From Desulforegula conservatrix Mb1Pa (GTDB lineage: Bacteria; Desulfobacterota; Desulfobacteria; Desulfobacterales; Desulforegulaceae): a stretch of DNA of 64,000 bases. Below, piece after piece: positions 1 through 64,000 of this stretch; position 1 is the stretch's first letter, and the number at the start of each line of letters is the position of its first letter. The notes beneath the pieces are model-generated. The model saw only the letters and a program-made list of their open reading frames with translations. It searched no databases and had not been told where the DNA came from. The translations under genes were made by a program, and so were the position numbers. Location: positions 1 through 64,000 of the forward strand of contig NZ_AUEY01000005.1 of the NCBI RefSeq assembly GCF_000426225.1, in the 5' to 3' direction.

Positions 1-1055
1 AAAAGAGCCTCTATTTCATCCTGCGATACAAATTCAGGCTCCGGCTTTTCTTCTTTTTCCTTTTTGCCGTCATATCCCGAGAGCAGGGACTCAATTTCAT
101 TCTGAGAAATTGATTGTGTGTCAGGCTCATCAGCTGAAACAACAGGTTTGCTTGAAAAAAGGCTGTCAATATCGTCCTGGGATACAGTTTCAAAAGTTGC
201 AGGTTCCGCAGGTTTTGGAGGCTCCGGCTTTATTGCAGCGCCGAGAAGGGCATCAATATCATCCTGGGAAACGGTTGAAGACTCTGCTTTCTCCTGAACA
301 GGCGCAGCAATTGGCTCTGGAACAGGTTCTGATATTGACCCCAAAAGACTGTCGATGTCGTCCTGGGAGATGGCTTTTGCAAGATCCTCTTTAGCTGGTT
401 TTTTAGGTTCCGGCTTTGCAGTGCTTCCAAATAAAGAGTCTATGTCGTCCTGGGAAACAGTTGCCGATTCAATTTTTTCCGGCTTTTCAGGTTTTTCTGA
501 TACAGGCGCAGGAGTCTGTTGCGGAGCTTCCGGTTTCAGAGCAGCACCGAGAAGTGAGTCAATATCATCCTGGGAAACGGTCGAAGATTGAGGTTTTTCC
601 TGAACAGGCTCAGCAATTGGCTCTGGAGGAGGTTCTGATATTGATCCCAAAAGGCTGTCAATGTCGTCCTGGGAGAAAACATCAAAATGACTTTCTGTCT
701 GGGGTTTTGATTCAGCAGGTTTTTTATCGTCTGTTTTGAATACGGAAAGCAGACTGTCAATATCATCCTGATTAACTATGCTGCCAATGCCCGGGCTTTT
801 TTCTTCTTTTGTTTCAGAAAGGTCTGTATCGATTGGTTTTATGCTGCTGAGAAGTGCATCTATATCGCCCTGGGAGACTGATTCGGCAATATCAGATGAT
901 TCTGGCCCGGTTTGCCCGGAGACAACAGGAGAACTCTGACCTTTTTCAGGATTTTTTTTACCTGATGAAGTCTCGGCCTTGTTTGTCTTTCCTGACAAAA
1001 GGGCATCAATATCATCCTGGGATATGGAGTCGAAATCCTGTTTGTCTTGGGCCAT
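1..1055 (-). CDS. Multi-repeat protein with at least eleven FliM-N-terminus-like SQDDIDSLL motifs (partial)
   Basis: The frame opens at an ATG at 1055 and stays open to the window edge: 351 codons, C-terminus missing. I translated it in full. The motif [S/N]-Q-[D/G/N]-[D/E]-I-[D/E]-[S/A]-L-[L/F] starts at residues 12, 61, 95, 128, 161, 201, 230, 263, 292, 317 and 344, separated by 25-49 residues of Pro/Glu/Lys/Ser-rich, probably disordered linker. Residues 138-176 and 240-278 are near-identical, also in DNA (306 bp offset), so the array has grown by segmental duplication. The motif matches the start of FliM in this window (TQDEVDSLL, residues 6-14), the segment that in FliM binds phosphorylated CheY. 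The start lies 16 bp after the fliA stop, so it is probably the next gene of that operon. No catalytic domain is seen in the visible part. A scaffold or sink for CheY-like regulators is inference; the missing C-terminus may hold another domain. Confidence 0.85.
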   Translation of the reverse strand, partial: MAQDKQDFDSISQDDIDALLSGKTNKAETSSGKKNPEKGQSSPVVSGQTGPESSDIAESVSQGDIDALLSSIKPIDTDLSETKEEKSPGIGSIVNQDDIDSLLSVFKTDDKKPAESKPQTESHFDVFSQDDIDSLLGSISEPPPEPIAEPVQEKPQSSTVSQDDIDSLLGAALKPEAPQQTPAPVSEKPEKPEKIESATVSQDDIDSLFGSTAKPEPKKPAKEDLAKAISQDDIDSLLGSISEPVPEPIAAPVQEKAESSTVSQDDIDALLGAAIKPEPPKPAEPATFETVSQDDIDSLFSSKPVVSADEPDTQSISQNEIESLLSGYDGKKEKEEKPEPEFVSQDEIEAL

Positions 1056-1071
1056 AATCAATCATCCCTGT

Positions 1072-1833
1072 TTATCTGTAGACCGAAAGGCGGGATCTGA
1101 GTTTGATGAGCGCTCCTGAATGTATCTGGCATATTCTTGATTCGGTCAGATCCATAACCCTTCCTATTTCCTTCAAGGTAAGTTCATCATAATAATAAAG
1201 GGAGATAACCACCTGTTCTTTTTTTGAAAGCAGACCTATTGCCTTTGCCACAGCCTTTTTCAGTTCTTCCTTTCCCATATTATCGGAAGGATCGTCTTCT
1301 CCCTGAAGATTATCCTGAAAAGTTCTTTTTGATTCCGTGTTTTCCTCGTTCCGTAAAAAAGTATCAAGGCTCAGTATGGATGCCGCATGAATCTCAAAAA
1401 GCATTTCATGATACTCTTCAATGGATATGTGCATTTCAGCAGCGATATCTTCGTCATCGGCAGGCTTTGCCTCCCTTGACTCAAAGGCGAATACCGCCTT
1501 TTCTATGTCGTGAATCCTTTTGCGCATCGATCTGGAATACCAGTCCATGCTTCGGAGTTCATCGAGTATTGCGCCCTTTATTCTGTACTGGGCATATGTC
1601 TTGAGACTGACATCTTTTTTTGGATTGAACTTGTCCACCGCATCTATTAGGCCAAGGCATCCTGCGCTTATAAGCTCGTTAAGATTAACTGAAGACGGCA
1701 GCCTTAAGGAAATTCTGTGTGCTATCTGTCTCACGAAAAACGCATATTTTACAATCTGAGCCTCCCTTTCCTCGGGTGAAAAAAAGCCTGATCCATGGCT
1801 TTCATAGGGATAAAAAAATGTATTCATGCTCAT
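1072..1833 (-). CDS. fliA: RNA polymerase sigma factor for flagellar operons (sigma-28, FliA/WhiG family)
   Basis: 253 aa, the usual length of FliA. Region 2 lies at about residues 25-100 and includes the LNELISAGCLGLIDAVDKF stretch followed by TYAQYRIKGAILDELRSMDW, the FliA signature that recognises the -10 element. Region 3 follows, with a charged linker, and region 4 at about 195-250 ends in a helix-turn-helix (LTLKEIGRVMDLTESRICQI). FliA directs late flagellar genes such as flagellin and chemotaxis genes and is normally restrained by the anti-sigma factor FlgM, which is not in the window. It lies downstream of flhF and flhG in the usual order. The start ATG has a second Met two codons on. 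The preceding gap (1834-2088) is AT-rich and shows no promoter I can defend. Confidence 0.95.
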   Translation of the reverse strand: MSMNTFFYPYESHGSGFFSPEEREAQIVKYAFFVRQIAHRISLRLPSSVNLNELISAGCLGLIDAVDKFNPKKDVSLKTYAQYRIKGAILDELRSMDWYSRSMRKRIHDIEKAVFAFESREAKPADDEDIAAEMHISIEEYHEMLFEIHAASILSLDTFLRNEENTESKRTFQDNLQGEDDPSDNMGKEELKKAVAKAIGLLSKKEQVVISLYYYDELTLKEIGRVMDLTESRICQIHSGALIKLRSRLSVYR

Positions 1834-2088
1834 ATGCAGATGAACCTTATTTATAAGCCTGGTTCATTTATCATGATACCGGCTTTCCTGAAGAGGTCTT
1901 TGGAGTGGTTTATATGCATTCATTCCAAAAAGAATAACCCTTGAACCATCCTTTTTTCTACAGGAATACCGAATTTCAGGAAAGCTTTTCTTATCAAGTG
2001 CTTAAAAAACTGATCATGCAATAGTCTGTCTATTAAAATAAAATAATGCCTGGATTTAGTATTTTAAATAAAAATAAATAATTATGGC

Positions 2089-2979
2089 TTAATTGCCCAT
2101 ATTGACGAATCTTTTTACAAAGAATTTTATATTACCGCCTGATTCGGATGTGCGCGGAGACATCATTATCATTCTTGCCAGTTTTTTTATGCTCTGGCTT
2201 GAGGCTGCTCCGGGATTGTCAACAATTACCGGAACCCTTTTAATTACGGATCTTTGAAGTGTTTCATCCTGTGGTATGAATCCCATGTATTCAATGACCA
2301 CATTGCTAAGGAATTTCTGGGCAGCGTTGCTCAGGTTAAGATAAACGGCCTTTGCCTCTGAAGACTCCCTGACCATGTTTATGAGCAGCTTGAACCTTCT
2401 AATTCCGTGTTGGGTGTTCATGACCTTCATCATCGCGTAGGCGTCGGTTATGGAAGTTGGTTCCCTTGTTGCTATTATCATGCAGTCATCAGCCGCAGCA
2501 TTGAAATAAAGGACATTTGGAGAGATTCCTGCGCCCGTGTCCACAAGAACTATATCAAAAGAGCCTTCGAGTGTACCAAGCTCCACAAGAAGATTCATTT
2601 TCTGACCCTGGGTAAGATGGGTCAGCTCGGTTACTCCTGAACCTGCCGGAAGAATTTTTATTCCTGTCGCTGTGGTGAGGAGAACTTCCGAAATGTTTTT
2701 TTCTCCGTCGATTACGTGGCCGATATGATACTCGGGATGCACCCCGAAAATTATATCAACATTTGAAAGTCCAAGGTCAGCGTCAATTATCAGGACTCTC
2801 TGCCCCATGGATCTGAATGCTTCCGCAAGGCTTGCGACTATATTTGTTTTACCAACTCCGCCTTTGCCACTGGTGACTGATAGGACTATGGTGTTTTTTG
2901 AATTTCCTGCCAGAGCAAATCCGGTTTCGGTTGTTTTCTGATCCATCAGTTTTCTTAGGCTGCTTGCCTGGTCAACCAT
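2089..2979 (-). CDS. flhG: Flagellar number regulator FlhG (MinD-like ATPase)
   Basis: 296 aa MinD/ParA-family ATPase. A deviant Walker A sits at about residues 37-44 (GKGGVGKT), followed by the IIDADLGLSNVD switch and VLVDTGAGIS. The extreme N-terminus reads DQASSLR, the DQAxxLR activator motif with which FlhG stimulates the GTPase of FlhF. Conserved basic and hydrophobic residues near the C-terminus fit a membrane-targeting helix. FlhG limits flagellar number and, with FlhF, sets placement at the cell pole. A GGAG ribosome-binding site lies about 7 nt before the ATG. It is followed by fliA and preceded by flhF, the common delta- and gammaproteobacterial order. Confidence 0.95.
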   Translation of the reverse strand: MVDQASSLRKLMDQKTTETGFALAGNSKNTIVLSVTSGKGGVGKTNIVASLAEAFRSMGQRVLIIDADLGLSNVDIIFGVHPEYHIGHVIDGEKNISEVLLTTATGIKILPAGSGVTELTHLTQGQKMNLLVELGTLEGSFDIVLVDTGAGISPNVLYFNAAADDCMIIATREPTSITDAYAMMKVMNTQHGIRRFKLLINMVRESSEAKAVYLNLSNAAQKFLSNVVIEYMGFIPQDETLQRSVIKRVPVIVDNPGAASSQSIKKLARMIMMSPRTSESGGNIKFFVKRFVNMGN

Positions 2980-3059
2980 TTGTGACTCCAGTCATTAAAT
3001 TTAGGCGATATTCATAAAATTTGGATCAGGTAGAGCTTATCCTTAATCCGTTTTTCACC

Positions 3060-4259
3060 TTACGATGAAATTCTGCGGCTCTCAAATACAAATCCCATTA
3101 TTTTTTTACGTGTGGCAGCCACAAGGTCGTCGGGAACTTTCTGGCCGTTGGTCATGAAAGCAACCGGCATGCGCATGTCCAGTATCTGGTCAAGGATGAC
3201 ACCTGGCCTGCATGTCTCGTCGAGCTTGGTAAAAACATAGGCTGAAGGATTCAATGCAGAGTATCTCTTTGAAGCTTCGAGCATGTCCTCTTTGGATGTG
3301 GTCGCGCTTAAGACAAGAAGGCTTGAAATATCGGCGTCTTTTTGAATCAGATCCGAGATCTCATTCATCTTCTGGGTGTCAAAATGACTATAACCTGCCG
3401 TGTCTATGAGAATGACATCCTTGCCTTCCATCTTGCTCATGGCAATGGCAAGATCTTCCCTTGAAAATGCGGCCATGCACTGGATTCCCATTATGGACGT
3501 ATATGTTTTGATCTGTTCTATGGCCCCGATTCTGTAACCGTCAATCGAGATTACACCTACTTTGAGCTTTCTGACAATACTCAGTTCAGCCGCAAGTTTG
3601 GCTATGGTCGTTGTCTTTCCTGATCCAGTCGGGCCTATCAGCGCAAAAGCCTTGTTCTTTTTTGTATTGCCGCTGTTTATTTCTGTAAAAGGATCGGTTA
3701 CTTCAAGGGTTCCGAGAAGAACATCTATCAGTTTTCTGTTAAAATCCGAAGCTGAAAATTCCTTTCCTTCCATGGCCTCATACGCAATGCTCATGAAACG
3801 TCTGGCTCTTCTCTCTGTCAGCCCGGTTCCTGCAAGTCTGTTAAATAAAGCCATACATTCAGGCAGGCGTCTTACTTCATCAGGAATTCCGTCCGAGAAC
3901 GACAGCGTTTTAATCATGTCTTTGAGGGCATCAAGCTCAGCCTGGATTGTCGCAAGGGCAGAGTCCGGTTTTTCTTCATGACTTTGGCCGCTAAGCTGAG
4001 CCGGGTTGAACAGGTTCTGTACCGGTTGATTCTGAAGCCTTTCAGTTTTTTTTATGAGCGAGGCTCCCTGCTTTGAATTCTGTGAGGCAGGGCCTGATGA
4101 CTGGGTTGCTATGACCTCGAACATGTCCTTGCCATATGGATCCCTGGTTTTTTTCGGCAGTCTTCTTGTGTTCAGAATGACAGCATCTGGTCCGATGCTT
4201 TCCTTTACCATGCTTATGGCTGCCTGTATGCTTTCTGCTGTAAATGTTCGGGATGCCAT
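3060..4259 (-). CDS. flhF: Flagellar biosynthesis protein FlhF (SRP-type GTPase)
   Basis: 399 aa. A basic, low-complexity N-terminal B domain (about 1-110) is followed by the N domain and a SIMIBI G domain. The G domain carries the P-loop GPTGSGKTTT, the SIDGYRIGAIEQ segment typical of FlhF, Ffh and FtsY, the ILIDTAG G3 motif and the TKLDE G4 motif. FlhF marks the site of flagellar assembly and recruits early basal-body proteins; its GTPase is switched on by the N-terminus of FlhG, encoded next. The start ATG follows GGAG at about 8 nt. Between it and flhA lies a dispersed repeat element (4328-4428). Confidence 0.95.
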   Translation of the reverse strand: MASRTFTAESIQAAISMVKESIGPDAVILNTRRLPKKTRDPYGKDMFEVIATQSSGPASQNSKQGASLIKKTERLQNQPVQNLFNPAQLSGQSHEEKPDSALATIQAELDALKDMIKTLSFSDGIPDEVRRLPECMALFNRLAGTGLTERRARRFMSIAYEAMEGKEFSASDFNRKLIDVLLGTLEVTDPFTEINSGNTKKNKAFALIGPTGSGKTTTIAKLAAELSIVRKLKVGVISIDGYRIGAIEQIKTYTSIMGIQCMAAFSREDLAIAMSKMEGKDVILIDTAGYSHFDTQKMNEISDLIQKDADISSLLVLSATTSKEDMLEASKRYSALNPSAYVFTKLDETCRPGVILDQILDMRMPVAFMTNGQKVPDDLVAATRKKIMGFVFESRRISS

Positions 4260-4327
4260 ATTTTTTTCTCCAAGGTCTTAACGGTTTTTTAAAACTCAGC
4301 GTCCGGAGGTCTGTTATTTCGCTTCTC

Positions 4328-4428
4328 ATTCAAGATGACACCAAGGCGGCAAGGAGGAAGCCCCGGAGGCCTACGTTGTTTGTACGCCGAGGAGCTGACG
4401 ACGATGCCAACGCAGGTGCCGCTTGAAT
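4328..4428. repeat. Dispersed MITE-like repeat, family A, copy 1
   Basis: 101 bp in the flhA-flhF gap, bounded by ATTCAAG (4328-4334) and its reverse complement CTTGAAT (4422-4428). The inside is GC-rich and contains CAAGGCGGCAAGGAGGAAGC and GAGGAGCTGACGACGATGCC. Both blocks recur in inverted orientation at 24671-24793. It contains no gene. Its position inside the flagellar transcription unit means it must be transcribed with flhA and flhF. Confidence 0.8.
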
Positions 4429-4439
4429 ACGGATGTAAA

Positions 4440-6527
4440 TTATATTTCTATTTTGGCCACAGCCCTGAGACTTATGCTCGGCATTATCTCGGCATGTGAC
4501 GTTACAATTACTGCAGGCAAGAAGTGTTCCACCATTCTTCTGAGATGGCGTCTTACTCCCGGAGGAGTCAGGACAATTGGCTGTACATTCATGTCCATGG
4601 CCTTTTCAGTGGCCGTCTTGGTGGCAAGAATTATTTTTTCAGCAACATTAGGATCTATGGACATATATGTTCCATGATCAGTATGCTGGAGACTCTTCGT
4701 CAAAATATCCTCGACCTTTCTGTCCATGGTAATGACAGAAATTACCCCATCCGGCTGAACATATGGTGCAAGTATGGATCTGGACATTTTCTGGCGCACA
4801 TATTCTGTTAGAAGATCAGGGTCTTTTGTCATTGTCGCATAATCTGCAAGGGTCTCAACTATTGTCAGCATGTCGCGTATTGATATGCGCTCACTGAGCA
4901 GATTCTGGAGAACTTTCTGAACCATGCCTATACTCATGAGGTTAGGAACAAGCTCTTCCACAGCTTTTGGACTCGATTTGGCAACATTTTCAATGAGATG
5001 CTGAACTTCCTGACGTCCGAGAAGATCAGAAGCATTGGATTTTATTATTTCCGTAAGATGAGTGGCCACAACGGTTGAGTTGTCCACAACCGTATATCCG
5101 GCAAATCTTGCCTCTTCTTCCCTTTCAGGCGGTATCCAGATGGCAGGGAGATTGAAAGCAGGTTCTCTTGTCGGTATTCCGTCAATCGGTCTCGCAACGT
5201 CTCCAGGGTCCATTGCCAGAAGGTGATTCACCATTAACTCTGATTTTGCCATTTCCACGCCTTTGATAATAAAGCGGTATTCTGACGGCCTCAGCTTGAG
5301 ATTGTCCCTGATGTGAATTGGTGGAACAACCATGCCCAGGTCTGATGCGAACTGGCGCCTTATGGACTTTATCCTGGCGAGAAGACTTCCGTCCTGGGAC
5401 TTGTCAACAAGCGGAATTATTCCGTAACCAACTTCAAGCTCCATGACATCCATTGAAAGAAGATGATCCACCTCTTCCGGGCCTGATGGTTCAGCTGCTT
5501 CTTCCTTATGGCCGGGCGCTCCTGGAAGAAGTGCTTTTTCTTCGGCTTTATCCTTGGAAAAATAATAAACGCTTCCGGACAGAGCAGCCGCAAGAAACAT
5601 GAATGGAATGGCAGGGAGCCCGGGAACAAGTCCCAGGAAGAAAACTATTACTGAACCCATATAAATGGGAGCAGGGCGCTTGAAAATATGGTTTGAAAAT
5701 TCCTTGCCCATTCTTTCTCCGCTTCCTGCCCTTGAAACAAGAACACCTGAGGCTGTGGAGATTATCAGGGCAGGGATCTGGCTGACAAGACCGTCGCCAA
5801 CTGAAAGAAGGGTATAGTTTGACGCTGCTGTCGCCATGTCAAGCCCGTTTGAAACCCCTATTATGATTCCGCCGATTACATTTATCAGGGTAATTATTAT
5901 GCCCGCGACAGCGTCCCCTCTTACAAACTTGCTGGCACCATCCATTGCTCCGTGGAATTCCGACTCATTGGCAACTTCTTTTCGTCTCGCTCTTGCTTCG
6001 TTTTCATCAATCATTCCTGCATTAAGGTCTGCGTCTATGGCCATCTGTTTTCCTGGCATGGCGTCGAGTGTGAAGCGTGCCGCAACTTCAGCAATACGGC
6101 CTGCGCCTTTGGTGATAACCATGAAATTGATGATGACCAGAATAACGAATATTATGAGACCTACGGTATAATTACCGCCAACTACGAATGCACCGAATGA
6201 TTTGATTATGTCTCCGGCCGCATCCGGGCCTTCATTCCCGTGGAGAAGAATAAGTCTTGTGGATGCCACGTTCAGCGAAAGCCTGAAAAGGGTCAGGAAA
6301 AGCAGCATTGTAGGAAATATGGCAAAATCCAGTGGCTTTTCAGTATACATGGTCGTGATAAGAACGATGACCGAAAGAGTAATGCTGAGGGCCAGAAGAA
6401 AGTCGAGAATAAGGGTGGGTACAGGTAAAATCATCGCGAGGAGAATTGCTATTACGGCCGCGACCATCCCTATATCCGAGGACTCGTTCATGATTGCTTT
6501 TATAACGCCTGTGTTTTCAGCAGCCAT
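4440..6527 (-). CDS. flhA: Flagellar export apparatus protein FlhA
   Basis: About 695 aa. The N-terminal half holds the eight-helix membrane channel with the highly conserved cytoplasmic FHIPEP-type loop (KGAGRIAEVAARFTLDAMPG and the DADLNAGMID segment). The C-terminal half, from about residue 355, is the soluble nonamer-forming domain that docks export chaperones. FlhA is the largest gate component of the flagellar type III secretion system. I prefer the ATG at 6527 over the in-frame GTG at 6536, because AAGGTG sits at the right distance before the ATG and itself overlaps that GTG. It is followed by flhF and preceded by flhB with a 144 bp gap. Confidence 0.97.
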   Translation of the reverse strand: MAAENTGVIKAIMNESSDIGMVAAVIAILLAMILPVPTLILDFLLALSITLSVIVLITTMYTEKPLDFAIFPTMLLFLTLFRLSLNVASTRLILLHGNEGPDAAGDIIKSFGAFVVGGNYTVGLIIFVILVIINFMVITKGAGRIAEVAARFTLDAMPGKQMAIDADLNAGMIDENEARARRKEVANESEFHGAMDGASKFVRGDAVAGIIITLINVIGGIIIGVSNGLDMATAASNYTLLSVGDGLVSQIPALIISTASGVLVSRAGSGERMGKEFSNHIFKRPAPIYMGSVIVFFLGLVPGLPAIPFMFLAAALSGSVYYFSKDKAEEKALLPGAPGHKEEAAEPSGPEEVDHLLSMDVMELEVGYGIIPLVDKSQDGSLLARIKSIRRQFASDLGMVVPPIHIRDNLKLRPSEYRFIIKGVEMAKSELMVNHLLAMDPGDVARPIDGIPTREPAFNLPAIWIPPEREEEARFAGYTVVDNSTVVATHLTEIIKSNASDLLGRQEVQHLIENVAKSSPKAVEELVPNLMSIGMVQKVLQNLLSERISIRDMLTIVETLADYATMTKDPDLLTEYVRQKMSRSILAPYVQPDGVISVITMDRKVEDILTKSLQHTDHGTYMSIDPNVAEKIILATKTATEKAMDMNVQPIVLTPPGVRRHLRRMVEHFLPAVIVTSHAEIMPSISLRAVAKIEI

Positions 6528-6680
6528 CTTATTCACCTTTTATGTCATAATCTTGACTGTCTGTGCCAATAGTATGACGCTTTATGGATGTTTCAATAAC
6601 CAAAATTATTCTTAATAAGAAGGGCAAGCTTTAGCGGCATAAATTATAATTATTGGAGTGCCGTCGTTATACAGAAGAAA

Positions 6681-7751
6681 TCAGAACATTTTCTTGCCCT
6701 TAAGTTTGTATACATAGGCGAGGATTTCAGCAACGGTCTGGTAAAGATCCGGAGGAACCTCATCACCTATTTCTGCTAACTTATACAAATTTCGGGCCAA
6801 AGGTGGATTTTCCACGACAGGAACACCGGCTTCTGCGGCAATTTCCCTTATTTTCAGGGCAATTGCGCCTGCTCCTTTTGCAATTACCTTGGGCGCTGTC
6901 ATGTTCATGGTGTCATACTGGAGTGCTACTGCAAAGTGGGTCGGGTTTGTTACTACAACATCGGCTTTAGGAACTTCATGCATCATTCTCTGGCGCGCGG
7001 CCTGCATCTGGATGCTTCTTATCCTGGATTTTATCTGGGGATCACCTTCTGTCTGCTTGTATTCGTCTTTTATTTCCTGCTTGGACATTTTCAGCTGCTG
7101 TTCATGGCTCCATTTCTGGAAACCGAAGTCTATAGCCGCAAGCACGAACATGGCAACAAGAACCCAGAAGAACATCCTGAAACAGTCATTTAGTATGAAT
7201 ATAACGATCTGTTCTATGGTGTTGTCGTAAAGCATGAATAGCTGTCCAATGCTTCCCTTTACCGAAGAATAAGCAACAGACGCGATTATGATTATCTTGA
7301 AGATGCTCTTTACAAGTTCCATGGCGGATTTTTTCGAAAAAATGCGGCCAAAGCCTTTCATTGGGTCGAGTTTGTCAGGTTTTGCCTCAATGGCCTGCCA
7401 TGAGACCGTAAAACCAACCTGGATAAAGTTCGAAAAAAGGGCTGCAATAAAGGCTGCAAGTAAAACAGGTGCAATTGTTATGAAAAAGACAAAAGTGAAA
7501 TGATAGGACTGCCTCACAAGTTCATGTATGTCCATCAGGGGGATTCTGTCAAAGGAAAGGCTGCGCCGGATAAGATCGTGCATCTTTCCGTATACAAAGC
7601 CTATGAGAAAATAAAGTGTGACAATCGAAGCAAGTAGCACGATTACAGAGGGAATTTCAACGCTTCGGGCGACCTGGCCTTCTTCTCTGGCTTTTTCCCG
7701 TTTTCGGGGGGTGGCCTCTTCGGTTCTTTCTTGTCCGCTTTCTTCAGGCAT
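6681..7751 (-). CDS. flhB: Flagellar export switch protein FlhB
   Basis: 356 aa. The N-terminus has the charged EESGQERTEEATPRKREKAR segment typical of FlhB, followed by four membrane helices up to about residue 215. The cytoplasmic domain contains the self-cleavage site NPTH at residues 269-272, cut between Asn269 and Pro270, which switches export from hook to filament substrates once FliK reports hook length. The start codon overlaps the fliR stop by one base (TGATG), so the two are translationally coupled. A GGGAGG site lies just upstream. Confidence 0.97.
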   Translation of the reverse strand: MPEESGQERTEEATPRKREKAREEGQVARSVEIPSVIVLLASIVTLYFLIGFVYGKMHDLIRRSLSFDRIPLMDIHELVRQSYHFTFVFFITIAPVLLAAFIAALFSNFIQVGFTVSWQAIEAKPDKLDPMKGFGRIFSKKSAMELVKSIFKIIIIASVAYSSVKGSIGQLFMLYDNTIEQIVIFILNDCFRMFFWVLVAMFVLAAIDFGFQKWSHEQQLKMSKQEIKDEYKQTEGDPQIKSRIRSIQMQAARQRMMHEVPKADVVVTNPTHFAVALQYDTMNMTAPKVIAKGAGAIALKIREIAAEAGVPVVENPPLARNLYKLAEIGDEVPPDLYQTVAEILAYVYKLKGKKMF

Positions 7752-8536
7752 CAGCCCCCTCCCATAAGAGCCATAAAGCTCCTCAGAAGCAGATTAAGTC
7801 CTGAAACAAAAGATCTGCAGGCGATAAGGAAGGTGGTCAATGCTAATCCGCACATGAACAGTCCGCCTATTATTTTGACTGGGAATGCTACTGTCAGGAT
7901 ATTCATCTGCGGGGCGAATTTGGTCATTATGCCGAATGCAGCGTCAATAAGAATCATTGTCGCCATTATTGGAGCCGCCATTTTGATTCCAAGGACGAAC
8001 ATGCCGGCGGGCATTTCGATCAGTTTTTTAGCCAGATCCGGGCCATAAGTCAAAACACCGGGTTTGAGAAGTGTGAAACTGTCAACCACGGCAGAAAGGA
8101 TTATATGGTGGCCTCCGATTTCAATAAAAATTACAAGAACAACCCAGTAGAACAGCTGATCAAGTACAGAGACCTGGCTTCCTGACTGGGGATCTATTAC
8201 GTTGATCATTGAAAAACCGAGCTGGAAGCCCGCGATCTGTCCAGCCATCTGTACTGCCGCGACAAAAACCCTCACACTGAAGCTGAGAATAAAGCCCACC
8301 ATGAATTCTATGACTCCCATCATGGCAACGCCTGATGCGGAATCAGGCCAAGCAGACGCATCAACTTTAACGACTGGAAAAAGAAAAATGGTAAGGGCAA
8401 AGGAAAGCCCTGCCTTTACAAATGCAGGGAATGAAGGGCTTCCGAAAAATGGGAACAGAAAAAGAATCGTGCTTATTCTGGTGAGAATAAGGAAAAAAGT
8501 TTTGTATTCTTCATGGGTAAAGGCGAAAAGTTCCAT
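7751..8536 (-). CDS. fliR: Flagellar export gate protein FliR
   Basis: 261 aa and very hydrophobic, with about six membrane segments and the conserved FliR patterns GxxLGFSMINVIDPQSGSQV and the proline-rich helix near the N-terminus. FliR forms the core of the export gate together with FliP and FliQ, assembled with the help of FliO. It sits between fliQ (12 bp upstream) and flhB (1 bp overlap). Length and order are standard. Confidence 0.96.
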   Translation of the reverse strand: MELFAFTHEEYKTFFLILTRISTILFLFPFFGSPSFPAFVKAGLSFALTIFLFPVVKVDASAWPDSASGVAMMGVIEFMVGFILSFSVRVFVAAVQMAGQIAGFQLGFSMINVIDPQSGSQVSVLDQLFYWVVLVIFIEIGGHHIILSAVVDSFTLLKPGVLTYGPDLAKKLIEMPAGMFVLGIKMAAPIMATMILIDAAFGIMTKFAPQMNILTVAFPVKIIGGLFMCGLALTTFLIACRSFVSGLNLLLRSFMALMGGG

Positions 8537-8548
8537 ATTTTGGAAATT

Positions 8549-8818
8549 CTATCTGATATACATCGGAATGTTAGTGATAATTTTTTCTATGAAAGTCACC
8601 AGTTTTTCAAGCATCCACGGCGCAAAAAACAGAAGTCCCATAAAAACAGCGAGTATTTTTGGCACGAAGCTGAGTGTCATTTCCTGAATGGATGTGACAG
8701 CCTGGAAAATACTGATGGCAAGCCCTACGATAAGCCCCAGCCCAAGCATTGGCATGGACACAAGTATCGTAAGCATTATCGCTTCCTTGGCAAATCCCAC
8801 AACAAATTCCGGCGTCAT
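8549..8818 (-). CDS. fliQ: Flagellar export gate protein FliQ
   Basis: 89 aa when started at MTPEFVVGFAKEAI (ATG at 8816-8818), the normal size. A longer frame from 8866 would add 16 residues inside fliP and is not supported by the family. It has two membrane helices. The start overlaps the fliP stop as ATGA, showing translational coupling. FliQ packs around the FliP-FliR core of the export gate. Confidence 0.95.
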   Translation of the reverse strand: MTPEFVVGFAKEAIMLTILVSMPMLGLGLIVGLAISIFQAVTSIQEMTLSFVPKILAVFMGLLFFAPWMLEKLVTFIEKIITNIPMYIR

Positions 8819-9618
8819 AGGTTCACCACAAAGCTTTTTATGAGAGAGCCCGCAAGAATATTCCATCCGTCAGCAAGTACAAACAGAATGAGTTTGAAGG
8901 GTAGGGAGATCATTACCGGAGGAAGCATCATCATACCCATGGCAAGAAGGACGCTGGCCACAACCATATCAATAATAAGAAACGGCACATAAAGGATGAA
9001 TCCTATAATGAATGCCGTCTTTAGTTCGCTTATCACAAAGGCAGGGATGAGGGTCGTAAGTGAAACATCATCCTTTGTCTGGGGCCTTTCAAATTTGCCG
9101 AGTTTTATGAAAAGCGCCAGATCCTTTTCCCTGGTGTTTGCGAGCATGAATTTTTTCATTGGTTTTTCAGCATTAACAAGTGCTTCCTTATAAGTTATCT
9201 TGCTGTCAAGATAAGGAGTCAGGGCGTTTTTATATACATCGTCCCATACAGGTTTCATTATAAAGAAGGTCATGAACATGGCAAGCCCGATCAGCACCTG
9301 GTTCGGCGGAGAGGATTGGGTTCCTATTGCCTGTCTGAGGAAATGCAGCGCCACAGCCACTCTTGTGAACGATGTCATGAGAATGACTATGGATGGGGCT
9401 AAGGACAGAATTGTGAGAAGGGCGATTATCTCAAGTGCAACAGCCACCTGGTCGGTGTTCTGGGCCTTTTCCACTCCGATTTTTATTGAAGGGATCGGCA
9501 TTATGGGAATGTCTGCCCCAAAGCAGGGGAGGGCAATGGCAAAAATAAAAAACAGCGCCATTACGGCAGCTATAATGCTTTTATTATTGACGGATATTTT
9601 TTTTATAAATTCAGGCAT
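8815..9618 (-). CDS. fliP: Flagellar export gate protein FliP
   Basis: 267 aa. A cleavable-looking signal sequence (about residues 14-35, ending ALPCFGAD) is followed by the FliP hallmark stretch SLAPSIVILMTSFTRVAVAL and by the C-terminal MMLPPVMISLPFKLILFVL. FliP forms the pentameric base of the export gate. It lies downstream of fliO, from which it is separated by 226 bp holding two repeats, and overlaps fliQ by 4 bp. Confidence 0.97.
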   Translation of the reverse strand: MPEFIKKISVNNKSIIAAVMALFFIFAIALPCFGADIPIMPIPSIKIGVEKAQNTDQVAVALEIIALLTILSLAPSIVILMTSFTRVAVALHFLRQAIGTQSSPPNQVLIGLAMFMTFFIMKPVWDDVYKNALTPYLDSKITYKEALVNAEKPMKKFMLANTREKDLALFIKLGKFERPQTKDDVSLTTLIPAFVISELKTAFIIGFILYVPFLIIDMVVASVLLAMGMMMLPPVMISLPFKLILFVLADGWNILAGSLIKSFVVNL

Positions 9619-9684
9619 ATTTTATTCCTGTAGACAAATTCCAACTATACAGCGCATGGTCTCAAATTGAGGTTTTCAAAATAA

Positions 9685-9761
9685 CTCCTTCTCCACCGCT
9701 CCGGGGGAGAAGGTTGGGATGAGGGGGCTGAAATCATTCAGTTTAGCCCTCACCCTGACCT
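9685..9761. repeat. CT-rich palindromic intergenic repeat between fliO and fliP
   Basis: The arms CCTTCTCC (9687-9694) and GGAGAAGG (9706-9713) can pair. They are followed by GGGATGAGGGGGCT and then a CCCTCACCCTGACC stretch, a second self-complementary half. This resembles the CCCTCACCC-type intergenic repeats common in proteobacteria. Only one copy is in the window, so family membership is inference. Confidence 0.5.
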
Positions 9762-9793
9762 GTAATTCCGCCGATTAACGATTTGTTATGTAG

Positions 9794-9827
9794 GTCGGGT
9801 TAGAGCGCTCTTTGCTCGTAACCCGAC
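9794..9827. repeat. Dispersed hairpin repeat, family B, copy 1
   Basis: GTCGGGTTA and TAACCCGAC bracket GAGC/GCTC, giving a 9 bp plus 4 bp stem with one bulged base and a short loop. It lies 18 bp beyond the fliO stop codon. Related copies are at 24048-24081 and 36290-36322. It could act as an RNA hairpin in the fliO-fliP interval. Confidence 0.8.
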
Positions 9828-9844
9828 ATAAAGCTGCCGCCGCT

Positions 9845-10195
9845 TTATTTTTCAGATTCCATTCTCACCTCAAGCTCTTTTCTGAATGCCTGATCATCTG
9901 CTTCAGAATGCTTTTCCTGAGTTTCAAAGACTTCAATTTTCTCTATTCTTCCAGGAGTGACTCCAAGAAGAATTTTTTTGCCGAAGACCTCCACGATCAC
10001 AAGCTTTTCCCTCGGAGAAAAGTGTCTTGCCCCGATTATTTTTATTTCTTCCTGACGGCCTGGAAGGGAGGTGAATCTTTTTGCAACGAAAAGAATGGCT
10101 GCAAGGATTCCGATAATAATAACAAGTGCTCCGCCTGTCTTGAAGACAAGAGGCCATATTTCAGGAATTATATTGGGGCTTATTGAAGGATCCAT
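9845..10195 (-). CDS. fliO: Flagellar biosynthesis protein FliO
   Basis: 116 aa with one membrane helix at about residues 17-37 (LVFKTGGALVIIIGILAAIL) followed by a small basic cytoplasmic domain typical of FliO (IIGARHFSPREKLVIVEVFG). FliO is a scaffold for assembly of the FliP ring. It starts 8 bp downstream of the fliN stop. The downstream gap before fliP carries two palindromic repeats, unusual within this otherwise tight gene string. Confidence 0.9.
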   Translation of the reverse strand: MDPSISPNIIPEIWPLVFKTGGALVIIIGILAAILFVAKRFTSLPGRQEEIKIIGARHFSPREKLVIVEVFGKKILLGVTPGRIEKIEVFETQEKHSEADDQAFRKELEVRMESEK

Positions 10196-10203
10196 TTCAG
10201 AAC

Positions 10204-10524
10204 CTATGACGTTTTAGTGGCTGCAAGGCTTCTGACCCTTTCAAGCGGACTTATTATGTCCGTCAGACGTACCCCGAATTTTTCGTTTACAACTACGACT
10301 TCGCCCTTTGCAACGAGCTTGCCGTTTATGTAAACTTCAAGCGGCTCACCTGCCAGCTTGTTAAGTTCTATGATGGAACCCTGCCCGAGTTGCAGCAGAT
10401 CGTTTATGAGCATCCTGCTTCTGCCCAATTCCACCGATAATTCCAGAGGAATATCAAGTATAAAGGCAAGTTCCTTGTCAAGATGCCCTATTTCTGCCCT
10501 GGTTTCGTTGGCGTCATCACTCAT
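10204..10524 (-). CDS. fliN: Flagellar motor switch protein FliN
   Basis: 106 aa, essentially only the SpoA (surface presentation of antigens) domain, from about residue 18 (LAFILDIPLELSVELGRSRM) to the end. FliN forms the lower C-ring and binds FliH to bring export cargo. The N-terminus is short, with no CheY-docking segment, unlike FliY-type proteins; the docking motif in this genome is on FliM and on the repeat protein at 1-1055. GAGGT lies upstream of the ATG. It starts 9 bp after fliM. Confidence 0.95.
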   Translation of the reverse strand: MSDDANETRAEIGHLDKELAFILDIPLELSVELGRSRMLINDLLQLGQGSIIELNKLAGEPLEVYINGKLVAKGEVVVVNEKFGVRLTDIISPLERVRSLAATKTS

Positions 10525-10533
10525 ATAAAGACC

Positions 10534-11511
10534 TCATTTAAGTAAAAGCTTTTCATCAACCCGAAATGCCTGGAATCCTCTCTGAACTCCTGCGAATCCG
10601 GTTATCTTGTCAAACCCTTCGATTTTTGCGGTGATGGGGTCTGCCGCATCCTGATCAAGCTGGATTATATCTCCCGGCTTAAGCGACAGAAGCTTTTCAC
10701 CTGTTATTTCTGTGGAGCCAAGCATGACCTGTAGGTCAACATGGGACTCCAGAATGATTTCCTTCATTCTTTTTACCCAGGTCAGGTCAATATCTTCTGT
10801 CTCTGCCTGGAATCCTGCTGTGAGCTTGTTTCTGAGCGGTTCTATCATTGCGTAAGGCATACAAAGAATCAGCATGCCCGCAGCCTGCTCAAGCTCCACC
10901 TCGAATTTTGCGACTATTACAAGGTCTGTTGGCAGAACTATTGTTGCGAACTGGGGGTTTACTTCAGATCTTACAAGATGCGTTTTTACAGGTTCAACAG
11001 GAGCCCAGGCTGTTTCAAGATCCATGAGGCAGGATTGCACGACCTTCTTGATCATTTTTTCTTCGATCGGAGTAAATTCGCGGCCTTCGATTTTTGCCTT
11101 GCCCATTCCTTTTCCGCCGAAAAAAGTATCAATGAGATTGAATACAAGCTGGCTTTCAAGAACAAGCAGGGCGTGACCCCTTAAAGGCTCCATCCTGAAA
11201 ACGTGCAGGCTTGTGGGAACAGGAAGTGATCGTCCGAAATCAGAAAATTTGATGGTGTCAAGATTCTCGCTGCTTATGTCAACTGTTGTATGAAGAATGG
11301 AGCTGAGGCTGGAGCGCATTTCCCTTGCAAAACGCTCGTTTATTACCTCAAAGGTGGGCATCCTGCCGCGGATGACCCTTTCCTGACTCATGAAGTCGTA
11401 GAGGGCTACCCCCGTAGTATCCTTGGGGACGTCTGTCTCAACCTCTACTTTTCCGGAGCTCAGACCGCTGAGTAAACTGTCAACTTCATCCTGGGTTAAA
11501 ATATCGCCCAT
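10534..11511 (-). CDS. fliM: Flagellar motor switch protein FliM
   Basis: 325 aa. The N-terminal docking motif for CheY-P is TQDEVDSLLSGL (residues 6-17). The CheC-like middle domain spans about 45-235, with the GGKGMG loop that contacts FliG, and the SpoA-type C-terminal domain about 245-320. FliM transmits the chemotaxis signal to FliG and so sets rotation direction. It is flanked by fliL and fliN in the standard order. The same docking motif recurs at least eleven times in the protein encoded at 1-1055. Confidence 0.97.
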   Translation of the reverse strand: MGDILTQDEVDSLLSGLSSGKVEVETDVPKDTTGVALYDFMSQERVIRGRMPTFEVINERFAREMRSSLSSILHTTVDISSENLDTIKFSDFGRSLPVPTSLHVFRMEPLRGHALLVLESQLVFNLIDTFFGGKGMGKAKIEGREFTPIEEKMIKKVVQSCLMDLETAWAPVEPVKTHLVRSEVNPQFATIVLPTDLVIVAKFEVELEQAAGMLILCMPYAMIEPLRNKLTAGFQAETEDIDLTWVKRMKEIILESHVDLQVMLGSTEITGEKLLSLKPGDIIQLDQDAADPITAKIEGFDKITGFAGVQRGFQAFRVDEKLLLK

Positions 11512-11523
11512 AATCAGACCTGC

Positions 11524-12195
11524 CTACTGTATTGTGAATTCAGTGAAAAAAATATTTTTAGGCCTGGTTTTTCCATCAGTTACCTTTTCCGATATCCTTG
11601 AAATTTCGAGCTTCAGCTTCAGCTTTTCACTGAAATTGAGAAGTTCGTCTTTGTTTTTGGTTGCTATTATCTGTCCCAGTTGCTTAAGGGTTTCAGGCGC
11701 ATATTCCTCAAAAGCCTTTTTTTCTTCCGCATTTTTAAATTCGAGCGCAAGGCGGATAATGAGAAATTTCTGGCCTTCCTTGGGCTGTTCTTCTTGTTCC
11801 TTTGCCTTCTTAAGCGTCATTTTTTTGGCTTTCCCATCGTCTTCCTTTACAGGAGGGGACAGAGGAAGCGTAAGTCGATCCGTGAAAAATATTGCAGGGA
11901 AAAAGGTTTTCTCATCCGGCTTTTTAGGTTCTCCTTCGCCTTTTTTTTCTTCTTTTTCAGGCTTTTCCTCTTTGCCCTTTTTTTCTTCCTTTGCGCTTTC
12001 AGGGGCTTTTTTGTCCTGCCCTTTGCCTTTAAAGAAGAAATATACGGCTGTTAAAATTATTATAAGCACTAAAGCAATAACCGCGCCAATAATCAGCCAT
12101 TTTTTTAGGGGCTTTTTGCCTTCTGCAGAAGCTTCTGTTTTTTCGTGTCCTGCTTTATGTTCCGGTTTACTTTCTGGTTTATGATCTGAACTCAT
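11524..12195 (-). CDS. fliL: Flagellar basal body-associated protein FliL
   Basis: 223 aa. A charged N-terminus, a membrane helix at about residues 33-53 (WLIIGAVIALVLIIILTAVY), then a long Lys/Glu/Pro-rich linker (about 55-95), longer than in most FliL proteins, and a periplasmic FliL domain at the C-terminus ending in the typical FTEFTIQ. FliL surrounds the stator and tunes torque. Its start overlaps the motB stop as ATGA, tying it to the stator genes. Confidence 0.9.
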   Translation of the reverse strand: MSSDHKPESKPEHKAGHEKTEASAEGKKPLKKWLIIGAVIALVLIIILTAVYFFFKGKGQDKKAPESAKEEKKGKEEKPEKEEKKGEGEPKKPDEKTFFPAIFFTDRLTLPLSPPVKEDDGKAKKMTLKKAKEQEEQPKEGQKFLIIRLALEFKNAEEKKAFEEYAPETLKQLGQIIATKNKDELLNFSEKLKLKLEISRISEKVTDGKTRPKNIFFTEFTIQ

Positions 12196-12878
12196 TTGGG
12201 TTTCCTCAGTATGAATTCTATTCTTCGGTTTCTTGTCCTGTTTTTATCAGAATCGTTTGAAAATGCTGGTCTTGAGTCTCCGTATCCGCCTGCTGCAATT
12301 CTTGACGCAGGGACATCAACTCTCTCATTCAGGTATTTTGCAACTGCGAGTGCCCTTTCGACAGAGAGTTCCATATTGCTGCCGTATTTGTCTGTCTTAA
12401 CAGGAATGTCGTCTGTGTGCCCCATTATTATTATATCATTGTCAATATTCCTGAATAACACCCCGAGAGCGTCAAGCAGATGCCAACCTGATAACGGCAC
12501 CCTTGCTTCTCCTGACTGGAAAAGAGCATCAGATGACAAAGATATGGATATTCCCCTTTCATCCTCTTCCGCGTTTATTTTTTTCAGTACTTCCTGATTT
12601 TCGAGTTCTTTTTTGAGCATTTCTTTTCCGAGGATTATTTTTTTCTTCTGGCCTACCACAGGAATATCACCTGAAGAGTCTTCTATATGTGCATGCTTGA
12701 AAAGCTGGGAGAAAACATCTCTTATGAACAGTTTGTCTATGGATCTGGTGCTGAAAATCATTACAAAAAAGGTAAGAAGCAGCATTACAAGGTCTGTGAA
12801 CGTGACAAGCCATGCATTGGGATCAGGCCCTATGTTATTGATTTTTTTTGATTCTTCCTGGTATTCTTCTTCGTCCAT
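12192..12878 (-). CDS. motB: Stator protein MotB (OmpA-like peptidoglycan-binding)
   Basis: 228 aa. The N-terminal helix reads WLVTFTDLVMLLLTFFVMIF and contains the essential ion-carrying Asp. A plug segment follows, then an OmpA-like domain with MGHTDDIPV, the LSVERA segment and the closing NRRIEF, the residues that grip peptidoglycan. With MotA it forms the ion channel that drives rotation. It starts 2 bp after the stop of a second MotB-like gene and overlaps fliL by 4 bp. MotA looks PomA-like, so the coupling ion may be Na+, but that is inference. Confidence 0.93.
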   Translation of the reverse strand: MDEEEYQEESKKINNIGPDPNAWLVTFTDLVMLLLTFFVMIFSTRSIDKLFIRDVFSQLFKHAHIEDSSGDIPVVGQKKKIILGKEMLKKELENQEVLKKINAEEDERGISISLSSDALFQSGEARVPLSGWHLLDALGVLFRNIDNDIIIMGHTDDIPVKTDKYGSNMELSVERALAVAKYLNERVDVPASRIAAGGYGDSRPAFSNDSDKNRTRNRRIEFILRKPK

Positions 12879-12880
12879 GA

Positions 12881-13597
12881 TCAGTCCAGAACCTTGAAGA
12901 TAAAATCTTTGAATTTCAATGATTCATCTTCTTCTAAGCCGCTTCCGGCTTTAAAGGTTATTTCCATATAGTCCGGCGCTTTGCCTTCAATATCTGTTTT
13001 CGCGTCTTCGGGGGATCTTTTGCCTGTCCAGGAAAAAGAGCTTAATCTGTTTATGGGAATATTGCCTTTTTCAGAAAGATGAAGGGCTATTGTCATTGCC
13101 CTGAGTGCCGAGACTCTTGATTCTTTTGGGCTAAAGGCGGAAGGGTAGCCTGTTATTTCGGCAGAATATCCGCCTTTTCTGATCAGATCGGCTATTTTGT
13201 CCAGGGACTCGATGGAGCCCTGACGTATTTTGGTATCTGTTCCTTCAAAAAAGTAATCGGCAGGAACTACAAGTGCGGAATATTCATATTCCACCCTTAT
13301 TTCCGCATATTTTGCAAGCTCCGAGTCTCCTGAAATTATGGGAGAGAAATCAACAGGCGCCTTTGCAATACGTTTCTGGTTTATAGGGGCTTCTGTTTTT
13401 CTTTCAGCCATGGACAGTCCGCCGAATGTTTTTTCAACAGAAGCCAGAAGGGATGTTTTTTTATTTTTTTCAGGACTTGATATGGCCACAGTGAAAATGA
13501 AAAATGCCAGCACAATAATAAACAGGGACAGGGCAATGGTGTTGGATCCTCCTGAAGGGAGCTGGTCTTCTTCTTCTCTTTGATCCTGATTGCTCAT
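12881..13597 (-). CDS. MotB-like paralogue without the ion-binding aspartate
   Basis: 238 aa. The layout copies MotB: a short charged N-terminus, one membrane helix (about residues 19-43, NTIALSLFIIVLAFFIFTVA) and an OmpA-like periplasmic domain (about 110-225). The helix carries no Asp or Glu, so the protein cannot carry ions as MotB does. The OmpA-like part keeps ITGYP and SALRAMTIAL but lacks the Arg pair near the end (it reads DYMEITF). It lies between motA and motB, with its stop 2 bp before motB. It may help assemble or anchor the stator. MotA and the second MotB supply the canonical pair. Confidence 0.8.
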   Translation of the reverse strand: MSNQDQREEEDQLPSGGSNTIALSLFIIVLAFFIFTVAISSPEKNKKTSLLASVEKTFGGLSMAERKTEAPINQKRIAKAPVDFSPIISGDSELAKYAEIRVEYEYSALVVPADYFFEGTDTKIRQGSIESLDKIADLIRKGGYSAEITGYPSAFSPKESRVSALRAMTIALHLSEKGNIPINRLSSFSWTGKRSPEDAKTDIEGKAPDYMEITFKAGSGLEEDESLKFKDFIFKVLD

Positions 13598-13612
13598 GGC
13601 TTTTTCATGGCT

Positions 13613-14398
13613 CTATTTGTTTTTTTTGCCAAAGGTTCTATCCTTGCCTGATACGAAGCTCAACATTTTCTGTTCCATTATGCGGGGATTTTCTCCATTA
13701 GCCAGGGATACCACTCCTTCAACAATCATTTCCTTGGTTCTTGCTTCTTCCTTGCTTTTAGTCCTGAGCTTTCCGGCCACAGGAAGAAAGACAAGATTGG
13801 AAAGAACAGCTCCGTAAAAGGTCGTGATCAGAGCCACAGCCATGGCCGGGCCTATGGATTCTGGGTTGTTCATGGATTTGAGCATCTGGACTAGTCCGAT
13901 GAGTGTTCCTATCATCCCAAGTGCTGGTGCGTATGTTCCCATTGCCGTGAAAATTTCAGACCCTCCCTGGTGTCTTTCCCTTATGGATGAAATTTCCGAG
14001 TTCATTATGTTTCTTATGGAATGGGGCTCAAATCCATCCACCGTCAGTTGCAGCCCTTTTTTTATGAAAAGATCTGATACTGTTCTTAGATCCGAGTCTA
14101 TGGAAAGGATTCCTTCCCTTCTTGCTTTTACTGAAAGAGCTATGAAATTAGTGATTACGACCCTGGGTTCAGTGTCCTTTTTAATGAAAAAAGCGTGTTT
14201 TAGAGTGGAAAAAGAAGCTATGACATCCTTTGAAGGATAATTTATCATGGTTGCTCCCACGGTTCCTCCAAGAACGATCAGAATTGAAGGGAGATCAAAA
14301 AATATTCCTATGCCTCCGCCAAATCCCATTGCTATGGCAATCAGCCCGAAGGCGGAAAGAAAACCTATTATTGTGGCTAAATCAAATCTAGTTTTCAA
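13613..14398 (-). CDS. motA: Stator protein MotA (MotA/PomA family)
   Basis: 261 aa with four membrane helices, the two long ones near the C-terminus (GTYAPALGMIGTLIGLVQML and AVALITTFYGAVLSNLVFLP). The N-terminus (DLATIIGFLSAFGLIAIAMG, then GGIGIFFDLPSILIVLGGT) resembles PomA of sodium-driven motors. The start is a TTG at 14398, preceded by AGGGA about 7 nt away; no ATG fits better. It heads the motA-motB-fliLMNOPQR string. No clear promoter is visible in the 411 bp before it. Confidence 0.93.
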   Translation of the reverse strand: MKTRFDLATIIGFLSAFGLIAIAMGFGGGIGIFFDLPSILIVLGGTVGATMINYPSKDVIASFSTLKHAFFIKKDTEPRVVITNFIALSVKARREGILSIDSDLRTVSDLFIKKGLQLTVDGFEPHSIRNIMNSEISSIRERHQGGSEIFTAMGTYAPALGMIGTLIGLVQMLKSMNNPESIGPAMAVALITTFYGAVLSNLVFLPVAGKLRTKSKEEARTKEMIVEGVVSLANGENPRIMEQKMLSFVSGKDRTFGKKNK

Positions 14399-14512
14399 GA
14401 TGATATCCCTGCCGAGAATGAAAAACTTTCTGAATCCGAGTTTTTTTTGTGCGCGGGGCCAAATTACTGACAGATGATATTGAGAAATTTCCGGAACAGC
14501 CCGGAAGAGTAT

Positions 14513-14655
14513 TGATGGACTCGCAAAAAGTCAAAATAAGGAGTCTGCGTCATGCCGGACTTGATCCGGCATCCAGTATTTTCAGATTATTCTGGATTCC
14601 GGCCTGCACCGGAATGACGGTAATCAAACTATTTGCGGCCTTGTCAGTATTGAGT
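14513..14655. repeat. Dispersed MITE-like repeat, family C, copy 1
   Basis: It starts with TGATGGACTCGCAAAAAGTC, followed by CGTCATGCCGGACTTGATCC, then CTGGATTCCGGCCTGCACCG and GGAATGACGG. The left end matches the ends of copies at 30991-31125 and 49296-49431; the right end here is degenerate. The inner blocks form nested inverted repeats (GCCGGA...TCCGGC). No coding content. Confidence 0.75.
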
Positions 14656-14751
14656 TCCCGCATATAAAATATGGATGCTGTTTTCAGTCTATAACATAAC
14701 GGGAGAATCATGCCAACGGAATAGGTGTGGGGCAGGAAACCTTAGCCAATG

Positions 14752-14801
14752 AAAAAAATATCCGGTTTCCACAGGCGATTCAGCTTACGGGGAAACCGGA
14801 T
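14752..14801 (-). terminator. Intrinsic terminator of the fliK-flgD-flgE unit
   Basis: The perfect 11 bp arms ATCCGGTTTCC (14760-14770) and GGAAACCGGAT (14791-14801) form a hairpin. Read on the minus strand it is followed by a run of seven T (14752-14758). It starts 9 bp after the flgE stop. Confidence 0.85.
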
Positions 14802-14809
14802 AAACGAGA

Positions 14810-17545
14810 TTATCTCTTCATGTTGATAACTTCACCAAGAAGGGTATCAACTGTTGTTACTATTTTGGAGTTGGCCTGGAAGCCTCTCTGGGTAACGATC
14901 ATTTTTACAAATTCCGTTGCCATGTCAACGTTGGACATTTCAAGGGAGTTTGGTGATAGCGCTCCGAGCCCGTTGGTGCCAGGTTTGTTTGTTATTGGGC
15001 TTCCGCTGTCCCTTGTTTCCCTGTAGAGATTGCCGCCTTCCTTGAAAAGACCCTGGTTGTTTAGAAATTTTGCAAGTGCAACCCTGTAAAGTGGAATTAG
15101 TTCGCCGTTTGAATATATACCGGTCATGACCCCGTCGCTTGCCACGTCAACGCCCTGAAGGTCTCCTGCTCCGTACCCGTTTGCATTCTGGAATGTTGTA
15201 GTGGACGATCTTGCATACTGGGTCGTGGACAGTGACTCATTAACAAAACGGCCTGTTCCGTCGTCCTTTGTCCCTATGTCAAATTCGATCAGGTTGTCTG
15301 TCGCCCCGGCCGCACCTCCAAGAAAATCAGTAAGGAATTCGTAATACCCGTTGTCGTTTGTTTTCTGGGCTTCCCATGCGGTGCTTCCTTCAAGATCGAA
15401 TTTTATTGTGCTGTTTGTGGCTCCTCCGCCTGTTGTAAGAGGATCCTCGAAACGGAATTCAATATCATTGGTCCCGTCGTTGTTCATGTCTAGAAATACC
15501 TTGTCCCTGTCGCCTGAGATGGAGGCATTCGCGTATGCGTCAGGTGTATATACTGTGGTAGAAAAATTCATGGCAGCGGCGTCACCTGCTCCGCCTGTCC
15601 CGAGCGGAGGGTTGAAAGTATATACTATTGTTGAAACCCCGCCTGTCGCCGCATTGGTAAGAGTCAGGGTCATGGAGTTCTCATCGCCTGCTATGGTTGT
15701 TCCCGCGCCAGCGTATGCTGAACCTACGGCGCTTGGATCTGAAGCTGCTGCAAATGACCACGAACCAGCTCCTCCAGTTCCGTTGTACTGTAATCCGAAG
15801 GGACCTGCATTAACGAGAGCCTGGGGATTTGTCACAGCATATGTGAAATCTGTGGTCGCGATATTTGCCATTGATGAATGGGAAAGGGAATCAGGAACAT
15901 ATCCCATTGGCCTTACTTCCTTAAACGTACTTACATCGAATGACCCAACGTCCCCTGCGCCGGCGGTGCCAAGCGGTGTGGCAAAAGTATATGTCAGATT
16001 TGTCGTTCCACCTGTCGCGTTTGTCAGGGCAACAGTTACAGAATTGTTGTCGCCCGTAACCGTTGCAGCCGTGTATGGCGGCGGTATCGCAGGAGCCGCT
16101 ATTGACCAGCTCGTTGCAGTGCCTGTTCCGTCATATTGCAGTGTGAATGGCGCTGTAGTATTAACGAGGGCGCTGGTGTCCGATACTGCGAAAGTGGTAT
16201 TGGCCGCAGTCACTGATCCTGTGAAGTTGGCCATGGAGTGGATGTTGCCCCATGACCAGAATGGAGTCGTTCCGGCCGCATTCCACACTATGGTGTTGTT
16301 AGGTGCGTTGTCTGTTAGCACTTCAGGGTTGTGAATGAACAGTGTGGTGTTGTCATTGGCGGTGTCGCCAGTGTACAGGGTGTTGTTAACTCCCTGTACT
16401 TGCAGCCTGTTGGGATCATTAAGATTAAAGGTGACAGAGTCAAACGGCTGCACAGGCTCATCGAAGTTTATCGTAAGGTCGTTCACGCCTGCGACATCAT
16501 TGTCAAAATTTATGCTTACGCTGTTGGCATCCCCGGTTAATACGGCATTGTCGTAAGGAGGATCAAGTCTGCCGAAAGCATTGTTGAATCTCCAGTTTGT
16601 ACCGTCGAATTCAAGCCCTATGTCATAATAATCCTGATTAAAGACATCGTAGTTGTTTATTGTGAAATGTGTTTTTTCTTTAACAAGGGAACCGCCTGTC
16701 TGGATATTTCCTATAAGTCCTGTCATTCTTTCCATTGTAAGATTGGAAACAGTACCGCTGCTGTCACTGAAGGTTATCACACCCCTTGCAAGTATTCCTG
16801 CAGCGGTGGTGCCCTGCACAAGACTTCTCTGGTCTTCGGCAGGATTGCATGCAATCATGTATTCCCATTTTGCGCCGTCTTTCTTGTCATAGTATACGGT
16901 TACATCATGGGTGCTGCCCAGGGAGTCATATACCTTGACAACAGTCTGGTATTCGTAGTTGGACGATGTGATCTGGGTGTCTTCTGTCGCATCCCACACA
17001 TTTGACATTACCGCAGTTTTGCTTGTCTTGTCAGCGTTTAGATTGGTCACCACCCTTATATGATCTGTTTCCTTCGGAGGAGAAGTAAAGGATTCAAGAA
17101 GAACGTCTGTCACCGCTCCAATATCTTCACCTGTATCTGAGTCGAGCTTCCATCCCTGTACAATATAGCCTTCAGGATTTACAAGATATCCTGCTTTGTC
17201 AAAATTGAAATTGCCTGCCCTTGTATAGTATTCCCTTTCCGTGCCTGACTGTCTGAGTACAAAAAAACCGTCGCCGCCGATGGAGAGGTCTGTGGTGTTT
17301 CCTGTTGATTCGAATGATCCCTGGTCAAAGGATGAGTCAACGCTTCCAAGCGCCATGCCTCGTCCAACCTGGGCGCTTCCTGACTGGGTTGAAACTGACT
17401 GGCTCAGGAGATCGGCAAAAGTGTACCTGTTGCCTTTAAAACCCACTGTATTGACGTTGGCCACGTTATCGCCAATGACCTGCATGGCGTTACCCATGTT
17501 GGTCATGCCGCTTGTTCCTGTGAATAATGAACTTGTAAGAGACAT
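14810..17545 (-). CDS. flgE: Flagellar hook protein FlgE, enlarged
   Basis: 911 aa, about twice the enterobacterial length. The N-terminus (MSLTSSLFTGTSGMTNMGNA and the DNVANVNTVGFKGNR motif) and the C-terminus (LEMSNVDMATEFVKMIVTQR) are the conserved D0/D1 parts that form the hook core. The enlarged middle (about 320-690) contains a beta-rich unit with the pattern GDxNSV...N..GG...YTF..PL, seen near residues 331, 505, 625 and 672. A longer repeat (ALVN..PF.LQY.GTG..SWS) occurs at about 447-532 and 560-655. These should form surface domains on the hook. GGGAGGTG precedes the ATG. An intrinsic terminator follows. Confidence 0.95.
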   Translation of the reverse strand: MSLTSSLFTGTSGMTNMGNAMQVIGDNVANVNTVGFKGNRYTFADLLSQSVSTQSGSAQVGRGMALGSVDSSFDQGSFESTGNTTDLSIGGDGFFVLRQSGTEREYYTRAGNFNFDKAGYLVNPEGYIVQGWKLDSDTGEDIGAVTDVLLESFTSPPKETDHIRVVTNLNADKTSKTAVMSNVWDATEDTQITSSNYEYQTVVKVYDSLGSTHDVTVYYDKKDGAKWEYMIACNPAEDQRSLVQGTTAAGILARGVITFSDSSGTVSNLTMERMTGLIGNIQTGGSLVKEKTHFTINNYDVFNQDYYDIGLEFDGTNWRFNNAFGRLDPPYDNAVLTGDANSVSINFDNDVAGVNDLTINFDEPVQPFDSVTFNLNDPNRLQVQGVNNTLYTGDTANDNTTLFIHNPEVLTDNAPNNTIVWNAAGTTPFWSWGNIHSMANFTGSVTAANTTFAVSDTSALVNTTAPFTLQYDGTGTATSWSIAAPAIPPPYTAATVTGDNNSVTVALTNATGGTTNLTYTFATPLGTAGAGDVGSFDVSTFKEVRPMGYVPDSLSHSSMANIATTDFTYAVTNPQALVNAGPFGLQYNGTGGAGSWSFAAASDPSAVGSAYAGAGTTIAGDENSMTLTLTNAATGGVSTIVYTFNPPLGTGGAGDAAAMNFSTTVYTPDAYANASISGDRDKVFLDMNNDGTNDIEFRFEDPLTTGGGATNSTIKFDLEGSTAWEAQKTNDNGYYEFLTDFLGGAAGATDNLIEFDIGTKDDGTGRFVNESLSTTQYARSSTTTFQNANGYGAGDLQGVDVASDGVMTGIYSNGELIPLYRVALAKFLNNQGLFKEGGNLYRETRDSGSPITNKPGTNGLGALSPNSLEMSNVDMATEFVKMIVTQRGFQANSKIVTTVDTLLGEVINMKR

Positions 17546-17601
17546 GAAACACCTCCCTGTTTATACTGAACTCACCTGCAAACCTATTTTTTACAGATAG
17601 T

Positions 17602-18729
17602 CTATGATTCTTTAATTTGTCTTACTGCTCCAGGATTCATAAGCACAGAACCCGAACCTGTTGAGACCTGAAGATACGGATATCCGTCCTCGTAGGTTAC
17701 GCCTGTCACCTCGCCCGTAAGCACCGGATCTATGCTTGAATATCCTGTGGAATCCTTGACAAGGATCTTGAAATCGTAACTTCCGTTTGCGGCTGTGTTG
17801 CCGTCTGAATCCTTGACATCCCATCCGATTTCATGAACGCCGCTGCCGAGGCTTCCGAGATTTATTCTTCTTATTTCCTTGCCGCTTGGATCTTGGATGG
17901 AAACAAGAACTTCTGACTCACTGTTTTTAAGCGTGAAATATCCTTCTGTAGCCACTCCGCTCGAGACAAGCACCTCGCCTGTCTGTCCAGTAACTGTTTT
18001 TCCTATGTGGTTGACGTAATCGGATGTAGACGTGTTCGTGGTGGTATCGGAGGTTCCAACAGAACCTATTGTTGATGGATCCAAAAGGACGGTCTTTGTG
18101 CTTCCTGTCGGAACAACCTCCATATACTGCTTACCGTTTTTGTAGGTTACGCCTGTGACCTGTCCCTTTACAGAGGTGTCAAGCTTTGAGTAGCCGTTAT
18201 CTCCAAGTACAAAGACATCATAGCTGTAATTGCCGTCAGCGACGATTTTATCGTCCGTGTCTTTTCCGTCCCAGCTAAAGCTGTTTGTTCCTGCATTCTG
18301 CTGGCCGAGATAAATTCTTTTAATCTCGGTTCCACTTGAGTCATAAACAGCTACGACGGCCTCGCCTGCCTGAGCCATGGAAAAATATCCTGTTGTTGCT
18401 TCTCCGTCACTCACGGACATTGTATTAAGGTTGCCGGTTATTGTTTTTCCTATATATCCAACATAGTCTTTGCTATCTGTGCCATTCATTGATTCCAGCA
18501 TTTTCGTCAGCGTAGAATCCATATTCATGGTTTTTTCAAGCTGGGTGAACTGGGCAAGCTGGGCCGTAAAATCGGTTCCGTCCATTGGATTCAGGGGATC
18601 CTGGTTTTTAAGCTGGGCGATCAGCATGGTAAGGAAAGCCTCTTTTCCCAAGGGATCTTCATCGGTCTTTCTTGCCGTGTACTGGGATGAAATATTATTT
18701 ATTGCACTGCTGCTTGATGTCGTTGTCAT
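17602..18729 (-). CDS. flgD: Hook-capping protein FlgD with duplicated C-terminal module
   Basis: 375 aa, against roughly 220-230 in most FlgD. Residues 25-75 are the conserved FlgD N-terminus (KEAFLTMLIAQLKNQDPLNP). The C-terminal tudor/Ig-like module then occurs twice in tandem: residues 88-222 (DYVGYIGKTITG to LLDPSTIG) and 237-368 (DYVNHIGKTVTG to LMNPGAV), offset by 149 residues. FlgD caps the growing hook and helps FlgE polymerise. AGGAGG stands before the ATG. It lies between fliK and flgE with short gaps. The doubled module goes with an enlarged FlgE. Confidence 0.94.
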   Translation of the reverse strand: MTTTSSSSAINNISSQYTARKTDEDPLGKEAFLTMLIAQLKNQDPLNPMDGTDFTAQLAQFTQLEKTMNMDSTLTKMLESMNGTDSKDYVGYIGKTITGNLNTMSVSDGEATTGYFSMAQAGEAVVAVYDSSGTEIKRIYLGQQNAGTNSFSWDGKDTDDKIVADGNYSYDVFVLGDNGYSKLDTSVKGQVTGVTYKNGKQYMEVVPTGSTKTVLLDPSTIGSVGTSDTTTNTSTSDYVNHIGKTVTGQTGEVLVSSGVATEGYFTLKNSESEVLVSIQDPSGKEIRRINLGSLGSGVHEIGWDVKDSDGNTAANGSYDFKILVKDSTGYSSIDPVLTGEVTGVTYEDGYPYLQVSTGSGSVLMNPGAVRQIKES

Positions 18730-18750
18730 ATTGGCCTCCTAAAAACATTA

Positions 18751-20400
18751 TCAGGCGGTGAGACTTACCCTGTCATCGATTGTCATATTTTCATCATCAT
18801 CTGATGTTTGTGTCCCGGTTCCGTCCTGGCCGCCATCCTCACTTTTTTTGTTTTTCCGTCTTCCTGATTCCTGATGCGATTGATCTTTTAACGACGCCAT
18901 TGTTTGGTCAAAATTGAAGGCAAGCTGGATATCGACCTTGTCAATCTTTATGCCGCTTTCAGCAAGGAATGCCGTGAGATCGTTTTTGTTCGCATTTAGC
19001 ACTTCGGAAGCCATGCTCTTTTCCGCAATGATCTGAACTTTCACCCCTGCTTCAGAATTTTCAATTCTTATCTGCATGCGTCCCAATTCAGCCGGCTTTA
19101 TCTGAAGAACTATTTCTTTTTCATTTGCGTTTATAGCTTTCAGAATGCCTTTGGCAGCCTGATTGGCTACGTACGCTGGAAGAGGTTTTTGGCTCTGCTC
19201 ACCCGATAATGTTTCGGAAGAAGTCAGCTCTTTGCCTGAAATCATGTCAAAAATTCTTGCGGCAAAATCAAGACTGTCTTCTGACTTTGAGGCAATATGG
19301 TCATTTTTTTCCGAGCCCATGGTTTTTTCAACGGCAATTTCAGCCTTCACGACATTTGCTGTCTTGTCTGTCTGTGGCTGGTTTGCCTGATTTTCATGTG
19401 ACTGCTTAGAGCTTTTTAGGGTTGTTGTTTTATCGGTTTTGGACTTCTGGGCATCCTCTGTTGTTTTATCCTCTTCCTTGATCTGCATTCTTGCAAGCAT
19501 TGCCCTTGAAGATCCTGCCGGGTCAGAAGATGAAAGATTTACTTTTACCGCATCTACGGCCTTTGAAAATGCGTCTTTCATTATTGCTGAATTTACGGTA
19601 GTAGCTGTTGAGTCAGAAGCATTGTTTTCAAGAATTGCAATGAGTCTTCCAAGGCTCATCTTGCCGTTCCTGTCATTGCTATCAATTTCTATGCCTATCT
19701 GGTCAAGTATGTCGGATGCATTAACAGCCCCCTGGGAGTCATCCGAAAAAAGCGCAGCGCTGTTTATTTTTGAATTTTCCATTGATTTAAGCGCTTTAAC
19801 AAGCTTGCCGAGATTTATGCCTTTTTCTCCATCAGTTGCGTCTTCAAGCATATTCTTGACAGTTTCAGCATCCAGCCCCATGTGGGTCAGAAGAGTCTGG
19901 AGGTATGGCTGGGCCGAGACTTCAAGAAAGAATTCATCCTTGAAATAGTCGCTGTCTTCCATTGTGTTCAGCTCGGCAAAAACTTCCTTCAGGGAAATTG
20001 TGCCGTTTGTCATTTTTGCCTTGAGAGAGGAAATTATGGTTGAAACTTTGTCAGGATCAGCGCCTGATTTAAGCAGAAGTTTTTCAATTTTTGAAAGCGC
20101 TTCCAGGTCAATCTTGCTCTCCTCAAAATTTGTAATGCCTTTTCCGATAAGGGCTTTTTTGAGGCTTTCAATTATCTGTTTGCCGCTTGCCTCAATGTTC
20201 TCTTCAATATCGTTCCCAGTTTTATTGGCAAGGGCAAGACCGGCTTTTGTCCTCACGTCCTTACCATTCGCAAGACCTTTGAGGATTGAACTGAATTCAT
20301 CCCTGGTGGTTGCTTTTCCACCTGTCTTCTGGGCGGCACTGCTCCCTTTGAGAGACGCTAATATCTGACTGAAATCCGAAATATCTATTGACTGGTTCAT
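18751..20400 (-). CDS. fliK: Flagellar hook-length control protein FliK
   Basis: 549 aa. The low-complexity, mostly helical N-terminal two thirds act as the molecular ruler in this family. The Flg_hook domain lies at about 425-515, with the conserved IVLQIKPAELGRMQIRIE segment and KVDIQL. A charged tail ends in DDENMTIDDRVSL. FliK tests hook length and triggers the FlhB specificity switch. It is the first gene of the fliK-flgD-flgE unit, with GGGAGGC before the ATG and a sigma-54 promoter about 40 bp upstream. Confidence 0.88.
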   Translation of the reverse strand: MNQSIDISDFSQILASLKGSSAAQKTGGKATTRDEFSSILKGLANGKDVRTKAGLALANKTGNDIEENIEASGKQIIESLKKALIGKGITNFEESKIDLEALSKIEKLLLKSGADPDKVSTIISSLKAKMTNGTISLKEVFAELNTMEDSDYFKDEFFLEVSAQPYLQTLLTHMGLDAETVKNMLEDATDGEKGINLGKLVKALKSMENSKINSAALFSDDSQGAVNASDILDQIGIEIDSNDRNGKMSLGRLIAILENNASDSTATTVNSAIMKDAFSKAVDAVKVNLSSSDPAGSSRAMLARMQIKEEDKTTEDAQKSKTDKTTTLKSSKQSHENQANQPQTDKTANVVKAEIAVEKTMGSEKNDHIASKSEDSLDFAARIFDMISGKELTSSETLSGEQSQKPLPAYVANQAAKGILKAINANEKEIVLQIKPAELGRMQIRIENSEAGVKVQIIAEKSMASEVLNANKNDLTAFLAESGIKIDKVDIQLAFNFDQTMASLKDQSHQESGRRKNKKSEDGGQDGTGTQTSDDDENMTIDDRVSLTA

Positions 20401-20442
20401 AGTTGCCTCCCTGGCAATATCTGAAGATTCTGCAAGGTATAC

Positions 20443-20458
20443 AGCAACCAGTATGCCA
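20443..20458 (-). promoter_or_regulatory. Sigma-54 (RpoN) promoter of fliK-flgD-flgE
   Basis: On the minus strand the sequence is TGGCATACTGGTTGCT, which matches TGGCAC-N5-TTGC with 10 bases between the invariant GG (-24) and GC (-12). The predicted start near 20431 gives a leader of about 30 nt before the fliK ATG at 20400. Hook genes are sigma-54-dependent in many proteobacteria with this gene set. Confidence 0.8.
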
Positions 20459-20671
20459 ATGTTTGTCTTGTCGCATATTTGGTTTTAAATCAGTTGGTTG
20501 TATGTTGAGACTTTTATTTGGAGCGAACATAAACTGCCGGTTTCAGTAAAATTCAGATGTCTCGGGGAAAAAATTGCCTGTAGCATTTATGCAGAACTGA
20601 TATAAAAAATTCATATATCATCGAGATGAGATGTTTTTCAGAAAATTTGAAACAATACTTTTGGATAACGA

Positions 20672-22315
20672 ATGAATAATGGCTGGACATATAAAGATAT
20701 AATAGATCTTGAGTACGCTTTTTTTCTGGATTCCAGAAATTCTGACCTTGGGCCTGAAGATAAAGAAAAAAGAGACAGAGGGATTTTTATCGGGCTTAAG
20801 AGCAAGGGGCTTGTGGATGACTTATCTTCTGACAGCTCTCTTGTTCTTGAATGGGCAAGGGCAATAACCGCATCTTATGGATTCAGGAAAACCCCAGGCA
20901 CAGCCTTGCTGATAATATGGAAGTATTTTTTGGCTGTCATGGCTCTGGCAGGATTTGTTGCAGGGGCCTCAGCTGTGTCAGCGGTGCTTTATTATAAAGG
21001 TGAAGCGCCTGTAAATGTCGCTATTTTTCTGGCCATTACTGTTCTGCCACACTGGATTTTTCTTTTTATTCTTGGTCTGAGATTTTTTTTTAGTCTGTTT
21101 TCTGCGGAAGAAAACCGGAAATGCTATCCATTGCTTTATTTATTCATTTCCCGGGCCATTTCCTGGCTGACCCTTGGGCAGGGAAACAATTTTAGAAAAA
21201 ATGGTGGAGACTCGTTTGATTCATGGATAATTAAACTCTTAAAAGTCTATTCTTCTACTTTTTTTTGGCCTATTTTGGTTCTTGCCCAGGTTTTCGGGCT
21301 TGGCGCTGGCATTGCCTCATTACTTGTGACATTTATAAAAATAGCCTTTACTGATTTAGCTTTTGGCTGGCAATCTACACTCGTCACAGCACCTGAAAAG
21401 ATTCACGCTGTGGCTTCCTTTTTAGCGATCCCCTGGAAATGGCTTTTTCATGAAGGATCAGGCTTTCCTGACCTGGCGAGTGTTGAAGGATCAAGGATAA
21501 TTCTCAAAGACGGAATCCTGAGCCTTTCAACTCCTGATCTTGCATCATGGTGGCCTTTTCTTTGTCTTTGCATTATTTTTTATGCTGTTATTCCGAGGCT
21601 TTTTCTTCTGCTTTCAGGATTGTGGATAGCAAATAAAAAACCGGATACTCTTGTTTTCAGTCATGCTGACTGCGCCCATCTTGTCTTTAGGATGCGCTCT
21701 CCTATATTTGACACAAGGGCTGTTGAAAAGTCTTTTGAGGATGATGAACCCACGGCTTTTGACAGAATTATTGAGGAAAAAAATGAGCCCGTTCATCAAA
21801 TTGCTCATGAAATTGTCCAAAAGCCTGTTATCGAGCCTGTATCTGAATCAGATTCCCTTTCAACTCCTGCTTGCAATTCTTTAGCAAACATCAGTGTGGC
21901 AATGGTTTCAGGTGATTTCATGGATCTTGGCAGCGAGGAAAATATTATTAATGAGATTTCAAGGGTCACGGGCCATAAGGTTTCCAGAGTAATAACCTAT
22001 GATCCTGAACCTGATTCAGAGAAAAAGGCTCTTGGGCAGCTTGAAGAAATTATTTCACAGCTAAGCTCTTTTTCCGTAAGTCTTATAATGGAAGCGTGGC
22101 AGCCGCCCATTATTGAAACAATGGATTTTGTAAATATGACAAGGGCTGTAGCAGGCAGGGAGAAGATTATGAACATAATCCTTACAGGCAAACCAAACAG
22201 TTCCTCCTATTTTACCAGACCAACAGACACAGACAGGATCATATGGAATGCATTCATTGGAAAGCTTGCGGATCCTTATATTTTACTAACCGAATTCGGG
22301 AAATATGATGCTTAA
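20672..22315 (+). CDS. DUF2868 membrane protein
   Basis: 547 aa. The N-terminal soluble part (WTYKDIIDLEYAFFLDSR) is followed by two membrane hairpins (about 90-150 and 180-235), further helices (about 285-320) and a C-terminal cytoplasmic domain (about 400-547). I recognise the DUF2868 pattern. In many proteobacteria it is encoded directly before a DUF3482 GTPase, as here, where the next gene overlaps its end by about 10 bp. The molecular function of the pair is not known to me; a membrane partner of the GTPase is inference. It diverges from fliK. Confidence 0.8.
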   Translation: MNNGWTYKDIIDLEYAFFLDSRNSDLGPEDKEKRDRGIFIGLKSKGLVDDLSSDSSLVLEWARAITASYGFRKTPGTALLIIWKYFLAVMALAGFVAGASAVSAVLYYKGEAPVNVAIFLAITVLPHWIFLFILGLRFFFSLFSAEENRKCYPLLYLFISRAISWLTLGQGNNFRKNGGDSFDSWIIKLLKVYSSTFFWPILVLAQVFGLGAGIASLLVTFIKIAFTDLAFGWQSTLVTAPEKIHAVASFLAIPWKWLFHEGSGFPDLASVEGSRIILKDGILSLSTPDLASWWPFLCLCIIFYAVIPRLFLLLSGLWIANKKPDTLVFSHADCAHLVFRMRSPIFDTRAVEKSFEDDEPTAFDRIIEEKNEPVHQIAHEIVQKPVIEPVSESDSLSTPACNSLANISVAMVSGDFMDLGSEENIINEISRVTGHKVSRVITYDPEPDSEKKALGQLEEIISQLSSFSVSLIMEAWQPPIIETMDFVNMTRAVAGREKIMNIILTGKPNSSSYFTRPTDTDRIIWNAFIGKLADPYILLTEFGKYDA

Positions 22316-23750
22316 AGATTGCTCTCTCTGCTTTGCCATTGTAGGCCACCCCAATGAAGGCAAATCGTCCGTAGTGTCAACACTTGCAGAAGATGATTCT
22401 GTCCGGATCAGTCCATATCCCGGAGAAACCAGGATAAAGCAGGTTTTTCCCTTCAGGCTTGATGGAAAAGAAATTTTAAGATTCATAGATACCCCTGGTT
22501 TTCAGAGACCCGGAGCAGTTCTTGAATGGATAAAGGCGAGGGAAGGTCTTTCATCAGATCCAGTGGCTGATTTTATTAAAGAGTTTTCAGGAAATAAAGA
22601 TTTTACTGATGAGATGGAGATTTTTGAATCAATCTCCAAAAGTTCAGGCATCATTTATGTGGCGGATTGCTCCAAGCCCCTGAGGCGTCAGGACAAATTC
22701 GAGATGGAAATTCTCCGCCTGACAGGTAGGCCAAGAATGGCTGTTCTGAACAGCAAGGAAGATGGCAGCGATTTTGTTCAGGATTGGAAAAATGAATTCA
22801 TGAGGAATTTCAATTCAGTCAGAATATTCAACGCGCACAAGGCTCTATGGGTTGAACGCCTTGATCTGCTTGAATCCCTGAGGCTCATGGATCAGGCTTG
22901 GAGCGATGATCTTGCTGAAGCGATAAAGAGCCTCAAAATGGATTGGGACAGAAGAATTTCAGAAGCTTCCATGCTGATTATTGAAATGCTTGAAACATGC
23001 CTCGGATATTTTGTCGAGGAAATGGTTTCAGGTTCGTCATCCCTGGAATCATCGAAAAAAAAACTGGTTGATTCTTACAGGAAAAAAGTATCCGAGATTG
23101 AAAAAAAGACCCTTTCCTCCATACGCTCATTATTCAGGCACAGGGTTTTTGATGTGGAAATTTCTGGTTCTCCTGAAATAAATTCAGAAGATCTGTTTTC
23201 AAAATCAACTTGGAAAGTGCTTGGTCTGAACCCTGGACAGCTCGCAGCTGCTGGCGGAGCTGCCGGAGCTTCTGTCGGCGCTGTTGTGGATATTGCTGCT
23301 CACGGACTTACAATGGGCGCTTTTACGGCAATCGGCGCTATCGCCGGAGCTGCCGGAGCATGGCTCAAGGGCGAGGATATGGTCACCGCAAAAGCTGCAG
23401 GAATGCCCCTTGGAGGATATAAAGTCAAGGCAGGGCCGTGCAGAAATGTCCAGTTAATGTATGTGCTCATGGACAGAGTTATGATGTATTTCTCGCACAT
23501 GATAAGAAGACCCCACGGCCTTAGATATAATCCTGTGGTTTCAGCTGTAATTGATGAGTTTTCTGAAAAAAGCTTTCTTTCAAGAAACTGGGATTCCAAA
23601 AGGAAAAAAACAGCCGCAGCATTTTTTGCTTCTTTCGGATCAGGCCAGAGACAGAGTCAGATTCATAGTCATAGTCATAGACGGCCAGAAATCAGGGACG
23701 AAATGGATTCATTGATCAGGGCCGTGCTTGGGGAAATCTGCGGTAATTGA
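22305..23750 (+). CDS. GTPase with DUF3482 domain
   Basis: 481 aa. The N-terminal Era/TrmE-like G domain has the P-loop GHPNEGKSS (about 14-22), the G2 region PGETR, the G3 DTPGF and a G4-like NSKED. The C-terminal DUF3482 part contains a helical region and a long Gly/Ala-rich stretch (about 305-365: GGAAGASVGAVVDIAAHG, AIGAIAGAAGAW) that may insert in the membrane like a glycine zipper. The start lies inside the DUF2868 gene, so translation is probably coupled. Two adjacent ATG codons make the exact start uncertain by one residue. Confidence 0.85.
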   Translation: MMLKDCSLCFAIVGHPNEGKSSVVSTLAEDDSVRISPYPGETRIKQVFPFRLDGKEILRFIDTPGFQRPGAVLEWIKAREGLSSDPVADFIKEFSGNKDFTDEMEIFESISKSSGIIYVADCSKPLRRQDKFEMEILRLTGRPRMAVLNSKEDGSDFVQDWKNEFMRNFNSVRIFNAHKALWVERLDLLESLRLMDQAWSDDLAEAIKSLKMDWDRRISEASMLIIEMLETCLGYFVEEMVSGSSSLESSKKKLVDSYRKKVSEIEKKTLSSIRSLFRHRVFDVEISGSPEINSEDLFSKSTWKVLGLNPGQLAAAGGAAGASVGAVVDIAAHGLTMGAFTAIGAIAGAAGAWLKGEDMVTAKAAGMPLGGYKVKAGPCRNVQLMYVLMDRVMMYFSHMIRRPHGLRYNPVVSAVIDEFSEKSFLSRNWDSKRKKTAAAFFASFGSGQRQSQIHSHSHRRPEIRDEMDSLIRAVLGEICGN

Positions 23751-23837
23751 TGGATTCTTTTATGCGGCCTACCTGATTTCCAGTTAATAAAGGCCTCCGG
23801 CGGGTCGCTTTTTGGAAAAAGCTCCGCAAAAACTTTA

Positions 23838-23978
23838 GGGTGCCTCTAAAAATTAGAATTTTTGATGTGGAAGCAAGGAAGCGGCGCACGGAGAACCGGA
23901 GTTTATGCGGTATAAATGAGGATTCGAGTACGACGCTGACGCTGCTAACGCGCAAAAAGACTATTTTTAGAGGTACCC
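23838..23978. repeat. Inverted-repeat-bounded element (MITE-like), single copy in window
   Basis: 141 bp. The left end is GGGTGCCTCTAAAAA (23838-23852) and the right end TTTTTAGAGGTACCC (23964-23978), complementary at 14 of 15 positions. The interior has AAGCAAGGAAGCGGCGCACG and then GAGTACGACGCTGACGCTGC. Its layout recalls family A elements, which share the order AAGGNNGAAGC...GCTGACG, but the sequence is clearly different. Confidence 0.65.
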
Positions 23979-24047
23979 CTTTATGGTTTTTGTCTGGGTG
24001 TAAAAATAATAATATTTTCAAAGCTTTATGGATGTTTAGATTCGTGG

Positions 24048-24081
24048 GTCGAATTAGAGCGCCCTTTGCTCGTAATCCGAC
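24048..24081. repeat. Dispersed hairpin repeat, family B, copy 2
   Basis: The sequence GTCGAATTAGAGCGCCCTTT followed by GCTCGTAATCCGAC differs from copy 1 by a few substitutions, some of which weaken the stem. It lies about 60 bp before the shikimate-kinase-like gene. Confidence 0.7.
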
Positions 24082-24138
24082 ATTCAGCTGAGCATAGCCA
24101 CTTTATCTGTATAATTTATAGGGAATCAGGGAGATCAA

Positions 24139-24666
24139 ATGTCGGATGATACAGCCATAAATATAGTCCTGATCGGCATGCCAGCTGCAGGAAAAAGTAC
24201 GTCCGGGATTCTGCTTGCCAAAAAAGCCGGATATGGTTTTGTTGATACCGACATCCTCATTCAGACCAGAACAGGGAAAATGCTCAGTGATATTCTTGCG
24301 GAATCAGGCATAGAAGGTTTTCTTGAAACAGAGGAACAGGCAGCCCTTAGCATTAACGGAAAAACCATGGTCATTGCCACCGGCGGAAGCATGGTCTACA
24401 GTGAAAAGGCGATGGACTTCCTTAAACGGGGCAGGTCAATTGCAGTTTATCTGAAGCAGGATCTTGACAGGCTTTTGAAAAGAATGGGCGATCCAGGAAT
24501 AAGGGGCGTTGTCTGTCCCCACGGTAAAAGCATCCAAGATCTTTATGCTGAGAGGCATCCTTTATATATGAAATATGCCGATTTTATAATCGAATGCGGA
24601 GAGAAGCTTCCTGATGTTGTTTCCGAGGAAATTCTCAGGGGATCTGCATCTTTTTTTAATAACTGA
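24139..24666 (+). CDS. Shikimate-kinase-like small kinase (divergent substrate site)
   Basis: 175 aa, P-loop kinase of the shikimate kinase fold: Walker A GMPAAGKST (13-21), DTD (36-38) and a lid-following ERHPLY with Arg139. Compared with AroK, two substrate residues differ. The Arg of the EGFR motif is Leu62 (EGFLETEE), and the GGG loop reads ATGGS (Ser84). The lid RP is also changed. So it may phosphorylate something other than shikimate, or be a specialised paralogue. GGGAG precedes the ATG. It stands alone between repeats, not in an aromatic-pathway operon. The usual automatic name would be shikimate kinase. Confidence 0.75.
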   Translation: MSDDTAINIVLIGMPAAGKSTSGILLAKKAGYGFVDTDILIQTRTGKMLSDILAESGIEGFLETEEQAALSINGKTMVIATGGSMVYSEKAMDFLKRGRSIAVYLKQDLDRLLKRMGDPGIRGVVCPHGKSIQDLYAERHPLYMKYADFIIECGEKLPDVVSEEILRGSASFFNN

Positions 24667-24670
24667 TCCC

Positions 24671-24793
24671 AATTCCAAATCAAAGCGCTATCTACGTTGG
24701 CATCGTCGTCAGCTCCTCAACGTACAAACAACGTACGTTTGCGTCGCTTCCTCCTTGCCGCCTTGATTTCATCTTTGATTTGAAAATGGAATT
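24671..24793. repeat. Dispersed MITE-like repeat, family A, copy 2
   Basis: 123 bp, inverted relative to copy 1 (4328-4428). The ends are AATTCCAAATCAAAG (24671-24685) and CTTTGATTT...GGAATT (24773-24793). The interior is the reverse complement of GAGGAGCTGACGACGATGCC and of AAGGCGGCAAGGAGGAAGC. It ends 45 bp before the HD-domain gene. Confidence 0.8.
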
Positions 24794-24837
24794 CAACAAA
24801 TCCTATTTAATCTGATTAAATCCGGGGCTTTCTAATT

Positions 24838-25620
24838 TTGGAACTATTCTTTGATTTAAAAAAAAGATTTGATGAATACTTGCGGATGTTTGATACAGAA
24901 GATCCTTTGGATTCGAATGCAATAAAGCTGAAAGTAATTCATTCCATCAGGGTTGCAAATCAGATTCTTCATCTTGGGAAAATCCTTGGTCTTGATCCTG
25001 AAAAACTCGAAATAGCCCGAATTGTCGGACTTTTCCATGACATAGGACGTTTCAGGCAGTATGCTGTTTACAAGACATTTAAAGATTCAAAATCCGAGAA
25101 TCACGCTCTTCTTGGTTTGACAGAGATAGACAGGTTTGATCTTTTTTCTGGAATGCCTGATGCAAAGGCTCATAAAATCAGAATAGCCATAGGGAATCAT
25201 AATATTATAAAACTGCCTGATATTAGTGATCCTGATACCAGATTTCTTTCCATGCTACTTAGGGACGCTGACAAGCTCGATATCTGGCGGGTTATGATTG
25301 CTCATGTCAAAAAAGCCAGTACCGGGCGTCAGGATCCCGTCACCCAGAATCTTCCCCTTGGCGATAATGTATCGCTAAAGCTTCTTGAGTATCTTGACAC
25401 TGGAACGCCAATACCTCTTTCAGAGGTTGAAAATGTTAATGATTACAAATTGTTTTTGCTGAGCTGGTTTTTTGATCTTAATTTCAGACCAAGTATTGAG
25501 GCTGCACTAAGAAGAAAGATAATAACGCAGTTGTCCGATACCCTGCCAGCTTCTGATAATTTAAAGAAGAGTGTGGCCAGGCTTGAAAAAAGGCTTGGAG
25601 AGATGGTTCATGCTTTTTGA
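24838..25620 (+). CDS. HD-domain phosphohydrolase-like protein
   Basis: 260 aa. The metal-binding HD superfamily residues are visible: His35 (VIHSIRVA), His67-Asp68 (GLFHDIGRF), His121 (IGNHNI) and Asp143/Asp145 (LLRDADKLD). Such proteins hydrolyse phosphate esters of nucleotides or related compounds; the substrate cannot be read from the sequence. The start is a TTG, the only start codon in frame before the conserved part. It follows a family A repeat and stands as a single gene. Confidence 0.8.
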   Translation: MELFFDLKKRFDEYLRMFDTEDPLDSNAIKLKVIHSIRVANQILHLGKILGLDPEKLEIARIVGLFHDIGRFRQYAVYKTFKDSKSENHALLGLTEIDRFDLFSGMPDAKAHKIRIAIGNHNIIKLPDISDPDTRFLSMLLRDADKLDIWRVMIAHVKKASTGRQDPVTQNLPLGDNVSLKLLEYLDTGTPIPLSEVENVNDYKLFLLSWFFDLNFRPSIEAALRRKIITQLSDTLPASDNLKKSVARLEKRLGEMVHAF

Positions 25621-25825
25621 TAGATAGTTGATTTTAAAGGTGAAAATTTGTTTGAATCCGAAAAGATGACATTTTTGCCTCTCCATATGCATATATAAGG
25701 AATGGTTATTGCTTTTGTAATCATTAACTGCGGGATTTATCTCTGGAACAGATGGGAGTTGTTCATTGGGCTATTTTGTCTGTGCCTGCAAATACAGTGG
25801 TTTTTAAGCAATTCACAGAGAAAAG

Positions 25826-27583
25826 ATGGATATGCAAAGATATTTAAAAATTTTGATCGCTGCGTTTTTTTTGACAGTGCTTCTTTGCGTCCCTGTTTTT
25901 TCTCTTGAAAGCGAAGATTCTTCGCCAGATGAAGCCCCTGCCGTCTCCAGCGGGAATGTGAAGACTAATGCTCCGGCTCGGATAGTGCCTGCATCAGGAG
26001 GAGACTCCCTGTTTCCTGTGAAGGGCCGTTCAGGTGTCCCTTATACGAGGGGAAGCAGCATGAGAAACTCCATGAGTCAGGGATTATCCGCTGTTCGTCA
26101 GCCATCACCAGGCAATGTTTCTCCAAGGGCCAATCAAAACAAGGCTAATTTTTCAACCTCGTCACTTTCACCTGAAAAGCTTAGGGACGCATATACTTCC
26201 GGGTATGCAAGAAGTCCTGTTTCGCCATATGCCGGACTTCCTGGAAGACTCAGAAATGCAGAGCCTTTCCTCATGGAAAAACCTGAATGGGACAAGAAAT
26301 ACAAGACAAATTCCTTCAAAGGCTCACGGCCTGTTGATCTTTCGCTGAATCCGGCACTTATGAACAACGCCTCTTCCGGGAACCCTAATGCCGCAGCTTC
26401 AAGGCCGTGGTCTCCAAAATCAGTTGTAATCGAAAAAAATACTCCTGAGTCATCATCTGTTGACAGTGATGTCCCGTCTGTTGTCAATGCCCAGAATGTG
26501 AGAATTCTCCTTAAAAGAGTTTCCGGAAGCATTACTGTGGAGACAAGCGCCGGTATTCTTGTTTCAGGAGGCGAAGACACAGTCGGCGTCACAAGGGTAA
26601 GCGGCAAGATCATTATAGATGCCAAGGATGATAAAATAGTATCTGAAGACAGAACTCTCGGTGAAAAAATTTGTCAGATAAAGCCCTCAACATCGGGCAT
26701 AAAGATCGATGGCAAGCCATACAGGGGGTATCTGACCTTGTACGCCGAAGGCAATACCCTTACGGTTGTAAACAGTCTTCCCATGGAAGCTTATCTTCTT
26801 GGGGTCGTGCCTGCTGAAATGCCTTCAAGCTGGGGAGAGGAAGCCTTAAAGGCCCAGGCTGTGGCTTCAAGATCCTATGCTGTATTTCACTTGCAGGATA
26901 ACGGCGATGACAGGCTCTGGGATCTTGAAGATACAGAGACTGATCAGGTCTATGGAGGTATGGATTCCGAAAAACCCCAGGCCACCCTTGCCATTTATGC
27001 CACAAAGGGTCAGATTATTCTTTATGGCGGACGTCCGGCAGAAGCTCTTTTTCATGCTGACAGCGGAGGTTATACGGACAGCCCCGGAGATGTATGGAAA
27101 AAGGATTACCCATATTTAAGAAGCGTAAACGATCGCTTTACTTCGGCAGGAGGCCCTTTTAAATGGGAGTATTTTGTTCCTGCCGACAAGTTTTTCAGCA
27201 GGCTCCGCAGCGCAGGGATAAAAGCTGGTTCAGAAGACGAGGTTAAAATTTCGGAAAAAACTGCATCTGGCAGGGTTATGCAGGTTGCTGTGGGCGATTC
27301 CCTTGTGCCTGGAAACAGACTCAGGCAGATTCTTGATCCAAAGGAAATGAAGAGTGCCAAATATGAAGTAAAAGAATACGGCGGCGGATTCCTTTTCTCA
27401 GGAAAAGGATATGGCCACGGAGTCGGCCTCAGCCAGAATGGCGCAAAACAGATGGCTGAAATGGGCTATTCTTATCAATCTATCCTTAAATTCTATTACA
27501 AGGGAGTCCGCATAGGAAGGATGAATTCGGTGCTTTACGCAGGTCGCGACAATCCTTACAGGAAAAAAGAAATATATCAGTAA
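25826..27583 (+). CDS. Secreted SpoIID/LytB-domain protein
   Basis: 585 aa. A signal peptide (about 1-26, ILIAAFFLTVLLCVPVFS) is followed by a long Ser/Pro-rich, low-complexity region (about 30-210) and then the SpoIID core (about 300-570) with LPMEAYLLGVVPAEMPSSWG, including the catalytic Glu, and the GYGHGVGLSQNGAKQMAEMG signature. SpoIID enzymes are lytic transglycosylases that cut glycan strands lacking stem peptides; in non-sporulating bacteria, relatives act in cell-wall remodelling. No sporulation genes are near. Its neighbours, an HD protein and exosortase genes, do not suggest an operon. Confidence 0.85.
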   Translation: MDMQRYLKILIAAFFLTVLLCVPVFSLESEDSSPDEAPAVSSGNVKTNAPARIVPASGGDSLFPVKGRSGVPYTRGSSMRNSMSQGLSAVRQPSPGNVSPRANQNKANFSTSSLSPEKLRDAYTSGYARSPVSPYAGLPGRLRNAEPFLMEKPEWDKKYKTNSFKGSRPVDLSLNPALMNNASSGNPNAAASRPWSPKSVVIEKNTPESSSVDSDVPSVVNAQNVRILLKRVSGSITVETSAGILVSGGEDTVGVTRVSGKIIIDAKDDKIVSEDRTLGEKICQIKPSTSGIKIDGKPYRGYLTLYAEGNTLTVVNSLPMEAYLLGVVPAEMPSSWGEEALKAQAVASRSYAVFHLQDNGDDRLWDLEDTETDQVYGGMDSEKPQATLAIYATKGQIILYGGRPAEALFHADSGGYTDSPGDVWKKDYPYLRSVNDRFTSAGGPFKWEYFVPADKFFSRLRSAGIKAGSEDEVKISEKTASGRVMQVAVGDSLVPGNRLRQILDPKEMKSAKYEVKEYGGGFLFSGKGYGHGVGLSQNGAKQMAEMGYSYQSILKFYYKGVRIGRMNSVLYAGRDNPYRKKEIYQ

Positions 27584-27669
27584 TTATAGTTCAAAGAATA
27601 AACATTGGATAAAGTATGTGGCTTTTTTATCGGACTGTTTGTATAAGTTTTTAGCCCAAGTTTTTGAGC

Positions 27670-27683
27670 TTTTGGCGTAAAAA
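27670..27683. repeat. 14 bp inverted repeat, left partner
   Basis: TTTTGGCGTAAAAA; its exact reverse complement stands at 29253-29266, so the pair brackets the exosortase H cassette. Both copies are followed on the plus strand by a similar short tail (CAAGCCCTACGG and CAAACCCCAACGG). Confidence 0.5.
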
Positions 27684-27782
27684 CAAGCCCTACGGATGGC
27701 CATGCAAATTGCCCCAATAATGGGTTGATGTTATGTCTGATTAGATCAGGTATGCAGTATTCTTAGCAAGTTCTGGATTCCA

Positions 27783-28313
27783 ATGAAGTCTAAACAAAAA
27801 CTAGAAAGTGTCAGATTCGTTATTCTTTTTTTTGCAGCTTTTGCTGTTCTTCAGCTTACTATCTTTATCTCTGCAAAAAAGATTGAGCCGTACATAGCAG
27901 AGGCTCTTCACGTAAAGCCCATATGTCATATTATTTCTATACTTACTTCTTCTGTTCCTGTTTCCCAGAATGGAATAAACATCGTGTCTTCAAATTTCAG
28001 CCTTTCGGTGGATTCTGCCTGCAATGGCCTTGATGCAATCCTTTTGGTTGTTTCAGCGATTATTGCTTTCAGGTCAAATATCCTGAAAAAAATTGCGGGG
28101 ATCATTTTAGGCAGTCTGTTTCTTTATGCGTTTAATATTTTAAGAATCCTGTTTCTTTTCTATTCCAATGCCTTTGCTCCGGACTTCTTTGATTTTCTGC
28201 ACGTTTACGCTGGCCAGACCCTCGCAGTCATAGTAGGCGTAGCTTTTTTCTTTTTGTGGGCTTCATGGTCGACTTCCGAAAATATGGTATCACGGGTTGA
28301 TGATGAGAATTAA
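27783..28313 (+). CDS. xrtH: Exosortase H (XrtH)-type transpeptidase
   Basis: 176 aa with about six membrane helices. The catalytic triad of the exosortase/archaeosortase family is in place: Cys80 (DSACNGLDA), Arg121 (NILRILFLF) and His140 (FLHVYAG). The short length and the partner gene fit exosortase H, whose substrates end in an IPTLxxWG-type C-terminal sorting signal. Exosortases cut such signals and transfer the protein, probably to a surface polymer. No protein in this window ends with such a signal, so the substrate must be elsewhere. The next gene overlaps its end. Confidence 0.82.
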   Translation: MKSKQKLESVRFVILFFAAFAVLQLTIFISAKKIEPYIAEALHVKPICHIISILTSSVPVSQNGINIVSSNFSLSVDSACNGLDAILLVVSAIIAFRSNILKKIAGIILGSLFLYAFNILRILFLFYSNAFAPDFFDFLHVYAGQTLAVIVGVAFFFLWASWSTSENMVSRVDDEN

Positions 28314-29007
28314 TGAGCTGGCGCAGGGCAAGCTTTTAAGGATTTTCGGATTATTTGTTCTGAGTTATTTTTTGATCTCCATTATTCTTTATTTCTCTAC
28401 GCCCTTTCTTTCAAGGTTGATGTTGCCTTTCTTTGAGTTTGCCACTGAAAGAGTATCAATGGATTATGATGTCCGGAACTGCTATTACGAAAAAAATCCT
28501 GACCGGATCACTTTTGAAGTGAATGTAAACCGGATGGTTTCCATTTCTTCCAAAGGGAAGCGCTACGAATCTTTTTCACTTAAGGAATCATTGAGATCCG
28601 AAATAATCGGCATTCATTTTTTACTGGTCTTTTCTCTTTTATCAGTATGGCCTGGTCTTTTGCCAAAGACAAGAATCCGTCTTTTTCTGATTTTAATTCC
28701 TGTGCTTGTTTTTCTGACTTCATTCGACGCAGCTTTTACTCTCAGCGGTAGGATTGAAGGATATTATAATGCCCTTGTTTCTGGAAAAGCCATTTCTACG
28801 GATCATTATTCCGCAGAAACAGGGTTTGCTGGTCATTTGATTATAAAAGGCGGAAGGCATATTACTTCACTTGCAGTTTTTTTTGTAAGTCTGTATCTTG
28901 TCAGAAAAAAAACTAAACTCCCTGTCTCAGGAGTTGAAAGAAACAGCTCCTGTCCATGCGGAAGCGGCAGAAAATACAAGAAATGCTGTATGAAGAACGT
29001 ATCCTGA
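28300..29007 (+). CDS. Exosortase H-associated membrane protein with C-terminal SEC-C zinc motif
   Basis: About 235 aa. An N-terminal membrane helix (about 11-33) is followed by an extracytoplasmic loop with a Tyr/Asn-rich segment (YDVRNCYYEKNPDRITFEVN), three more helices (about 105-205) and a short cytoplasmic tail. The tail, residues about 215-233, is a SEC-C motif (CPCGSGRKYKKCC), the zinc knuckle known from the SecA C-terminus. The membrane part matches the protein usually encoded next to XrtH. The start is one of two ATGs at 28300/28303, inside the exosortase gene. The SEC-C tail on such a protein is unusual to me and hints at contact with the Sec machinery or ribosome. Confidence 0.78.
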   Translation: MMRINELAQGKLLRIFGLFVLSYFLISIILYFSTPFLSRLMLPFFEFATERVSMDYDVRNCYYEKNPDRITFEVNVNRMVSISSKGKRYESFSLKESLRSEIIGIHFLLVFSLLSVWPGLLPKTRIRLFLILIPVLVFLTSFDAAFTLSGRIEGYYNALVSGKAISTDHYSAETGFAGHLIIKGGRHITSLAVFFVSLYLVRKKTKLPVSGVERNSSCPCGSGRKYKKCCMKNVS

Positions 29008-29252
29008 ACCTATGTTTTAAGTTTCCTCAATCACCCTTATTATTTCAAAATTTGTTTTTACACTTGTTTAAGTCTTAGTTGCTGAGTCTTAAATGCTTTT
29101 TTAGCCCATAATTTCATAGAAGCAAAAGCTCATGTTTTTCCATTTATAAATTTGATCAAGCTTTTGTTGTGTTTGTTCCAAATCACTGAATTTTTACTTG
29201 CACGCAATTAGATTGTGTGTAATTGATTTTGTAATTCGATGAAAAAATAGGC

Positions 29253-29266
29253 TTTTTACGCCAAAA
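29253..29266. repeat. 14 bp inverted repeat, right partner
   Basis: TTTTTACGCCAAAA, exact reverse complement of 27670-27683. It lies 24 bp before the acyl-CoA dehydrogenase start, just ahead of its AACGGAGG ribosome-binding site, so it could equally be a leader element of that gene. Confidence 0.5.
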
Positions 29267-29289
29267 TCAAACCCCAACGGAGGAAAAAA

Positions 29290-30990
29290 ATGATCCTTTT
29301 CAATCCAAAACTCCACAATAGAAAATATTCGGACGAAAAAACAAAGAACCTCATGCAGAAGACCATAGATTTCCTTGAAGCCAAAGGTCTCAAGTCAATC
29401 AAGAAGGATTGGCATGAGAAGAAATGGAATTTCGACTTTGTGGAATTCATGAAGGAAAATCAGGCTTTTGCCACACTCATGACCCCAAAGGGTTATGGCC
29501 CTGAAGATTCAAGATGGGATTCGTACAGAAACTCGGCTTTCGCGGAAATCACAGGCTTTTACGGAATCACCTACTGGTACACATTTCAGGTTTCAATGCT
29601 CGGCCTCGGGCCTGTCTGGCTTGGGTCAAACGAGGAAGTAAAACAAAAGACTGTAAGGCTTCTTCAGGAAGGCCGTGTTTTCGCTTTTGGTCTTTCAGAA
29701 AAGGAACACGGCGCAGATATATATTCAACAGACATGATGCTCTATCCCCAGGCTGACGGAACATACAAGGCTAACGGCGACAAATACTACATCGGAAACG
29801 GCAACGAGGCAGCTCTTGTCTCTACATTTGCAAAGATGGCTGACACCGGCGAATATGTGTGGTTCAACGTAGATTCAAAGCATCCAAACTATGAGCTCAT
29901 CAAAAATACTGTAAACGAGCAGAATTATGTTTCTGAATATGCTCTTCACGACTATCCGATCACAGAAGCTGACATAATGGAAAAGGGTGACAAGGCATGG
30001 GACAATATGCTCAACACCATCAACTTCTGCAAATTCAACCTCGGATGGGGCGCAATCGGAATGTGTACACATGCATTCTATGAAGCGATTGACCATGCCG
30101 CAAACAGAAATGTCTACGGTAAATGGGTAACCGATTTTCCCCATGTAAGAAGACTCTTTGTCGATGCCTATTCTCGTCTCTGCGCCATGAAGATCTTCTC
30201 CGAGCGCGCCATTGACTATATGAGAAGCGCTTCAGCCGATGACAGACGCTATCTTCTTTACAATCCAATGGTTAAAATGAAGGTTACATCAGAAGGCGAG
30301 CATGTAATCAACCATCTCTGGGACATCATTGCAGCCAAGGGTTTTGAAAAAGAGCCATTCTTTGAAGTTGCCGCACATGAAATCAGAATGCTTCCAAAGC
30401 TTGAAGGAACAGTCCATGTTAACATGGCTCTCATCATCAAGTTCATGAACAACTACTTCTTCAACGCAAAGGAATTTCCTGCGCTTCCAAAGAGAATGGA
30501 TACAGGAAACGACGATTTCCTTTTCAATCAGGGCGCCACAAAGGGCCTGAGTTCGGTTCAGTTCCATGATTACAGCATAGCCTACAACAGCGTAAATCTT
30601 CCGAATGTCAATGTTTTCAAGCAGCAGATCGAGGCTTTCAAGGCTTTCCTTGTGAAAGCGACTCCTGACAAGAATCAGGCAAAAGACATCGACTATCTAC
30701 TCTCGCTTGGTGATTGCTTTACCCTCGTTGCTTATGGCCAGCTTATCCTTGAAAACAAGCCTCTCATGGAAGTTGAAGATGACCTTGTAGATCAGATTTT
30801 TGATGTAATGATCAGGGATTTCTCGAAATTTGCCATTGATATTCATACCAAGCCAAGCAATTCTGACAAGCAGAAGGAAATGGCCCTTGGAATGATCAAG
30901 GCTCCGGTTCCGAATCCTGAAAGATTCAACCGCATCTGGGAAAAAGAAGTTTACGCCCTTAAAGGTCAGTACAAGATGAACGATGAATAA
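29290..30990 (+). CDS. Acyl-CoA dehydrogenase family protein
   Basis: 566 aa FAD flavoprotein. The N-terminal helical domain includes FYGITYWYTFQVSMLGLGPV; the FAD/substrate beta domain has FAFGLSEKEHGADIYSTD; the C-terminal helical domain carries the likely catalytic base in LPKLEGTVHVNMAL. A C-terminal extension of about 150 residues goes beyond the usual 380-400 aa. These enzymes introduce the alpha-beta double bond in acyl-CoA, passing electrons to ETF. GGAGG precedes the ATG, and codon choice is strongly biased (many GGC, AAC, CTC), suggesting high expression. No ETF or thiolase gene is adjacent. Confidence 0.9.
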   Translation: MILFNPKLHNRKYSDEKTKNLMQKTIDFLEAKGLKSIKKDWHEKKWNFDFVEFMKENQAFATLMTPKGYGPEDSRWDSYRNSAFAEITGFYGITYWYTFQVSMLGLGPVWLGSNEEVKQKTVRLLQEGRVFAFGLSEKEHGADIYSTDMMLYPQADGTYKANGDKYYIGNGNEAALVSTFAKMADTGEYVWFNVDSKHPNYELIKNTVNEQNYVSEYALHDYPITEADIMEKGDKAWDNMLNTINFCKFNLGWGAIGMCTHAFYEAIDHAANRNVYGKWVTDFPHVRRLFVDAYSRLCAMKIFSERAIDYMRSASADDRRYLLYNPMVKMKVTSEGEHVINHLWDIIAAKGFEKEPFFEVAAHEIRMLPKLEGTVHVNMALIIKFMNNYFFNAKEFPALPKRMDTGNDDFLFNQGATKGLSSVQFHDYSIAYNSVNLPNVNVFKQQIEAFKAFLVKATPDKNQAKDIDYLLSLGDCFTLVAYGQLILENKPLMEVEDDLVDQIFDVMIRDFSKFAIDIHTKPSNSDKQKEMALGMIKAPVPNPERFNRIWEKEVYALKGQYKMNDE

Positions 30991-31125
30991 TTGACAATGT
31001 CGCAAAAAGTCCTATTATCGTTATTCCGGCGCAGCCCGAAACCCAGAAGTTACTGAAGTTACTGGATCCCGGATCAAGTCCGGCATGACGTCGATGCCTT
31101 TTGGGACTTTTTGTGAGTTCATCAA
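30991..31125. repeat. Dispersed MITE-like repeat, family C, copy 2
   Basis: 135 bp, starting directly after the acyl-CoA dehydrogenase stop. The ends are TTGACAATGTCGCAAAAAGTC and GACTTTTTGTGAGTTCATCAA, near-complementary over about 20 bp. The interior has TTCCGGCGCAGCCCGAA and CCCGGATCAAGTCCGGCATG. Related to 14513-14655 and 49296-49431. Confidence 0.8.
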
Positions 31126-31365
31126 TAATTAACATTTTCTATGATTTTATTTTGGGCGCTGGTACCCAGCGCCCAAACAATAATAATCATTCCTCCATTC
31201 CCAATTTTATTTGTATATTTTTTACATATGCGAATAAATCTTCCATTTTCTGTTGATTTCAGCTTATATTGCCGGATTAAAAAACGTCGTTCCTAAACAA
31301 TTAAGATCTTGTTTAATGCCATATTTTTTTATGGTGTAATTTGTCTGTTATCTGTTTGATGCTGT
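31126..31365. other. AT-rich interval before the hybrid histidine kinase
   Basis: A perfect 12 bp hairpin (TTTGGGCGCTGG at 31151-31162, CCAGCGCCCAAA at 31166-31177, 3-base loop) lacks a T-run on either strand, so it is not a standard terminator. The remainder is AT-rich with no clear promoter or frame. Confidence 0.5.
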
Positions 31366-34300
31366 GTGGCCGGTATTATGAAACGCCTTCATTCTAAAAA
31401 AAAACATAAATCTGAAGTCTGTACACCTAAAATGGTTGCCTGTTTAAAAAAGCGAATCAGTGATCTCGAAGAAGCAGAAAAAGAACGTGACAAGGCCCTT
31501 GATTCCTTGCGCCTTTCGGAAAAAATGTTTTCCAAGATTCTTACTTTTAGCCCTGACTCAATAATAATCAGCTCGATGGCAGATGGAAGATATATAAATG
31601 TAAATGACAGCTTTCTCAACGCTGTCGGTTTTAAGCGTGAAGATCTGATAGGAAACACTTCCATATCTCTTAATATATGGGACGAATCATCAGAGAGAGA
31701 CAAATTTATAGAGACATTGCTTGAAAACGGCTTTGTACAGAATTTCGAGGCAAAATTCAGAAAGAGCAGCGGATGCGTCGGCACAGTCCTCATGTCGGCT
31801 GAAATGGTTGATATCGACGGAGAGCGCTGCCTCATAACTCTTTCCAAGGATATTACCGACAGAAAAAAGGCCGAGATCGCACTAAGAGACAGTGAACAGA
31901 GGCTAAGAACCATCTTTGAGACAAGCCCTGACGCCATAATAATGACAACCATGGGAGACGATGAAATCCTGGAGTTCAATCAGGTTTTTCTGGATATTTC
32001 AGGGTACACAAGGGCCGAAATAGAGTCAGGATCCATACGGCTAACAGACAGGCTGCTTGACATAAGCGGGTATCGTGTCTTCAGGGAAAAACTTGGGAAA
32101 GACGGCTTTGTAAGAAATCTAGAATTCCAGTTTTCAAGATGTGACGGAGTCGTGAAAACAGGTCTCATTTCAGCCCGTATGGTGACGATTAACGGCTCTG
32201 CCTGCGTATTATCGATCATAAAAGATATTGATGATCTTAAGCAAGTAAGGCTTGAAATAGAGTGCCAGAAAGCCAAGCTTGCCGAGTCCAAGAGAAAAAT
32301 CGAAAAACTCTCGCTTCAGACCGAACAGTTCAGCCTTGCTGCTGCGTCCATGATAACAATGAAGGACGAGGATGAGTTCTTTGTAAGAATCAGCAAGGCA
32401 ATAGCTGAATATTCAGATTTTAACAGGGTCGTGATTTTTTATTTCAAAGAATCATTCCCATATAGGGATATTATTGGATCCGAAGGCTTCTCAGAGGAAG
32501 AAATAAAGATTATTTCCGGTCTTGAAGCAAGAAAAGACTGGTTTTCTAGGATATTTGAGGTTGGCTCCAAGGTTGGGCAGTTTTCTTTCCATATAAATCC
32601 AAGGGCTCTGCTTTCGGAATATCCGGGCCTTGTCATGCCTGGAAGCCCTCCGTGCAATCCTGTGTCTTCCGGCTGGAATAAGGATGACTGCCTCTTTGTC
32701 AGGCTGAGTGACCAGAAGGGCAATTCTGCCGGATTCATATGCGTGGATGGCTCCAAGTCGGGTTTAATGCCTACTGATGACATGGTCAGGCCCCTTGAAA
32801 TATTTGCCAGCCTCATAGCTCAGATAATCATTTCAAGAAAAATTCATGAGGAAAGGATCAAATCAGAGATCAGATACAGAACGATTCTTGAAAAGATAGA
32901 TGATCCCTATTTTGAGCTTGATCTTGAAGGTAATTATAGCTTTTACAATACAGCTCTCAATAATACTCTCGGCTATTCTGACTTAGAGTTACTGAATTCG
33001 AATTTTAAAAACCATCTCCCCCAAGACGATGTTGAATCCGTTTGCTCAGAGATATTTTCCCTGAAGAGCGCCAAGACCATTCAATATGAAATTGTCAAAA
33101 AGGGCGGACGTATTATCCCCGTTGAGACTCATTTCTCTGTAATTGAGGATTCGGATGGAATCCCTGTGGGATACAGAGGTATCTCCAGAGATATTTCCAT
33201 GCATAAGCAGGTCGAGTCTGAGCTGACCAAGGCCAAGGATACGGCAGAGGCGACTGGACGGGCCCAGCGGAGCTTTCTTGCAAATATAAGCCATGAAATA
33301 AGAACTCCCCTCAGCGGCGTAATCGGCATGTGCAAGCTTATGATGGATACTTCTCTGACTAACGAGCAGCAGGAGTATATTGGCTCGCTTAACGAGTCTG
33401 CCGATTTTTTGATGAATGTTATCAATGACGTACTCGATTTTTCAAAGCTTCAGGCCGGGCAGTTTACTTTGGAAAAGAGCGAATTCTCTGTTTATGATAT
33501 TGTCAACAGGGCAGTCATGATCCTTAAAAATCAGGCGATGCAGAAGGGGCTTGATACTCATATTGTGGTATCTCCTGATGTGCCTGAAAGAATTTATGGA
33601 GATGCCGGACGTATTGGGCAGATTCTTGTCAATATTGTAGGCAATGCCATCAAGTTTACGGATACAGGCCATATCGAGATCAGCGTTGAACTTTCTGAAA
33701 ATACTGACGATGACCTTTTATTGAAGTTCAGGGTTAAAGATACCGGCATAGGCATTCCTTTTGAAAAAATGAACAAGCTTTTCAGACCTTTTTCCCAGAT
33801 TGATGCCTCGTTGACGCGTCATTATAGGGGAACCGGACTCGGACTTGCCATCTCACGGCAGCTGGCGGAGCTTATGGGCGGCACCATAGGTGTAAAAAGC
33901 AATATTGGAAGCGGTTCTACCTTCTGGTTTACTGTGAAGGTGAAAAAGGCGGCTTTGAATTTAGTAAAGCAAAAAGACCCGGAAATTAAGGACAGGCCAT
34001 ATTCAAGGCCTGTTGAATACGTGGCTGATTCCGTATCAGATGCTGATGGCAAGAAGAAGATTCTTATTGCGGAAGACAATGAAATTAATCAGCTTCTTGT
34101 AAAGAAATACATGGAAAAACTGGGTTTTTTCAGCAAGTGCGCAAGAAACGGCAGAGCCGCGATCGATATGCTGAAAATCGAGGACTTTGATCTTGTTTTA
34201 ATGGATCTCCAGATGCCTGAGATGAGCGGAATAGACGCAACAAAAGCTATCAGGGGCGGAAGTTTCGGCGTCTTAAGAAAAGATATTCCAATAATAGCCG

Positions 34301-34428
34301 TAACTGCCCACGCCATGAAAGAAGACAGGGACAGGTGTCTTGCTGTCGGCATGAACGACTATATTTCAAAGCCCATAACCCTCCAGGCGCTTTCAGAAGT
34401 AATTTACAAATTTATACCCAAAGATTGA
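31366..34428 (+). CDS. Hybrid sensor histidine kinase/response regulator with PAS and GAF-like domains
   Basis: 1020 aa, no clear membrane helix, so probably cytoplasmic. In order: a basic N-terminus with a coiled coil (25-50), PAS 1 (about 50-165), PAS 2 (about 175-290), a coiled coil, a GAF-like domain (about 325-490), PAS 3 (about 505-620), HisKA with phospho-acceptor His643 (SHEIRTPLSGVIG), HATPase_c with DTGIGIP and GTGLGLAI, and a C-terminal receiver with phospho-acceptor Asp947 (LVLMDLQMPEMSG) and Lys in SKPIT. The start is either GTG 31366 or ATG 31378. No partner regulator is encoded nearby; it may signal through a separate Hpt protein. The stimulus is unknown. Confidence 0.92.
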   Translation: MAGIMKRLHSKKKHKSEVCTPKMVACLKKRISDLEEAEKERDKALDSLRLSEKMFSKILTFSPDSIIISSMADGRYINVNDSFLNAVGFKREDLIGNTSISLNIWDESSERDKFIETLLENGFVQNFEAKFRKSSGCVGTVLMSAEMVDIDGERCLITLSKDITDRKKAEIALRDSEQRLRTIFETSPDAIIMTTMGDDEILEFNQVFLDISGYTRAEIESGSIRLTDRLLDISGYRVFREKLGKDGFVRNLEFQFSRCDGVVKTGLISARMVTINGSACVLSIIKDIDDLKQVRLEIECQKAKLAESKRKIEKLSLQTEQFSLAAASMITMKDEDEFFVRISKAIAEYSDFNRVVIFYFKESFPYRDIIGSEGFSEEEIKIISGLEARKDWFSRIFEVGSKVGQFSFHINPRALLSEYPGLVMPGSPPCNPVSSGWNKDDCLFVRLSDQKGNSAGFICVDGSKSGLMPTDDMVRPLEIFASLIAQIIISRKIHEERIKSEIRYRTILEKIDDPYFELDLEGNYSFYNTALNNTLGYSDLELLNSNFKNHLPQDDVESVCSEIFSLKSAKTIQYEIVKKGGRIIPVETHFSVIEDSDGIPVGYRGISRDISMHKQVESELTKAKDTAEATGRAQRSFLANISHEIRTPLSGVIGMCKLMMDTSLTNEQQEYIGSLNESADFLMNVINDVLDFSKLQAGQFTLEKSEFSVYDIVNRAVMILKNQAMQKGLDTHIVVSPDVPERIYGDAGRIGQILVNIVGNAIKFTDTGHIEISVELSENTDDDLLLKFRVKDTGIGIPFEKMNKLFRPFSQIDASLTRHYRGTGLGLAISRQLAELMGGTIGVKSNIGSGSTFWFTVKVKKAALNLVKQKDPEIKDRPYSRPVEYVADSVSDADGKKKILIAEDNEINQLLVKKYMEKLGFFSKCARNGRAAIDMLKIEDFDLVLMDLQMPEMSGIDATKAIRGGSFGVLRKDIPIIAVTAHAMKEDRDRCLAVGMNDYISKPITLQALSEVIYKFIPKD

Positions 34429-34477
34429 TGTATGAAATGTAGCGTTGCAAAAACGCTCCCTGAAGTATTGTTTTTTG

Positions 34478-35113
34478 TCAGGCCTTGCTACCCGGATACG
34501 GGCAGACTTCAAGGAGATAGCATTCTTCGCACAAAGGCTTTCTGGCCTTGCACGGCCCCCTGCCAGTCATAATCAGTTCAAGGGAAAAGTCATTCCACCT
34601 TGATTTCGGGATAATTTTCATCAGATCCTTTTCGATCTGCTCCGGGTTTTTGCTTTTTGTGAGTCCAAGTCGACCGGCAATTCTTCCGACATGGGTATCC
34701 ACAACCATGCCAGGGATTCCGAACGCCATTCCAAGAACAACATTCGCTGTTTTTCTGCCAACTCCGGGAAGAGAAACGAGTTTTTCAAGTTCAGCAGGAA
34801 CTTCGCTCCCATATTTTTCAACCAGCATTGCAGAACAGCTTTTTATGTTTTTAGCCTTATTATGATAGAATCCTGTCGATTTTATAAGTTTCTCTATCTC
34901 TGTGATGTCTGCCTTCATAAGACTTTCGGGATCAGGGAAAGCTGCAAAAAGGGCAGGGGTTGTCAGATTAACCTGTCTGTCAGTACACTGGGCAGACAGT
35001 ATTGTCGCTATAAGAAGCTCGAAAGGGTTCTTATGGTCAAGCTGGGTATTGACATTGGGGTATTGTGACTTTAGGATGCCCAGGATTTTTTCAATTCTTT
35101 CTTTTTTTTTCAT
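34478..35113 (-). CDS. nth: Endonuclease III
   Basis: 211 aa, the usual length. The helix-hairpin-helix LPGVGRKTANVVLG contains catalytic Lys121, and VDTHVGR holds catalytic Asp139. The iron-sulfur cluster loop has Cys188, Cys195, Cys198 and Cys204 (C-x6-C-x2-C-x5-C). It removes oxidised pyrimidines from DNA and cuts at abasic sites. It converges with the histidine kinase gene and diverges from the thiouridylase-like gene. Confidence 0.96.
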   Translation of the reverse strand: MKKKERIEKILGILKSQYPNVNTQLDHKNPFELLIATILSAQCTDRQVNLTTPALFAAFPDPESLMKADITEIEKLIKSTGFYHNKAKNIKSCSAMLVEKYGSEVPAELEKLVSLPGVGRKTANVVLGMAFGIPGMVVDTHVGRIAGRLGLTKSKNPEQIEKDLMKIIPKSRWNDFSLELIMTGRGPCKARKPLCEECYLLEVCPYPGSKA

Positions 35114-35187
35114 GTAGAAAATCCGTACGGTTATTTTTGGATTTTTGTAACTTATTACCTGTTTTTATAAAAGCAATAGATCTATTG

Positions 35188-36201
35188 ATGGAAAATAATT
35201 CAAACAGAACCGTAAAAGCCCTTGGTCTTTCTTCCGGTGGACTTGACAGTATACTTGCAGCCTTGGTGCTGAGGCGTCAGGGCATTGATGTTACATGGAT
35301 ATCCTTTGTTACCCCTTTTTTTTCTTCGGATAATGCTGAAAAAGCGGCAAAGCGTTATAAAATACCGATAATTGTCAGTGATATTTCTGAACAATACCTT
35401 GTAATGCTAAAAAATCCACCTTGTGGTTACGGTCAGAATATGAATCCCTGCATTGACTGCCATACCATGATGTTCGCAGAAGCAGGGAAAATCATGAAGG
35501 AAAATGGCTTTGACTTTCTTTTCAGCGGCGAGGTATCAGGCCAGAGGCCTATGTCCCAGACAAAACACGCCCTAAGGTATGTCGAGAAAAGATCAGGGTT
35601 TGATGGCTCTATAGTCCGCCCATTAAGCGCAAAAGTTTTGCCTGAGACAAAGCCCGAAGAGGATGGACTGGTTGACCGTTCTCAGCTGCTTGGTTTTAAC
35701 GGAAGAACAAGAAAGCCCCAGATGGAGCTTGCAAAAGAGTTGGGGGTAAAGGACTATCCTGCTCCTGCCGGAGGATGCCTCCTTACCGACGTCAGGTATT
35801 CGATCAAGCTGAGGGATCTGATGGCGTTTAATCCTTTTGCAAGGATATCCGAGTATCATCTCTTAAAGGGCGGCAGGCATTTAAGGCTTGATGACAACAC
35901 CAAAGTTATTGTGGGCCGGGATAAAAATGATAATGCCATTATAATGCAATATTATGATACTGCGCATGACCTGCTTTTCAAGATGAAGGACAAGCCAGGG
36001 CCTTTGGTCGTAGTGACATGCAGCGCAGGTGTTCCTGAATCCCATATAACTGAAAAAGCAGCTGTTATCTGCGCCTCATATGGCAAAACCGTGCCCGGAG
36101 AAACCGTTGAAGTTTATGTGACAATCCCTGGCTATGACGACAGGCTTGTGCAGGTGATTGCAGGGGATGCCTCGGATTTCAGTGGTATTATGATTTCATG
36201 A
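35188..36201 (+). CDS. PP-loop thiouridylase-like protein with NFACT-R-like C-terminus
   Basis: 337 aa from the ATG at 35188; a longer frame to 35065 runs back into nth and is not supported. The PP-loop SGGLDS (about 14-19) marks an ATP pyrophosphatase domain related to tRNA thiolation enzymes. Two Cys in NPCIDCHTMMF and one in APAGGCLLTD are placed like the catalytic pair of MnmA/ThiI-type proteins. From about residue 230 (FARISEYHLLKGGRHLRLDDNTKVIVGRD) it has the NFACT-R-like RNA-binding fold. It probably modifies tRNA, but the position is not readable. It may be a sulfur-insertion enzyme distinct from MnmA. Confidence 0.78.
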   Translation: MENNSNRTVKALGLSSGGLDSILAALVLRRQGIDVTWISFVTPFFSSDNAEKAAKRYKIPIIVSDISEQYLVMLKNPPCGYGQNMNPCIDCHTMMFAEAGKIMKENGFDFLFSGEVSGQRPMSQTKHALRYVEKRSGFDGSIVRPLSAKVLPETKPEEDGLVDRSQLLGFNGRTRKPQMELAKELGVKDYPAPAGGCLLTDVRYSIKLRDLMAFNPFARISEYHLLKGGRHLRLDDNTKVIVGRDKNDNAIIMQYYDTAHDLLFKMKDKPGPLVVVTCSAGVPESHITEKAAVICASYGKTVPGETVEVYVTIPGYDDRLVQVIAGDASDFSGIMIS

Positions 36202-36289
36202 ATTGGATCATGATTCTTGATTTCAGAATTTGGATTTATGATTGATTGCACTATTTCAAAAATCAGCAATCAAAAATTCTTAGATTCAG

Positions 36290-36322
36290 GTCGGGTTAGA
36301 GCGCCATTGCTCGTAACCCGAC
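36290..36322. repeat. Dispersed hairpin repeat, family B, copy 3
   Basis: GTCGGGTTAGAGCGCCATTG followed by CTCGTAACCCGAC. It lies 8 bp beyond the rlmN stop on the minus strand, as copy 1 lies 18 bp beyond fliO, so two of three copies stand where a 3-prime end hairpin would be expected. Confidence 0.8.
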
Positions 36323-36329
36323 TTTGATT

Positions 36330-37400
36330 TTATTCTTCTTCCAGCCTTTCTTGCCTGCTCCTTGCATTTGCGCTGAGCTGACCGCAGGCAGCCGCGATGT
36401 CCGCGCCTTTGCTTTTTCTGATAATGGCAGTGTATCCTTTATCCAGAAGAAACTGAAGAAATCCGTTGATTCTTGAGTCGTCAGGCCTTTTAAACTCAGA
36501 GCCAGGGCTTTCGTTATAAGGGATGAGATTTATTTTCGCCTTAACCCCGTGCAGAAGGCTTGTGATTCTTCTGGCATCTGCCATGCTATCATTCAGATCT
36601 CTTATAAGAATATACTCAAACGTAATCTTCTGTCTTGGATCAAGCGGATATCTTTTGCATGCGTCTATTAGGGTTTTAAGAGGAAAGCTTTTGTTTATGG
36701 GCATCAGCATATCTCTTGTGTCATCATCAGTAGCGTTTAGGGATATGGCAAGATTGGCCCTGGTCATTTTTGCAAGATCCTGGAATTTCGGAACAAGACC
36801 GCATGTTGATACAGTGACTCTTCTGTGGGATAATTTCAGTCCACAGTCTCCATTTGTAATTATTTCGAGAGCTTTTGAAACATTTTCAAGATTTGCAAGT
36901 GGCTCCCCCATTCCCATGAATACGATATTCTTTAAATCAAGATCGTCTGGGCAGTCAGATTTAATTATTTCCCTGCGGACTTCGACAATCTGATCTGTTA
37001 TTTCAGACTGGGTCAGGTTTCTTATGAAGCCGGCCTTTGCTGTCATGCAGAATCTGCACCCTTGGGCGCAGCCAACCTGGGAAGAAATGCACAGTGTTGA
37101 TCTGTCTTTCCCGGGAATAAGAACACTTTCAATATAATTACCATCTTCAAGCTGGAAAAGATATTTTTTGGTTCCGTCAGTGGATTCCGCTGTCTCAATG
37201 GTTTTTAGGGCGCCTATGACAAATTTTTCTGCAAGTTTTGTTCTCAGATCCTTGCTGAGGTCTGTCATTTCGGAAAAATCGGATACGAGCCTTAGATAGA
37301 GCCATTTGAATATCTGGGTGCTCCTGTATGGTTCAAGTCCTGTTTCTTTAAGCCAATCCCTCATTTCCTGCATGGATAGATTTTTTATGTCTTGTTTCAA
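36330..37400 (-). CDS. rlmN: 23S rRNA (adenine-2503-C2)/tRNA methyltransferase RlmN
   Basis: 356 aa radical-SAM enzyme. The cluster-binding Cys111, Cys115 and Cys118 lie in VGCAQGCRFCMTAKAGF; the methyl-carrying C-terminal Cys339 lies in AAACGQL; GEPLAN is the SAM-binding GEP motif. It methylates A2503 of 23S rRNA and A37 of some tRNAs. It is monocistronic, and the 240 bp upstream (37401-37640) is shared with ffh in the opposite direction. Confidence 0.96.
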   Translation of the reverse strand: MKQDIKNLSMQEMRDWLKETGLEPYRSTQIFKWLYLRLVSDFSEMTDLSKDLRTKLAEKFVIGALKTIETAESTDGTKKYLFQLEDGNYIESVLIPGKDRSTLCISSQVGCAQGCRFCMTAKAGFIRNLTQSEITDQIVEVRREIIKSDCPDDLDLKNIVFMGMGEPLANLENVSKALEIITNGDCGLKLSHRRVTVSTCGLVPKFQDLAKMTRANLAISLNATDDDTRDMLMPINKSFPLKTLIDACKRYPLDPRQKITFEYILIRDLNDSMADARRITSLLHGVKAKINLIPYNESPGSEFKRPDDSRINGFLQFLLDKGYTAIIRKSKGADIAAACGQLSANARSRQERLEEE

Positions 37401-37640
37401 TTTTTAATTCCCGGCTTGTTATTTGACGGCTTTTTCTTTACCATCTGTTTAAAAAGACATCTATTCTTATTCGGATTCTTCAGAATCATGTTGTATAAAT
37501 GTCAGTTTGACTGTAAATCAGGCAATTACTTTTTCGTATCTTCATAATTTTAAAGATATTAATTGCTTTCTATTTTTCTTGACTTAGCATGCGCTAAATA
37601 TTAGTTTCAAGAGTTTAGTTTAAAAGGGATAGGTGCGTAA

Positions 37641-38975
37641 ATGTTTGATAACCTGACCGAGCGGCTGGGCCTCGCATTCAAGAAGCTCAGGGGGCACGGA
37701 AAATTAACTGAAAAAAATATTGAAGAAGGTCTTAAGGAAGTCAGAATGGCGCTCCTTGAGGCTGATGTTCACTACAGGGTTGTAAAGCAGTTCATCTCGG
37801 ATATCAAGGAAAGAGCAATAGGCTCGGAAGTCCTCGAGAGTCTTACCCCTGCCCAGCATATTATTAAAATTGTAAACGAAGAACTGACCAAGCTCATGGG
37901 CAGCGGCCACGACGGCTTAAGCCTTTCCGGGCCAAAACCTGTTCCCATAATGCTGGCTGGTCTCCAGGGTTCAGGAAAAACGACAACCGCAGGTAAGCTC
38001 GCGCTTTTTCTGTCCAAGCAGGGTAAAAAACCCTTTCTTGTTCCTGCGGACATTTACAGGCCGGCGGCCATCGAACAGCTTACAAAGGTAGGTGCCCAGC
38101 TCGGATTCCCGGTCTTTGCATCAAAACCAGAGATGGATCCTGTCGATATCTGTAAAAATGCCGTGACAGAGGCAAGAAGCCAGGGCTGTGATGTCATTAT
38201 TCTTGATACTGCAGGCAGGCTTCACGTGGATGAAGCTCTCATGGACGAGCTTTCCAAAATCAAAGACGCTGTCATGCCCAATGAGATTCTTTTTGTGGCT
38301 GACGCAATGACAGGCCAGGATGCGGTGAATGTAGCCAAATCCTTTAATGACAGAATAGGCATAACAGGCGTTGTTCTTACAAAGCTTGACGGCGACGCCA
38401 GAGGCGGAGCCGCGCTTTCAATACGTTCAGTTATTGAAAAACCTGTCAAATATATAGGTCTTGGCGAGAAGATGGACGCTTTCGAGCCTTTCCATCCTGA
38501 CAGAATGGCTTCCCGTATTCTTGGAATGGGGGATGCTCTCACATTTATTGAAAAGGCCCAGAATCTCGTTGATGAGAAAAAGGCCATGGAAATGGAAAAG
38601 AAGCTCAGAAAAAACCAGTTTACACTGGAAGATTTCCGTGAGCAGCTTTCCCAGATCAGAAGAATGGGCGGTATAGCGGATTTGCTCAAACTGCTTCCAG
38701 GCATGGGCTCCAGCAAGCATATGAAAAAGCTGGATGTCGATGACAGGGAGCTTGTTCGTATAGAGGCAATTATCAGTTCCATGACTCCCCAGGAAAGGCG
38801 ACAGTATACTATTATAAATGCTGGCCGCCGCAAACGTATTGCCATGGGAAGCGGGACAACTGTTCAGGATGTGAATAACCTCCTTAAGAACTATGTCCAG
38901 GTAATGAAGCTGGTAAAGAAATTCAATAAGGGCGGTATGCGCGGTATGGGTATGGGCAGGCGCATGCCATTTTAA
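37641..38975 (+). CDS. ffh: Signal recognition particle protein Ffh
   Basis: 444 aa. The N domain (1-85) is followed by the G domain with GLQGSGKTTTAGKLA, the ADIYRPAAIEQL segment, DTAGRL and TKLDGDARGGAA, and then the methionine-rich M domain (about 300-444) ending GMRGMGMGRRMPF. Ffh with 4.5S RNA delivers nascent membrane proteins to FtsY. It heads a ribosome and RNA-modification operon, as in many bacteria. Confidence 0.97.
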   Translation: MFDNLTERLGLAFKKLRGHGKLTEKNIEEGLKEVRMALLEADVHYRVVKQFISDIKERAIGSEVLESLTPAQHIIKIVNEELTKLMGSGHDGLSLSGPKPVPIMLAGLQGSGKTTTAGKLALFLSKQGKKPFLVPADIYRPAAIEQLTKVGAQLGFPVFASKPEMDPVDICKNAVTEARSQGCDVIILDTAGRLHVDEALMDELSKIKDAVMPNEILFVADAMTGQDAVNVAKSFNDRIGITGVVLTKLDGDARGGAALSIRSVIEKPVKYIGLGEKMDAFEPFHPDRMASRILGMGDALTFIEKAQNLVDEKKAMEMEKKLRKNQFTLEDFREQLSQIRRMGGIADLLKLLPGMGSSKHMKKLDVDDRELVRIEAIISSMTPQERRQYTIINAGRRKRIAMGSGTTVQDVNNLLKNYVQVMKLVKKFNKGGMRGMGMGRRMPF

Positions 38976-38997
38976 TGGAGGATAAAGGAAAGGCATA

Positions 38998-39249
38998 ATG
39001 GCTGTTAGAATCAGACTTGCAAGACAAGGCGCAAAAAAGAAACCGTTTTACAGAATCGTAGTGGCAAACTCTGAAAGCCGTAGAGACGGCAGTTTTCTCG
39101 AGATTGTAGGTACTTACAACCCTATTACAAATCCAGCGGAAGTAACTTTAAAGCAGGAAAGAGTGGAACACTGGCTGGGCGAAGGCGCAAAGCCTACTGA
39201 CACAGTTAGAAGTCTTATGAAAGACAAGGGTATTAAAGTCCCGGCATAA
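38998..39249 (+). CDS. rpsP: 30S ribosomal protein S16
   Basis: 83 aa, with the canonical start [20 protein letters not shown] and the [17 protein letters not shown] motif. It starts 22 bp after ffh with an AAGG site and precedes khpA-rimM-trmD, the conserved order. Confidence 0.97.
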
Positions 39250-39300
39250 CCTGTTCCAAAAGATACTCCGTCGTTTCGCAACCTCAGAAAGGAGATTATA

Positions 39301-39531
39301 ATGAAAGAACTGATCGAATACGTTGCTCGCACGCTTGTGGATCATCCGGATCAGGTGGAGGTTTCCGAGGTTGAGGGGAATCAGACGTCAGTCTTGGAAC
39401 TCAAGGTCGCAAAAGAGGATTTGGGTAAGATAATCGGTAAACAGGGAAGAACAGCCAGGGCTATGAGGACAATACTGAGCGCCGCATCAGCCAAGGTTAG
39501 AAAACGTACCGTACTGGAAATTATTGAATAA
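39301..39531 (+). CDS. khpA: KH-domain RNA-binding protein KhpA (YlqC)
   Basis: 76 aa. A single KH domain with the GxxG loop [16 protein letters not shown]. KhpA binds RNA, often with KhpB, in ribosome biogenesis and cell-division control. AAAGGAG stands before the ATG. Its stop is directly followed by the rimM start. Confidence 0.94.
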
Positions 39532-40047
39532 ATGACATCTGAACTTCTGCTCGTTGCTAAAACATCGTCAGCTCATGGTCTGTACGGCAAGATAAGAATC
39601 GTGCTGTTTACAGAGGACCTCGGGCTATTCAAGAAGGGACGGAAGGTCTTAATTTCCAGAGAAGGAAAAAACGAGAAATCATTTGAAATCGTTTCGGCTT
39701 CCCCTTATAAAAGAAAATTTGCCATACTTACTCTATCCGGCATTGATGACCGGAATCAGGCCGAAGAAATATCAGGTTATGATATGTTTGTTGATAAAGC
39801 ATATCTGCCGCCTCTGGAATCCGAAGACACCTTTTATTGGAAGGATCTTATCGGTATTTCGGTCTATGATGAGGAAGGGACATTTCTTGGAATTTTGGAA
39901 AGCATTATAGAGACAGGCAGCAACGATGTTTATGTCGTAAAAAAAGATGAGGAGGAAATCCTCATTCCTGCGCTTGCCTCTGTGGTCAAGGCTGTTGATG
40001 TTTCAAAAAGATCCATGCACGTTTCAATTCCTGAAGGTCTTCTTTAA
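39532..40047 (+). CDS. rimM: 16S rRNA processing protein RimM
   Basis: 171 aa. The N-terminal RimM barrel (LVAKTSSAHGLYGKIRIVLF) and C-terminal PRC-barrel (DLIGISVYDEEGTFLGILES, EILIPAL) are both present. RimM helps 30S head maturation by binding S19. Its ATG follows the khpA stop with no gap, so it is probably coupled. Confidence 0.95.
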   Translation: MTSELLLVAKTSSAHGLYGKIRIVLFTEDLGLFKKGRKVLISREGKNEKSFEIVSASPYKRKFAILTLSGIDDRNQAEEISGYDMFVDKAYLPPLESEDTFYWKDLIGISVYDEEGTFLGILESIIETGSNDVYVVKKDEEEILIPALASVVKAVDVSKRSMHVSIPEGLL

Positions 40048-40066
40048 TAGAAATGTGTCATAGAAG

Positions 40067-40819
40067 ATGAAATTTGCCGTACTTACTCTTTTTCCTGAGA
40101 TGCTTGATGTTTTCTGGAGTACCGGGATCATCAGGCGGGCCGTGTCAAGCGGTCTTATATCAGGAGATAGCGTTTACATCAGGAATTTTGCTTCCGACAG
40201 GCATAAAACCTGTGATGACAGACCCTATGGTGGCGGTTGCGGCATGGTCATGAAGCCCGAGCCTCTGGCCCGAGCTTTGATGGATACTAAAGAGAGGATA
40301 CCTGGTGCGCTTACGGTACTCATGAGTCCGCAGGGCAAACCTTTTGATCAGAAGACAGCCGAAAAAATGGCTTCTTTGGAATCATTGATAATAGTCTGTG
40401 GCCGGTATGAAGGCATAGATGAAAGGTTTGTCTCAGATTATGTGGATGAGGAGATATCGATAGGTGACTATGTGCTTTCCGGCGGCGAGATCGGAGCCAT
40501 GGCAGTAATAGACTCCATCAGTCGTCTCATACCTGGTGTGCTTGGAGGCGGAATAGAGTCCGCTGAACTCGACACATTTTCAACAGGTTTGATTGAGCAT
40601 GCGCATTACACAAGACCCGAGATTTTTGAAGGTCAAAAAGTGCCGGATGTTTTGCTCTCTGGGAATCACAAAGAAATCGACAAATGGCGGCTTGAGTCAT
40701 CCTTGAAAAGAACTTTTCTGAAACGTCCTGATTTACTTGAGAACAGAACTTTTACCGCAGATGAGAAAGCGGTTTTCAAAAAGTGGAGAGAGGAGCTGAA
40801 AAGGCTTGTCAGCGTCTAA
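40067..40819 (+). CDS. trmD: tRNA (guanine-37-N1)-methyltransferase TrmD
   Basis: 250 aa SPOUT enzyme. The trefoil-knot SAM site shows as CGRYEGIDERF and IGDYVLSGGE; the DDRPYGGGCGMVMKPEPL motif is typical. It makes m1G37, preventing frameshifts. It is followed by a second SPOUT-type methyltransferase gene that overlaps its last codons. Confidence 0.97.
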   Translation: MKFAVLTLFPEMLDVFWSTGIIRRAVSSGLISGDSVYIRNFASDRHKTCDDRPYGGGCGMVMKPEPLARALMDTKERIPGALTVLMSPQGKPFDQKTAEKMASLESLIIVCGRYEGIDERFVSDYVDEEISIGDYVLSGGEIGAMAVIDSISRLIPGVLGGGIESAELDTFSTGLIEHAHYTRPEIFEGQKVPDVLLSGNHKEIDKWRLESSLKRTFLKRPDLLENRTFTADEKAVFKKWREELKRLVSV

Positions 40820-41381
40820 TATTTATGTGGCCTTGATCCACTTTCCGGTAATGAATAAAAGAGGTGATGTTATTGCTTCTGCCGTAACGAACCTCGACCT
40901 GCATGATATAGCAAGAGCTTCCGCTACTTTTGGAGTTAAGAGTTTTTTTGTCGTCACTCCAATAGAAGATCAGAAGGAACTGTCAGCCAGGGTTATGGCT
41001 CACTGGATCGAAGGATTCGGAGGAGAATATAATCCTGACAGAAAAAAAGCCTTGTCAATGGTCAGGATTACGGATTCGGTCGAGGAAACCGTGCTTGAGA
41101 TTGAAAAAATCGAAGGCCGGAAACCTAATGTGATCGCGACCTGTGCCAGACCGTGCAACGGAGCTTTGAGTTTCAGGGAACTCAGAAGCAGGATTTCTTC
41201 AACCGGAGAACCATATCTGCTCATGCTGGGAACGGGATGGGGGCTTTCTCCCAGCCTTATAGAAGGCGCCTCCGCGGTTCTTGAGCCAATAAGCGGAAAT
41301 ACAGATTATAATCATCTTTCAGTTAGAGCTGCGGCGGCCATAATGTTAGATCGGCTTCTGGGCGCTGAATGGTACAGTTAA
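40806..41381 (+). CDS. Predicted SPOUT-family RNA methyltransferase
   Basis: 191 aa. I recognise the small RNA methyltransferase family usually found between trmD and rplS in deltaproteobacteria and thermophiles (IYVALIHFPVMNKRGDVI, SAVTNLDLHDIAR, LLMLGTGWGLS). It should use SAM and methylate an RNA; the target is not known to me. The start is TTG 40806, overlapping trmD by 14 bp; GTG 40827 is possible but would cut into the conserved N-terminus. Confidence 0.82.
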   Translation: MSASNIYVALIHFPVMNKRGDVIASAVTNLDLHDIARASATFGVKSFFVVTPIEDQKELSARVMAHWIEGFGGEYNPDRKKALSMVRITDSVEETVLEIEKIEGRKPNVIATCARPCNGALSFRELRSRISSTGEPYLLMLGTGWGLSPSLIEGASAVLEPISGNTDYNHLSVRAAAAIMLDRLLGAEWYS

Positions 41382-41429
41382 TTTTAATAAGCCTTTGATG
41401 GCACGATAATCCAATATTGGTGGGGGATT

Positions 41430-41777
41430 ATGAATATAATTGAAAGCATTGAAAGAGAACAGATGAGACTTGATATGCCTGACTTCGCGCCAGGAGATAC
41501 AATCAAGGTTCATGTAAAAATCAAAGAAGGTGACAAACAGCGTATCCAGGTTTATGAAGGCGTTGTGATTGCAAGACGCAATAACGGCATAGGCTCAAGC
41601 TTTACAGTTCGTAAGATTTCTGACGGAATTGGCGTTGAACGTGTTTTCCAGCTTCATTCTCCGATTATTGAGAAGGTTGATGTGGTAACCCGTGGACGCG
41701 TTCGCAGAGCCAAAATCTACTACCTCCGTAACCTTAGAGGTAAAGCTGCAAGAATCCGTGAGAAACGTACAAGATAG
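41430..41777 (+). CDS. rplS: 50S ribosomal protein L19
   Basis: 115 aa, with the canonical [20 protein letters not shown] and [11 protein letters not shown], and the C-terminal [25 protein letters not shown] precedes the ATG. Ribosomal protein at the 30S-50S interface. Confidence 0.97.
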
Positions 41778-41802
41778 TAATATTTGGAAATTTGAAGAGG
41801 AT

Positions 41803-42378
41803 GTGCGCTCAAAAGGCCATATCCTCATAGCAGGTCTTGATGAGGCTGGCCGGGGTCCCATGGCCGGCCCTGTCGTTTCTGCGGCTGTTATTCTTCCCCC
41901 TGATTTTGCTGCGTACGGCATTACTGATTCCAAAAAGCTCTCTCCCAAAAAGCGCGACTATTTTTTTGATTATATAATGGAGAAAGCGCTGCATGTCGGC
42001 GTTGGCATTGTAGGTCCCGAAGAAATAGATTCGATGAACATACTCAGGGCATCCCTTTATTCAATGCTCAAGGCTGTTCAGGAGCTTACAGTCGTGCCGG
42101 ATTTTCTGCTCATAGACGGAATTTTCAAGATAGACTCTCCTATACCTCAGCTTCCTATCAAGAAGGGTGATTCATTAAGCATTTCCATTGCTTCAGCTTC
42201 CATAATAGCAAAGGTAACACGTGACAGGATCATGGATGAGTATGACAGGCTATATCCTCAGTATGGTTTTAAGGGCCATAAAGGTTATCCTACGTCGGCG
42301 CATAAAGAAGCCATCATAAGATCCGGTGTCTCACCCATACACAGAAAAACATTCAAAGGCGTAAAAGAATGCCTTTAG
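41803..42378 (+). CDS. rnhB: Ribonuclease HII
   Basis: About 191 aa from a GTG at 41803. The active-site acidic residues lie in GLDEAGRGPMAGPVV, LIDGIF and SIIAKVTRDRIMDE. It cuts RNA in RNA-DNA hybrids, including single ribonucleotides. The start is uncertain: the family similarity seems to extend a few residues upstream (IWKFEEDVRSKG), which would need an ATT start at 41782. The ATG at 41692 lies deep inside rplS and is unlikely. It overlaps yraN by 10 bp. Confidence 0.93.
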   Translation: MRSKGHILIAGLDEAGRGPMAGPVVSAAVILPPDFAAYGITDSKKLSPKKRDYFFDYIMEKALHVGVGIVGPEEIDSMNILRASLYSMLKAVQELTVVPDFLLIDGIFKIDSPIPQLPIKKGDSLSISIASASIIAKVTRDRIMDEYDRLYPQYGFKGHKGYPTSAHKEAIIRSGVSPIHRKTFKGVKECL

Positions 42379-42773
42379 GCGTCTTTAAACTATTTAAATC
42401 AGCCGGTTCTCTCTCTGGCAAGGAGTTGGGGAAAGCGGCCGAAGATGACGCTGAAAGTTTTCTTGCTGATAGAGGATATAAAATCCTTGAAAGAAATTAC
42501 AGGTCAAGATTCGGAGAAATAGATATTATTGCAATGGACGGAAATGTGACGGTCTTCATTGAAGTCAAGGCAAGACGAAATGATAAAAAAGGTTCCTCTT
42601 CCAGCGCTGTTACACCAAATAAACAGAAAAAAATCGGTTTGACCGCCCTAAGTTATTTGAAAGAAAAGAATATCTATGATCAGAAGGCCAGATTTGATGT
42701 TGTTGCAGTGGACGGCTCAGGCCATAATTTGAGATTCAGGCTTATTCAGAATGCATTCGAAATCAAAAACTAA
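42369..42773 (+). CDS. YraN family (UPF0102) endonuclease-like protein
   Basis: 134 aa. It has the UPF0102 pattern GKAAEDDAESFLADRGYKIL, RFGEIDIIAMD and VFIEVKARRN, the Glu-Asp-ExK layout of the restriction-endonuclease-like fold. Function is not firmly known. It sits between rnhB and rsmI, a common neighbourhood, and overlaps both. Confidence 0.92.
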   Translation: MPLGVFKLFKSAGSLSGKELGKAAEDDAESFLADRGYKILERNYRSRFGEIDIIAMDGNVTVFIEVKARRNDKKGSSSSAVTPNKQKKIGLTALSYLKEKNIYDQKARFDVVAVDGSGHNLRFRLIQNAFEIKN

Positions 42774-43644
42774 AAAAACGGATTCACCTGCATTGCAGGG
42801 CGAGGGCATATTATATGTTGTTGCGACTCCCATAGGTAACCTCGAGGATATAACTTTCAGGGCAGTAAGAATACTTGGGGAAGTTGATCTCATCGCGGCA
42901 GAGGATACGAGGAATACGGCTCGTCTTCTTTCCCATTTTGAAATAAATACCAAGCTCATATCATGCCATGACCACAACGAAGATGTCCGTTCGGAATACA
43001 TAATTGAACAGATCAGATCCGGGCAGTCTGTCGCCATCGTATCAGATGCGGGAACCCCTCTTATTTCAGATCCAGGTTACAGAGTAGTTGAGGCCGCAGC
43101 TTCAAGCGGAATAAAAATAGTTCCTGTGCCAGGAGCCTCATCACTCCTTGCCGCGCTCAGCGCATCAGGTCTGCCTGTGGAAAGATTCGTATTTATGGGG
43201 TTTGCACCGAGATCATCAGGTAAAAGAAGGGCGTTTCTTGAAGAATCTGCAAGATTTCAATTCTCAACCGTATATTTCGAGTCACCCCACAGAATCATCG
43301 ATCTGTTGAAAGATATGCTCGCAATTTTTGGGAACAGGCCAGCGGTTCTTTCAAGGGAATTGACCAAGATGTATGAAGAGATCATAAGGGGTAGTATTTC
43401 AGAAATAATTGAGAAACTGTTAGCAAAGGATTCTGTCAAAGGCGAGATCGTTCTGATTGTCGGAGGCCCTGATGAAAATTCTGTCCAAGTCGAACAAGCA
43501 AGTGAACTTGATATTGACCAGGAAATACTCGGCCTGATAGAATCTGGAATTAAAGCATCTGAAGTTGCCAAGAAGATATCCGAAAAGTTCAAAATGCCGA
43601 GGCAGGTAGTTTATTCAAAGGTGCTGGATATTAAGAATAAATGA
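42751..43644 (+). CDS. rsmI: 16S rRNA (cytidine-1402-2'-O)-methyltransferase RsmI
   Basis: 297 aa tetrapyrrole-methylase fold. Motifs: GILYVVATPIGNLEDIT, AAEDTRNTARLL, VSDAGTPLISDPGYR and VPGASSLLAALSASGLP. It methylates C1402 in the 30S P-site. It overlaps yraN by 23 bp and ends the translation operon. Confidence 0.96.
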   Translation: MHSKSKTKKTDSPALQGEGILYVVATPIGNLEDITFRAVRILGEVDLIAAEDTRNTARLLSHFEINTKLISCHDHNEDVRSEYIIEQIRSGQSVAIVSDAGTPLISDPGYRVVEAAASSGIKIVPVPGASSLLAALSASGLPVERFVFMGFAPRSSGKRRAFLEESARFQFSTVYFESPHRIIDLLKDMLAIFGNRPAVLSRELTKMYEEIIRGSISEIIEKLLAKDSVKGEIVLIVGGPDENSVQVEQASELDIDQEILGLIESGIKASEVAKKISEKFKMPRQVVYSKVLDIKNK

Positions 43645-43801
43645 CATTTCAACTATTTAATCTGTTAAACTTCATCATTTCATGATTGTAAAATCGAATT
43701 TTTAAGCCGCTTTCAAATTCAGGCCAATAAATGTAGTCATAACTCCCCCTTAAAAAATGAAATTTTAAAATGGTTATCATGCATACGCACAGAGGAAAAC
43801 T

Positions 43802-45577
43802 GTGAAAGACTATCAGCCTTATAAAAAGGACAAAAACATTTTTGCAAGAATACTTGTTTCGATTTTTGCAATTGGGACTTTCACCGCCATTGCGACTGCT
43901 GTTTTATGGTTTTCTCAATGGGGACAGATAACAGAGTGCAGATATCATTTTAGCAAACTTGAGAAAAGTTTTACCGATAAAGACTGGCGCCGGATGATAT
44001 CTCGTTGGATGGGTGGGATTAACACTTGGCGATGGGGAATGACAACCAGAGAATGGGCAATTGATGACAAATCCATCCCGGTCGATAAATGGAAAAACAT
44101 CTCAAACTCAAACATTGCTGAGCACATGAAAATTGCAGCAGATTGGGCTGAAAAAATCAATAATCCCTCCATAAAATCTGAAGTCTATCGGAGTCTTGCA
44201 GATGTGTATGGAAGACGTTTGGGAGACAGGGCCGCAGCATCCATATACCTGAGAAAATGGATTTCAACAGCAAAGAGTATCTCAGATGAAGGAGCAAGGC
44301 AGACTGCTTTTCTTGATATCATGGAGATAGCCGGGGGGCTGAATGATCGAGAGTCTGGTTTGGTTTTACTTGAGGAAATAGCCTCTGAGTTGAGACGATT
44401 GAACAATGACATTGCGAGGGGGTACGGATTTCGCTTTCTTGCTGAAGCAGCAGGAAAAATGGGATCAGGGGAAAAGGTAGCAGCTTATATTCACGAAGCC
44501 TGTAAATCAGGAGATCTTACTAACGACATATGTTTCAAACCAATTCTGCCGGAAGCAGCTATATTCCTAATTAGGGATGACAGATCTTTAGAAGATTATT
44601 TTTCAAAATCTTTATCTTACGTCAAATCAAATTCTTATGGATTTGATCGGGCGTGCTGCTTGGGCAATCTTGCCAAAACCGCAGCTCTTGCTTTTGATAA
44701 GTGGACTTCGCTTAACTACATGAACCAGTTTAAAGCCGAATTTTTTGCACAAATGGATGGTGTATCAAAACAGACATTGATTGAAAAAATGGCTGAAGCT
44801 GCCTGTATGCTTCCAGACAGAGAGTTCGCTCTATCTTTTTTGAAATCATTATATGAAGACGTACAAACAATAAATCCTCAGTGGCCTAGGTCAATGGCAT
44901 ATCAGGCAATTGCTGGGGCCGCGCATCTTCTTGGAGATGACCGCGCTTCATTCAGCGATTTTATTTTTGCTGCCGAGGCAGCGCTGCAGAATGAGACTCC
45001 AAGGAAAATTGGTTGGAATATTTCTAATTTTCTTTTAGATAAGGCTGAAGAAATCGGGTTCAATCTAAAGAAATATGATTTGATGGCCAAACTCGATGTT
45101 GCTGCCTCACAAGTAGAGATAGATAACAAATGTGGTAACGCTGGAGAAGACCAGTTTTTAGTATATATGCATTTTGCTAGGATAGCGGAACGAATTGGTG
45201 AAAAAGAAAAAGGTCGACAATACTTGTCCAAGGCAAAAAGAATCTTGGTAGGCATCACATTACCGAATTCAATGCATAACGATGTGCTGGATATGGCCAT
45301 AACGGCAAAAAATCTGGGGGAATTGGCCTTGGCTAGTGATCTGGGCATGAAAGCCTTTGATATGGCAAAATTGGAGAGCCAGAAAAGCCCTTTGCGTTTT
45401 TTGTGTATTTCAACAGTTGCAGGAGTAGCCAGATTGTATACCGGAATCGGAGATATTCGTTACGCCTGTTCTTTGGCTGAATCTGAAGGTTTTACCGCAG
45501 AGGACAAAGCAGAAATAATGTGTTCTGTAATGGCTGAATACTCAAAAAATCAATACCGCAGGATAAAGTCAGAATGA
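43802..45577 (+). CDS. Membrane-anchored alpha-solenoid (TPR-like) hypothetical protein
   Basis: 591 aa from a GTG preceded by AGAGGA. One N-terminal membrane helix (about 16-37, LVSIFAIGTFTAIATAVLWF); the rest is helical, with repeated units of 35-45 residues rich in Ala, Leu and Glu (for example LADVYGRRLGDRAAASIYLR, FLAEAAGKMGSGEKVAAYI, LGNLAKTAALAFDK). This fits a TPR-like solenoid facing the periplasm. I recognise no family. Third codon positions look more AT-rich than in the preceding operon, so it may be a later acquisition. A tiny frame overlaps its stop. Confidence 0.7.
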   Translation: MKDYQPYKKDKNIFARILVSIFAIGTFTAIATAVLWFSQWGQITECRYHFSKLEKSFTDKDWRRMISRWMGGINTWRWGMTTREWAIDDKSIPVDKWKNISNSNIAEHMKIAADWAEKINNPSIKSEVYRSLADVYGRRLGDRAAASIYLRKWISTAKSISDEGARQTAFLDIMEIAGGLNDRESGLVLLEEIASELRRLNNDIARGYGFRFLAEAAGKMGSGEKVAAYIHEACKSGDLTNDICFKPILPEAAIFLIRDDRSLEDYFSKSLSYVKSNSYGFDRACCLGNLAKTAALAFDKWTSLNYMNQFKAEFFAQMDGVSKQTLIEKMAEAACMLPDREFALSFLKSLYEDVQTINPQWPRSMAYQAIAGAAHLLGDDRASFSDFIFAAEAALQNETPRKIGWNISNFLLDKAEEIGFNLKKYDLMAKLDVAASQVEIDNKCGNAGEDQFLVYMHFARIAERIGEKEKGRQYLSKAKRILVGITLPNSMHNDVLDMAITAKNLGELALASDLGMKAFDMAKLESQKSPLRFLCISTVAGVARLYTGIGDIRYACSLAESEGFTAEDKAEIMCSVMAEYSKNQYRRIKSE

Positions 45578-45681
45578 ATAAAAATAATCTCCAAACGAAT
45601 TGCAAGACAAACTCTATAGTTATTGGCGACATGAATCAATCGGCCTGGAAAAACATTGAATTTGTTAAAGTTAAAGACTAA
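45574..45681 (+). CDS. Possible 35-aa peptide coupled to the solenoid gene
   Basis: The ATG overlaps the preceding TGA (ATGA), as in coupled genes. The frame encodes 35 residues (MNKNNLQTNCKTNSIVIGD at the start, VKVKD at the end) with one Trp. No homology recognised. It may be a real small gene, a remnant of a longer one, or chance. Confidence 0.3.
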   Translation: MNKNNLQTNCKTNSIVIGDMNQSAWKNIEFVKVKD

Positions 45682-45860
45682 AATTGATAGCTATGAGGCT
45701 TATGCAATTTACAGTATATTTGGGGGGTGAAGCAATGAGAGTTCCCGCGTGATGCTTTCACCAACCATTCGTTAAATGGAATAGACATAAAGTTTTACCG
45801 AGCTTTTTTTTAAAAGCGACTCGCCGAAGGAGCTCATAACTTAAAATAAGACAGACCCAC
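45682..45860. other. Gene-free interval before the ackA terminator
   Basis: Apart from a GGGGGGTGAAGC stretch in front of a five-codon ATG frame, I see no gene, promoter or repeat. Multiple stops occur in every frame. Confidence 0.5.
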
Positions 45861-45892
45861 AAAAAAAGCCGGACATCATAAAGACATCCGGC
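45861..45892 (-). terminator. Intrinsic terminator of pta-ackA
   Basis: The arms GCCGGA (45868-45873) and TCCGGC (45887-45892), read on the minus strand, are followed by seven T (45861-45867). It lies 31 bp beyond the ackA stop. Confidence 0.75.
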
Positions 45893-45922
45893 CTAATTTA
45901 AGCAATTTTTTCTTTTGTCAGA

Positions 45923-47185
45923 CTACATGAGTTCTTTGTTCTTGAATGTGTATGGATATTCAAGGTGGTCTGTGTAAGTTCCCTTGAGTATACCAACAAC
46001 GTCTTCAACAAAAACGAGTTCTTCGTTTGTTGGAATCATGAATACCTTGACTTTGGAGTTCGGAGTGGAAATCTCTGTTTCTCCGTTCTTGCTTCTGGTG
46101 TTCATGTTCTTTTCTGTGTCAAGTTCAAGAGAGAGGCATTCAAGTGCTTCAGCGGTCTTCTGACGGATAAGGCCCGAGTTTTCGCCAACACCGGCAGTGA
46201 ATACTACTGCGTCAACTCTGCCAAGCGCAGCAGCATATGAACCAAGATATTTTCTGAGACGATAAGCTTCAATTTCAATTGCAAGCTTGCAGCGAGCATC
46301 GCCTTCACCTGCAGCAATTTCAACATCGCGTCTGTCTGTGTATTTGCCGGTAACACCAAGGATACCTGATTTTTTGTTCAGGAGCGAATCCATATATTTC
46401 GGACCAACATCAAGCTGACGCATCATGAACATAGGAATTGCAGGATCAATGTCACCGCAGCGGGTTCCCATGATCGCACCCTCAAGAGGAGTGAAGCCCA
46501 TTGAAGTGTCGATTGAAACACCATTTTTGATGGCGCAGCATGAAACACCGTTACCGATATGAAGGGTAATGATGTTGCATTCTTTTGCGTCTTTTCCAAG
46601 AAGGGCAGCAGCTCTCTTGGAAACATAGAGATGGCTTGTTCCGTGGAAACCATAGCGTCTTACTGACTGATCCTTGTACCACTCATAAGGAACCGGATAC
46701 ATATATGCGCATGCAGGCATTGTCTGATGGAAAGCTGTATCGAAAATTGCAACATGAGGCACTTCAGGGAAAGACGCTCTTGCAGCACGGATACCAACAA
46801 GGTTTGCCGGGTTATGAAGTGGAGCAAGGTGTGAGATTTCAGCTATGTGGTTCACGATATCATCTGTGATCAGAACGCTCTTTTTGAATTTCTCACCACC
46901 ATGAACAACTCTGTGGCCAACGGCAGAAATTTCGGCCATGCTTGAGAGTACAGCTCCTCCACCTGTAGTAAGCGCATTTATTACCCACTGCATTGCTACT
47001 TCATGGTTGTCTATGGCATATTTTATTGTACCTGACTTGCCAAGCTGAACTGCTTCATGTTTTATGAAAGAGTCGCCGATTCCGATACGTTCAACTATGC
47101 CCTGAGCAACAACCTGTTTTGCTTCCCAGTCAAAGAGCTGATATTTAAGTGAAGAGCTGCCGCAGTTGAGAGCCAATATTTTCAT
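45923..47185 (-). CDS. ackA: Acetate kinase
   Basis: 420 aa. ASKHA-fold kinase with the signatures ILALNCGSSSLKYQLF (residues 3-18), RVVHGGEKF, FDTAFHQTMP, GFHGTSH and the C-terminal FTAGVGENSG. It converts acetyl phosphate and ADP to acetate and ATP, or the reverse. AAGGAGAT precedes the ATG. It starts 21 bp after pta on the same strand, forming a pta-ackA operon for acetate production or activation. Confidence 0.97.
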   Translation of the reverse strand: MKILALNCGSSSLKYQLFDWEAKQVVAQGIVERIGIGDSFIKHEAVQLGKSGTIKYAIDNHEVAMQWVINALTTGGGAVLSSMAEISAVGHRVVHGGEKFKKSVLITDDIVNHIAEISHLAPLHNPANLVGIRAARASFPEVPHVAIFDTAFHQTMPACAYMYPVPYEWYKDQSVRRYGFHGTSHLYVSKRAAALLGKDAKECNIITLHIGNGVSCCAIKNGVSIDTSMGFTPLEGAIMGTRCGDIDPAIPMFMMRQLDVGPKYMDSLLNKKSGILGVTGKYTDRRDVEIAAGEGDARCKLAIEIEAYRLRKYLGSYAAALGRVDAVVFTAGVGENSGLIRQKTAEALECLSLELDTEKNMNTRSKNGETEISTPNSKVKVFMIPTNEELVFVEDVVGILKGTYTDHLEYPYTFKNKELM

Positions 47186-47206
47186 CTGGAAAATCTCCTT
47201 GATATT

Positions 47207-48199
47207 TTATGATGCCTGAACAGCCGTAATGGCCGCAACATTAACTATGTCCATATATTTGCAGCCGCGGGAAAGATCGTTGACCGGCTTTGCCAGACCC
47301 TGGATTATCGGCCCGATTGCTTCGGCTCCCGAGAATCTTTCCACAAGTTTGTAACCTATGTTGCCTGACTGAAGGTCTGGGAATATGAGGGTGTTTGCTT
47401 TACCGGCTATTTGGCTGCCAGGAGCTTTCTTGGCACCAACAGCTGCAACAAGGGCAGCATCAGCCTGGAGTTCACCGTCAACAGCAAGGCCAGGAACTTT
47501 TTCCTTGAGGATCTCAACAGCCTTTGAAACTTTGTCAACAACTTCATGGGAAGCGCTGCCTTTTGTGGAAAAAGACAGCATCGCAACTTTAGGTTCAACT
47601 TCAAGAAAATTCTTGCAGCTTTCAGCAGATGCAGCAGCTATGTCAGCAAGCTGATTGGAGTCTGGCATCGGATTGACGGCACAGTCTGCAAAAATAAGAT
47701 TGCCTTCGTGTCCGAATTCTTTTTTATCAGAAACCATTATAAAGCAGCTTGATACGGTTTTCATTCCAGGTTTGGTTCCAATGATCTGGATTGCTGCCCT
47801 TAGAACATCACCAGTTGTATTTTTGGCGCCGGCAACAGCACCGTCAGCTTTCCCTGTTCTGACGAGCATGGCACCGAAGAACAGAACGTTTTTCATTTGT
47901 TCATCAGCTTTTTCAGGTGTCATTCCCTTGCTTTTTCTCATTTCATAGAATTCATTTGCAAAGGCTTTTCTAAGATCAGATGTTTCAGGATTAATGATAT
48001 CGCATTTGACTTCATAACCTTTTGCAGCAAAGGCTTTTTTTACTTCCGCCTCGTCCCCGAGAATGATAACCTTGCCTGCAAGTCCCTGTTTTACGATTTC
48101 GTTCGCAGCATCTATTGTGCGTTCATCATCGCCTTCAGGCAGAACTATTGTTTTCTGCCTTTGTTTAGCTATGTCCAAGAATTTTTGCATTACAGACAC
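47207..48199 (-). CDS. pta: Phosphate acetyltransferase
   Basis: 330 aa, the short catalytic-domain-only form. Signatures: [15 protein letters not shown] at the start, [37 protein letters not shown], and [19 protein letters not shown] near the C-terminus. It interconverts acetyl-CoA and acetyl phosphate. The start is GTG 48199, supported by GGGAGGTG 5 nt upstream; the ATG three codons later has no fitting site. It is the first gene of the pta-ackA unit. Confidence 0.96.
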
Positions 48200-48223
48200 A
48201 ATGCACCTCCCAAAATTATATAA

Positions 48224-48252
48224 AGATTAAACTTACAGCCGACGGCTGACAA
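48224..48252 (-). promoter_or_regulatory. Candidate sigma-70 promoter of pta-ackA with internal palindrome
   Basis: On the minus strand TTGTCA (48252-48247) and TAATCT (48229-48224) are 17 bp apart. A perfect palindrome CAGCCG-A-CGGCTG (48236-48248) lies in the spacer and touches the -35 box, a position suited to an operator. No regulator gene is adjacent. Confidence 0.5.
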
Positions 48253-48357
48253 AAACAGTGTTGACGTGCGGCAATATGTTTTTGCAACACATTGATTTTA
48301 AAGTTAAAATCTATTAAAAGCGTGCTTTTTGCCGCAAAAAAGAAACTATAGTTGCTA

Positions 48358-49011
48358 ATGATTAGAAGTGCAATAAAAAATATGAATTCCGATTATTTTG
48401 AAATCACCGGTAAAAGCTCTGGCTTTTCAGATGGTGACTGTCTTTTGAATGTGGTTTTAAAGATCATTGATAAATCTTATTTTTCAGGATTTACGCCCAG
48501 ACAAAAGGCTGAGCAGCTTAGCATTTTGGCGCGAAAGGCTGCCTTGATGAGTGCGGAGCTGTCAGGAATCTGTGTTGGTATTTCATTTCATAAGAACAGC
48601 GAGGGGATGCCTTTATCTCAGAATGGAATATGGTGGGGAGTCTCGCATAAACCTGAAATTGTTGCAGGAGCTGTTTCCCACAGCCCAGTAGGATTAGATG
48701 TCGAAATCATAAGACCAGTTTCTGAAAGGCTAATGGAAAGAGTTTCTGATAAATCAGAGCGAACCCTGTTCAAGGATGATCCTGTGATAACATTTTTTAA
48801 AATATGGACATCCAAGGAGGCTGTCCTGAAGCTGCTTGGGAAAGGGCTTTCCGGGCTTTCAGAATGCAAAATCCATGATGTAATAGCAAATGATCATATT
48901 TCAGTAAGATACAAAGAAAGAATATTTTCTGTGACCTGCTTTGTTAGTGGAACTTATATTATCTCTGTTGTATCATTGCCGGATAAAGTAAAATTAGTAT
49001 ACGATTGCTAA
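48358..49011 (+). CDS. 4'-phosphopantetheinyl transferase superfamily protein
   Basis: 217 aa from the ATG at 48358. It has both family motifs: PVGLDVEII (Mg-binding Asp and Glu) and FFKIWTSKEAVLKLLGKGL (the WxxKEAxxK motif). Such enzymes attach the phosphopantetheine arm of CoA to carrier proteins. The length suggests the Sfp-like group rather than AcpS. It diverges from pta. No carrier-protein gene is near. Confidence 0.85.
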   Translation: MIRSAIKNMNSDYFEITGKSSGFSDGDCLLNVVLKIIDKSYFSGFTPRQKAEQLSILARKAALMSAELSGICVGISFHKNSEGMPLSQNGIWWGVSHKPEIVAGAVSHSPVGLDVEIIRPVSERLMERVSDKSERTLFKDDPVITFFKIWTSKEAVLKLLGKGLSGLSECKIHDVIANDHISVRYKERIFSVTCFVSGTYIISVVSLPDKVKLVYDC

Positions 49012-49295
49012 AGGTGTGCAGAGTCTGTCCAGGCTGCTCTCTTATTGACTCCCTTCATTGATCTCTGCTTAAAAGCCCTGTTCTTTTTTCACTACTGCTT
49101 AATGGATTTGAGCATAATCTCATATTTAGTTTTACTTAAATAAAAAAAAGTGCTCAAGTTATTGACACTCCTGATTTTTTTGTAATAATCATGTTACGAT
49201 TTTTTGGATGACTAACTTGATTTCCAGTGAAAACTGATTAAGGTCTTACAATCACTTTAAAAAGTGAAGGGGCTTTTTTTGCTTTTAAATAGGCA
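49012..49295. other. AT-rich interval with a possible promoter
   Basis: TTGACA at 49162-49167 is followed after 15 bp by TAATAA (49183-49188), a poor-spacing sigma-70-like pair on the plus strand. The next gene starts 300 bp further on, beyond a repeat. Nothing else is recognised here. Confidence 0.35.
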
Positions 49296-49431
49296 TTGAT
49301 GAACTCGCAAAAACTCGGATTTCCGTCATTCCGGTCTGCGCCGGAATCCAGAGGTATCTAAAAAATGCTGGATGCCGGATAAGGTACGGCATGACTTTTA
49401 AGTTCTTTTTCGACTTTTGCGGTCTTCTCAT
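49296..49431. repeat. Dispersed MITE-like repeat, family C, copy 3
   Basis: 136 bp. The left end is TTGATGAACTCGCAAAAACT, the right end GACTTTTGCGGTCTTCTCAT. The inner blocks CGTCATTCCGGTCTGCGCCG and GCTGGATGCCGGATAAGGTA match the other two copies. It lies 58 bp before the hdrC-like gene. Confidence 0.8.
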
Positions 49432-49489
49432 ATTTTAAATAATGGTATTTTTTTGCTGACCGCTTTTTAAAGATTCTGCAGGTGAAAAA

Positions 49490-50035
49490 ATGAAAATTGA
49501 CCGCTCTTTTATCGGGGAGGTTTCAAAACGCAGTGGGCAAAGCTTTGATGGGTGTTTTCACTGCATGTGCTGTTCAGGCGGCTGTCCAGTCTCGGATATT
49601 ATGGATTATCTGCCGAACCAGATTGTAAGGATGATGCAGCTTGGCATGCGAAAGCAGGTTCTTGAGAGCAGGGCTATATGGGACTGTATTGGCTGCTATA
49701 GTTGTGTTTCTCAATGTCCTAACAGAATTCATATACCCCATATGATGGATACTCTCAGGGAAATGGCTCTTGCTGAAGGTGTAGTAGTCGGTGAACCGGA
49801 TATCTGGACATTCCACAGAGAGTTTCTCAAGCAGGTTGATAAAAGAGGCCGGGTATATGAGCTTGAATTTATGGCAAGATACAAACTTTCATCAAGGAAT
49901 TTTTTCCAGGATGTGGTGCCTGGCATGAAAATGCTTTTTAAGGGAAGGCTTGAGCTCCTTCCGAAAACAGTTCACGGACTTGATGAGATTCGTAAGATTG
50001 GAGATGCCTGCTATGACCCAAAAAGAAGAAAATAA
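49490..50035 (+). CDS. hdrC: Heterodisulfide reductase subunit C-like iron-sulfur protein
   Basis: 181 aa. Two [4Fe-4S] ferredoxin motifs of the CX2CX2CX3C type: Cys22, 25, 28, 32 (GCFHCMCCSGGCP) and Cys66, 69, 72, 76 (DCIGCYSCVSQCP). The rest is helical, as in HdrC. HdrC passes electrons to the HdrB catalytic subunit, encoded next with a 23 bp overlap. No HdrA (flavin) gene is in the window, so the electron donor is open: a separate HdrA or a membrane partner. Confidence 0.85.
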   Translation: MKIDRSFIGEVSKRSGQSFDGCFHCMCCSGGCPVSDIMDYLPNQIVRMMQLGMRKQVLESRAIWDCIGCYSCVSQCPNRIHIPHMMDTLREMALAEGVVVGEPDIWTFHREFLKQVDKRGRVYELEFMARYKLSSRNFFQDVVPGMKMLFKGRLELLPKTVHGLDEIRKIGDACYDPKRRK

Positions 50036-50906
50036 AAAAGACAGAAGAACAGGACGTTCGAGGATATACTACTATCCTGGCTGCTCGCTCATGTCCAGCG
50101 CAAGGGAGCTTGGGGACTCACTTTTTCAGATGGCCAAGATACACGGAAGCTGGCTGTCGGAACTTCAGGACTGGAATTGCTGCGGCGCATCTCCTGCTCA
50201 CAGTGTTAATCAGGACTATGCACTCATGCTCGCAGGAAGGAATCTGGTTCTTGCCGAAAGGCAGGGCATAGATTCTCTTCACGTAATCTGCCCAAGCTGT
50301 TTTGTTAGGTTGAGAACAGCCGCAAAAATACTTGAAAATGAGCCTGAAAAAAATGAGATGCTTGAGTCTGTTCTTGGGAAAAAGTACCAAGGTACAGTTG
50401 AGCTAAAATTCTTTCTGGAAATGGTTACGGAAAACCGTCTGGAAATGTTCAGGGAGGCGGTTGTCAATCCTCTCAAGGGACTTAAGGGCGTGCTTTATTT
50501 CGGGTGTCTCCTGACAAGACCGGAATGGCTCACCGGCTTTGATGTGCGTCCATATGAGGAAAATCTGAATGAACTGGTAGGGGCGCTTGGGGTTGAGACG
50601 GTTAACTGGGGGTATGCAAAACAGTGCTGCGGAAGCCATCTTGCTGTTACAAAGCCGGATACGGTCGATGATATGGTCGACAGGATCAGGGACCAGGCCA
50701 GAAGGGTTGGCGCTAACTGCATGATCGTTTTCTGTCCTCTCTGCCAGGTCAATCTTGAGCTGAGAGGTAAAAATGTCGAGCCTCTTCCGGTTTTCTATGC
50801 TTCCGAGCTGATTGGCATGGCTGCAAAACTGCCGGGACACAGGGACTGGCTCAATAAACATCTAATTGATCCGAATCCTTTGCTTTCGTCTCTTAAGCTT
50901 ATATAG
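50013..50906 (+). CDS. hdrB: Heterodisulfide reductase subunit B-like protein
   Basis: 297 aa from the ATG at 50013. Two CCG domains with the CX31-39CCX35-36CXXC-type pattern: YYYPGCSLMSSA...DWNCCGAS...ICPSCF and LYFGCLLTRPEW...KQCCGSHLAV...FCPLC. These hold the unusual [4Fe-4S] clusters where disulfide reduction takes place. In sulfate reducers HdrBC-like pairs act on a thiol-disulfide electron carrier. It is translated from inside the hdrC end. An intrinsic terminator follows. Confidence 0.85.
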   Translation: MTQKEENKKDRRTGRSRIYYYPGCSLMSSARELGDSLFQMAKIHGSWLSELQDWNCCGASPAHSVNQDYALMLAGRNLVLAERQGIDSLHVICPSCFVRLRTAAKILENEPEKNEMLESVLGKKYQGTVELKFFLEMVTENRLEMFREAVVNPLKGLKGVLYFGCLLTRPEWLTGFDVRPYEENLNELVGALGVETVNWGYAKQCCGSHLAVTKPDTVDDMVDRIRDQARRVGANCMIVFCPLCQVNLELRGKNVEPLPVFYASELIGMAAKLPGHRDWLNKHLIDPNPLLSSLKLI

Positions 50907-50923
50907 TAAATATTGTTTTCAAG

Positions 50924-50960
50924 ACCCGGCGTCCTTTTATTATGGATTGCCGGGTTTTTA
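50924..50960 (+). terminator. Intrinsic terminator of hdrC-hdrB
   Basis: The arms ACCCGGC (50924-50930) and GCCGGGT (50949-50955) are followed by a T-run. It starts 18 bp after the hdrB stop. Confidence 0.8.
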
Positions 50961-51089
50961 TTTCCAATAAGACCTTGCTGTTTTTTTTCTATTTTTATAT
51001 GGTTTCAAGTTGATTTTTGACATTTGATTTTTATTATAAATAGGCTTTTTAAAGAACCTAACTCCAAATGATTTTTTAAGGATGGATAT

Positions 51090-51374
51090 ATGGGCGACTC
51101 TTCAAATCATACATGTGAGCAGCTGTTGATGCCTGGAGTGAATTTTTCGACTTTTATACTGTCACTTAACTCCTCGGCTCTTGTTAATCTCGGTCAGATT
51201 CCTGATCCGGCAACAGGAGCAAGGAATAAAAATCTTCAGCTTGCTAAATACAGCATCGACGTGATCATGCTTCTTGAGGAAAAAACAAGGGGTAATCTGT
51301 CAACTGAGGAGACAAATCTTATAAAGAATATTTTGCACGATCTCAAACTTGCTTACGTGAGGGAATGCAAATAG
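51090..51374 (+). CDS. DUF1844 domain protein
   Basis: 94 aa. It matches the small DUF1844 family: NFSTFILSLNSSALVNLGQI near the N-terminus and LAKYSIDVIMLLEEKTRGNL in the middle, with a helical end. Function unknown; the family is often encoded near the start of deltaproteobacterial housekeeping clusters. AAGGATGG precedes the ATG. It may be co-transcribed with the protease gene 80 bp downstream. Confidence 0.85.
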   Translation: MGDSSNHTCEQLLMPGVNFSTFILSLNSSALVNLGQIPDPATGARNKNLQLAKYSIDVIMLLEEKTRGNLSTEETNLIKNILHDLKLAYVRECK

Positions 51375-51454
51375 ACATGATCCTGTAATTTTAAGAAGTC
51401 GCAAGGGGGATATGTGTTTGTCAGGCGGCTAAACTTAAACCTTGGGAGAAAAAT

Positions 51455-52894
51455 ATGACTTCAGGTAGTTATCTGAAAAAAAAGAAAAATGCAATTTTTG
51501 TTCTGTCTGTTCTGTTTTGTCTTTGCTTTAATGTTTCAACGTCCCATTCAGCTGTTGGACAGGCTGACGGCCAAACCGAAATGATTCCGTCGGGATTTGA
51601 CAAGATAGCCGAAGCCGTAGGCCCGGCCGTTGTAAACATCAGGGCTGAAAAATTGAAGAATGTGGGGCCTGTGTTTGAGCATTTTTTCAAGGGCAATCCT
51701 TATGGAAAAGGAAATCCTTTTGATGAATTCATGGGCGAAGCGCCAAACGGAAACTCAAAGTCCTATAGGGAAAGAAGTCTTGGTACAGGCTTCATAATTG
51801 ATAAGTCAGGCTATATTGCAACAAATAATCATGTGGTTGAAGATGCTGAAAAGATCCAGGTTAAACTTAAAAGTGGCGAGGAGTATGACGCTGAGATAGT
51901 TGGCCGAGATCCAAGCACAGATATCGCTCTTATCAAGATAAAACCGTCCAATGATCTTCCTGCCCTTGAGTTCGGAAATTCGGATTCAATGAAAGTTGGG
52001 CAGTGGGTTGTGGCAATAGGAAGTCCATTCGGCCTCGAGCAGACAGTGACAGCAGGTATAGTCAGCGCCAAGGGCAGGGTGATCGGCCAGGGCGCTTATG
52101 ATGATTTTATTCAGACTGACGCGTCGATTAACCCTGGAAACAGCGGTGGGCCACTTCTTTCTCTGGATGGCAAAGTAATAGGTATTAATACCGCAATAAT
52201 TGCGAGTGCCCAGGGAATTGGTTTTGCCATCCCGATAAACATGGCCTCCACCATCATTGAGCAGCTTAAATCAAGCGGATCTGTGGTAAGGGGCTGGCTC
52301 GGCATAACCATGAAAGATATAGACAAGGGACTCGCTGATTATCTGAAGCTCCAGGAGGCCAAGGGCGTTCTTGTCGATTCTGTGGTCAAAGGAGATCCTG
52401 CGGACAAGGCCGGAATCCATGCGAATGACGTCATTACAGATGTCAACGGAAAGAAGATTGAAGGCAGCAGGGATCTTGCAAAAATAATCGCTGCGCTTAA
52501 GGTTGGTGACAAGGCGCTTATATCTGTTGTCAGGGATGGAAAGAAAAAGGACGTTGAGGTACTTATTGCAAAAAGGACTGATGAGAAGGCCGGAGGAAAA
52601 TTGCCTGCCGCAGAAGGCTCCCTTGGCATAAAAGTATCCCAGATGACCCCTGATATCGCTGAAAGACTCGGCTATACTGGTGAAGGTGGTGTTGTTGTCG
52701 AAGGCGTTGCGCCTGACGGCAAGGCAGCTCTCGCAGGTCTCAGGATGGGGGACGTTATAAAGGAAATCAACCACAAGAAACTTAATTCTCCGTCTGAGTT
52801 TAAAAATGCCGTCACTGAAGCAGGCGCTAATTTAAGAATGCTTGTATGGAGACAGGGCTTAGGCCTGCTTGTAATAGAGCTTTCTTCTAAATAA
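51455..52894 (+). CDS. Periplasmic serine protease of the HtrA/DegP (Do) family
   Basis: 479 aa. A signal peptide (about 1-32) leads into a trypsin-like domain with catalytic His126 (TNNHVVED), Asp156 (DPSTDIALI) and Ser230 (NPGNSGGPL), followed by two PDZ domains (about 275-365 and 390-475). It degrades or refolds damaged periplasmic proteins. GGGAG precedes the ATG. The gene ends 4 bp before ispE. Confidence 0.96.
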   Translation: MTSGSYLKKKKNAIFVLSVLFCLCFNVSTSHSAVGQADGQTEMIPSGFDKIAEAVGPAVVNIRAEKLKNVGPVFEHFFKGNPYGKGNPFDEFMGEAPNGNSKSYRERSLGTGFIIDKSGYIATNNHVVEDAEKIQVKLKSGEEYDAEIVGRDPSTDIALIKIKPSNDLPALEFGNSDSMKVGQWVVAIGSPFGLEQTVTAGIVSAKGRVIGQGAYDDFIQTDASINPGNSGGPLLSLDGKVIGINTAIIASAQGIGFAIPINMASTIIEQLKSSGSVVRGWLGITMKDIDKGLADYLKLQEAKGVLVDSVVKGDPADKAGIHANDVITDVNGKKIEGSRDLAKIIAALKVGDKALISVVRDGKKKDVEVLIAKRTDEKAGGKLPAAEGSLGIKVSQMTPDIAERLGYTGEGGVVVEGVAPDGKAALAGLRMGDVIKEINHKKLNSPSEFKNAVTEAGANLRMLVWRQGLGLLVIELSSK

Positions 52895-52898
52895 CACA

Positions 52899-53789
52899 AT
52901 GACAGGGATGAAAAGATTGGAAAAAAAGATTAACCTGCTTGCGCCCGCTAAAATAAATGCGTTTCTTGAAATTATGGGCAGGCGCAGTGACGGTTATCAT
53001 GACCTGAAGACCCTTTTTATTCCTGTCTCCCTTTATGATAAAATTGAGCTTGATCTAATTTCTGATGGAATAAAAGTATTCTGCTCAGATGAAGATGCTC
53101 CAAGCGATGAGAACAATCTGGCTGCAAAGGCGGCCAGGTTGTTTTTTGAAAGAACAGGGATAGAGTCCGGTCTTGAAATAAGAATTGAGAAAAATATCCC
53201 TGTGGCTGCTGGACTGGGTGGGGGCAGCAGTGATGCTGCCGCTGTTCTGAAAGGCCTGAATTCATATTTTGGCGCACCCTTTGGTATCCGGGAGTTATGC
53301 TCAATGGGCCTTGGCCTCGGCGCGGATGTGCCTTTCTTCATTCACTCTGTGCCGTCATATGCTGAGGGCATCGGAGAGATTCTCGCACCTGTCGAAAAGA
53401 TGGTTCCTTATGAAGTTTTGATTGTCAATCCTGGTGTTCCTTTGTCAACTGCCGAGGTATATAAAAATCTTAATTTGGGATTGACAAAGTGTAAAAAAGA
53501 AAATAAATATCCAGCCTTAAATCAAGGTCTTTGTGATATAAAAGAAATTCTTTGCAATGATCTTGAAATATCGGCCATGAGCCTTTGCCCGGTCATTGAG
53601 GAAATCAAGGCGTATATTACCGGCCAGGACGCTGACGGAGTTTTAATGTCCGGTAGTGGTCCGTCGGTTTTTGGGCTTTTCAGTGATGCGGACAAGGCAA
53701 AAAAAGCGGCCGGTATAATAAAAGCAAATACAAAATGGTGGGCGTGTCAGGTTGAAATGATCCTGGGCCCTTATGGATTTGCCGCGTAA
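52899..53789 (+). CDS. ispE: 4-diphosphocytidyl-2-C-methyl-D-erythritol kinase
   Basis: 296 aa GHMP kinase. The N-terminal APAKINAFLEIMGRRSDGYH and the ATP loop PVAAGLGGGSSDAAA are characteristic, as is MSGSGPSVFGLF near the C-terminus. It phosphorylates CDP-ME in the non-mevalonate isoprenoid pathway. Starts at 52899 and 52908 are both possible; the second has ACAGGG before it. It is followed by tRNA-Gln, prs, rplY and pth, a frequent order in this lineage. Confidence 0.95.
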   Translation: MTGMKRLEKKINLLAPAKINAFLEIMGRRSDGYHDLKTLFIPVSLYDKIELDLISDGIKVFCSDEDAPSDENNLAAKAARLFFERTGIESGLEIRIEKNIPVAAGLGGGSSDAAAVLKGLNSYFGAPFGIRELCSMGLGLGADVPFFIHSVPSYAEGIGEILAPVEKMVPYEVLIVNPGVPLSTAEVYKNLNLGLTKCKKENKYPALNQGLCDIKEILCNDLEISAMSLCPVIEEIKAYITGQDADGVLMSGSGPSVFGLFSDADKAKKAAGIIKANTKWWACQVEMILGPYGFAA

Positions 53790-53815
53790 GGCTTATTGCT
53801 GCGCGGCGGTTTTTT
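53782..53815 (+). terminator. Possible terminator at the end of ispE
   Basis: CCGCG (53782-53786) and CGCGG (53802-53806) form a short stem overlapping the ispE stop. A CGG and a T-run follow, just before the tRNA gene. The stem is short, so confidence is modest. Confidence 0.45.
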
Positions 53816-53818
53816 GTT

Positions 53819-53893
53819 TGGGGCGTCGTCAAGCGGTAAGACACTGGTTTTTGATACCAGCATTCGTAGGTTCGAATCCTTCCGCCCCAGCCA
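53819..53893 (+). tRNA. tRNA-Gln (anticodon TTG)
   Basis: 75 nt. The acceptor stem TGGGGCG pairs with CGCCCCA, discriminator G, and CCA is encoded (53891-53893). The anticodon stem-loop CTGGT-TTTTGAT-ACCAG gives anticodon TTG. The T-arm contains GGTTCGAATCC. It lies in the ispE-prs gap, a conserved location. Confidence 0.95.
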
Positions 53894-53931
53894 TTCAAAC
53901 TCAGTTTTTTTAAAAAAAGTGGCGGGTCTAA

Positions 53932-54897
53932 ATGACGATGAAAGGCTATTCGATTTTTACTGGTAATTCGAACCCTCAGCTTGCCCAGAAGGTTTCTGAA
54001 TATCTGGACAAACCGTTGAGCGGGAGTAAAGTTACCCAGTTCAGCGACGGCGAGATTCAGATCGAGATAAATGAAAATGTGAGATCAAAGGATGTTTTCA
54101 TTATTCAGTCGACCTGTGCGCCGGTAAACGACAATCTTATAGAGCTTTTACTCATGATAGACGCTGTAAAACGTTCTTCAGCCAGAAGGATAACGGCTGT
54201 AATTCCATATTTCGGATATGCCCGTCAGGATAAGAAAGTGGCTCCGAGAGTTCCGATTAGTGCCAAGCTGGTTGCGGATATAATCACAAATGCAGGGGCC
54301 AATCGCGTAATTACATTGGATCTTCATGCCGGACAGATACAGGGGTTTTTTAATATCCCTGTGGACAATTTATATGCAGCACCGGTATTGATCGATTATA
54401 TAAAGAGAAATTTTGCCGCAGAAGTTGCAAATGGCGAGCTTGTAATTGTTTCGCCTGACGCGGGCGGTGTTGAGAGAGCGAGAGCTTTTGCAAAAAGGCT
54501 TGGGGATGAGGTTGACTGGGCAATTGTCGACAAGAGGCGTTCGGCACCAAATGTTGCTCAGGCAATGGCAGTCATTGGAGATGTTGCAAATAAAGTGGCT
54601 ATTCTTCTTGATGATATGGTTGATACCGCAGGTACGCTGACAGAAGCTGCAAGGGCTCTTGAAAGCAAAGGTGTAAAAGAGGTCCATGCATGCTGCTCCC
54701 ATGCCGTTCTTTCCGGGCCTGCCATAGACAGAATAGAGGCGTCGCCGGTAAAAACACTGGTGACAACAGATTCTATTCCCCTAATTGAAAAGATCAGGTC
54801 CTCGTCAAAAATCAAGGTTCTGACAATATCGGAACTTGTTGGCGAGGCAATAATACGTTGTCACAGGGGTGATTCTGTTACATCACTTTTTAAATAA
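53932..54897 (+). CDS. prs: Ribose-phosphate pyrophosphokinase
   Basis: 321 aa class I PRPP synthase. Markers: [31 protein letters not shown], the PRPP-binding loop [18 protein letters not shown] and [10 protein letters not shown]. It makes PRPP for nucleotide, His and Trp synthesis. Starts at 53932 and 53938 are both possible. Confidence 0.97.
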
Positions 54898-54935
54898 GTT
54901 CATCAGCTTTTTCGAAGCTTTTAAGGAGGTATATT

Positions 54936-55526
54936 TTGAAGCTAGTAGATCTTAATGCGACCGTACGCGAAAAAACAGGCAAGGAAGCTGCTCTCAAGAT
55001 GAGAGCTTCCGGCCAGATTCCTGCAATTATTTATGGAGCAGACGGAGATAAGGCAATGCCTGTTTCTGTATCTGCCCGTGAGCTTGAAAAAATCATCAAG
55101 GATACCAAAACATCCCAGGTGTTTTTAAGGCTTACTGATGTAAGCGGTTCTTTCGAGCCCAAGAATGCTCTTTTAAAGGAGCTTCAGACAAATCCTGGCA
55201 GCAGAGCAATACTGCATGCAGATTTCTATGAAATAGCGTCCATGGACAAAAAAATCAGAACCAAGGCTCTTGTCACTACTGTAGGCAAACCTGCTGGTAT
55301 CATTCTTGGCGGCGTTCTCAAAATAATCATCCGCGAGCTTGACATAATATGCTCTTCAGCCGATGTTCCCGAAACAATTGAAATAGATGTTGCGGACATG
55401 AAGCTTGGTGACACAATCCTTGCCGGGGACATAGACCTCGGAGACAGCGTCAAGATAGCAAACGATCCAAGTGTCGCTGTTGTTACTCTGGTTCCGCCAA
55501 AACGTTCCGAAAGCGCTGAGAAATAG
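54936..55526 (+). CDS. rplY: 50S ribosomal protein L25 (Ctc/TL5 type)
   Basis: 196 aa two-domain form. The L25 barrel (LNATVREKTGKEAALKMRAS, IPAIIYG) is followed by the C-terminal TL5 domain. It binds 5S rRNA. The start is a TTG, supported by a strong AAGGAGGT about 7 nt upstream. Confidence 0.95.
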   Translation: MKLVDLNATVREKTGKEAALKMRASGQIPAIIYGADGDKAMPVSVSARELEKIIKDTKTSQVFLRLTDVSGSFEPKNALLKELQTNPGSRAILHADFYEIASMDKKIRTKALVTTVGKPAGIILGGVLKIIIRELDIICSSADVPETIEIDVADMKLGDTILAGDIDLGDSVKIANDPSVAVVTLVPPKRSESAEK

Positions 55527-55564
55527 TCGGCCAGAAATGATCTTTGAAAAAAGTTTTAAATGAA

Positions 55565-56137
55565 ATGAAAGAAGGCGGAATAAATTTTGTTGTCGGTCTT
55601 GGCAATCCAGGCAAAGACTACGAAAAAACAAGGCATAATATAGGCTTCATGGTTGTTGATGAGGTCGCAAAAGCTTGCTCCATATCACTTGAGAAAAGCA
55701 AGTTTGACGGTCTGCTTGGAAAAGGTCGGGTTTTCTCAAGGCAGATAATTTTGCTTAAGCCGATGACCTTCATGAACAGAAGCGGTAATTCTGTGTCGCG
55801 TGTTCTTGATTATTTCGGACTTGATTCCGCAAATATGCTTGTGATTTATGATGACCTTGATCTTGAATTCGGGAAAATTCGAATTAAGGAAAAAGGTGGC
55901 CACGGTGGCCATAACGGTATGAGATCAATTATTTCCTCGGTCGGGATTTCCGAATTTCCGAGAATAAGAATTGGCATAGGGCGCCCCTCAGGAGAAAAGG
56001 ATGTTACCGCACATGTATTGGGCGGCTTTTCAAAAGAGGAAAAAAAGACGCTTGATGATCTTATTTTACTTGCAAAAGATGCTGTTATGGCAACCCTGGA
56101 AGATGATCTGAATTATGCAATGAACCGGTTCAACTAG
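55565..56137 (+). CDS. pth: Peptidyl-tRNA hydrolase
   Basis: 190 aa from the ATG at 55565; an in-frame TTG at 55544 would add seven residues. The motifs FVVGLGNPGKDYEKTRHNIG (catalytic His), LLKPMTFMNRSGNSV and VIYDDLDLEFGKIRIKEKGG are typical. It frees tRNA from prematurely released peptidyl-tRNA. Order rplY-pth is conserved. Confidence 0.96.
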   Translation: MKEGGINFVVGLGNPGKDYEKTRHNIGFMVVDEVAKACSISLEKSKFDGLLGKGRVFSRQIILLKPMTFMNRSGNSVSRVLDYFGLDSANMLVIYDDLDLEFGKIRIKEKGGHGGHNGMRSIISSVGISEFPRIRIGIGRPSGEKDVTAHVLGGFSKEEKKTLDDLILLAKDAVMATLEDDLNYAMNRFN

Positions 56138-56195
56138 GATTCATTGTTAGTTTACGTTTTAACCTTATAACCATTTAATTTTTAGGGAGGATGGC

Positions 56196-58220
56196 ATGGC
56201 TACATTAATGGCTAACATTCCACTGCTCTGTACACTCGTTGGTGTATCGGGCATCCTGTTTGCTCTCGTTCTTGCTGGCGTTGTAAAAGCTGCTCCAGCT
56301 GGTAATGAAAGAATGCAGGAAATCGCGGCAGCTATTCAGGAAGGTTCTATTGCTTACCTGAATCGTCAGCTCAAAAGCATGGGTATCGTTGGTGTTATTA
56401 TTACAGCGGTAATCTTTTTTGCTCCTGGCCTTGGCCCAGTATACGCAGCAGGTTTTGTTGTAGGCGCGGTTGCTTCATTCATCGCTGGCTACATCGGAAT
56501 GCGCGTATCAGTTATCGCAAACGTACGTACTGCAGAAGCTTCTCGTAACGGCCTCAACGCTGGCCTTACAATGGGTTTCAAGGGTGGTACAGTTACCGGT
56601 ATGATCGTTGCTGGTCTTGCTCTTACTGCTACTGCTGGTTTCTTCATGGTTACCAAGCAGGTTATGCCTCTCGTTGCGCTTGGCTTCGGTGGATCTCTTA
56701 TTTCCATCTTTGCTCGTCTTGGCGGCGGTATCTTTACCAAGGCTGCTGACGTTGGTGCTGACCTTGTTGGTAAGGTAGAAGCAAACATTCCAGAAGATGA
56801 TCCACGTAACCCTGCAACCATCGCAGATAACGTTGGTGACAACGTTGGTGACTGTGCTGGTATGGCTGCTGACCTCTTTGAAACCTATGCCGTAACTGTT
56901 GTTGCTGCAATGGTTCTTGCTCATCTTATGTTCAAGGGCAATGCTACTCTTATCCTTTATCCGCTCATACTTGGCGCGGTATCAATCATCACTTCAATGA
57001 TTGCTACTTTCTTCGTACGTCTGAGCAAGGGTAGTGAATACATCATGGGCGCTCTTTACAAAGGTATGTTCGGCGCAGCTATCCTTTCAGCTGTTGCTTT
57101 CTACTTTGTAACTAAGGCGTTCCTTGTAGGAGTTGAAGGCGTTAACGCTGATGCTCTTTACTACTGCACACTTGTAGGTCTTGTACTTACAGTTCTTATC
57201 GTTATCATCACTGAGTACTACACCGGTATATTCAAGCCAGTTAAAGACATCGCTCTTGCTTCAACTACAGGTCATGGTACCAACATCATAGCTGGTCTTG
57301 CAGTATCTATGCAGTCAACTGCTGCTCCAGTTCTTACCATCTGTGCAGCTATTGCAACTGCTCATGCTCTTGGCGGTCTTTTCGGTATCGCTATTGCAGC
57401 TGTGTCAATGCTTTCAATGACTGGTATGGTTATCGCGATCGACGCTTTCGGTCCGATCACTGACAATGCTGGTGGTATTGCTGAAATGTCAGAACTTGAT
57501 GATTCAGTACGCGTTGTAACTGACGCTCTTGATGCTGTTGGTAACACCACTAAGGCTGTTACTAAGGGTTATGCAATCGGTTCTGCTGGTCTTGCTTCAC
57601 TTGTTCTTTTTGCTTGCTATGTTCAGGAATTTGCTGTTCACGGCGGAAAAGATGCTGCTGCGATCAGATTTGACCTTTCAGACGTAAACGTAATCATCGG
57701 TCTCTTCATCGGTGGTCTTCTTCCTTACCTTTTCGGTTCAATTGCAATGAGAGCCGTTGGTAAAGCAGCTGGACACGTTGTTGAAGAAGTTCGTCGTCAG
57801 TTCCGTGAAATCCCAGGCATCATGGAAGGTACCGCAAAACCTGATTATGCTGCATGCGTTGACATCGTTACCGTTTTCGCACTCAGAGAAATGATCGTTC
57901 CTGCGCTTCTTCCAGTAGTTGCTCCAGTTGTAGTTGGTTTCCTTCTTGGAAAAGTTGCTCTTGGTGGCCTTCTTATCGGTTCAATCGTTACCGGTATCTT
58001 CTGCGCAATCTCCATGACTACTGGTGGTGCTGCATGGGATAACGCTAAGAAATACATCGAAAGCGGTGTTTTCGGCGGAAAGAAATCTGATGCTCACAAG
58101 GCAGCAGTTACTGGCGATACTGTAGGCGACCCTTACAAAGATACCGCTGGTCCTGCGATCAACCCAATGATCAAGATTCTCAACGTTGTTGCTCTTCTTA
58201 TGGTTCCTTTCCTTATGTAA
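56196..58220 (+). CDS. hppA: Membrane-bound proton-pumping pyrophosphatase
   Basis: 674 aa with about 16 membrane helices. The substrate site appears in [20 protein letters not shown] and [20 protein letters not shown]. The [10 protein letters not shown] stretch carries Lys where potassium-dependent enzymes have Ala, so by family rules it should be the potassium-independent, H+-pumping form. It couples pyrophosphate hydrolysis to a proton gradient and can recover energy from substrate activation. AGGGAGG precedes the ATG. Codon use is extremely biased to GCT, GGT and GTT, unlike neighbours, as in highly expressed genes. A strong terminator follows. Confidence 0.96.
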
Positions 58221-58248
58221 TAAGGATTAACCAAATATTGTAAGTCCA

Positions 58249-58281
58249 GGGAGTCGGTATTTATACCGGCTCCCTTTTTTT
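58249..58281 (+). terminator. Intrinsic terminator of hppA
   Basis: 12 bp arms GGGAGTCGGTAT and ATACCGGCTCCC (one G-T pair), 2-base loop, then seven T. It starts 29 bp after the hppA stop. Confidence 0.92.
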
Positions 58282-58283
58282 GT

Positions 58284-58312
58284 TTGTATTGATTCTCTGC
58301 CTATGATATAAA
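58284..58312 (+). promoter_or_regulatory. Candidate sigma-70 promoter of carD-rluD
   Basis: TTGTAT (58284-58289) and TATAAA (58307-58312) are spaced by 17 bp. They lie directly after the hppA terminator and about 60 bp before the carD ATG. Confidence 0.5.
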
Positions 58313-58374
58313 TTCTTTTTTTAAAGATAATACGTCGCTTTTCAGGTAACCCAAAATATAAGGATTTTTGTGAA

Positions 58375-58884
58375 ATGGCAGAAAACATGATCCAGGAAAG
58401 AGCGTTTCAGGTTGGTGACCTTGCAGTATACCCAGCCCACGGTGTGGGACGCATCGAGGCCATTGAAAGCAGGGATGTCAACGGCGGAAAGCACGAGTTT
58501 TATATTCTTAAGATCATTGAGAATGGCATGGTAATCATGATTCCAACGACCAATGTTCATTCAGTTGGTCTCAGGGATGTCATTGGTAAAAATGATATTC
58601 CAAAAGTTTATGAGGTTATAAAAAAGAAAAAGGATTCCAATTCAGACAGCCAGACATGGAACCGTCGTTACAGAGAGTATATGGAAAAAATCAAGACCGG
58701 CTCTCTCTATGATGTGGCTGCAGTATTCAGGGACCTTTTTATGCTCAAGCTAACAAAGGATCTTTCTTTTGGCGAGCGCAAACTTCTTGATACTGCCCAG
58801 GGGCTCCTTCTTAAAGAACTCAGCCTCGCAAATGATACTGACGAGGCAACCATTCTCAGTGAAATTGAACAGCTGTTCGAATAA
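58375..58884 (+). CDS. carD: CarD family transcription regulator
   Basis: 169 aa. The N-terminal CarD/TRCF RNA-polymerase-interaction domain (VGDLAVYPAHGVGRIEAIES) and a helical C-terminal DNA-binding domain (about 85-165) are present. CarD binds the polymerase beta subunit and stabilises open complexes, especially at rRNA promoters. Starts at 58375 and 58387 are both possible. Confidence 0.93.
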   Translation: MAENMIQERAFQVGDLAVYPAHGVGRIEAIESRDVNGGKHEFYILKIIENGMVIMIPTTNVHSVGLRDVIGKNDIPKVYEVIKKKKDSNSDSQTWNRRYREYMEKIKTGSLYDVAAVFRDLFMLKLTKDLSFGERKLLDTAQGLLLKELSLANDTDEATILSEIEQLFE

Positions 58885-58893
58885 GTCTATTTA

Positions 58894-59859
58894 ATGACAA
58901 TAAATCCAGGCGAGTCTTTTAGTTTTGAAGTATCTGATGAGGAAAACGGTGAGAGGTTTGATTCTGTTGTATCAGACAGAATATCTGGAGTTTCGAGATC
59001 CCAGATAACCTCAATGATAAAGTCTGGACTAATAAAAATTGATGATTCTGATAAAAGGCCCGGTTATCGAGTTCGCTATGGCGAAATGGTAAACGGGCTT
59101 TTGCCTTTTCCCAAAGCCTACTCCTGTGAGGCCGAGGATATTGAAATTGAAGCCATCTATGAAGATAATGATCTTATTGTCATAAACAAACCAGCAGGCC
59201 TTGTTGTTCATCCTGCGCCCGGACATGAGTCAGGAACACTTGTAAATGCAATACTGTCTAAATGTCCTGACCTTCAGGGAATAGGCGGTGAGATCAGGCC
59301 TGGCATTGTTCATCGGCTTGATAAAGACACTAGCGGACTCATGATCGTTGCCAAGAACCAGAATACGCATGTCGCACTGATCGACATGTTTAAAGAAAGA
59401 GCTGTTTATAAAAAATATTTAGCAATTACTGCCGGAAATCCCATAAATGATTCAGGCGTCATAGATTTGCCGATCGGCAGGCATCCTGTTGACAGGAAAA
59501 AAATGTCAGTCGTCTCAAAAGCGCCGCGTTCAGCCCTGACATTATGGTCTGTAAGGGAGAGATATGGAATTGCCTCATTGCTTGAAGCCGAGATCAAGAG
59601 CGGAAGAACCCACCAGATAAGGGTTCATCTTGATTCATTCGGATATCCGGTTCTTGGGGATTTGGTGTATGGCGTTAAGAAAAATTCCCTTCTGAAAAAA
59701 AACATCGGGTCAGAATATTTCCCGAATAGACATATGCTTCATTCATGGAAGCTTGGTTTCTGTCACCCTTCAACCAATGAGATGCTCGAGTTCCAGTCTG
59801 ATTTACCCAAGGATATGGCGGATTTTATACAATTCATCAAGAGCACGGATTTTGAATAA
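58894..59859 (+). CDS. rluD: Ribosomal large subunit pseudouridine synthase (RluD type)
   Basis: 321 aa. An S4-like RNA-binding domain (about 15-80) is followed by the RluA-family catalytic domain with HRLDKDTSGLMIVAKN, which contains the catalytic Asp, and the RTHQIRVHL motif. It makes pseudouridines in 23S rRNA helix 69; assignment to RluD rather than RluA/C is by overall layout. It starts 9 bp after carD. Confidence 0.9.
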   Translation: MTINPGESFSFEVSDEENGERFDSVVSDRISGVSRSQITSMIKSGLIKIDDSDKRPGYRVRYGEMVNGLLPFPKAYSCEAEDIEIEAIYEDNDLIVINKPAGLVVHPAPGHESGTLVNAILSKCPDLQGIGGEIRPGIVHRLDKDTSGLMIVAKNQNTHVALIDMFKERAVYKKYLAITAGNPINDSGVIDLPIGRHPVDRKKMSVVSKAPRSALTLWSVRERYGIASLLEAEIKSGRTHQIRVHLDSFGYPVLGDLVYGVKKNSLLKKNIGSEYFPNRHMLHSWKLGFCHPSTNEMLEFQSDLPKDMADFIQFIKSTDFE

Positions 59860-59881
59860 AATTTTTCCGGCTAAAGTGTTT

Positions 59882-59912
59882 AGGGGAACTCTTATTAGAA
59901 AATTCCCCTTTT
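59882..59912. terminator. Possible bidirectional terminator between rluD and the DUF169 gene
   Basis: AGGGGAA (59882-59888) and TTCCCCT (59903-59909) are followed by three further T. It lies between two convergent genes and could serve both. Confidence 0.55.
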
Positions 59913-59933
59913 AGGCATCTTGATAATGAGATG

Positions 59934-60725
59934 TTACGGATTCTTTTCGAATTTGATCAATGGGCACCCACCGCAGACATCAAGCCCAGGCCATGACTCT
60001 CCTCCTTTTCCAAGAAGTGACGGACCTCCGAGTTTCTCTATCCTGTTTTTAAGACTCTCCGCAGTAGTTAAAATCTCGTTTCCTGGGATAAAGAAATTCA
60101 GGTAGTTCATTTCTGTCTTTCCGGAAGTCTTTGATCCTGCGCACATTGTCATCATATTTGCTGTCTGATTCTGGAAAGAGTATATGCTTCCGCCGCAAAC
60201 AGCCGAGTTGGCAGTAGCCTTGAACATAAGATGTGATTTTCCGGTGGCGCTCATGTATTCATTCAATAAATGATATGACTGATAAGGAGTTACCATGAAA
60301 AAAACAACGTCAGGCACGAAGTCTCTGTTGTCGTACAGATCAAGGGGCGCAAAATAAATACCGCCCTTGGCTTCATCTGAAAGTTTGTTTTTTATGTTGA
60401 TCAGTTCCCATGATAATTCCTCGTTCATTGTGTATTTTAAATGCGCCTTTGAATCTTTATCTTTGTCAGGATCTTTGTAGCCCATGCCAATCTGTGCATT
60501 TCTACATGACAGTTCGTCAGGTCTCATGAGAAGTTCGTGGCGGGAACTTCTGGCGGCAGCCAGGAACTGACAGTACGAAAGACGGGATTTTGCCTTGTGA
60601 GTAGTTTTGATCAAAGATGCATCATTTTCTGAGGCTATAAATTTTATGCCGACAGGATCGAAATCCAGTCTGTAATTCCATATGAATAAATCATAGGCAC
60701 TTTTGAATCTGGTATTGTCTGACAT
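59934..60725 (-). CDS. DUF169 domain protein
   Basis: 263 aa, soluble. It has the DUF169 features: DFDPVGIKFI near the N-terminus, a Cys in LSYCQFLAAARSS, CRNAQIGMGY, and the Gly/Cys-rich ATANSAVCGGSIYSFQN and DVCGGCPLIKF. The spread of conserved Cys suggests metal or cluster binding, but no reaction is known to me. The family is common in anaerobes. It converges with rluD and diverges from nuo. Confidence 0.82.
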   Translation of the reverse strand: MSDNTRFKSAYDLFIWNYRLDFDPVGIKFIASENDASLIKTTHKAKSRLSYCQFLAAARSSRHELLMRPDELSCRNAQIGMGYKDPDKDKDSKAHLKYTMNEELSWELINIKNKLSDEAKGGIYFAPLDLYDNRDFVPDVVFFMVTPYQSYHLLNEYMSATGKSHLMFKATANSAVCGGSIYSFQNQTANMMTMCAGSKTSGKTEMNYLNFFIPGNEILTTAESLKNRIEKLGGPSLLGKGGESWPGLDVCGGCPLIKFEKNP

Positions 60726-60890
60726 TTAAGCATCCTCCATAATTGAATCGGATAAGTTTTTCTTATTGATGAGACATTATTAATGTATGAAGATTAAATC
60801 AAGTATTAGTATTACTAACAAAACTCCGGGGTAAAACAGCAGGAACTAAGTTTTTATTTGGAAATTAAGATTTATTCGGGGATTATATGC

Positions 60891-60917
60891 TTGACAAGAA
60901 CAGGTCAGGGCTATAGA
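60891..60917 (+). promoter_or_regulatory. Candidate sigma-70 promoter of the nuo operon
   Basis: TTGACA (60891-60896) and TATAGA (60912-60917) with a spacer of 15 bp, shorter than ideal. They lie about 90 bp before nuoA. Confidence 0.45.
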
Positions 60918-61006
60918 AATTATTTTTCCTTTTTGAGGGACTTTTGGGGGAAGCCCTCTAATCATTGCTGATACTCAATCTTCAGACCATATTTTGGACG
61001 TCAATT

Positions 61007-61408
61007 ATGAAAATGTCGGATGCGTTTCTACTTGATTACATCTACATAATGGTTTTTCTTTTGTTCGGCTTTTTTGCCGCATTTTTCCCTTTTATATTTG
61101 CCTGGCTGATCAAGCCTCGAACTGCAAGATCCTTAAAAAAATTCGAAACATATGAATGTGGTATGGATACATTTGGCGACGCCTGGGATTTCAGGTATGG
61201 CGTGGCCTATTATCTGTATGCGCTCATCTTTTTGGCTTTTGATGTTGATATTCTTTATCTTTTCCCGGTTGCAACAGCCTTTAAAGAAGTTTCTGCCTGG
61301 AGGGGAGTAATAGAGATTTTCATATTCGTCGGAGTTCTTACTCTTGCGATAGTTTATGCCTGGGTCAAGGGAGTGTTTAGATGGGACAGGAAAACAAAGA
61401 GTTTTTAG
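61007..61408 (+). CDS. nuoA: NADH-quinone oxidoreductase subunit A
   Basis: 133 aa from the ATG at 61007; an upstream in-frame TTG is unlikely. Three membrane helices and the NuoA signature [20 protein letters not shown]. It is part of the membrane arm of complex I near the quinone site. It overlaps nuoB by 28 bp. Confidence 0.95.
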
Positions 61409-61974
61409 GCGTTGATGATTTCGCAGCTGCCTTGCGGGAACGCTACAGAAAATATGAAACCGATGAGTCTTCATTTGATGATCCAGGACTGCTCATAAGG
61501 CTTCCTTATGCTGATAAAATTATCAGGCATTGTCAGGCTAATTCCCTCTGGCCCATGACTTTTGGTTTGGCCTGCTGTGCCATTGAGATGATGGCGACCG
61601 GTATGGCAAGATGGGATATTTCAAGATACGGAGCCGAAGCTTTCAGGCCTTCTCCCCGTCAGAGCGATGTTCTTATTGTTGCCGGAACTGTAACCCGTAA
61701 AATGGCTGAGGCTGTAATTACTCTATATGAGCAGATGCCCGAGCCAAAATGGGTTATCGCAATGGGGAATTGTGCAATTTCAGGCGGCCCCTTTGCTATC
61801 AAAGAAAACTACAACGTCATTGAAGGCGTAGATAAGCTTATTCCAGTTGACATATATGTTCCAGGCTGCCCTCCGAGGCCGGAAGGACTGCTTGAAGGCA
61901 TATTCAAGCTCCAGGAAAAGATAACAGGGGTTCGTCATCCATTCCCACAGAACAAACATCCGATGGGAGCATAA
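61381..61974 (+). CDS. nuoB: NADH-quinone oxidoreductase subunit B
   Basis: 197 aa. It carries the N2 [4Fe-4S] cluster ligands: the CC pair in [13 protein letters not shown], the Cys in [11 protein letters not shown] and the Cys in [11 protein letters not shown]. It is the last cluster before quinone. Its start lies within the end of nuoA. Confidence 0.97.
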
Positions 61975-61979
61975 CCTGT

Positions 61980-62483
61980 ATGGACTCAAGTGCTGAAATA
62001 ATTAAAAAATTCGAGGCTGCGGGCATTGCCTGTGAAAGGACCGAATCCTCAAAATTCGGCTATGATATAAAGGTATCTCTTGTTTCTGATAATGTGAGAC
62101 CATTTGCTACCCTGATGCTCGAAAGCGGGTTTTATCTTGTATATGTTGCAGGTTTTCACGTTTCTCCTTTCATGAAGGTCGTCTATGAAATGGCAAGCTT
62201 TGAAAGTGGGGTAAGGGTTCTGGCTATGGCGGACGCAAGCAAGGACAACACAGTGCCGACCATATCGGATATCTACCACGGAGCCTCATGGCATGAGAGA
62301 GAAACCCGGGATTTTTTCGGAATAGTATTTGATGGTAATCCCGATATGAGACCGCTGCTTCTCATGGATACAGATGTTGATTTTCACCCGCTTCTTAAAA
62401 ATGAAGGCCAGCTCAAATCCGTGGAGTCTGTCACATGGGCGCCAGAACCTGAAAAAAAAGTCGCTGAAACGCCAGCTTCATAA
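61980..62483 (+). CDS. nuoC: NADH-quinone oxidoreductase subunit C
   Basis: 167 aa. The 30-kDa-subunit motif is seen in ISDIYHGASWHERETRDFFG and the DFHPLLKNE ending. It is not fused to NuoD. It starts 5 bp after nuoB. Confidence 0.95.
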   Translation: MDSSAEIIKKFEAAGIACERTESSKFGYDIKVSLVSDNVRPFATLMLESGFYLVYVAGFHVSPFMKVVYEMASFESGVRVLAMADASKDNTVPTISDIYHGASWHERETRDFFGIVFDGNPDMRPLLLMDTDVDFHPLLKNEGQLKSVESVTWAPEPEKKVAETPAS

Positions 62484-62491
62484 GGTGCAAA

Positions 62492-63619
62492 ATGATTTTT
62501 CCGACAATTGACACAGAAAAAATTAAAGGCCAGAGACAGTTCTTCCTGAACATGGGGCCCCAGCATCCGAGTACACACGGTGTTCTGAGGGTTGTTCTTG
62601 AGATGGACGGTGAATATGTCCTGGATCTTGACCCTGTGATCGGATACTGCCACAGGATGCACGAAAAGATGGGCGAATGCAGGCCCTGGCCTTCTTTTTT
62701 GCCCAATACTTCAAGAATGGACTATGTCTGCGCTTTGCCCTACAACCACGGCTATGTGGCTGTTATAGAGAAGGCCACAGGCATAGTGCCGACAAGAAGG
62801 GCAGAGTTTATAAGGGTTATCTCGTCGGAGCTGAACAGAGTATCGAGCCACCTGCTCTGGCTTGGTGCCTATCTTCTGGATCTTGGTGCTTTTACTCCGA
62901 TTCTTTACTGCTTTGATGATCGTGAGCAGATATTAGACGCCCTCGAAGACGTCACAGGATCGAGACTCACCTACAGCTATTTCAGGGTGGGGGGCGTGTA
63001 CAGGGATATTGACGAAAAGTTCGTTGAAAGAACCAGGGCCTTTGTAAAAAGACTCAGGGGAAGATTTCAGATGTACGAACAGCTCGTCACAGGCAATGTG
63101 ATTTTCAGAAAGCGCGTTGAAGAAAACGGCGTAATATCGAGGGACATGGCTTTGCGCTATGGGGTCACCGGGCCTAGCCTGCGCGGGTCAGGAATCGAAT
63201 ATGACATAAGAAAGAAGATGCCTTATTCGATTTATAACGAATTCGATTTTGATATACCAACAGGAACGATTGGTGATTCCTTTGACCGATATATGGTCAG
63301 GTTTCTTGAAATGGAACAGAGTCTGAGAATCATTGAACAGGCCCTGGACAATCTTCCTGACGGACCATATATGGCTAAGGTGCCGAAGAAAGTTAAAATA
63401 CCGGCAGGCTCATACAGCTCGTCAGTCGAAACTGGAAGAGGCGAACTGTCGTATCATTTGGTAAGTGATGGATCAGATATACCATACAGACTTAAAGTGA
63501 GAACTCCTTCTTATTGCAATCTGAGTATTCTCCGTGAGCTTTGCAGCGGTATGCTTCTGGCCGACCTTGTGGCTGCAATTGGAAGCCTTGATCTGGTTAT
63601 ACCCGAGATAGATAGGTAA
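62492..63619 (+). CDS. nuoD: NADH-quinone oxidoreductase subunit D
   Basis: 375 aa. The 49-kDa subunit: LNMGPQHPSTHGVLRVVLEM at the N-terminus, YCHRMHEKMGE, and the C-terminal IGSLDLVIPEIDR. It forms the quinone cavity with NuoB. AAGGTG precedes the ATG. Only A, B, C, D and the start of H are visible; E, F and G do not occur between D and H, which fits the 11-subunit form frequent in this lineage. Confidence 0.97.
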   Translation: MIFPTIDTEKIKGQRQFFLNMGPQHPSTHGVLRVVLEMDGEYVLDLDPVIGYCHRMHEKMGECRPWPSFLPNTSRMDYVCALPYNHGYVAVIEKATGIVPTRRAEFIRVISSELNRVSSHLLWLGAYLLDLGAFTPILYCFDDREQILDALEDVTGSRLTYSYFRVGGVYRDIDEKFVERTRAFVKRLRGRFQMYEQLVTGNVIFRKRVEENGVISRDMALRYGVTGPSLRGSGIEYDIRKKMPYSIYNEFDFDIPTGTIGDSFDRYMVRFLEMEQSLRIIEQALDNLPDGPYMAKVPKKVKIPAGSYSSSVETGRGELSYHLVSDGSDIPYRLKVRTPSYCNLSILRELCSGMLLADLVAAIGSLDLVIPEIDR

Positions 63620-63623
63620 ATAA

Positions 63624-64000
63624 ATGGAATCTATTCTGGCCATATTTCCACCCGAACTTTTGAGAATCCTGATTTCAGGCATATTAGTAATTGCACTGGT
63701 GTTTCTCAATGGTCTCGTAATGGTTTATTTTGAAAGAAAGCTTGCAGGTTACATGCAGTACAGATGCGGTCTGATGGAAATCGGATGGCAGGGAGTGCTG
63801 CAGAGTCTTGTTGACGGAATAAAGCTTATCTCAAAAAGACTCGTTATACCAAAAAACGTTGACGGACCATTATACCGTATCGCACCCCTTCTTGCTTTTA
63901 CTCCTGTTGTTCTGCCATTTCTTGTTGTTCCGTTTGGCAAGCATCTGCAGGTAAGGGATCTGAATGTTGGTCTGATATTTGTGATGGCAATGGGTTCGCT
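63624..64000 (+). CDS. nuoH: NADH-quinone oxidoreductase subunit H (partial)
   Basis: 125 codons seen, cut by the right edge. The first membrane helix (ILISGILVIALVFLNGLVMV) is followed by YFERKLAGYMQYRCG, QGVLQSLVDGIKLISKR and the second helix. In most NuoH the loop reads R(I/L)GPNRVG; here it is RCGLMEIG, a divergent version. It starts 4 bp after nuoD. Confidence 0.92.
   Translation, partial: MESILAIFPPELLRILISGILVIALVFLNGLVMVYFERKLAGYMQYRCGLMEIGWQGVLQSLVDGIKLISKRLVIPKNVDGPLYRIAPLLAFTPVVLPFLVVPFGKHLQVRDLNVGLIFVMAMGS

Follow-up and report, generated by a model that had tools for sequence, protein, structure and literature searches.

The flagellar cluster of Desulforegula conservatrix Mb1Pa, a bacterium of sulfate-reducer type, contains a gene, named X here, whose product is strongly supported, on sequence profiles and predicted structures, as a paralogue of FliL with a giant N-terminal cytoplasmic tail. 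The tail carries a long array of the short docking motif that FliM has in a single copy near its N-terminus. The function we favour, with the probabilities about evenly balanced, is that such a tail would gather CheY-P near the stator and the C-ring.

Array gene X and its motifs

The window, i.e., the whole stretch of DNA analysed, comprises 64,000 nt (NZ_AUEY01000005.1, positions 1 to 64,000). Its start is also the start of contig C5 of this genome (G000:C5:1), so the C-terminus of X falls outside it. The following features of X lie within the window:

1..1055, minus strand: X, N-terminal 351 codons, open at the contig end and continuing on contig C12 (L005:6576-8975:-)
996..1022, minus strand: motif 1, SQDDIDALL, residue 12
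849..875, minus strand: motif 2, SQGDIDALL, residue 61
747..773, minus strand: motif 3, NQDDIDSLL, residue 95
648..674, minus strand: motif 4, SQDDIDSLL, residue 128
549..575, minus strand: motif 5, SQDDIDSLL, residue 161
429..455, minus strand: motif 6, SQDDIDSLF, residue 201
342..368, minus strand: motif 7, SQDDIDSLL, residue 230
243..269, minus strand: motif 8, SQDDIDALL, residue 263
156..182, minus strand: motif 9, SQDDIDSLF, residue 292
81..107, minus strand: motif 10, SQNEIESLL, residue 317
1..26, minus strand: motif 11, SQDEIEAL(F), residue 344, cut by the contig end

A preliminary description of this DNA had placed eleven FliM-type motifs between residues 12 and 344 of a minus-strand frame, and the 351-codon frame carries them at exactly those residues. 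The form of the motif in X is SQ[DGN][DE]I[DE]xL[LF]. The 351-residue part has 11 strict matches, whereas 2,000 shuffles of its composition averaged 0.0065 and did not exceed 1. The tail is acidic and disordered-looking, with the motifs spaced mostly 24–49 residues apart, and the linkers are rich in Pro, Glu, Lys and Ser and contain no Trp or Cys. Within the motifs there is synonymous codon variation (Ser TCC/TCT/TCG, Asp GAT/GAC, Ile ATT/ATA/ATC), and it is therefore the peptide itself that is maintained, not merely copied DNA. The degenerate DNA pattern CARGANGANRTNGANNNNYTNYT, written for Q[DE][DE][IVM][DE]xLL-like peptides, matched the whole genome 19 times (17 in X, one in fliM and one elsewhere), while the reversed pattern, used as a control, gave 0 matches.

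Searches of the window part of X with Pfam and NCBIfam profiles returned weak FliY/FliM-type matches only, at the motif region. Neither the middle and SpoA domains of FliM (no Pfam FliM or FliMN_C match) nor the four-helix phosphatase domain of CheZ (no Pfam match) was found in X. A phmmer search of the PDB with the motif yielded nothing useful, the motif being too short.

Probable completion of the gene on a second contig

The two halves of X were joined on the basis of one overlap:

1..248, minus strand: overlap with the end of contig C12 (248 bp, 98% identical, 6 mismatches)

The remainder of the X frame on C12 has 799 residues and about 15 further motifs. We infer that the C5 and C12 parts are one gene of ~1,070 aa with ~26 motifs (by a relaxed pattern), a number that is approximate because the six mismatches allow for strain variation or an extra repeat copy at the junction. 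There is a single hydrophobic stretch in X, at residues 619–643 of the C12 part, corresponding to one transmembrane helix that is aligned in the relatives. The cytoplasmic N-terminal tail preceding it has ~870–890 residues (several hundred in many relatives), and ~110 periplasmic residues lie beyond it.

Between the array and the helix, most homologues share a conserved (D/E)-x-V-I-L-E/Q-x stretch (L005 ~7120-7160, minus strand, e.g., QVILEE), which may be another docking motif. Several draft genomes have contigs that start within the array (window 1–248, G033:C237:1 and G078:C1:1); such genes are therefore probably truncated or missed in annotations. A further DNA match of 26 nt at C14:49299, among type IV pilus/secretion-like genes, was set aside, and a phage origin was unsupported.

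The C-terminal domain is predicted to be FliL-like

The preliminary description had advised reading the sequence beyond the window for a C-terminal domain, and both the transmembrane helix and a predicted FliL fold were located there, on contig C12. The C-terminal part of X from this genome alone had no Pfam match, but it does match the profile of its relatives (the seed of which includes this copy). When the corresponding domain of the relatives was modelled with AlphaFold2 on a 27-member alignment (pLDDT 83), a Foldseek search of the PDB with the prediction returned FliL chains at all of ranks 1–11. Sequence comparison agreed: among PDB sequences the family profile matched the FliL of H. pylori (7sgn) at 4.8e-6, and Pfam FliL matches 11 of the 27 family members (best 2.6e-6). 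An ordinary fliL lies elsewhere in the window:

11524..12195, minus strand: ordinary fliL (Pfam FliL 2.3e-07), ~10 kb from X

In several relatives, a homologue of this gene is the second match to the profile of the X C-terminus, and the order-wide X profile also caught ordinary-length FliL-like proteins ~10–13 kb off on the same contigs. X shares the predicted fold and the single helix of FliL. Its tail is far outside the 2–28 residues of known FliL cytoplasmic tails (PMC10127578), and X is therefore filed as a FliL paralogue and not as FliL. Known FliL assembles into rings at the stators, in contact with MotA, MotB, FliG and FliF (PMC10127578).

Genomic neighbourhood and conservation in Desulfobacterales

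The genes around X that bear on its role are:

1072..1833, minus strand: fliA, flagellar sigma factor, directly upstream of X
2089..2979, minus strand: flhG, MinD-like ATPase, a rival partner of the motif; homologues adjoin fliA in relatives
3060..4259, minus strand: flhF
10534..11511, minus strand: fliM, with a single N-terminal motif, ILTQDEVDSLL

Mapping of the homologues' surroundings placed them in the flagellar cluster after flhF-flhG-fliA in essentially all cases, and the order flhF-flhG-fliA-X-DUF2802-like was seen in relatives wherever the contig lets it be seen. The X profile matches 53 of the 146 sampled genomes of the order, some of these matches being ordinary FliL; the named loci are mostly from Desulfobacterales (Desulfobacula, Desulfospira, Desulfamplus, Desulfotignum and Desulfobacter). 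Among the carriers of an array gene are two cultured species, Desulfospira joergensenii (L079) and Desulfobacter latus (L158). The number of motifs ranges from 0 to 26 across X homologues, and several chemotactic families have an X without such a docking motif. Motifs are more conserved than linkers in 8/8 orthologue pairs (identities of 0.78–0.98 versus 0.43–0.80). For FliM, the preliminary description had put the motif TQDEVDSLL at the same distance from the N-terminus as motif 1 of X; both are similarly near the N-terminus, but the positions differ (residue 6 in FliM, residue 12 in X).

In some families of the order, a different tandem motif, xFTG(N/D)ELxE, is found on the syntenic FliL paralogue, at L244:3308-4165 (-), L247:2603-3430 (+) and L266 (G068). 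Covariation between the array and the FliM motif was considered and rejected, as families with xFTGNELDE repeats in X keep LSQDEVDSLL in FliM.

Motif arrays on other proteins

When ~85,000 genomes were scanned for pairs of QxDID motifs lying close together, 106 loci were returned; loci in which no such motif frame was present were left uncounted. CheZ proteins with ~3 motifs on the C-terminal tail occur in Asticcacaulis (L154, L170), Azospirillum (L078) and Kapabacteria (L176), and an array protein of Cloacimonadota (L169) has a weak CheZ match. Arrays were also found on FliN (L087, L125, L144) and, by inspection, on FliY (L141). Zn-ribbon membrane proteins with arrays are encoded near ftsE-like genes in Rhizobiales-type genomes (L092:241-1596 (-), L182:3429-4838 (-); also L097), and another such protein occurs in Nitrospinota/Nitrospirota (L159:2857-5136 (-), with truncated relatives at L099:3-1454 (+) and L133). 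The Zn-ribbon loci adjoin ftsE-like or gatB-like genes, not flagellar ones, and FliM is present in all of their genomes. Planctomycete repeat proteins are likewise among the array carriers. One planctomycete family combines an N-terminal array with a long coiled coil (L124:776-3190 (+), L096, L100, L157, L165, L168, L175).

FliM was present in 20/20 tested genomes with arrays of other architectures, and 15 of these 20 arrays are on proteins without a recognised flagellar domain. The chance of finding FliM in 15/15 genomes is ~1e-4 at the order's FliM frequency of 55%, which is a rough background, and many of the genomes are interrelated.

The C-terminal domain of the Nitrospinota array protein was modelled from three sequences (pLDDT 72) and is FliL-like, with FliL at Foldseek ranks 1–11; sequence profiles gave no connection between this domain and the Desulfobacterales X family. 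According to the predicted structures, the array and the FliL fold are joined in two lineages. We tentatively suggest that arrays may be a recurrent, previously unrecognised device, independently added to CheZ, FliN, FliY, membrane or coiled-coil proteins and, in two or more lineages, FliL-type stator proteins. There they might form a local CheY-P store, with the repeat number tuning its size to how many chemosensory kinases are present.

CheY or FlhG as the partner of the motif

Motifs of this type are present at CheZ tails, and a single copy ends the CheZs of the same order (HSQDEVDALLKEFGF). In FliM and FliY the motif is the CheY-P site, and the affinity reported for one peptide is ~27 µM (PMC9126983). 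Across genomes, the number of motifs correlates with the number of CheA proteins (rho 0.59, p 0.0017, n=25; a correlation sought after the fact). The partial correlation on genome size is 0.64, and the relationship is also seen on family means, the sole correction for phylogeny (rho 0.56, p 0.03, n=15), and among CheA-positive genomes only (rho 0.51, p 0.012). Motif presence, unlike number, was not associated with CheA. From these sequence patterns, docking of CheY by the array appears fairly probable, and CheY seems likelier than FlhG as the partner; a double role is possible.

The first rival to consider is that the array docks FlhG. X in completed motors would then sequester FlhG and report flagellar number or place to FlhF/FlhG and the flagellar regulators, akin to HubP/FimV-type landmarks. 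The site at which FlhG docks on FliM is presumably this EIDAL motif; flhG is the second gene upstream of X, and virtually all homologues of X lie in the flhF-flhG-fliA cluster. Binding of FlhG to the N-terminus of FliM has been described (PMC12826062). In addition, the FliM motif is kept in flagellated genomes without a CheA match (CheW was also missing in the 3 checked), and the motif therefore has a CheA-independent role. X itself retains motifs in two array genomes in which CheA and CheW were undetected, G002 (2 motifs) and G151 (4 motifs), and both of these arrays are short; the draft genomes are 92–97% complete, making absence of CheA and CheW uncertain. FliM-bearing genomes that keep the N-terminal motif, with CheA and CheW undetected, are G002, G027, G058, G080 and G151, and they are useful for separating the CheY role of the FliM motif from its FlhG role.

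Against FlhG stands the finding that CheZ has the same arrays, as do Zn-ribbon proteins of genomes with no above-cut-off FlhF. FlhF above the curated cut-off was missing in 6/8 genomes with CheZ or Zn-ribbon arrays, the gene searched being FlhF; Azospirillum has a split, sub-threshold FlhF match, and at least 5 of the 8 look truly FlhF-negative. FlhG is therefore an unlikely partner in those genomes. Motif number also follows CheA number, and there is no obvious reason for 26 FlhG sites. We regard FlhG docking as an unlikely explanation of the array.

The preliminary description had proposed a multivalent partner for CheY-like regulators, possibly tethering CheY-P to the motor. The FliL-fold C-terminus, the CheZ-tail arrays and the CheA correlation lend partial support to this predicted binding role. 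The docking of FlhG to the FliM motif, the nearby flhG and the two array genomes with CheA and CheW undetected count against CheY as the only partner. Its suggestion of a phosphatase scaffold is unsupported in this genome, where neither Pfam nor a profile specific to the order detected a CheZ. Replacement of CheZ by X was also considered and dropped, arrays occurring in genomes with and without CheZ.

Proposed role at the motor and remaining alternatives

Past the anatomy of X, every step of the mechanism is one that we infer. The FliL domain would put X into the FliL rings at the stators or next to them, and the FliL-fold C-terminus makes it plausible that X is held near the stators. Each motif would weakly bind one phosphorylated CheY or CheY-like molecule via the groove used by the FliM N-terminus. 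CheY is monovalent, so any effect of the array would come from local concentration or buffering and not from avidity. The CheY-P pool held next to the C-ring could feed the FliM middle domain, or it could buffer CheY-P where several chemosensory kinases feed one motor. With many such weak sites on a protein beside the stator, the zone of capture would be larger.

Alternatively, X could be a sink or buffer for CheY-P or single-domain response regulators away from the motor, lowering free CheY-P and shaping the response kinetics, with the FliL domain a mere anchor. The array far exceeds the length that a delivery tether requires, related arrays are found at non-flagellar loci (near ftsE-like and gatB-like genes), and this genome has 6 CheA matches with CheZ undetected, so that a buffer could substitute. 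The FliL-fold anchor in two separate lineages argues instead for a location at the motor, and a sink elsewhere is judged decidedly improbable.

The motifs might also mimic FliM or compete with it at the C-ring/stator interface, by binding a structural partner that is neither CheY nor FlhG, making X a torque or brake regulator. Such a role would leave the CheZ arrays unexplained, and we know of no structural C-ring partner for the FliM N-terminal motif; we think it very unlikely. The point in its favour is the reported ability of the N-terminal region of FliL to inhibit motor function (PMC10127578).

Selfish tandem expansion of a low-complexity tail without a binding role would suit the strongly variable copy number and the recently duplicated segments, but it is scarcely credible given motifs conserved above linkers in every orthologue pair, with synonymous codon change, and the recurrence of the same nine residues on unrelated proteins, always in FliM-bearing genomes.

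Comparison with known systems

X resembles FliL in having one transmembrane helix, a C-terminal periplasmic FliL/SPFH-like fold and a place in the flagellar cluster. It differs in its tail, which is 2–28 residues in FliL (PMC10127578) versus several hundred residues with up to ~26 motifs in X, and the genome has an ordinary fliL besides. HubP/FimV polar landmark proteins (described in part in PMC12826062) likewise cross the membrane with a single helix, have a long cytoplasmic part that is acidic and repetitive, and are linked to flhF/flhG; by their description the orientation is opposite to that of X and the repeat is different, and X lacks a LysM domain. ChePep and CheO of Campylobacterota are, like X, lineage-specific proteins, and they tune CheY-dependent switching, but by their descriptions they have other domains and no such motif array is reported. 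CheZ has the same type of motif on its C-terminal tail, in three copies in some cases, and X differs from it by the lack of a phosphatase domain. With FliM and FliY, X shares the nine-residue docking motif (EIDALL) near the N-terminus; FliM has one copy, whereas X has a long array and lacks both the middle and the SpoA domain of FliM.

To our knowledge, no protein like X has been described, and a search of the literature (open-licence papers only) found no multi-motif docking protein. The array and the FliL fold are each known; their combination, size and recurrence appear to be undescribed in the papers found. Accounts of motor switching usually assign a single CheY-P docking peptide to each FliM subunit. 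If the proposed role is correct, many more docking peptides per FliL-type chain would change the route of the signal to the switch, and a buffer tuned by repeat number would be quickly adjustable by evolution. X would then offer a direct handle on the roles of FliL paralogues and on how several chemosensory pathways feed one motor. It also allows both uses of the FliM motif, for CheY and for FlhG, to be probed in a single protein. The recurrence of arrays on unrelated proteins of swimming bacteria points to an undescribed form of signal collection at or near the motor.
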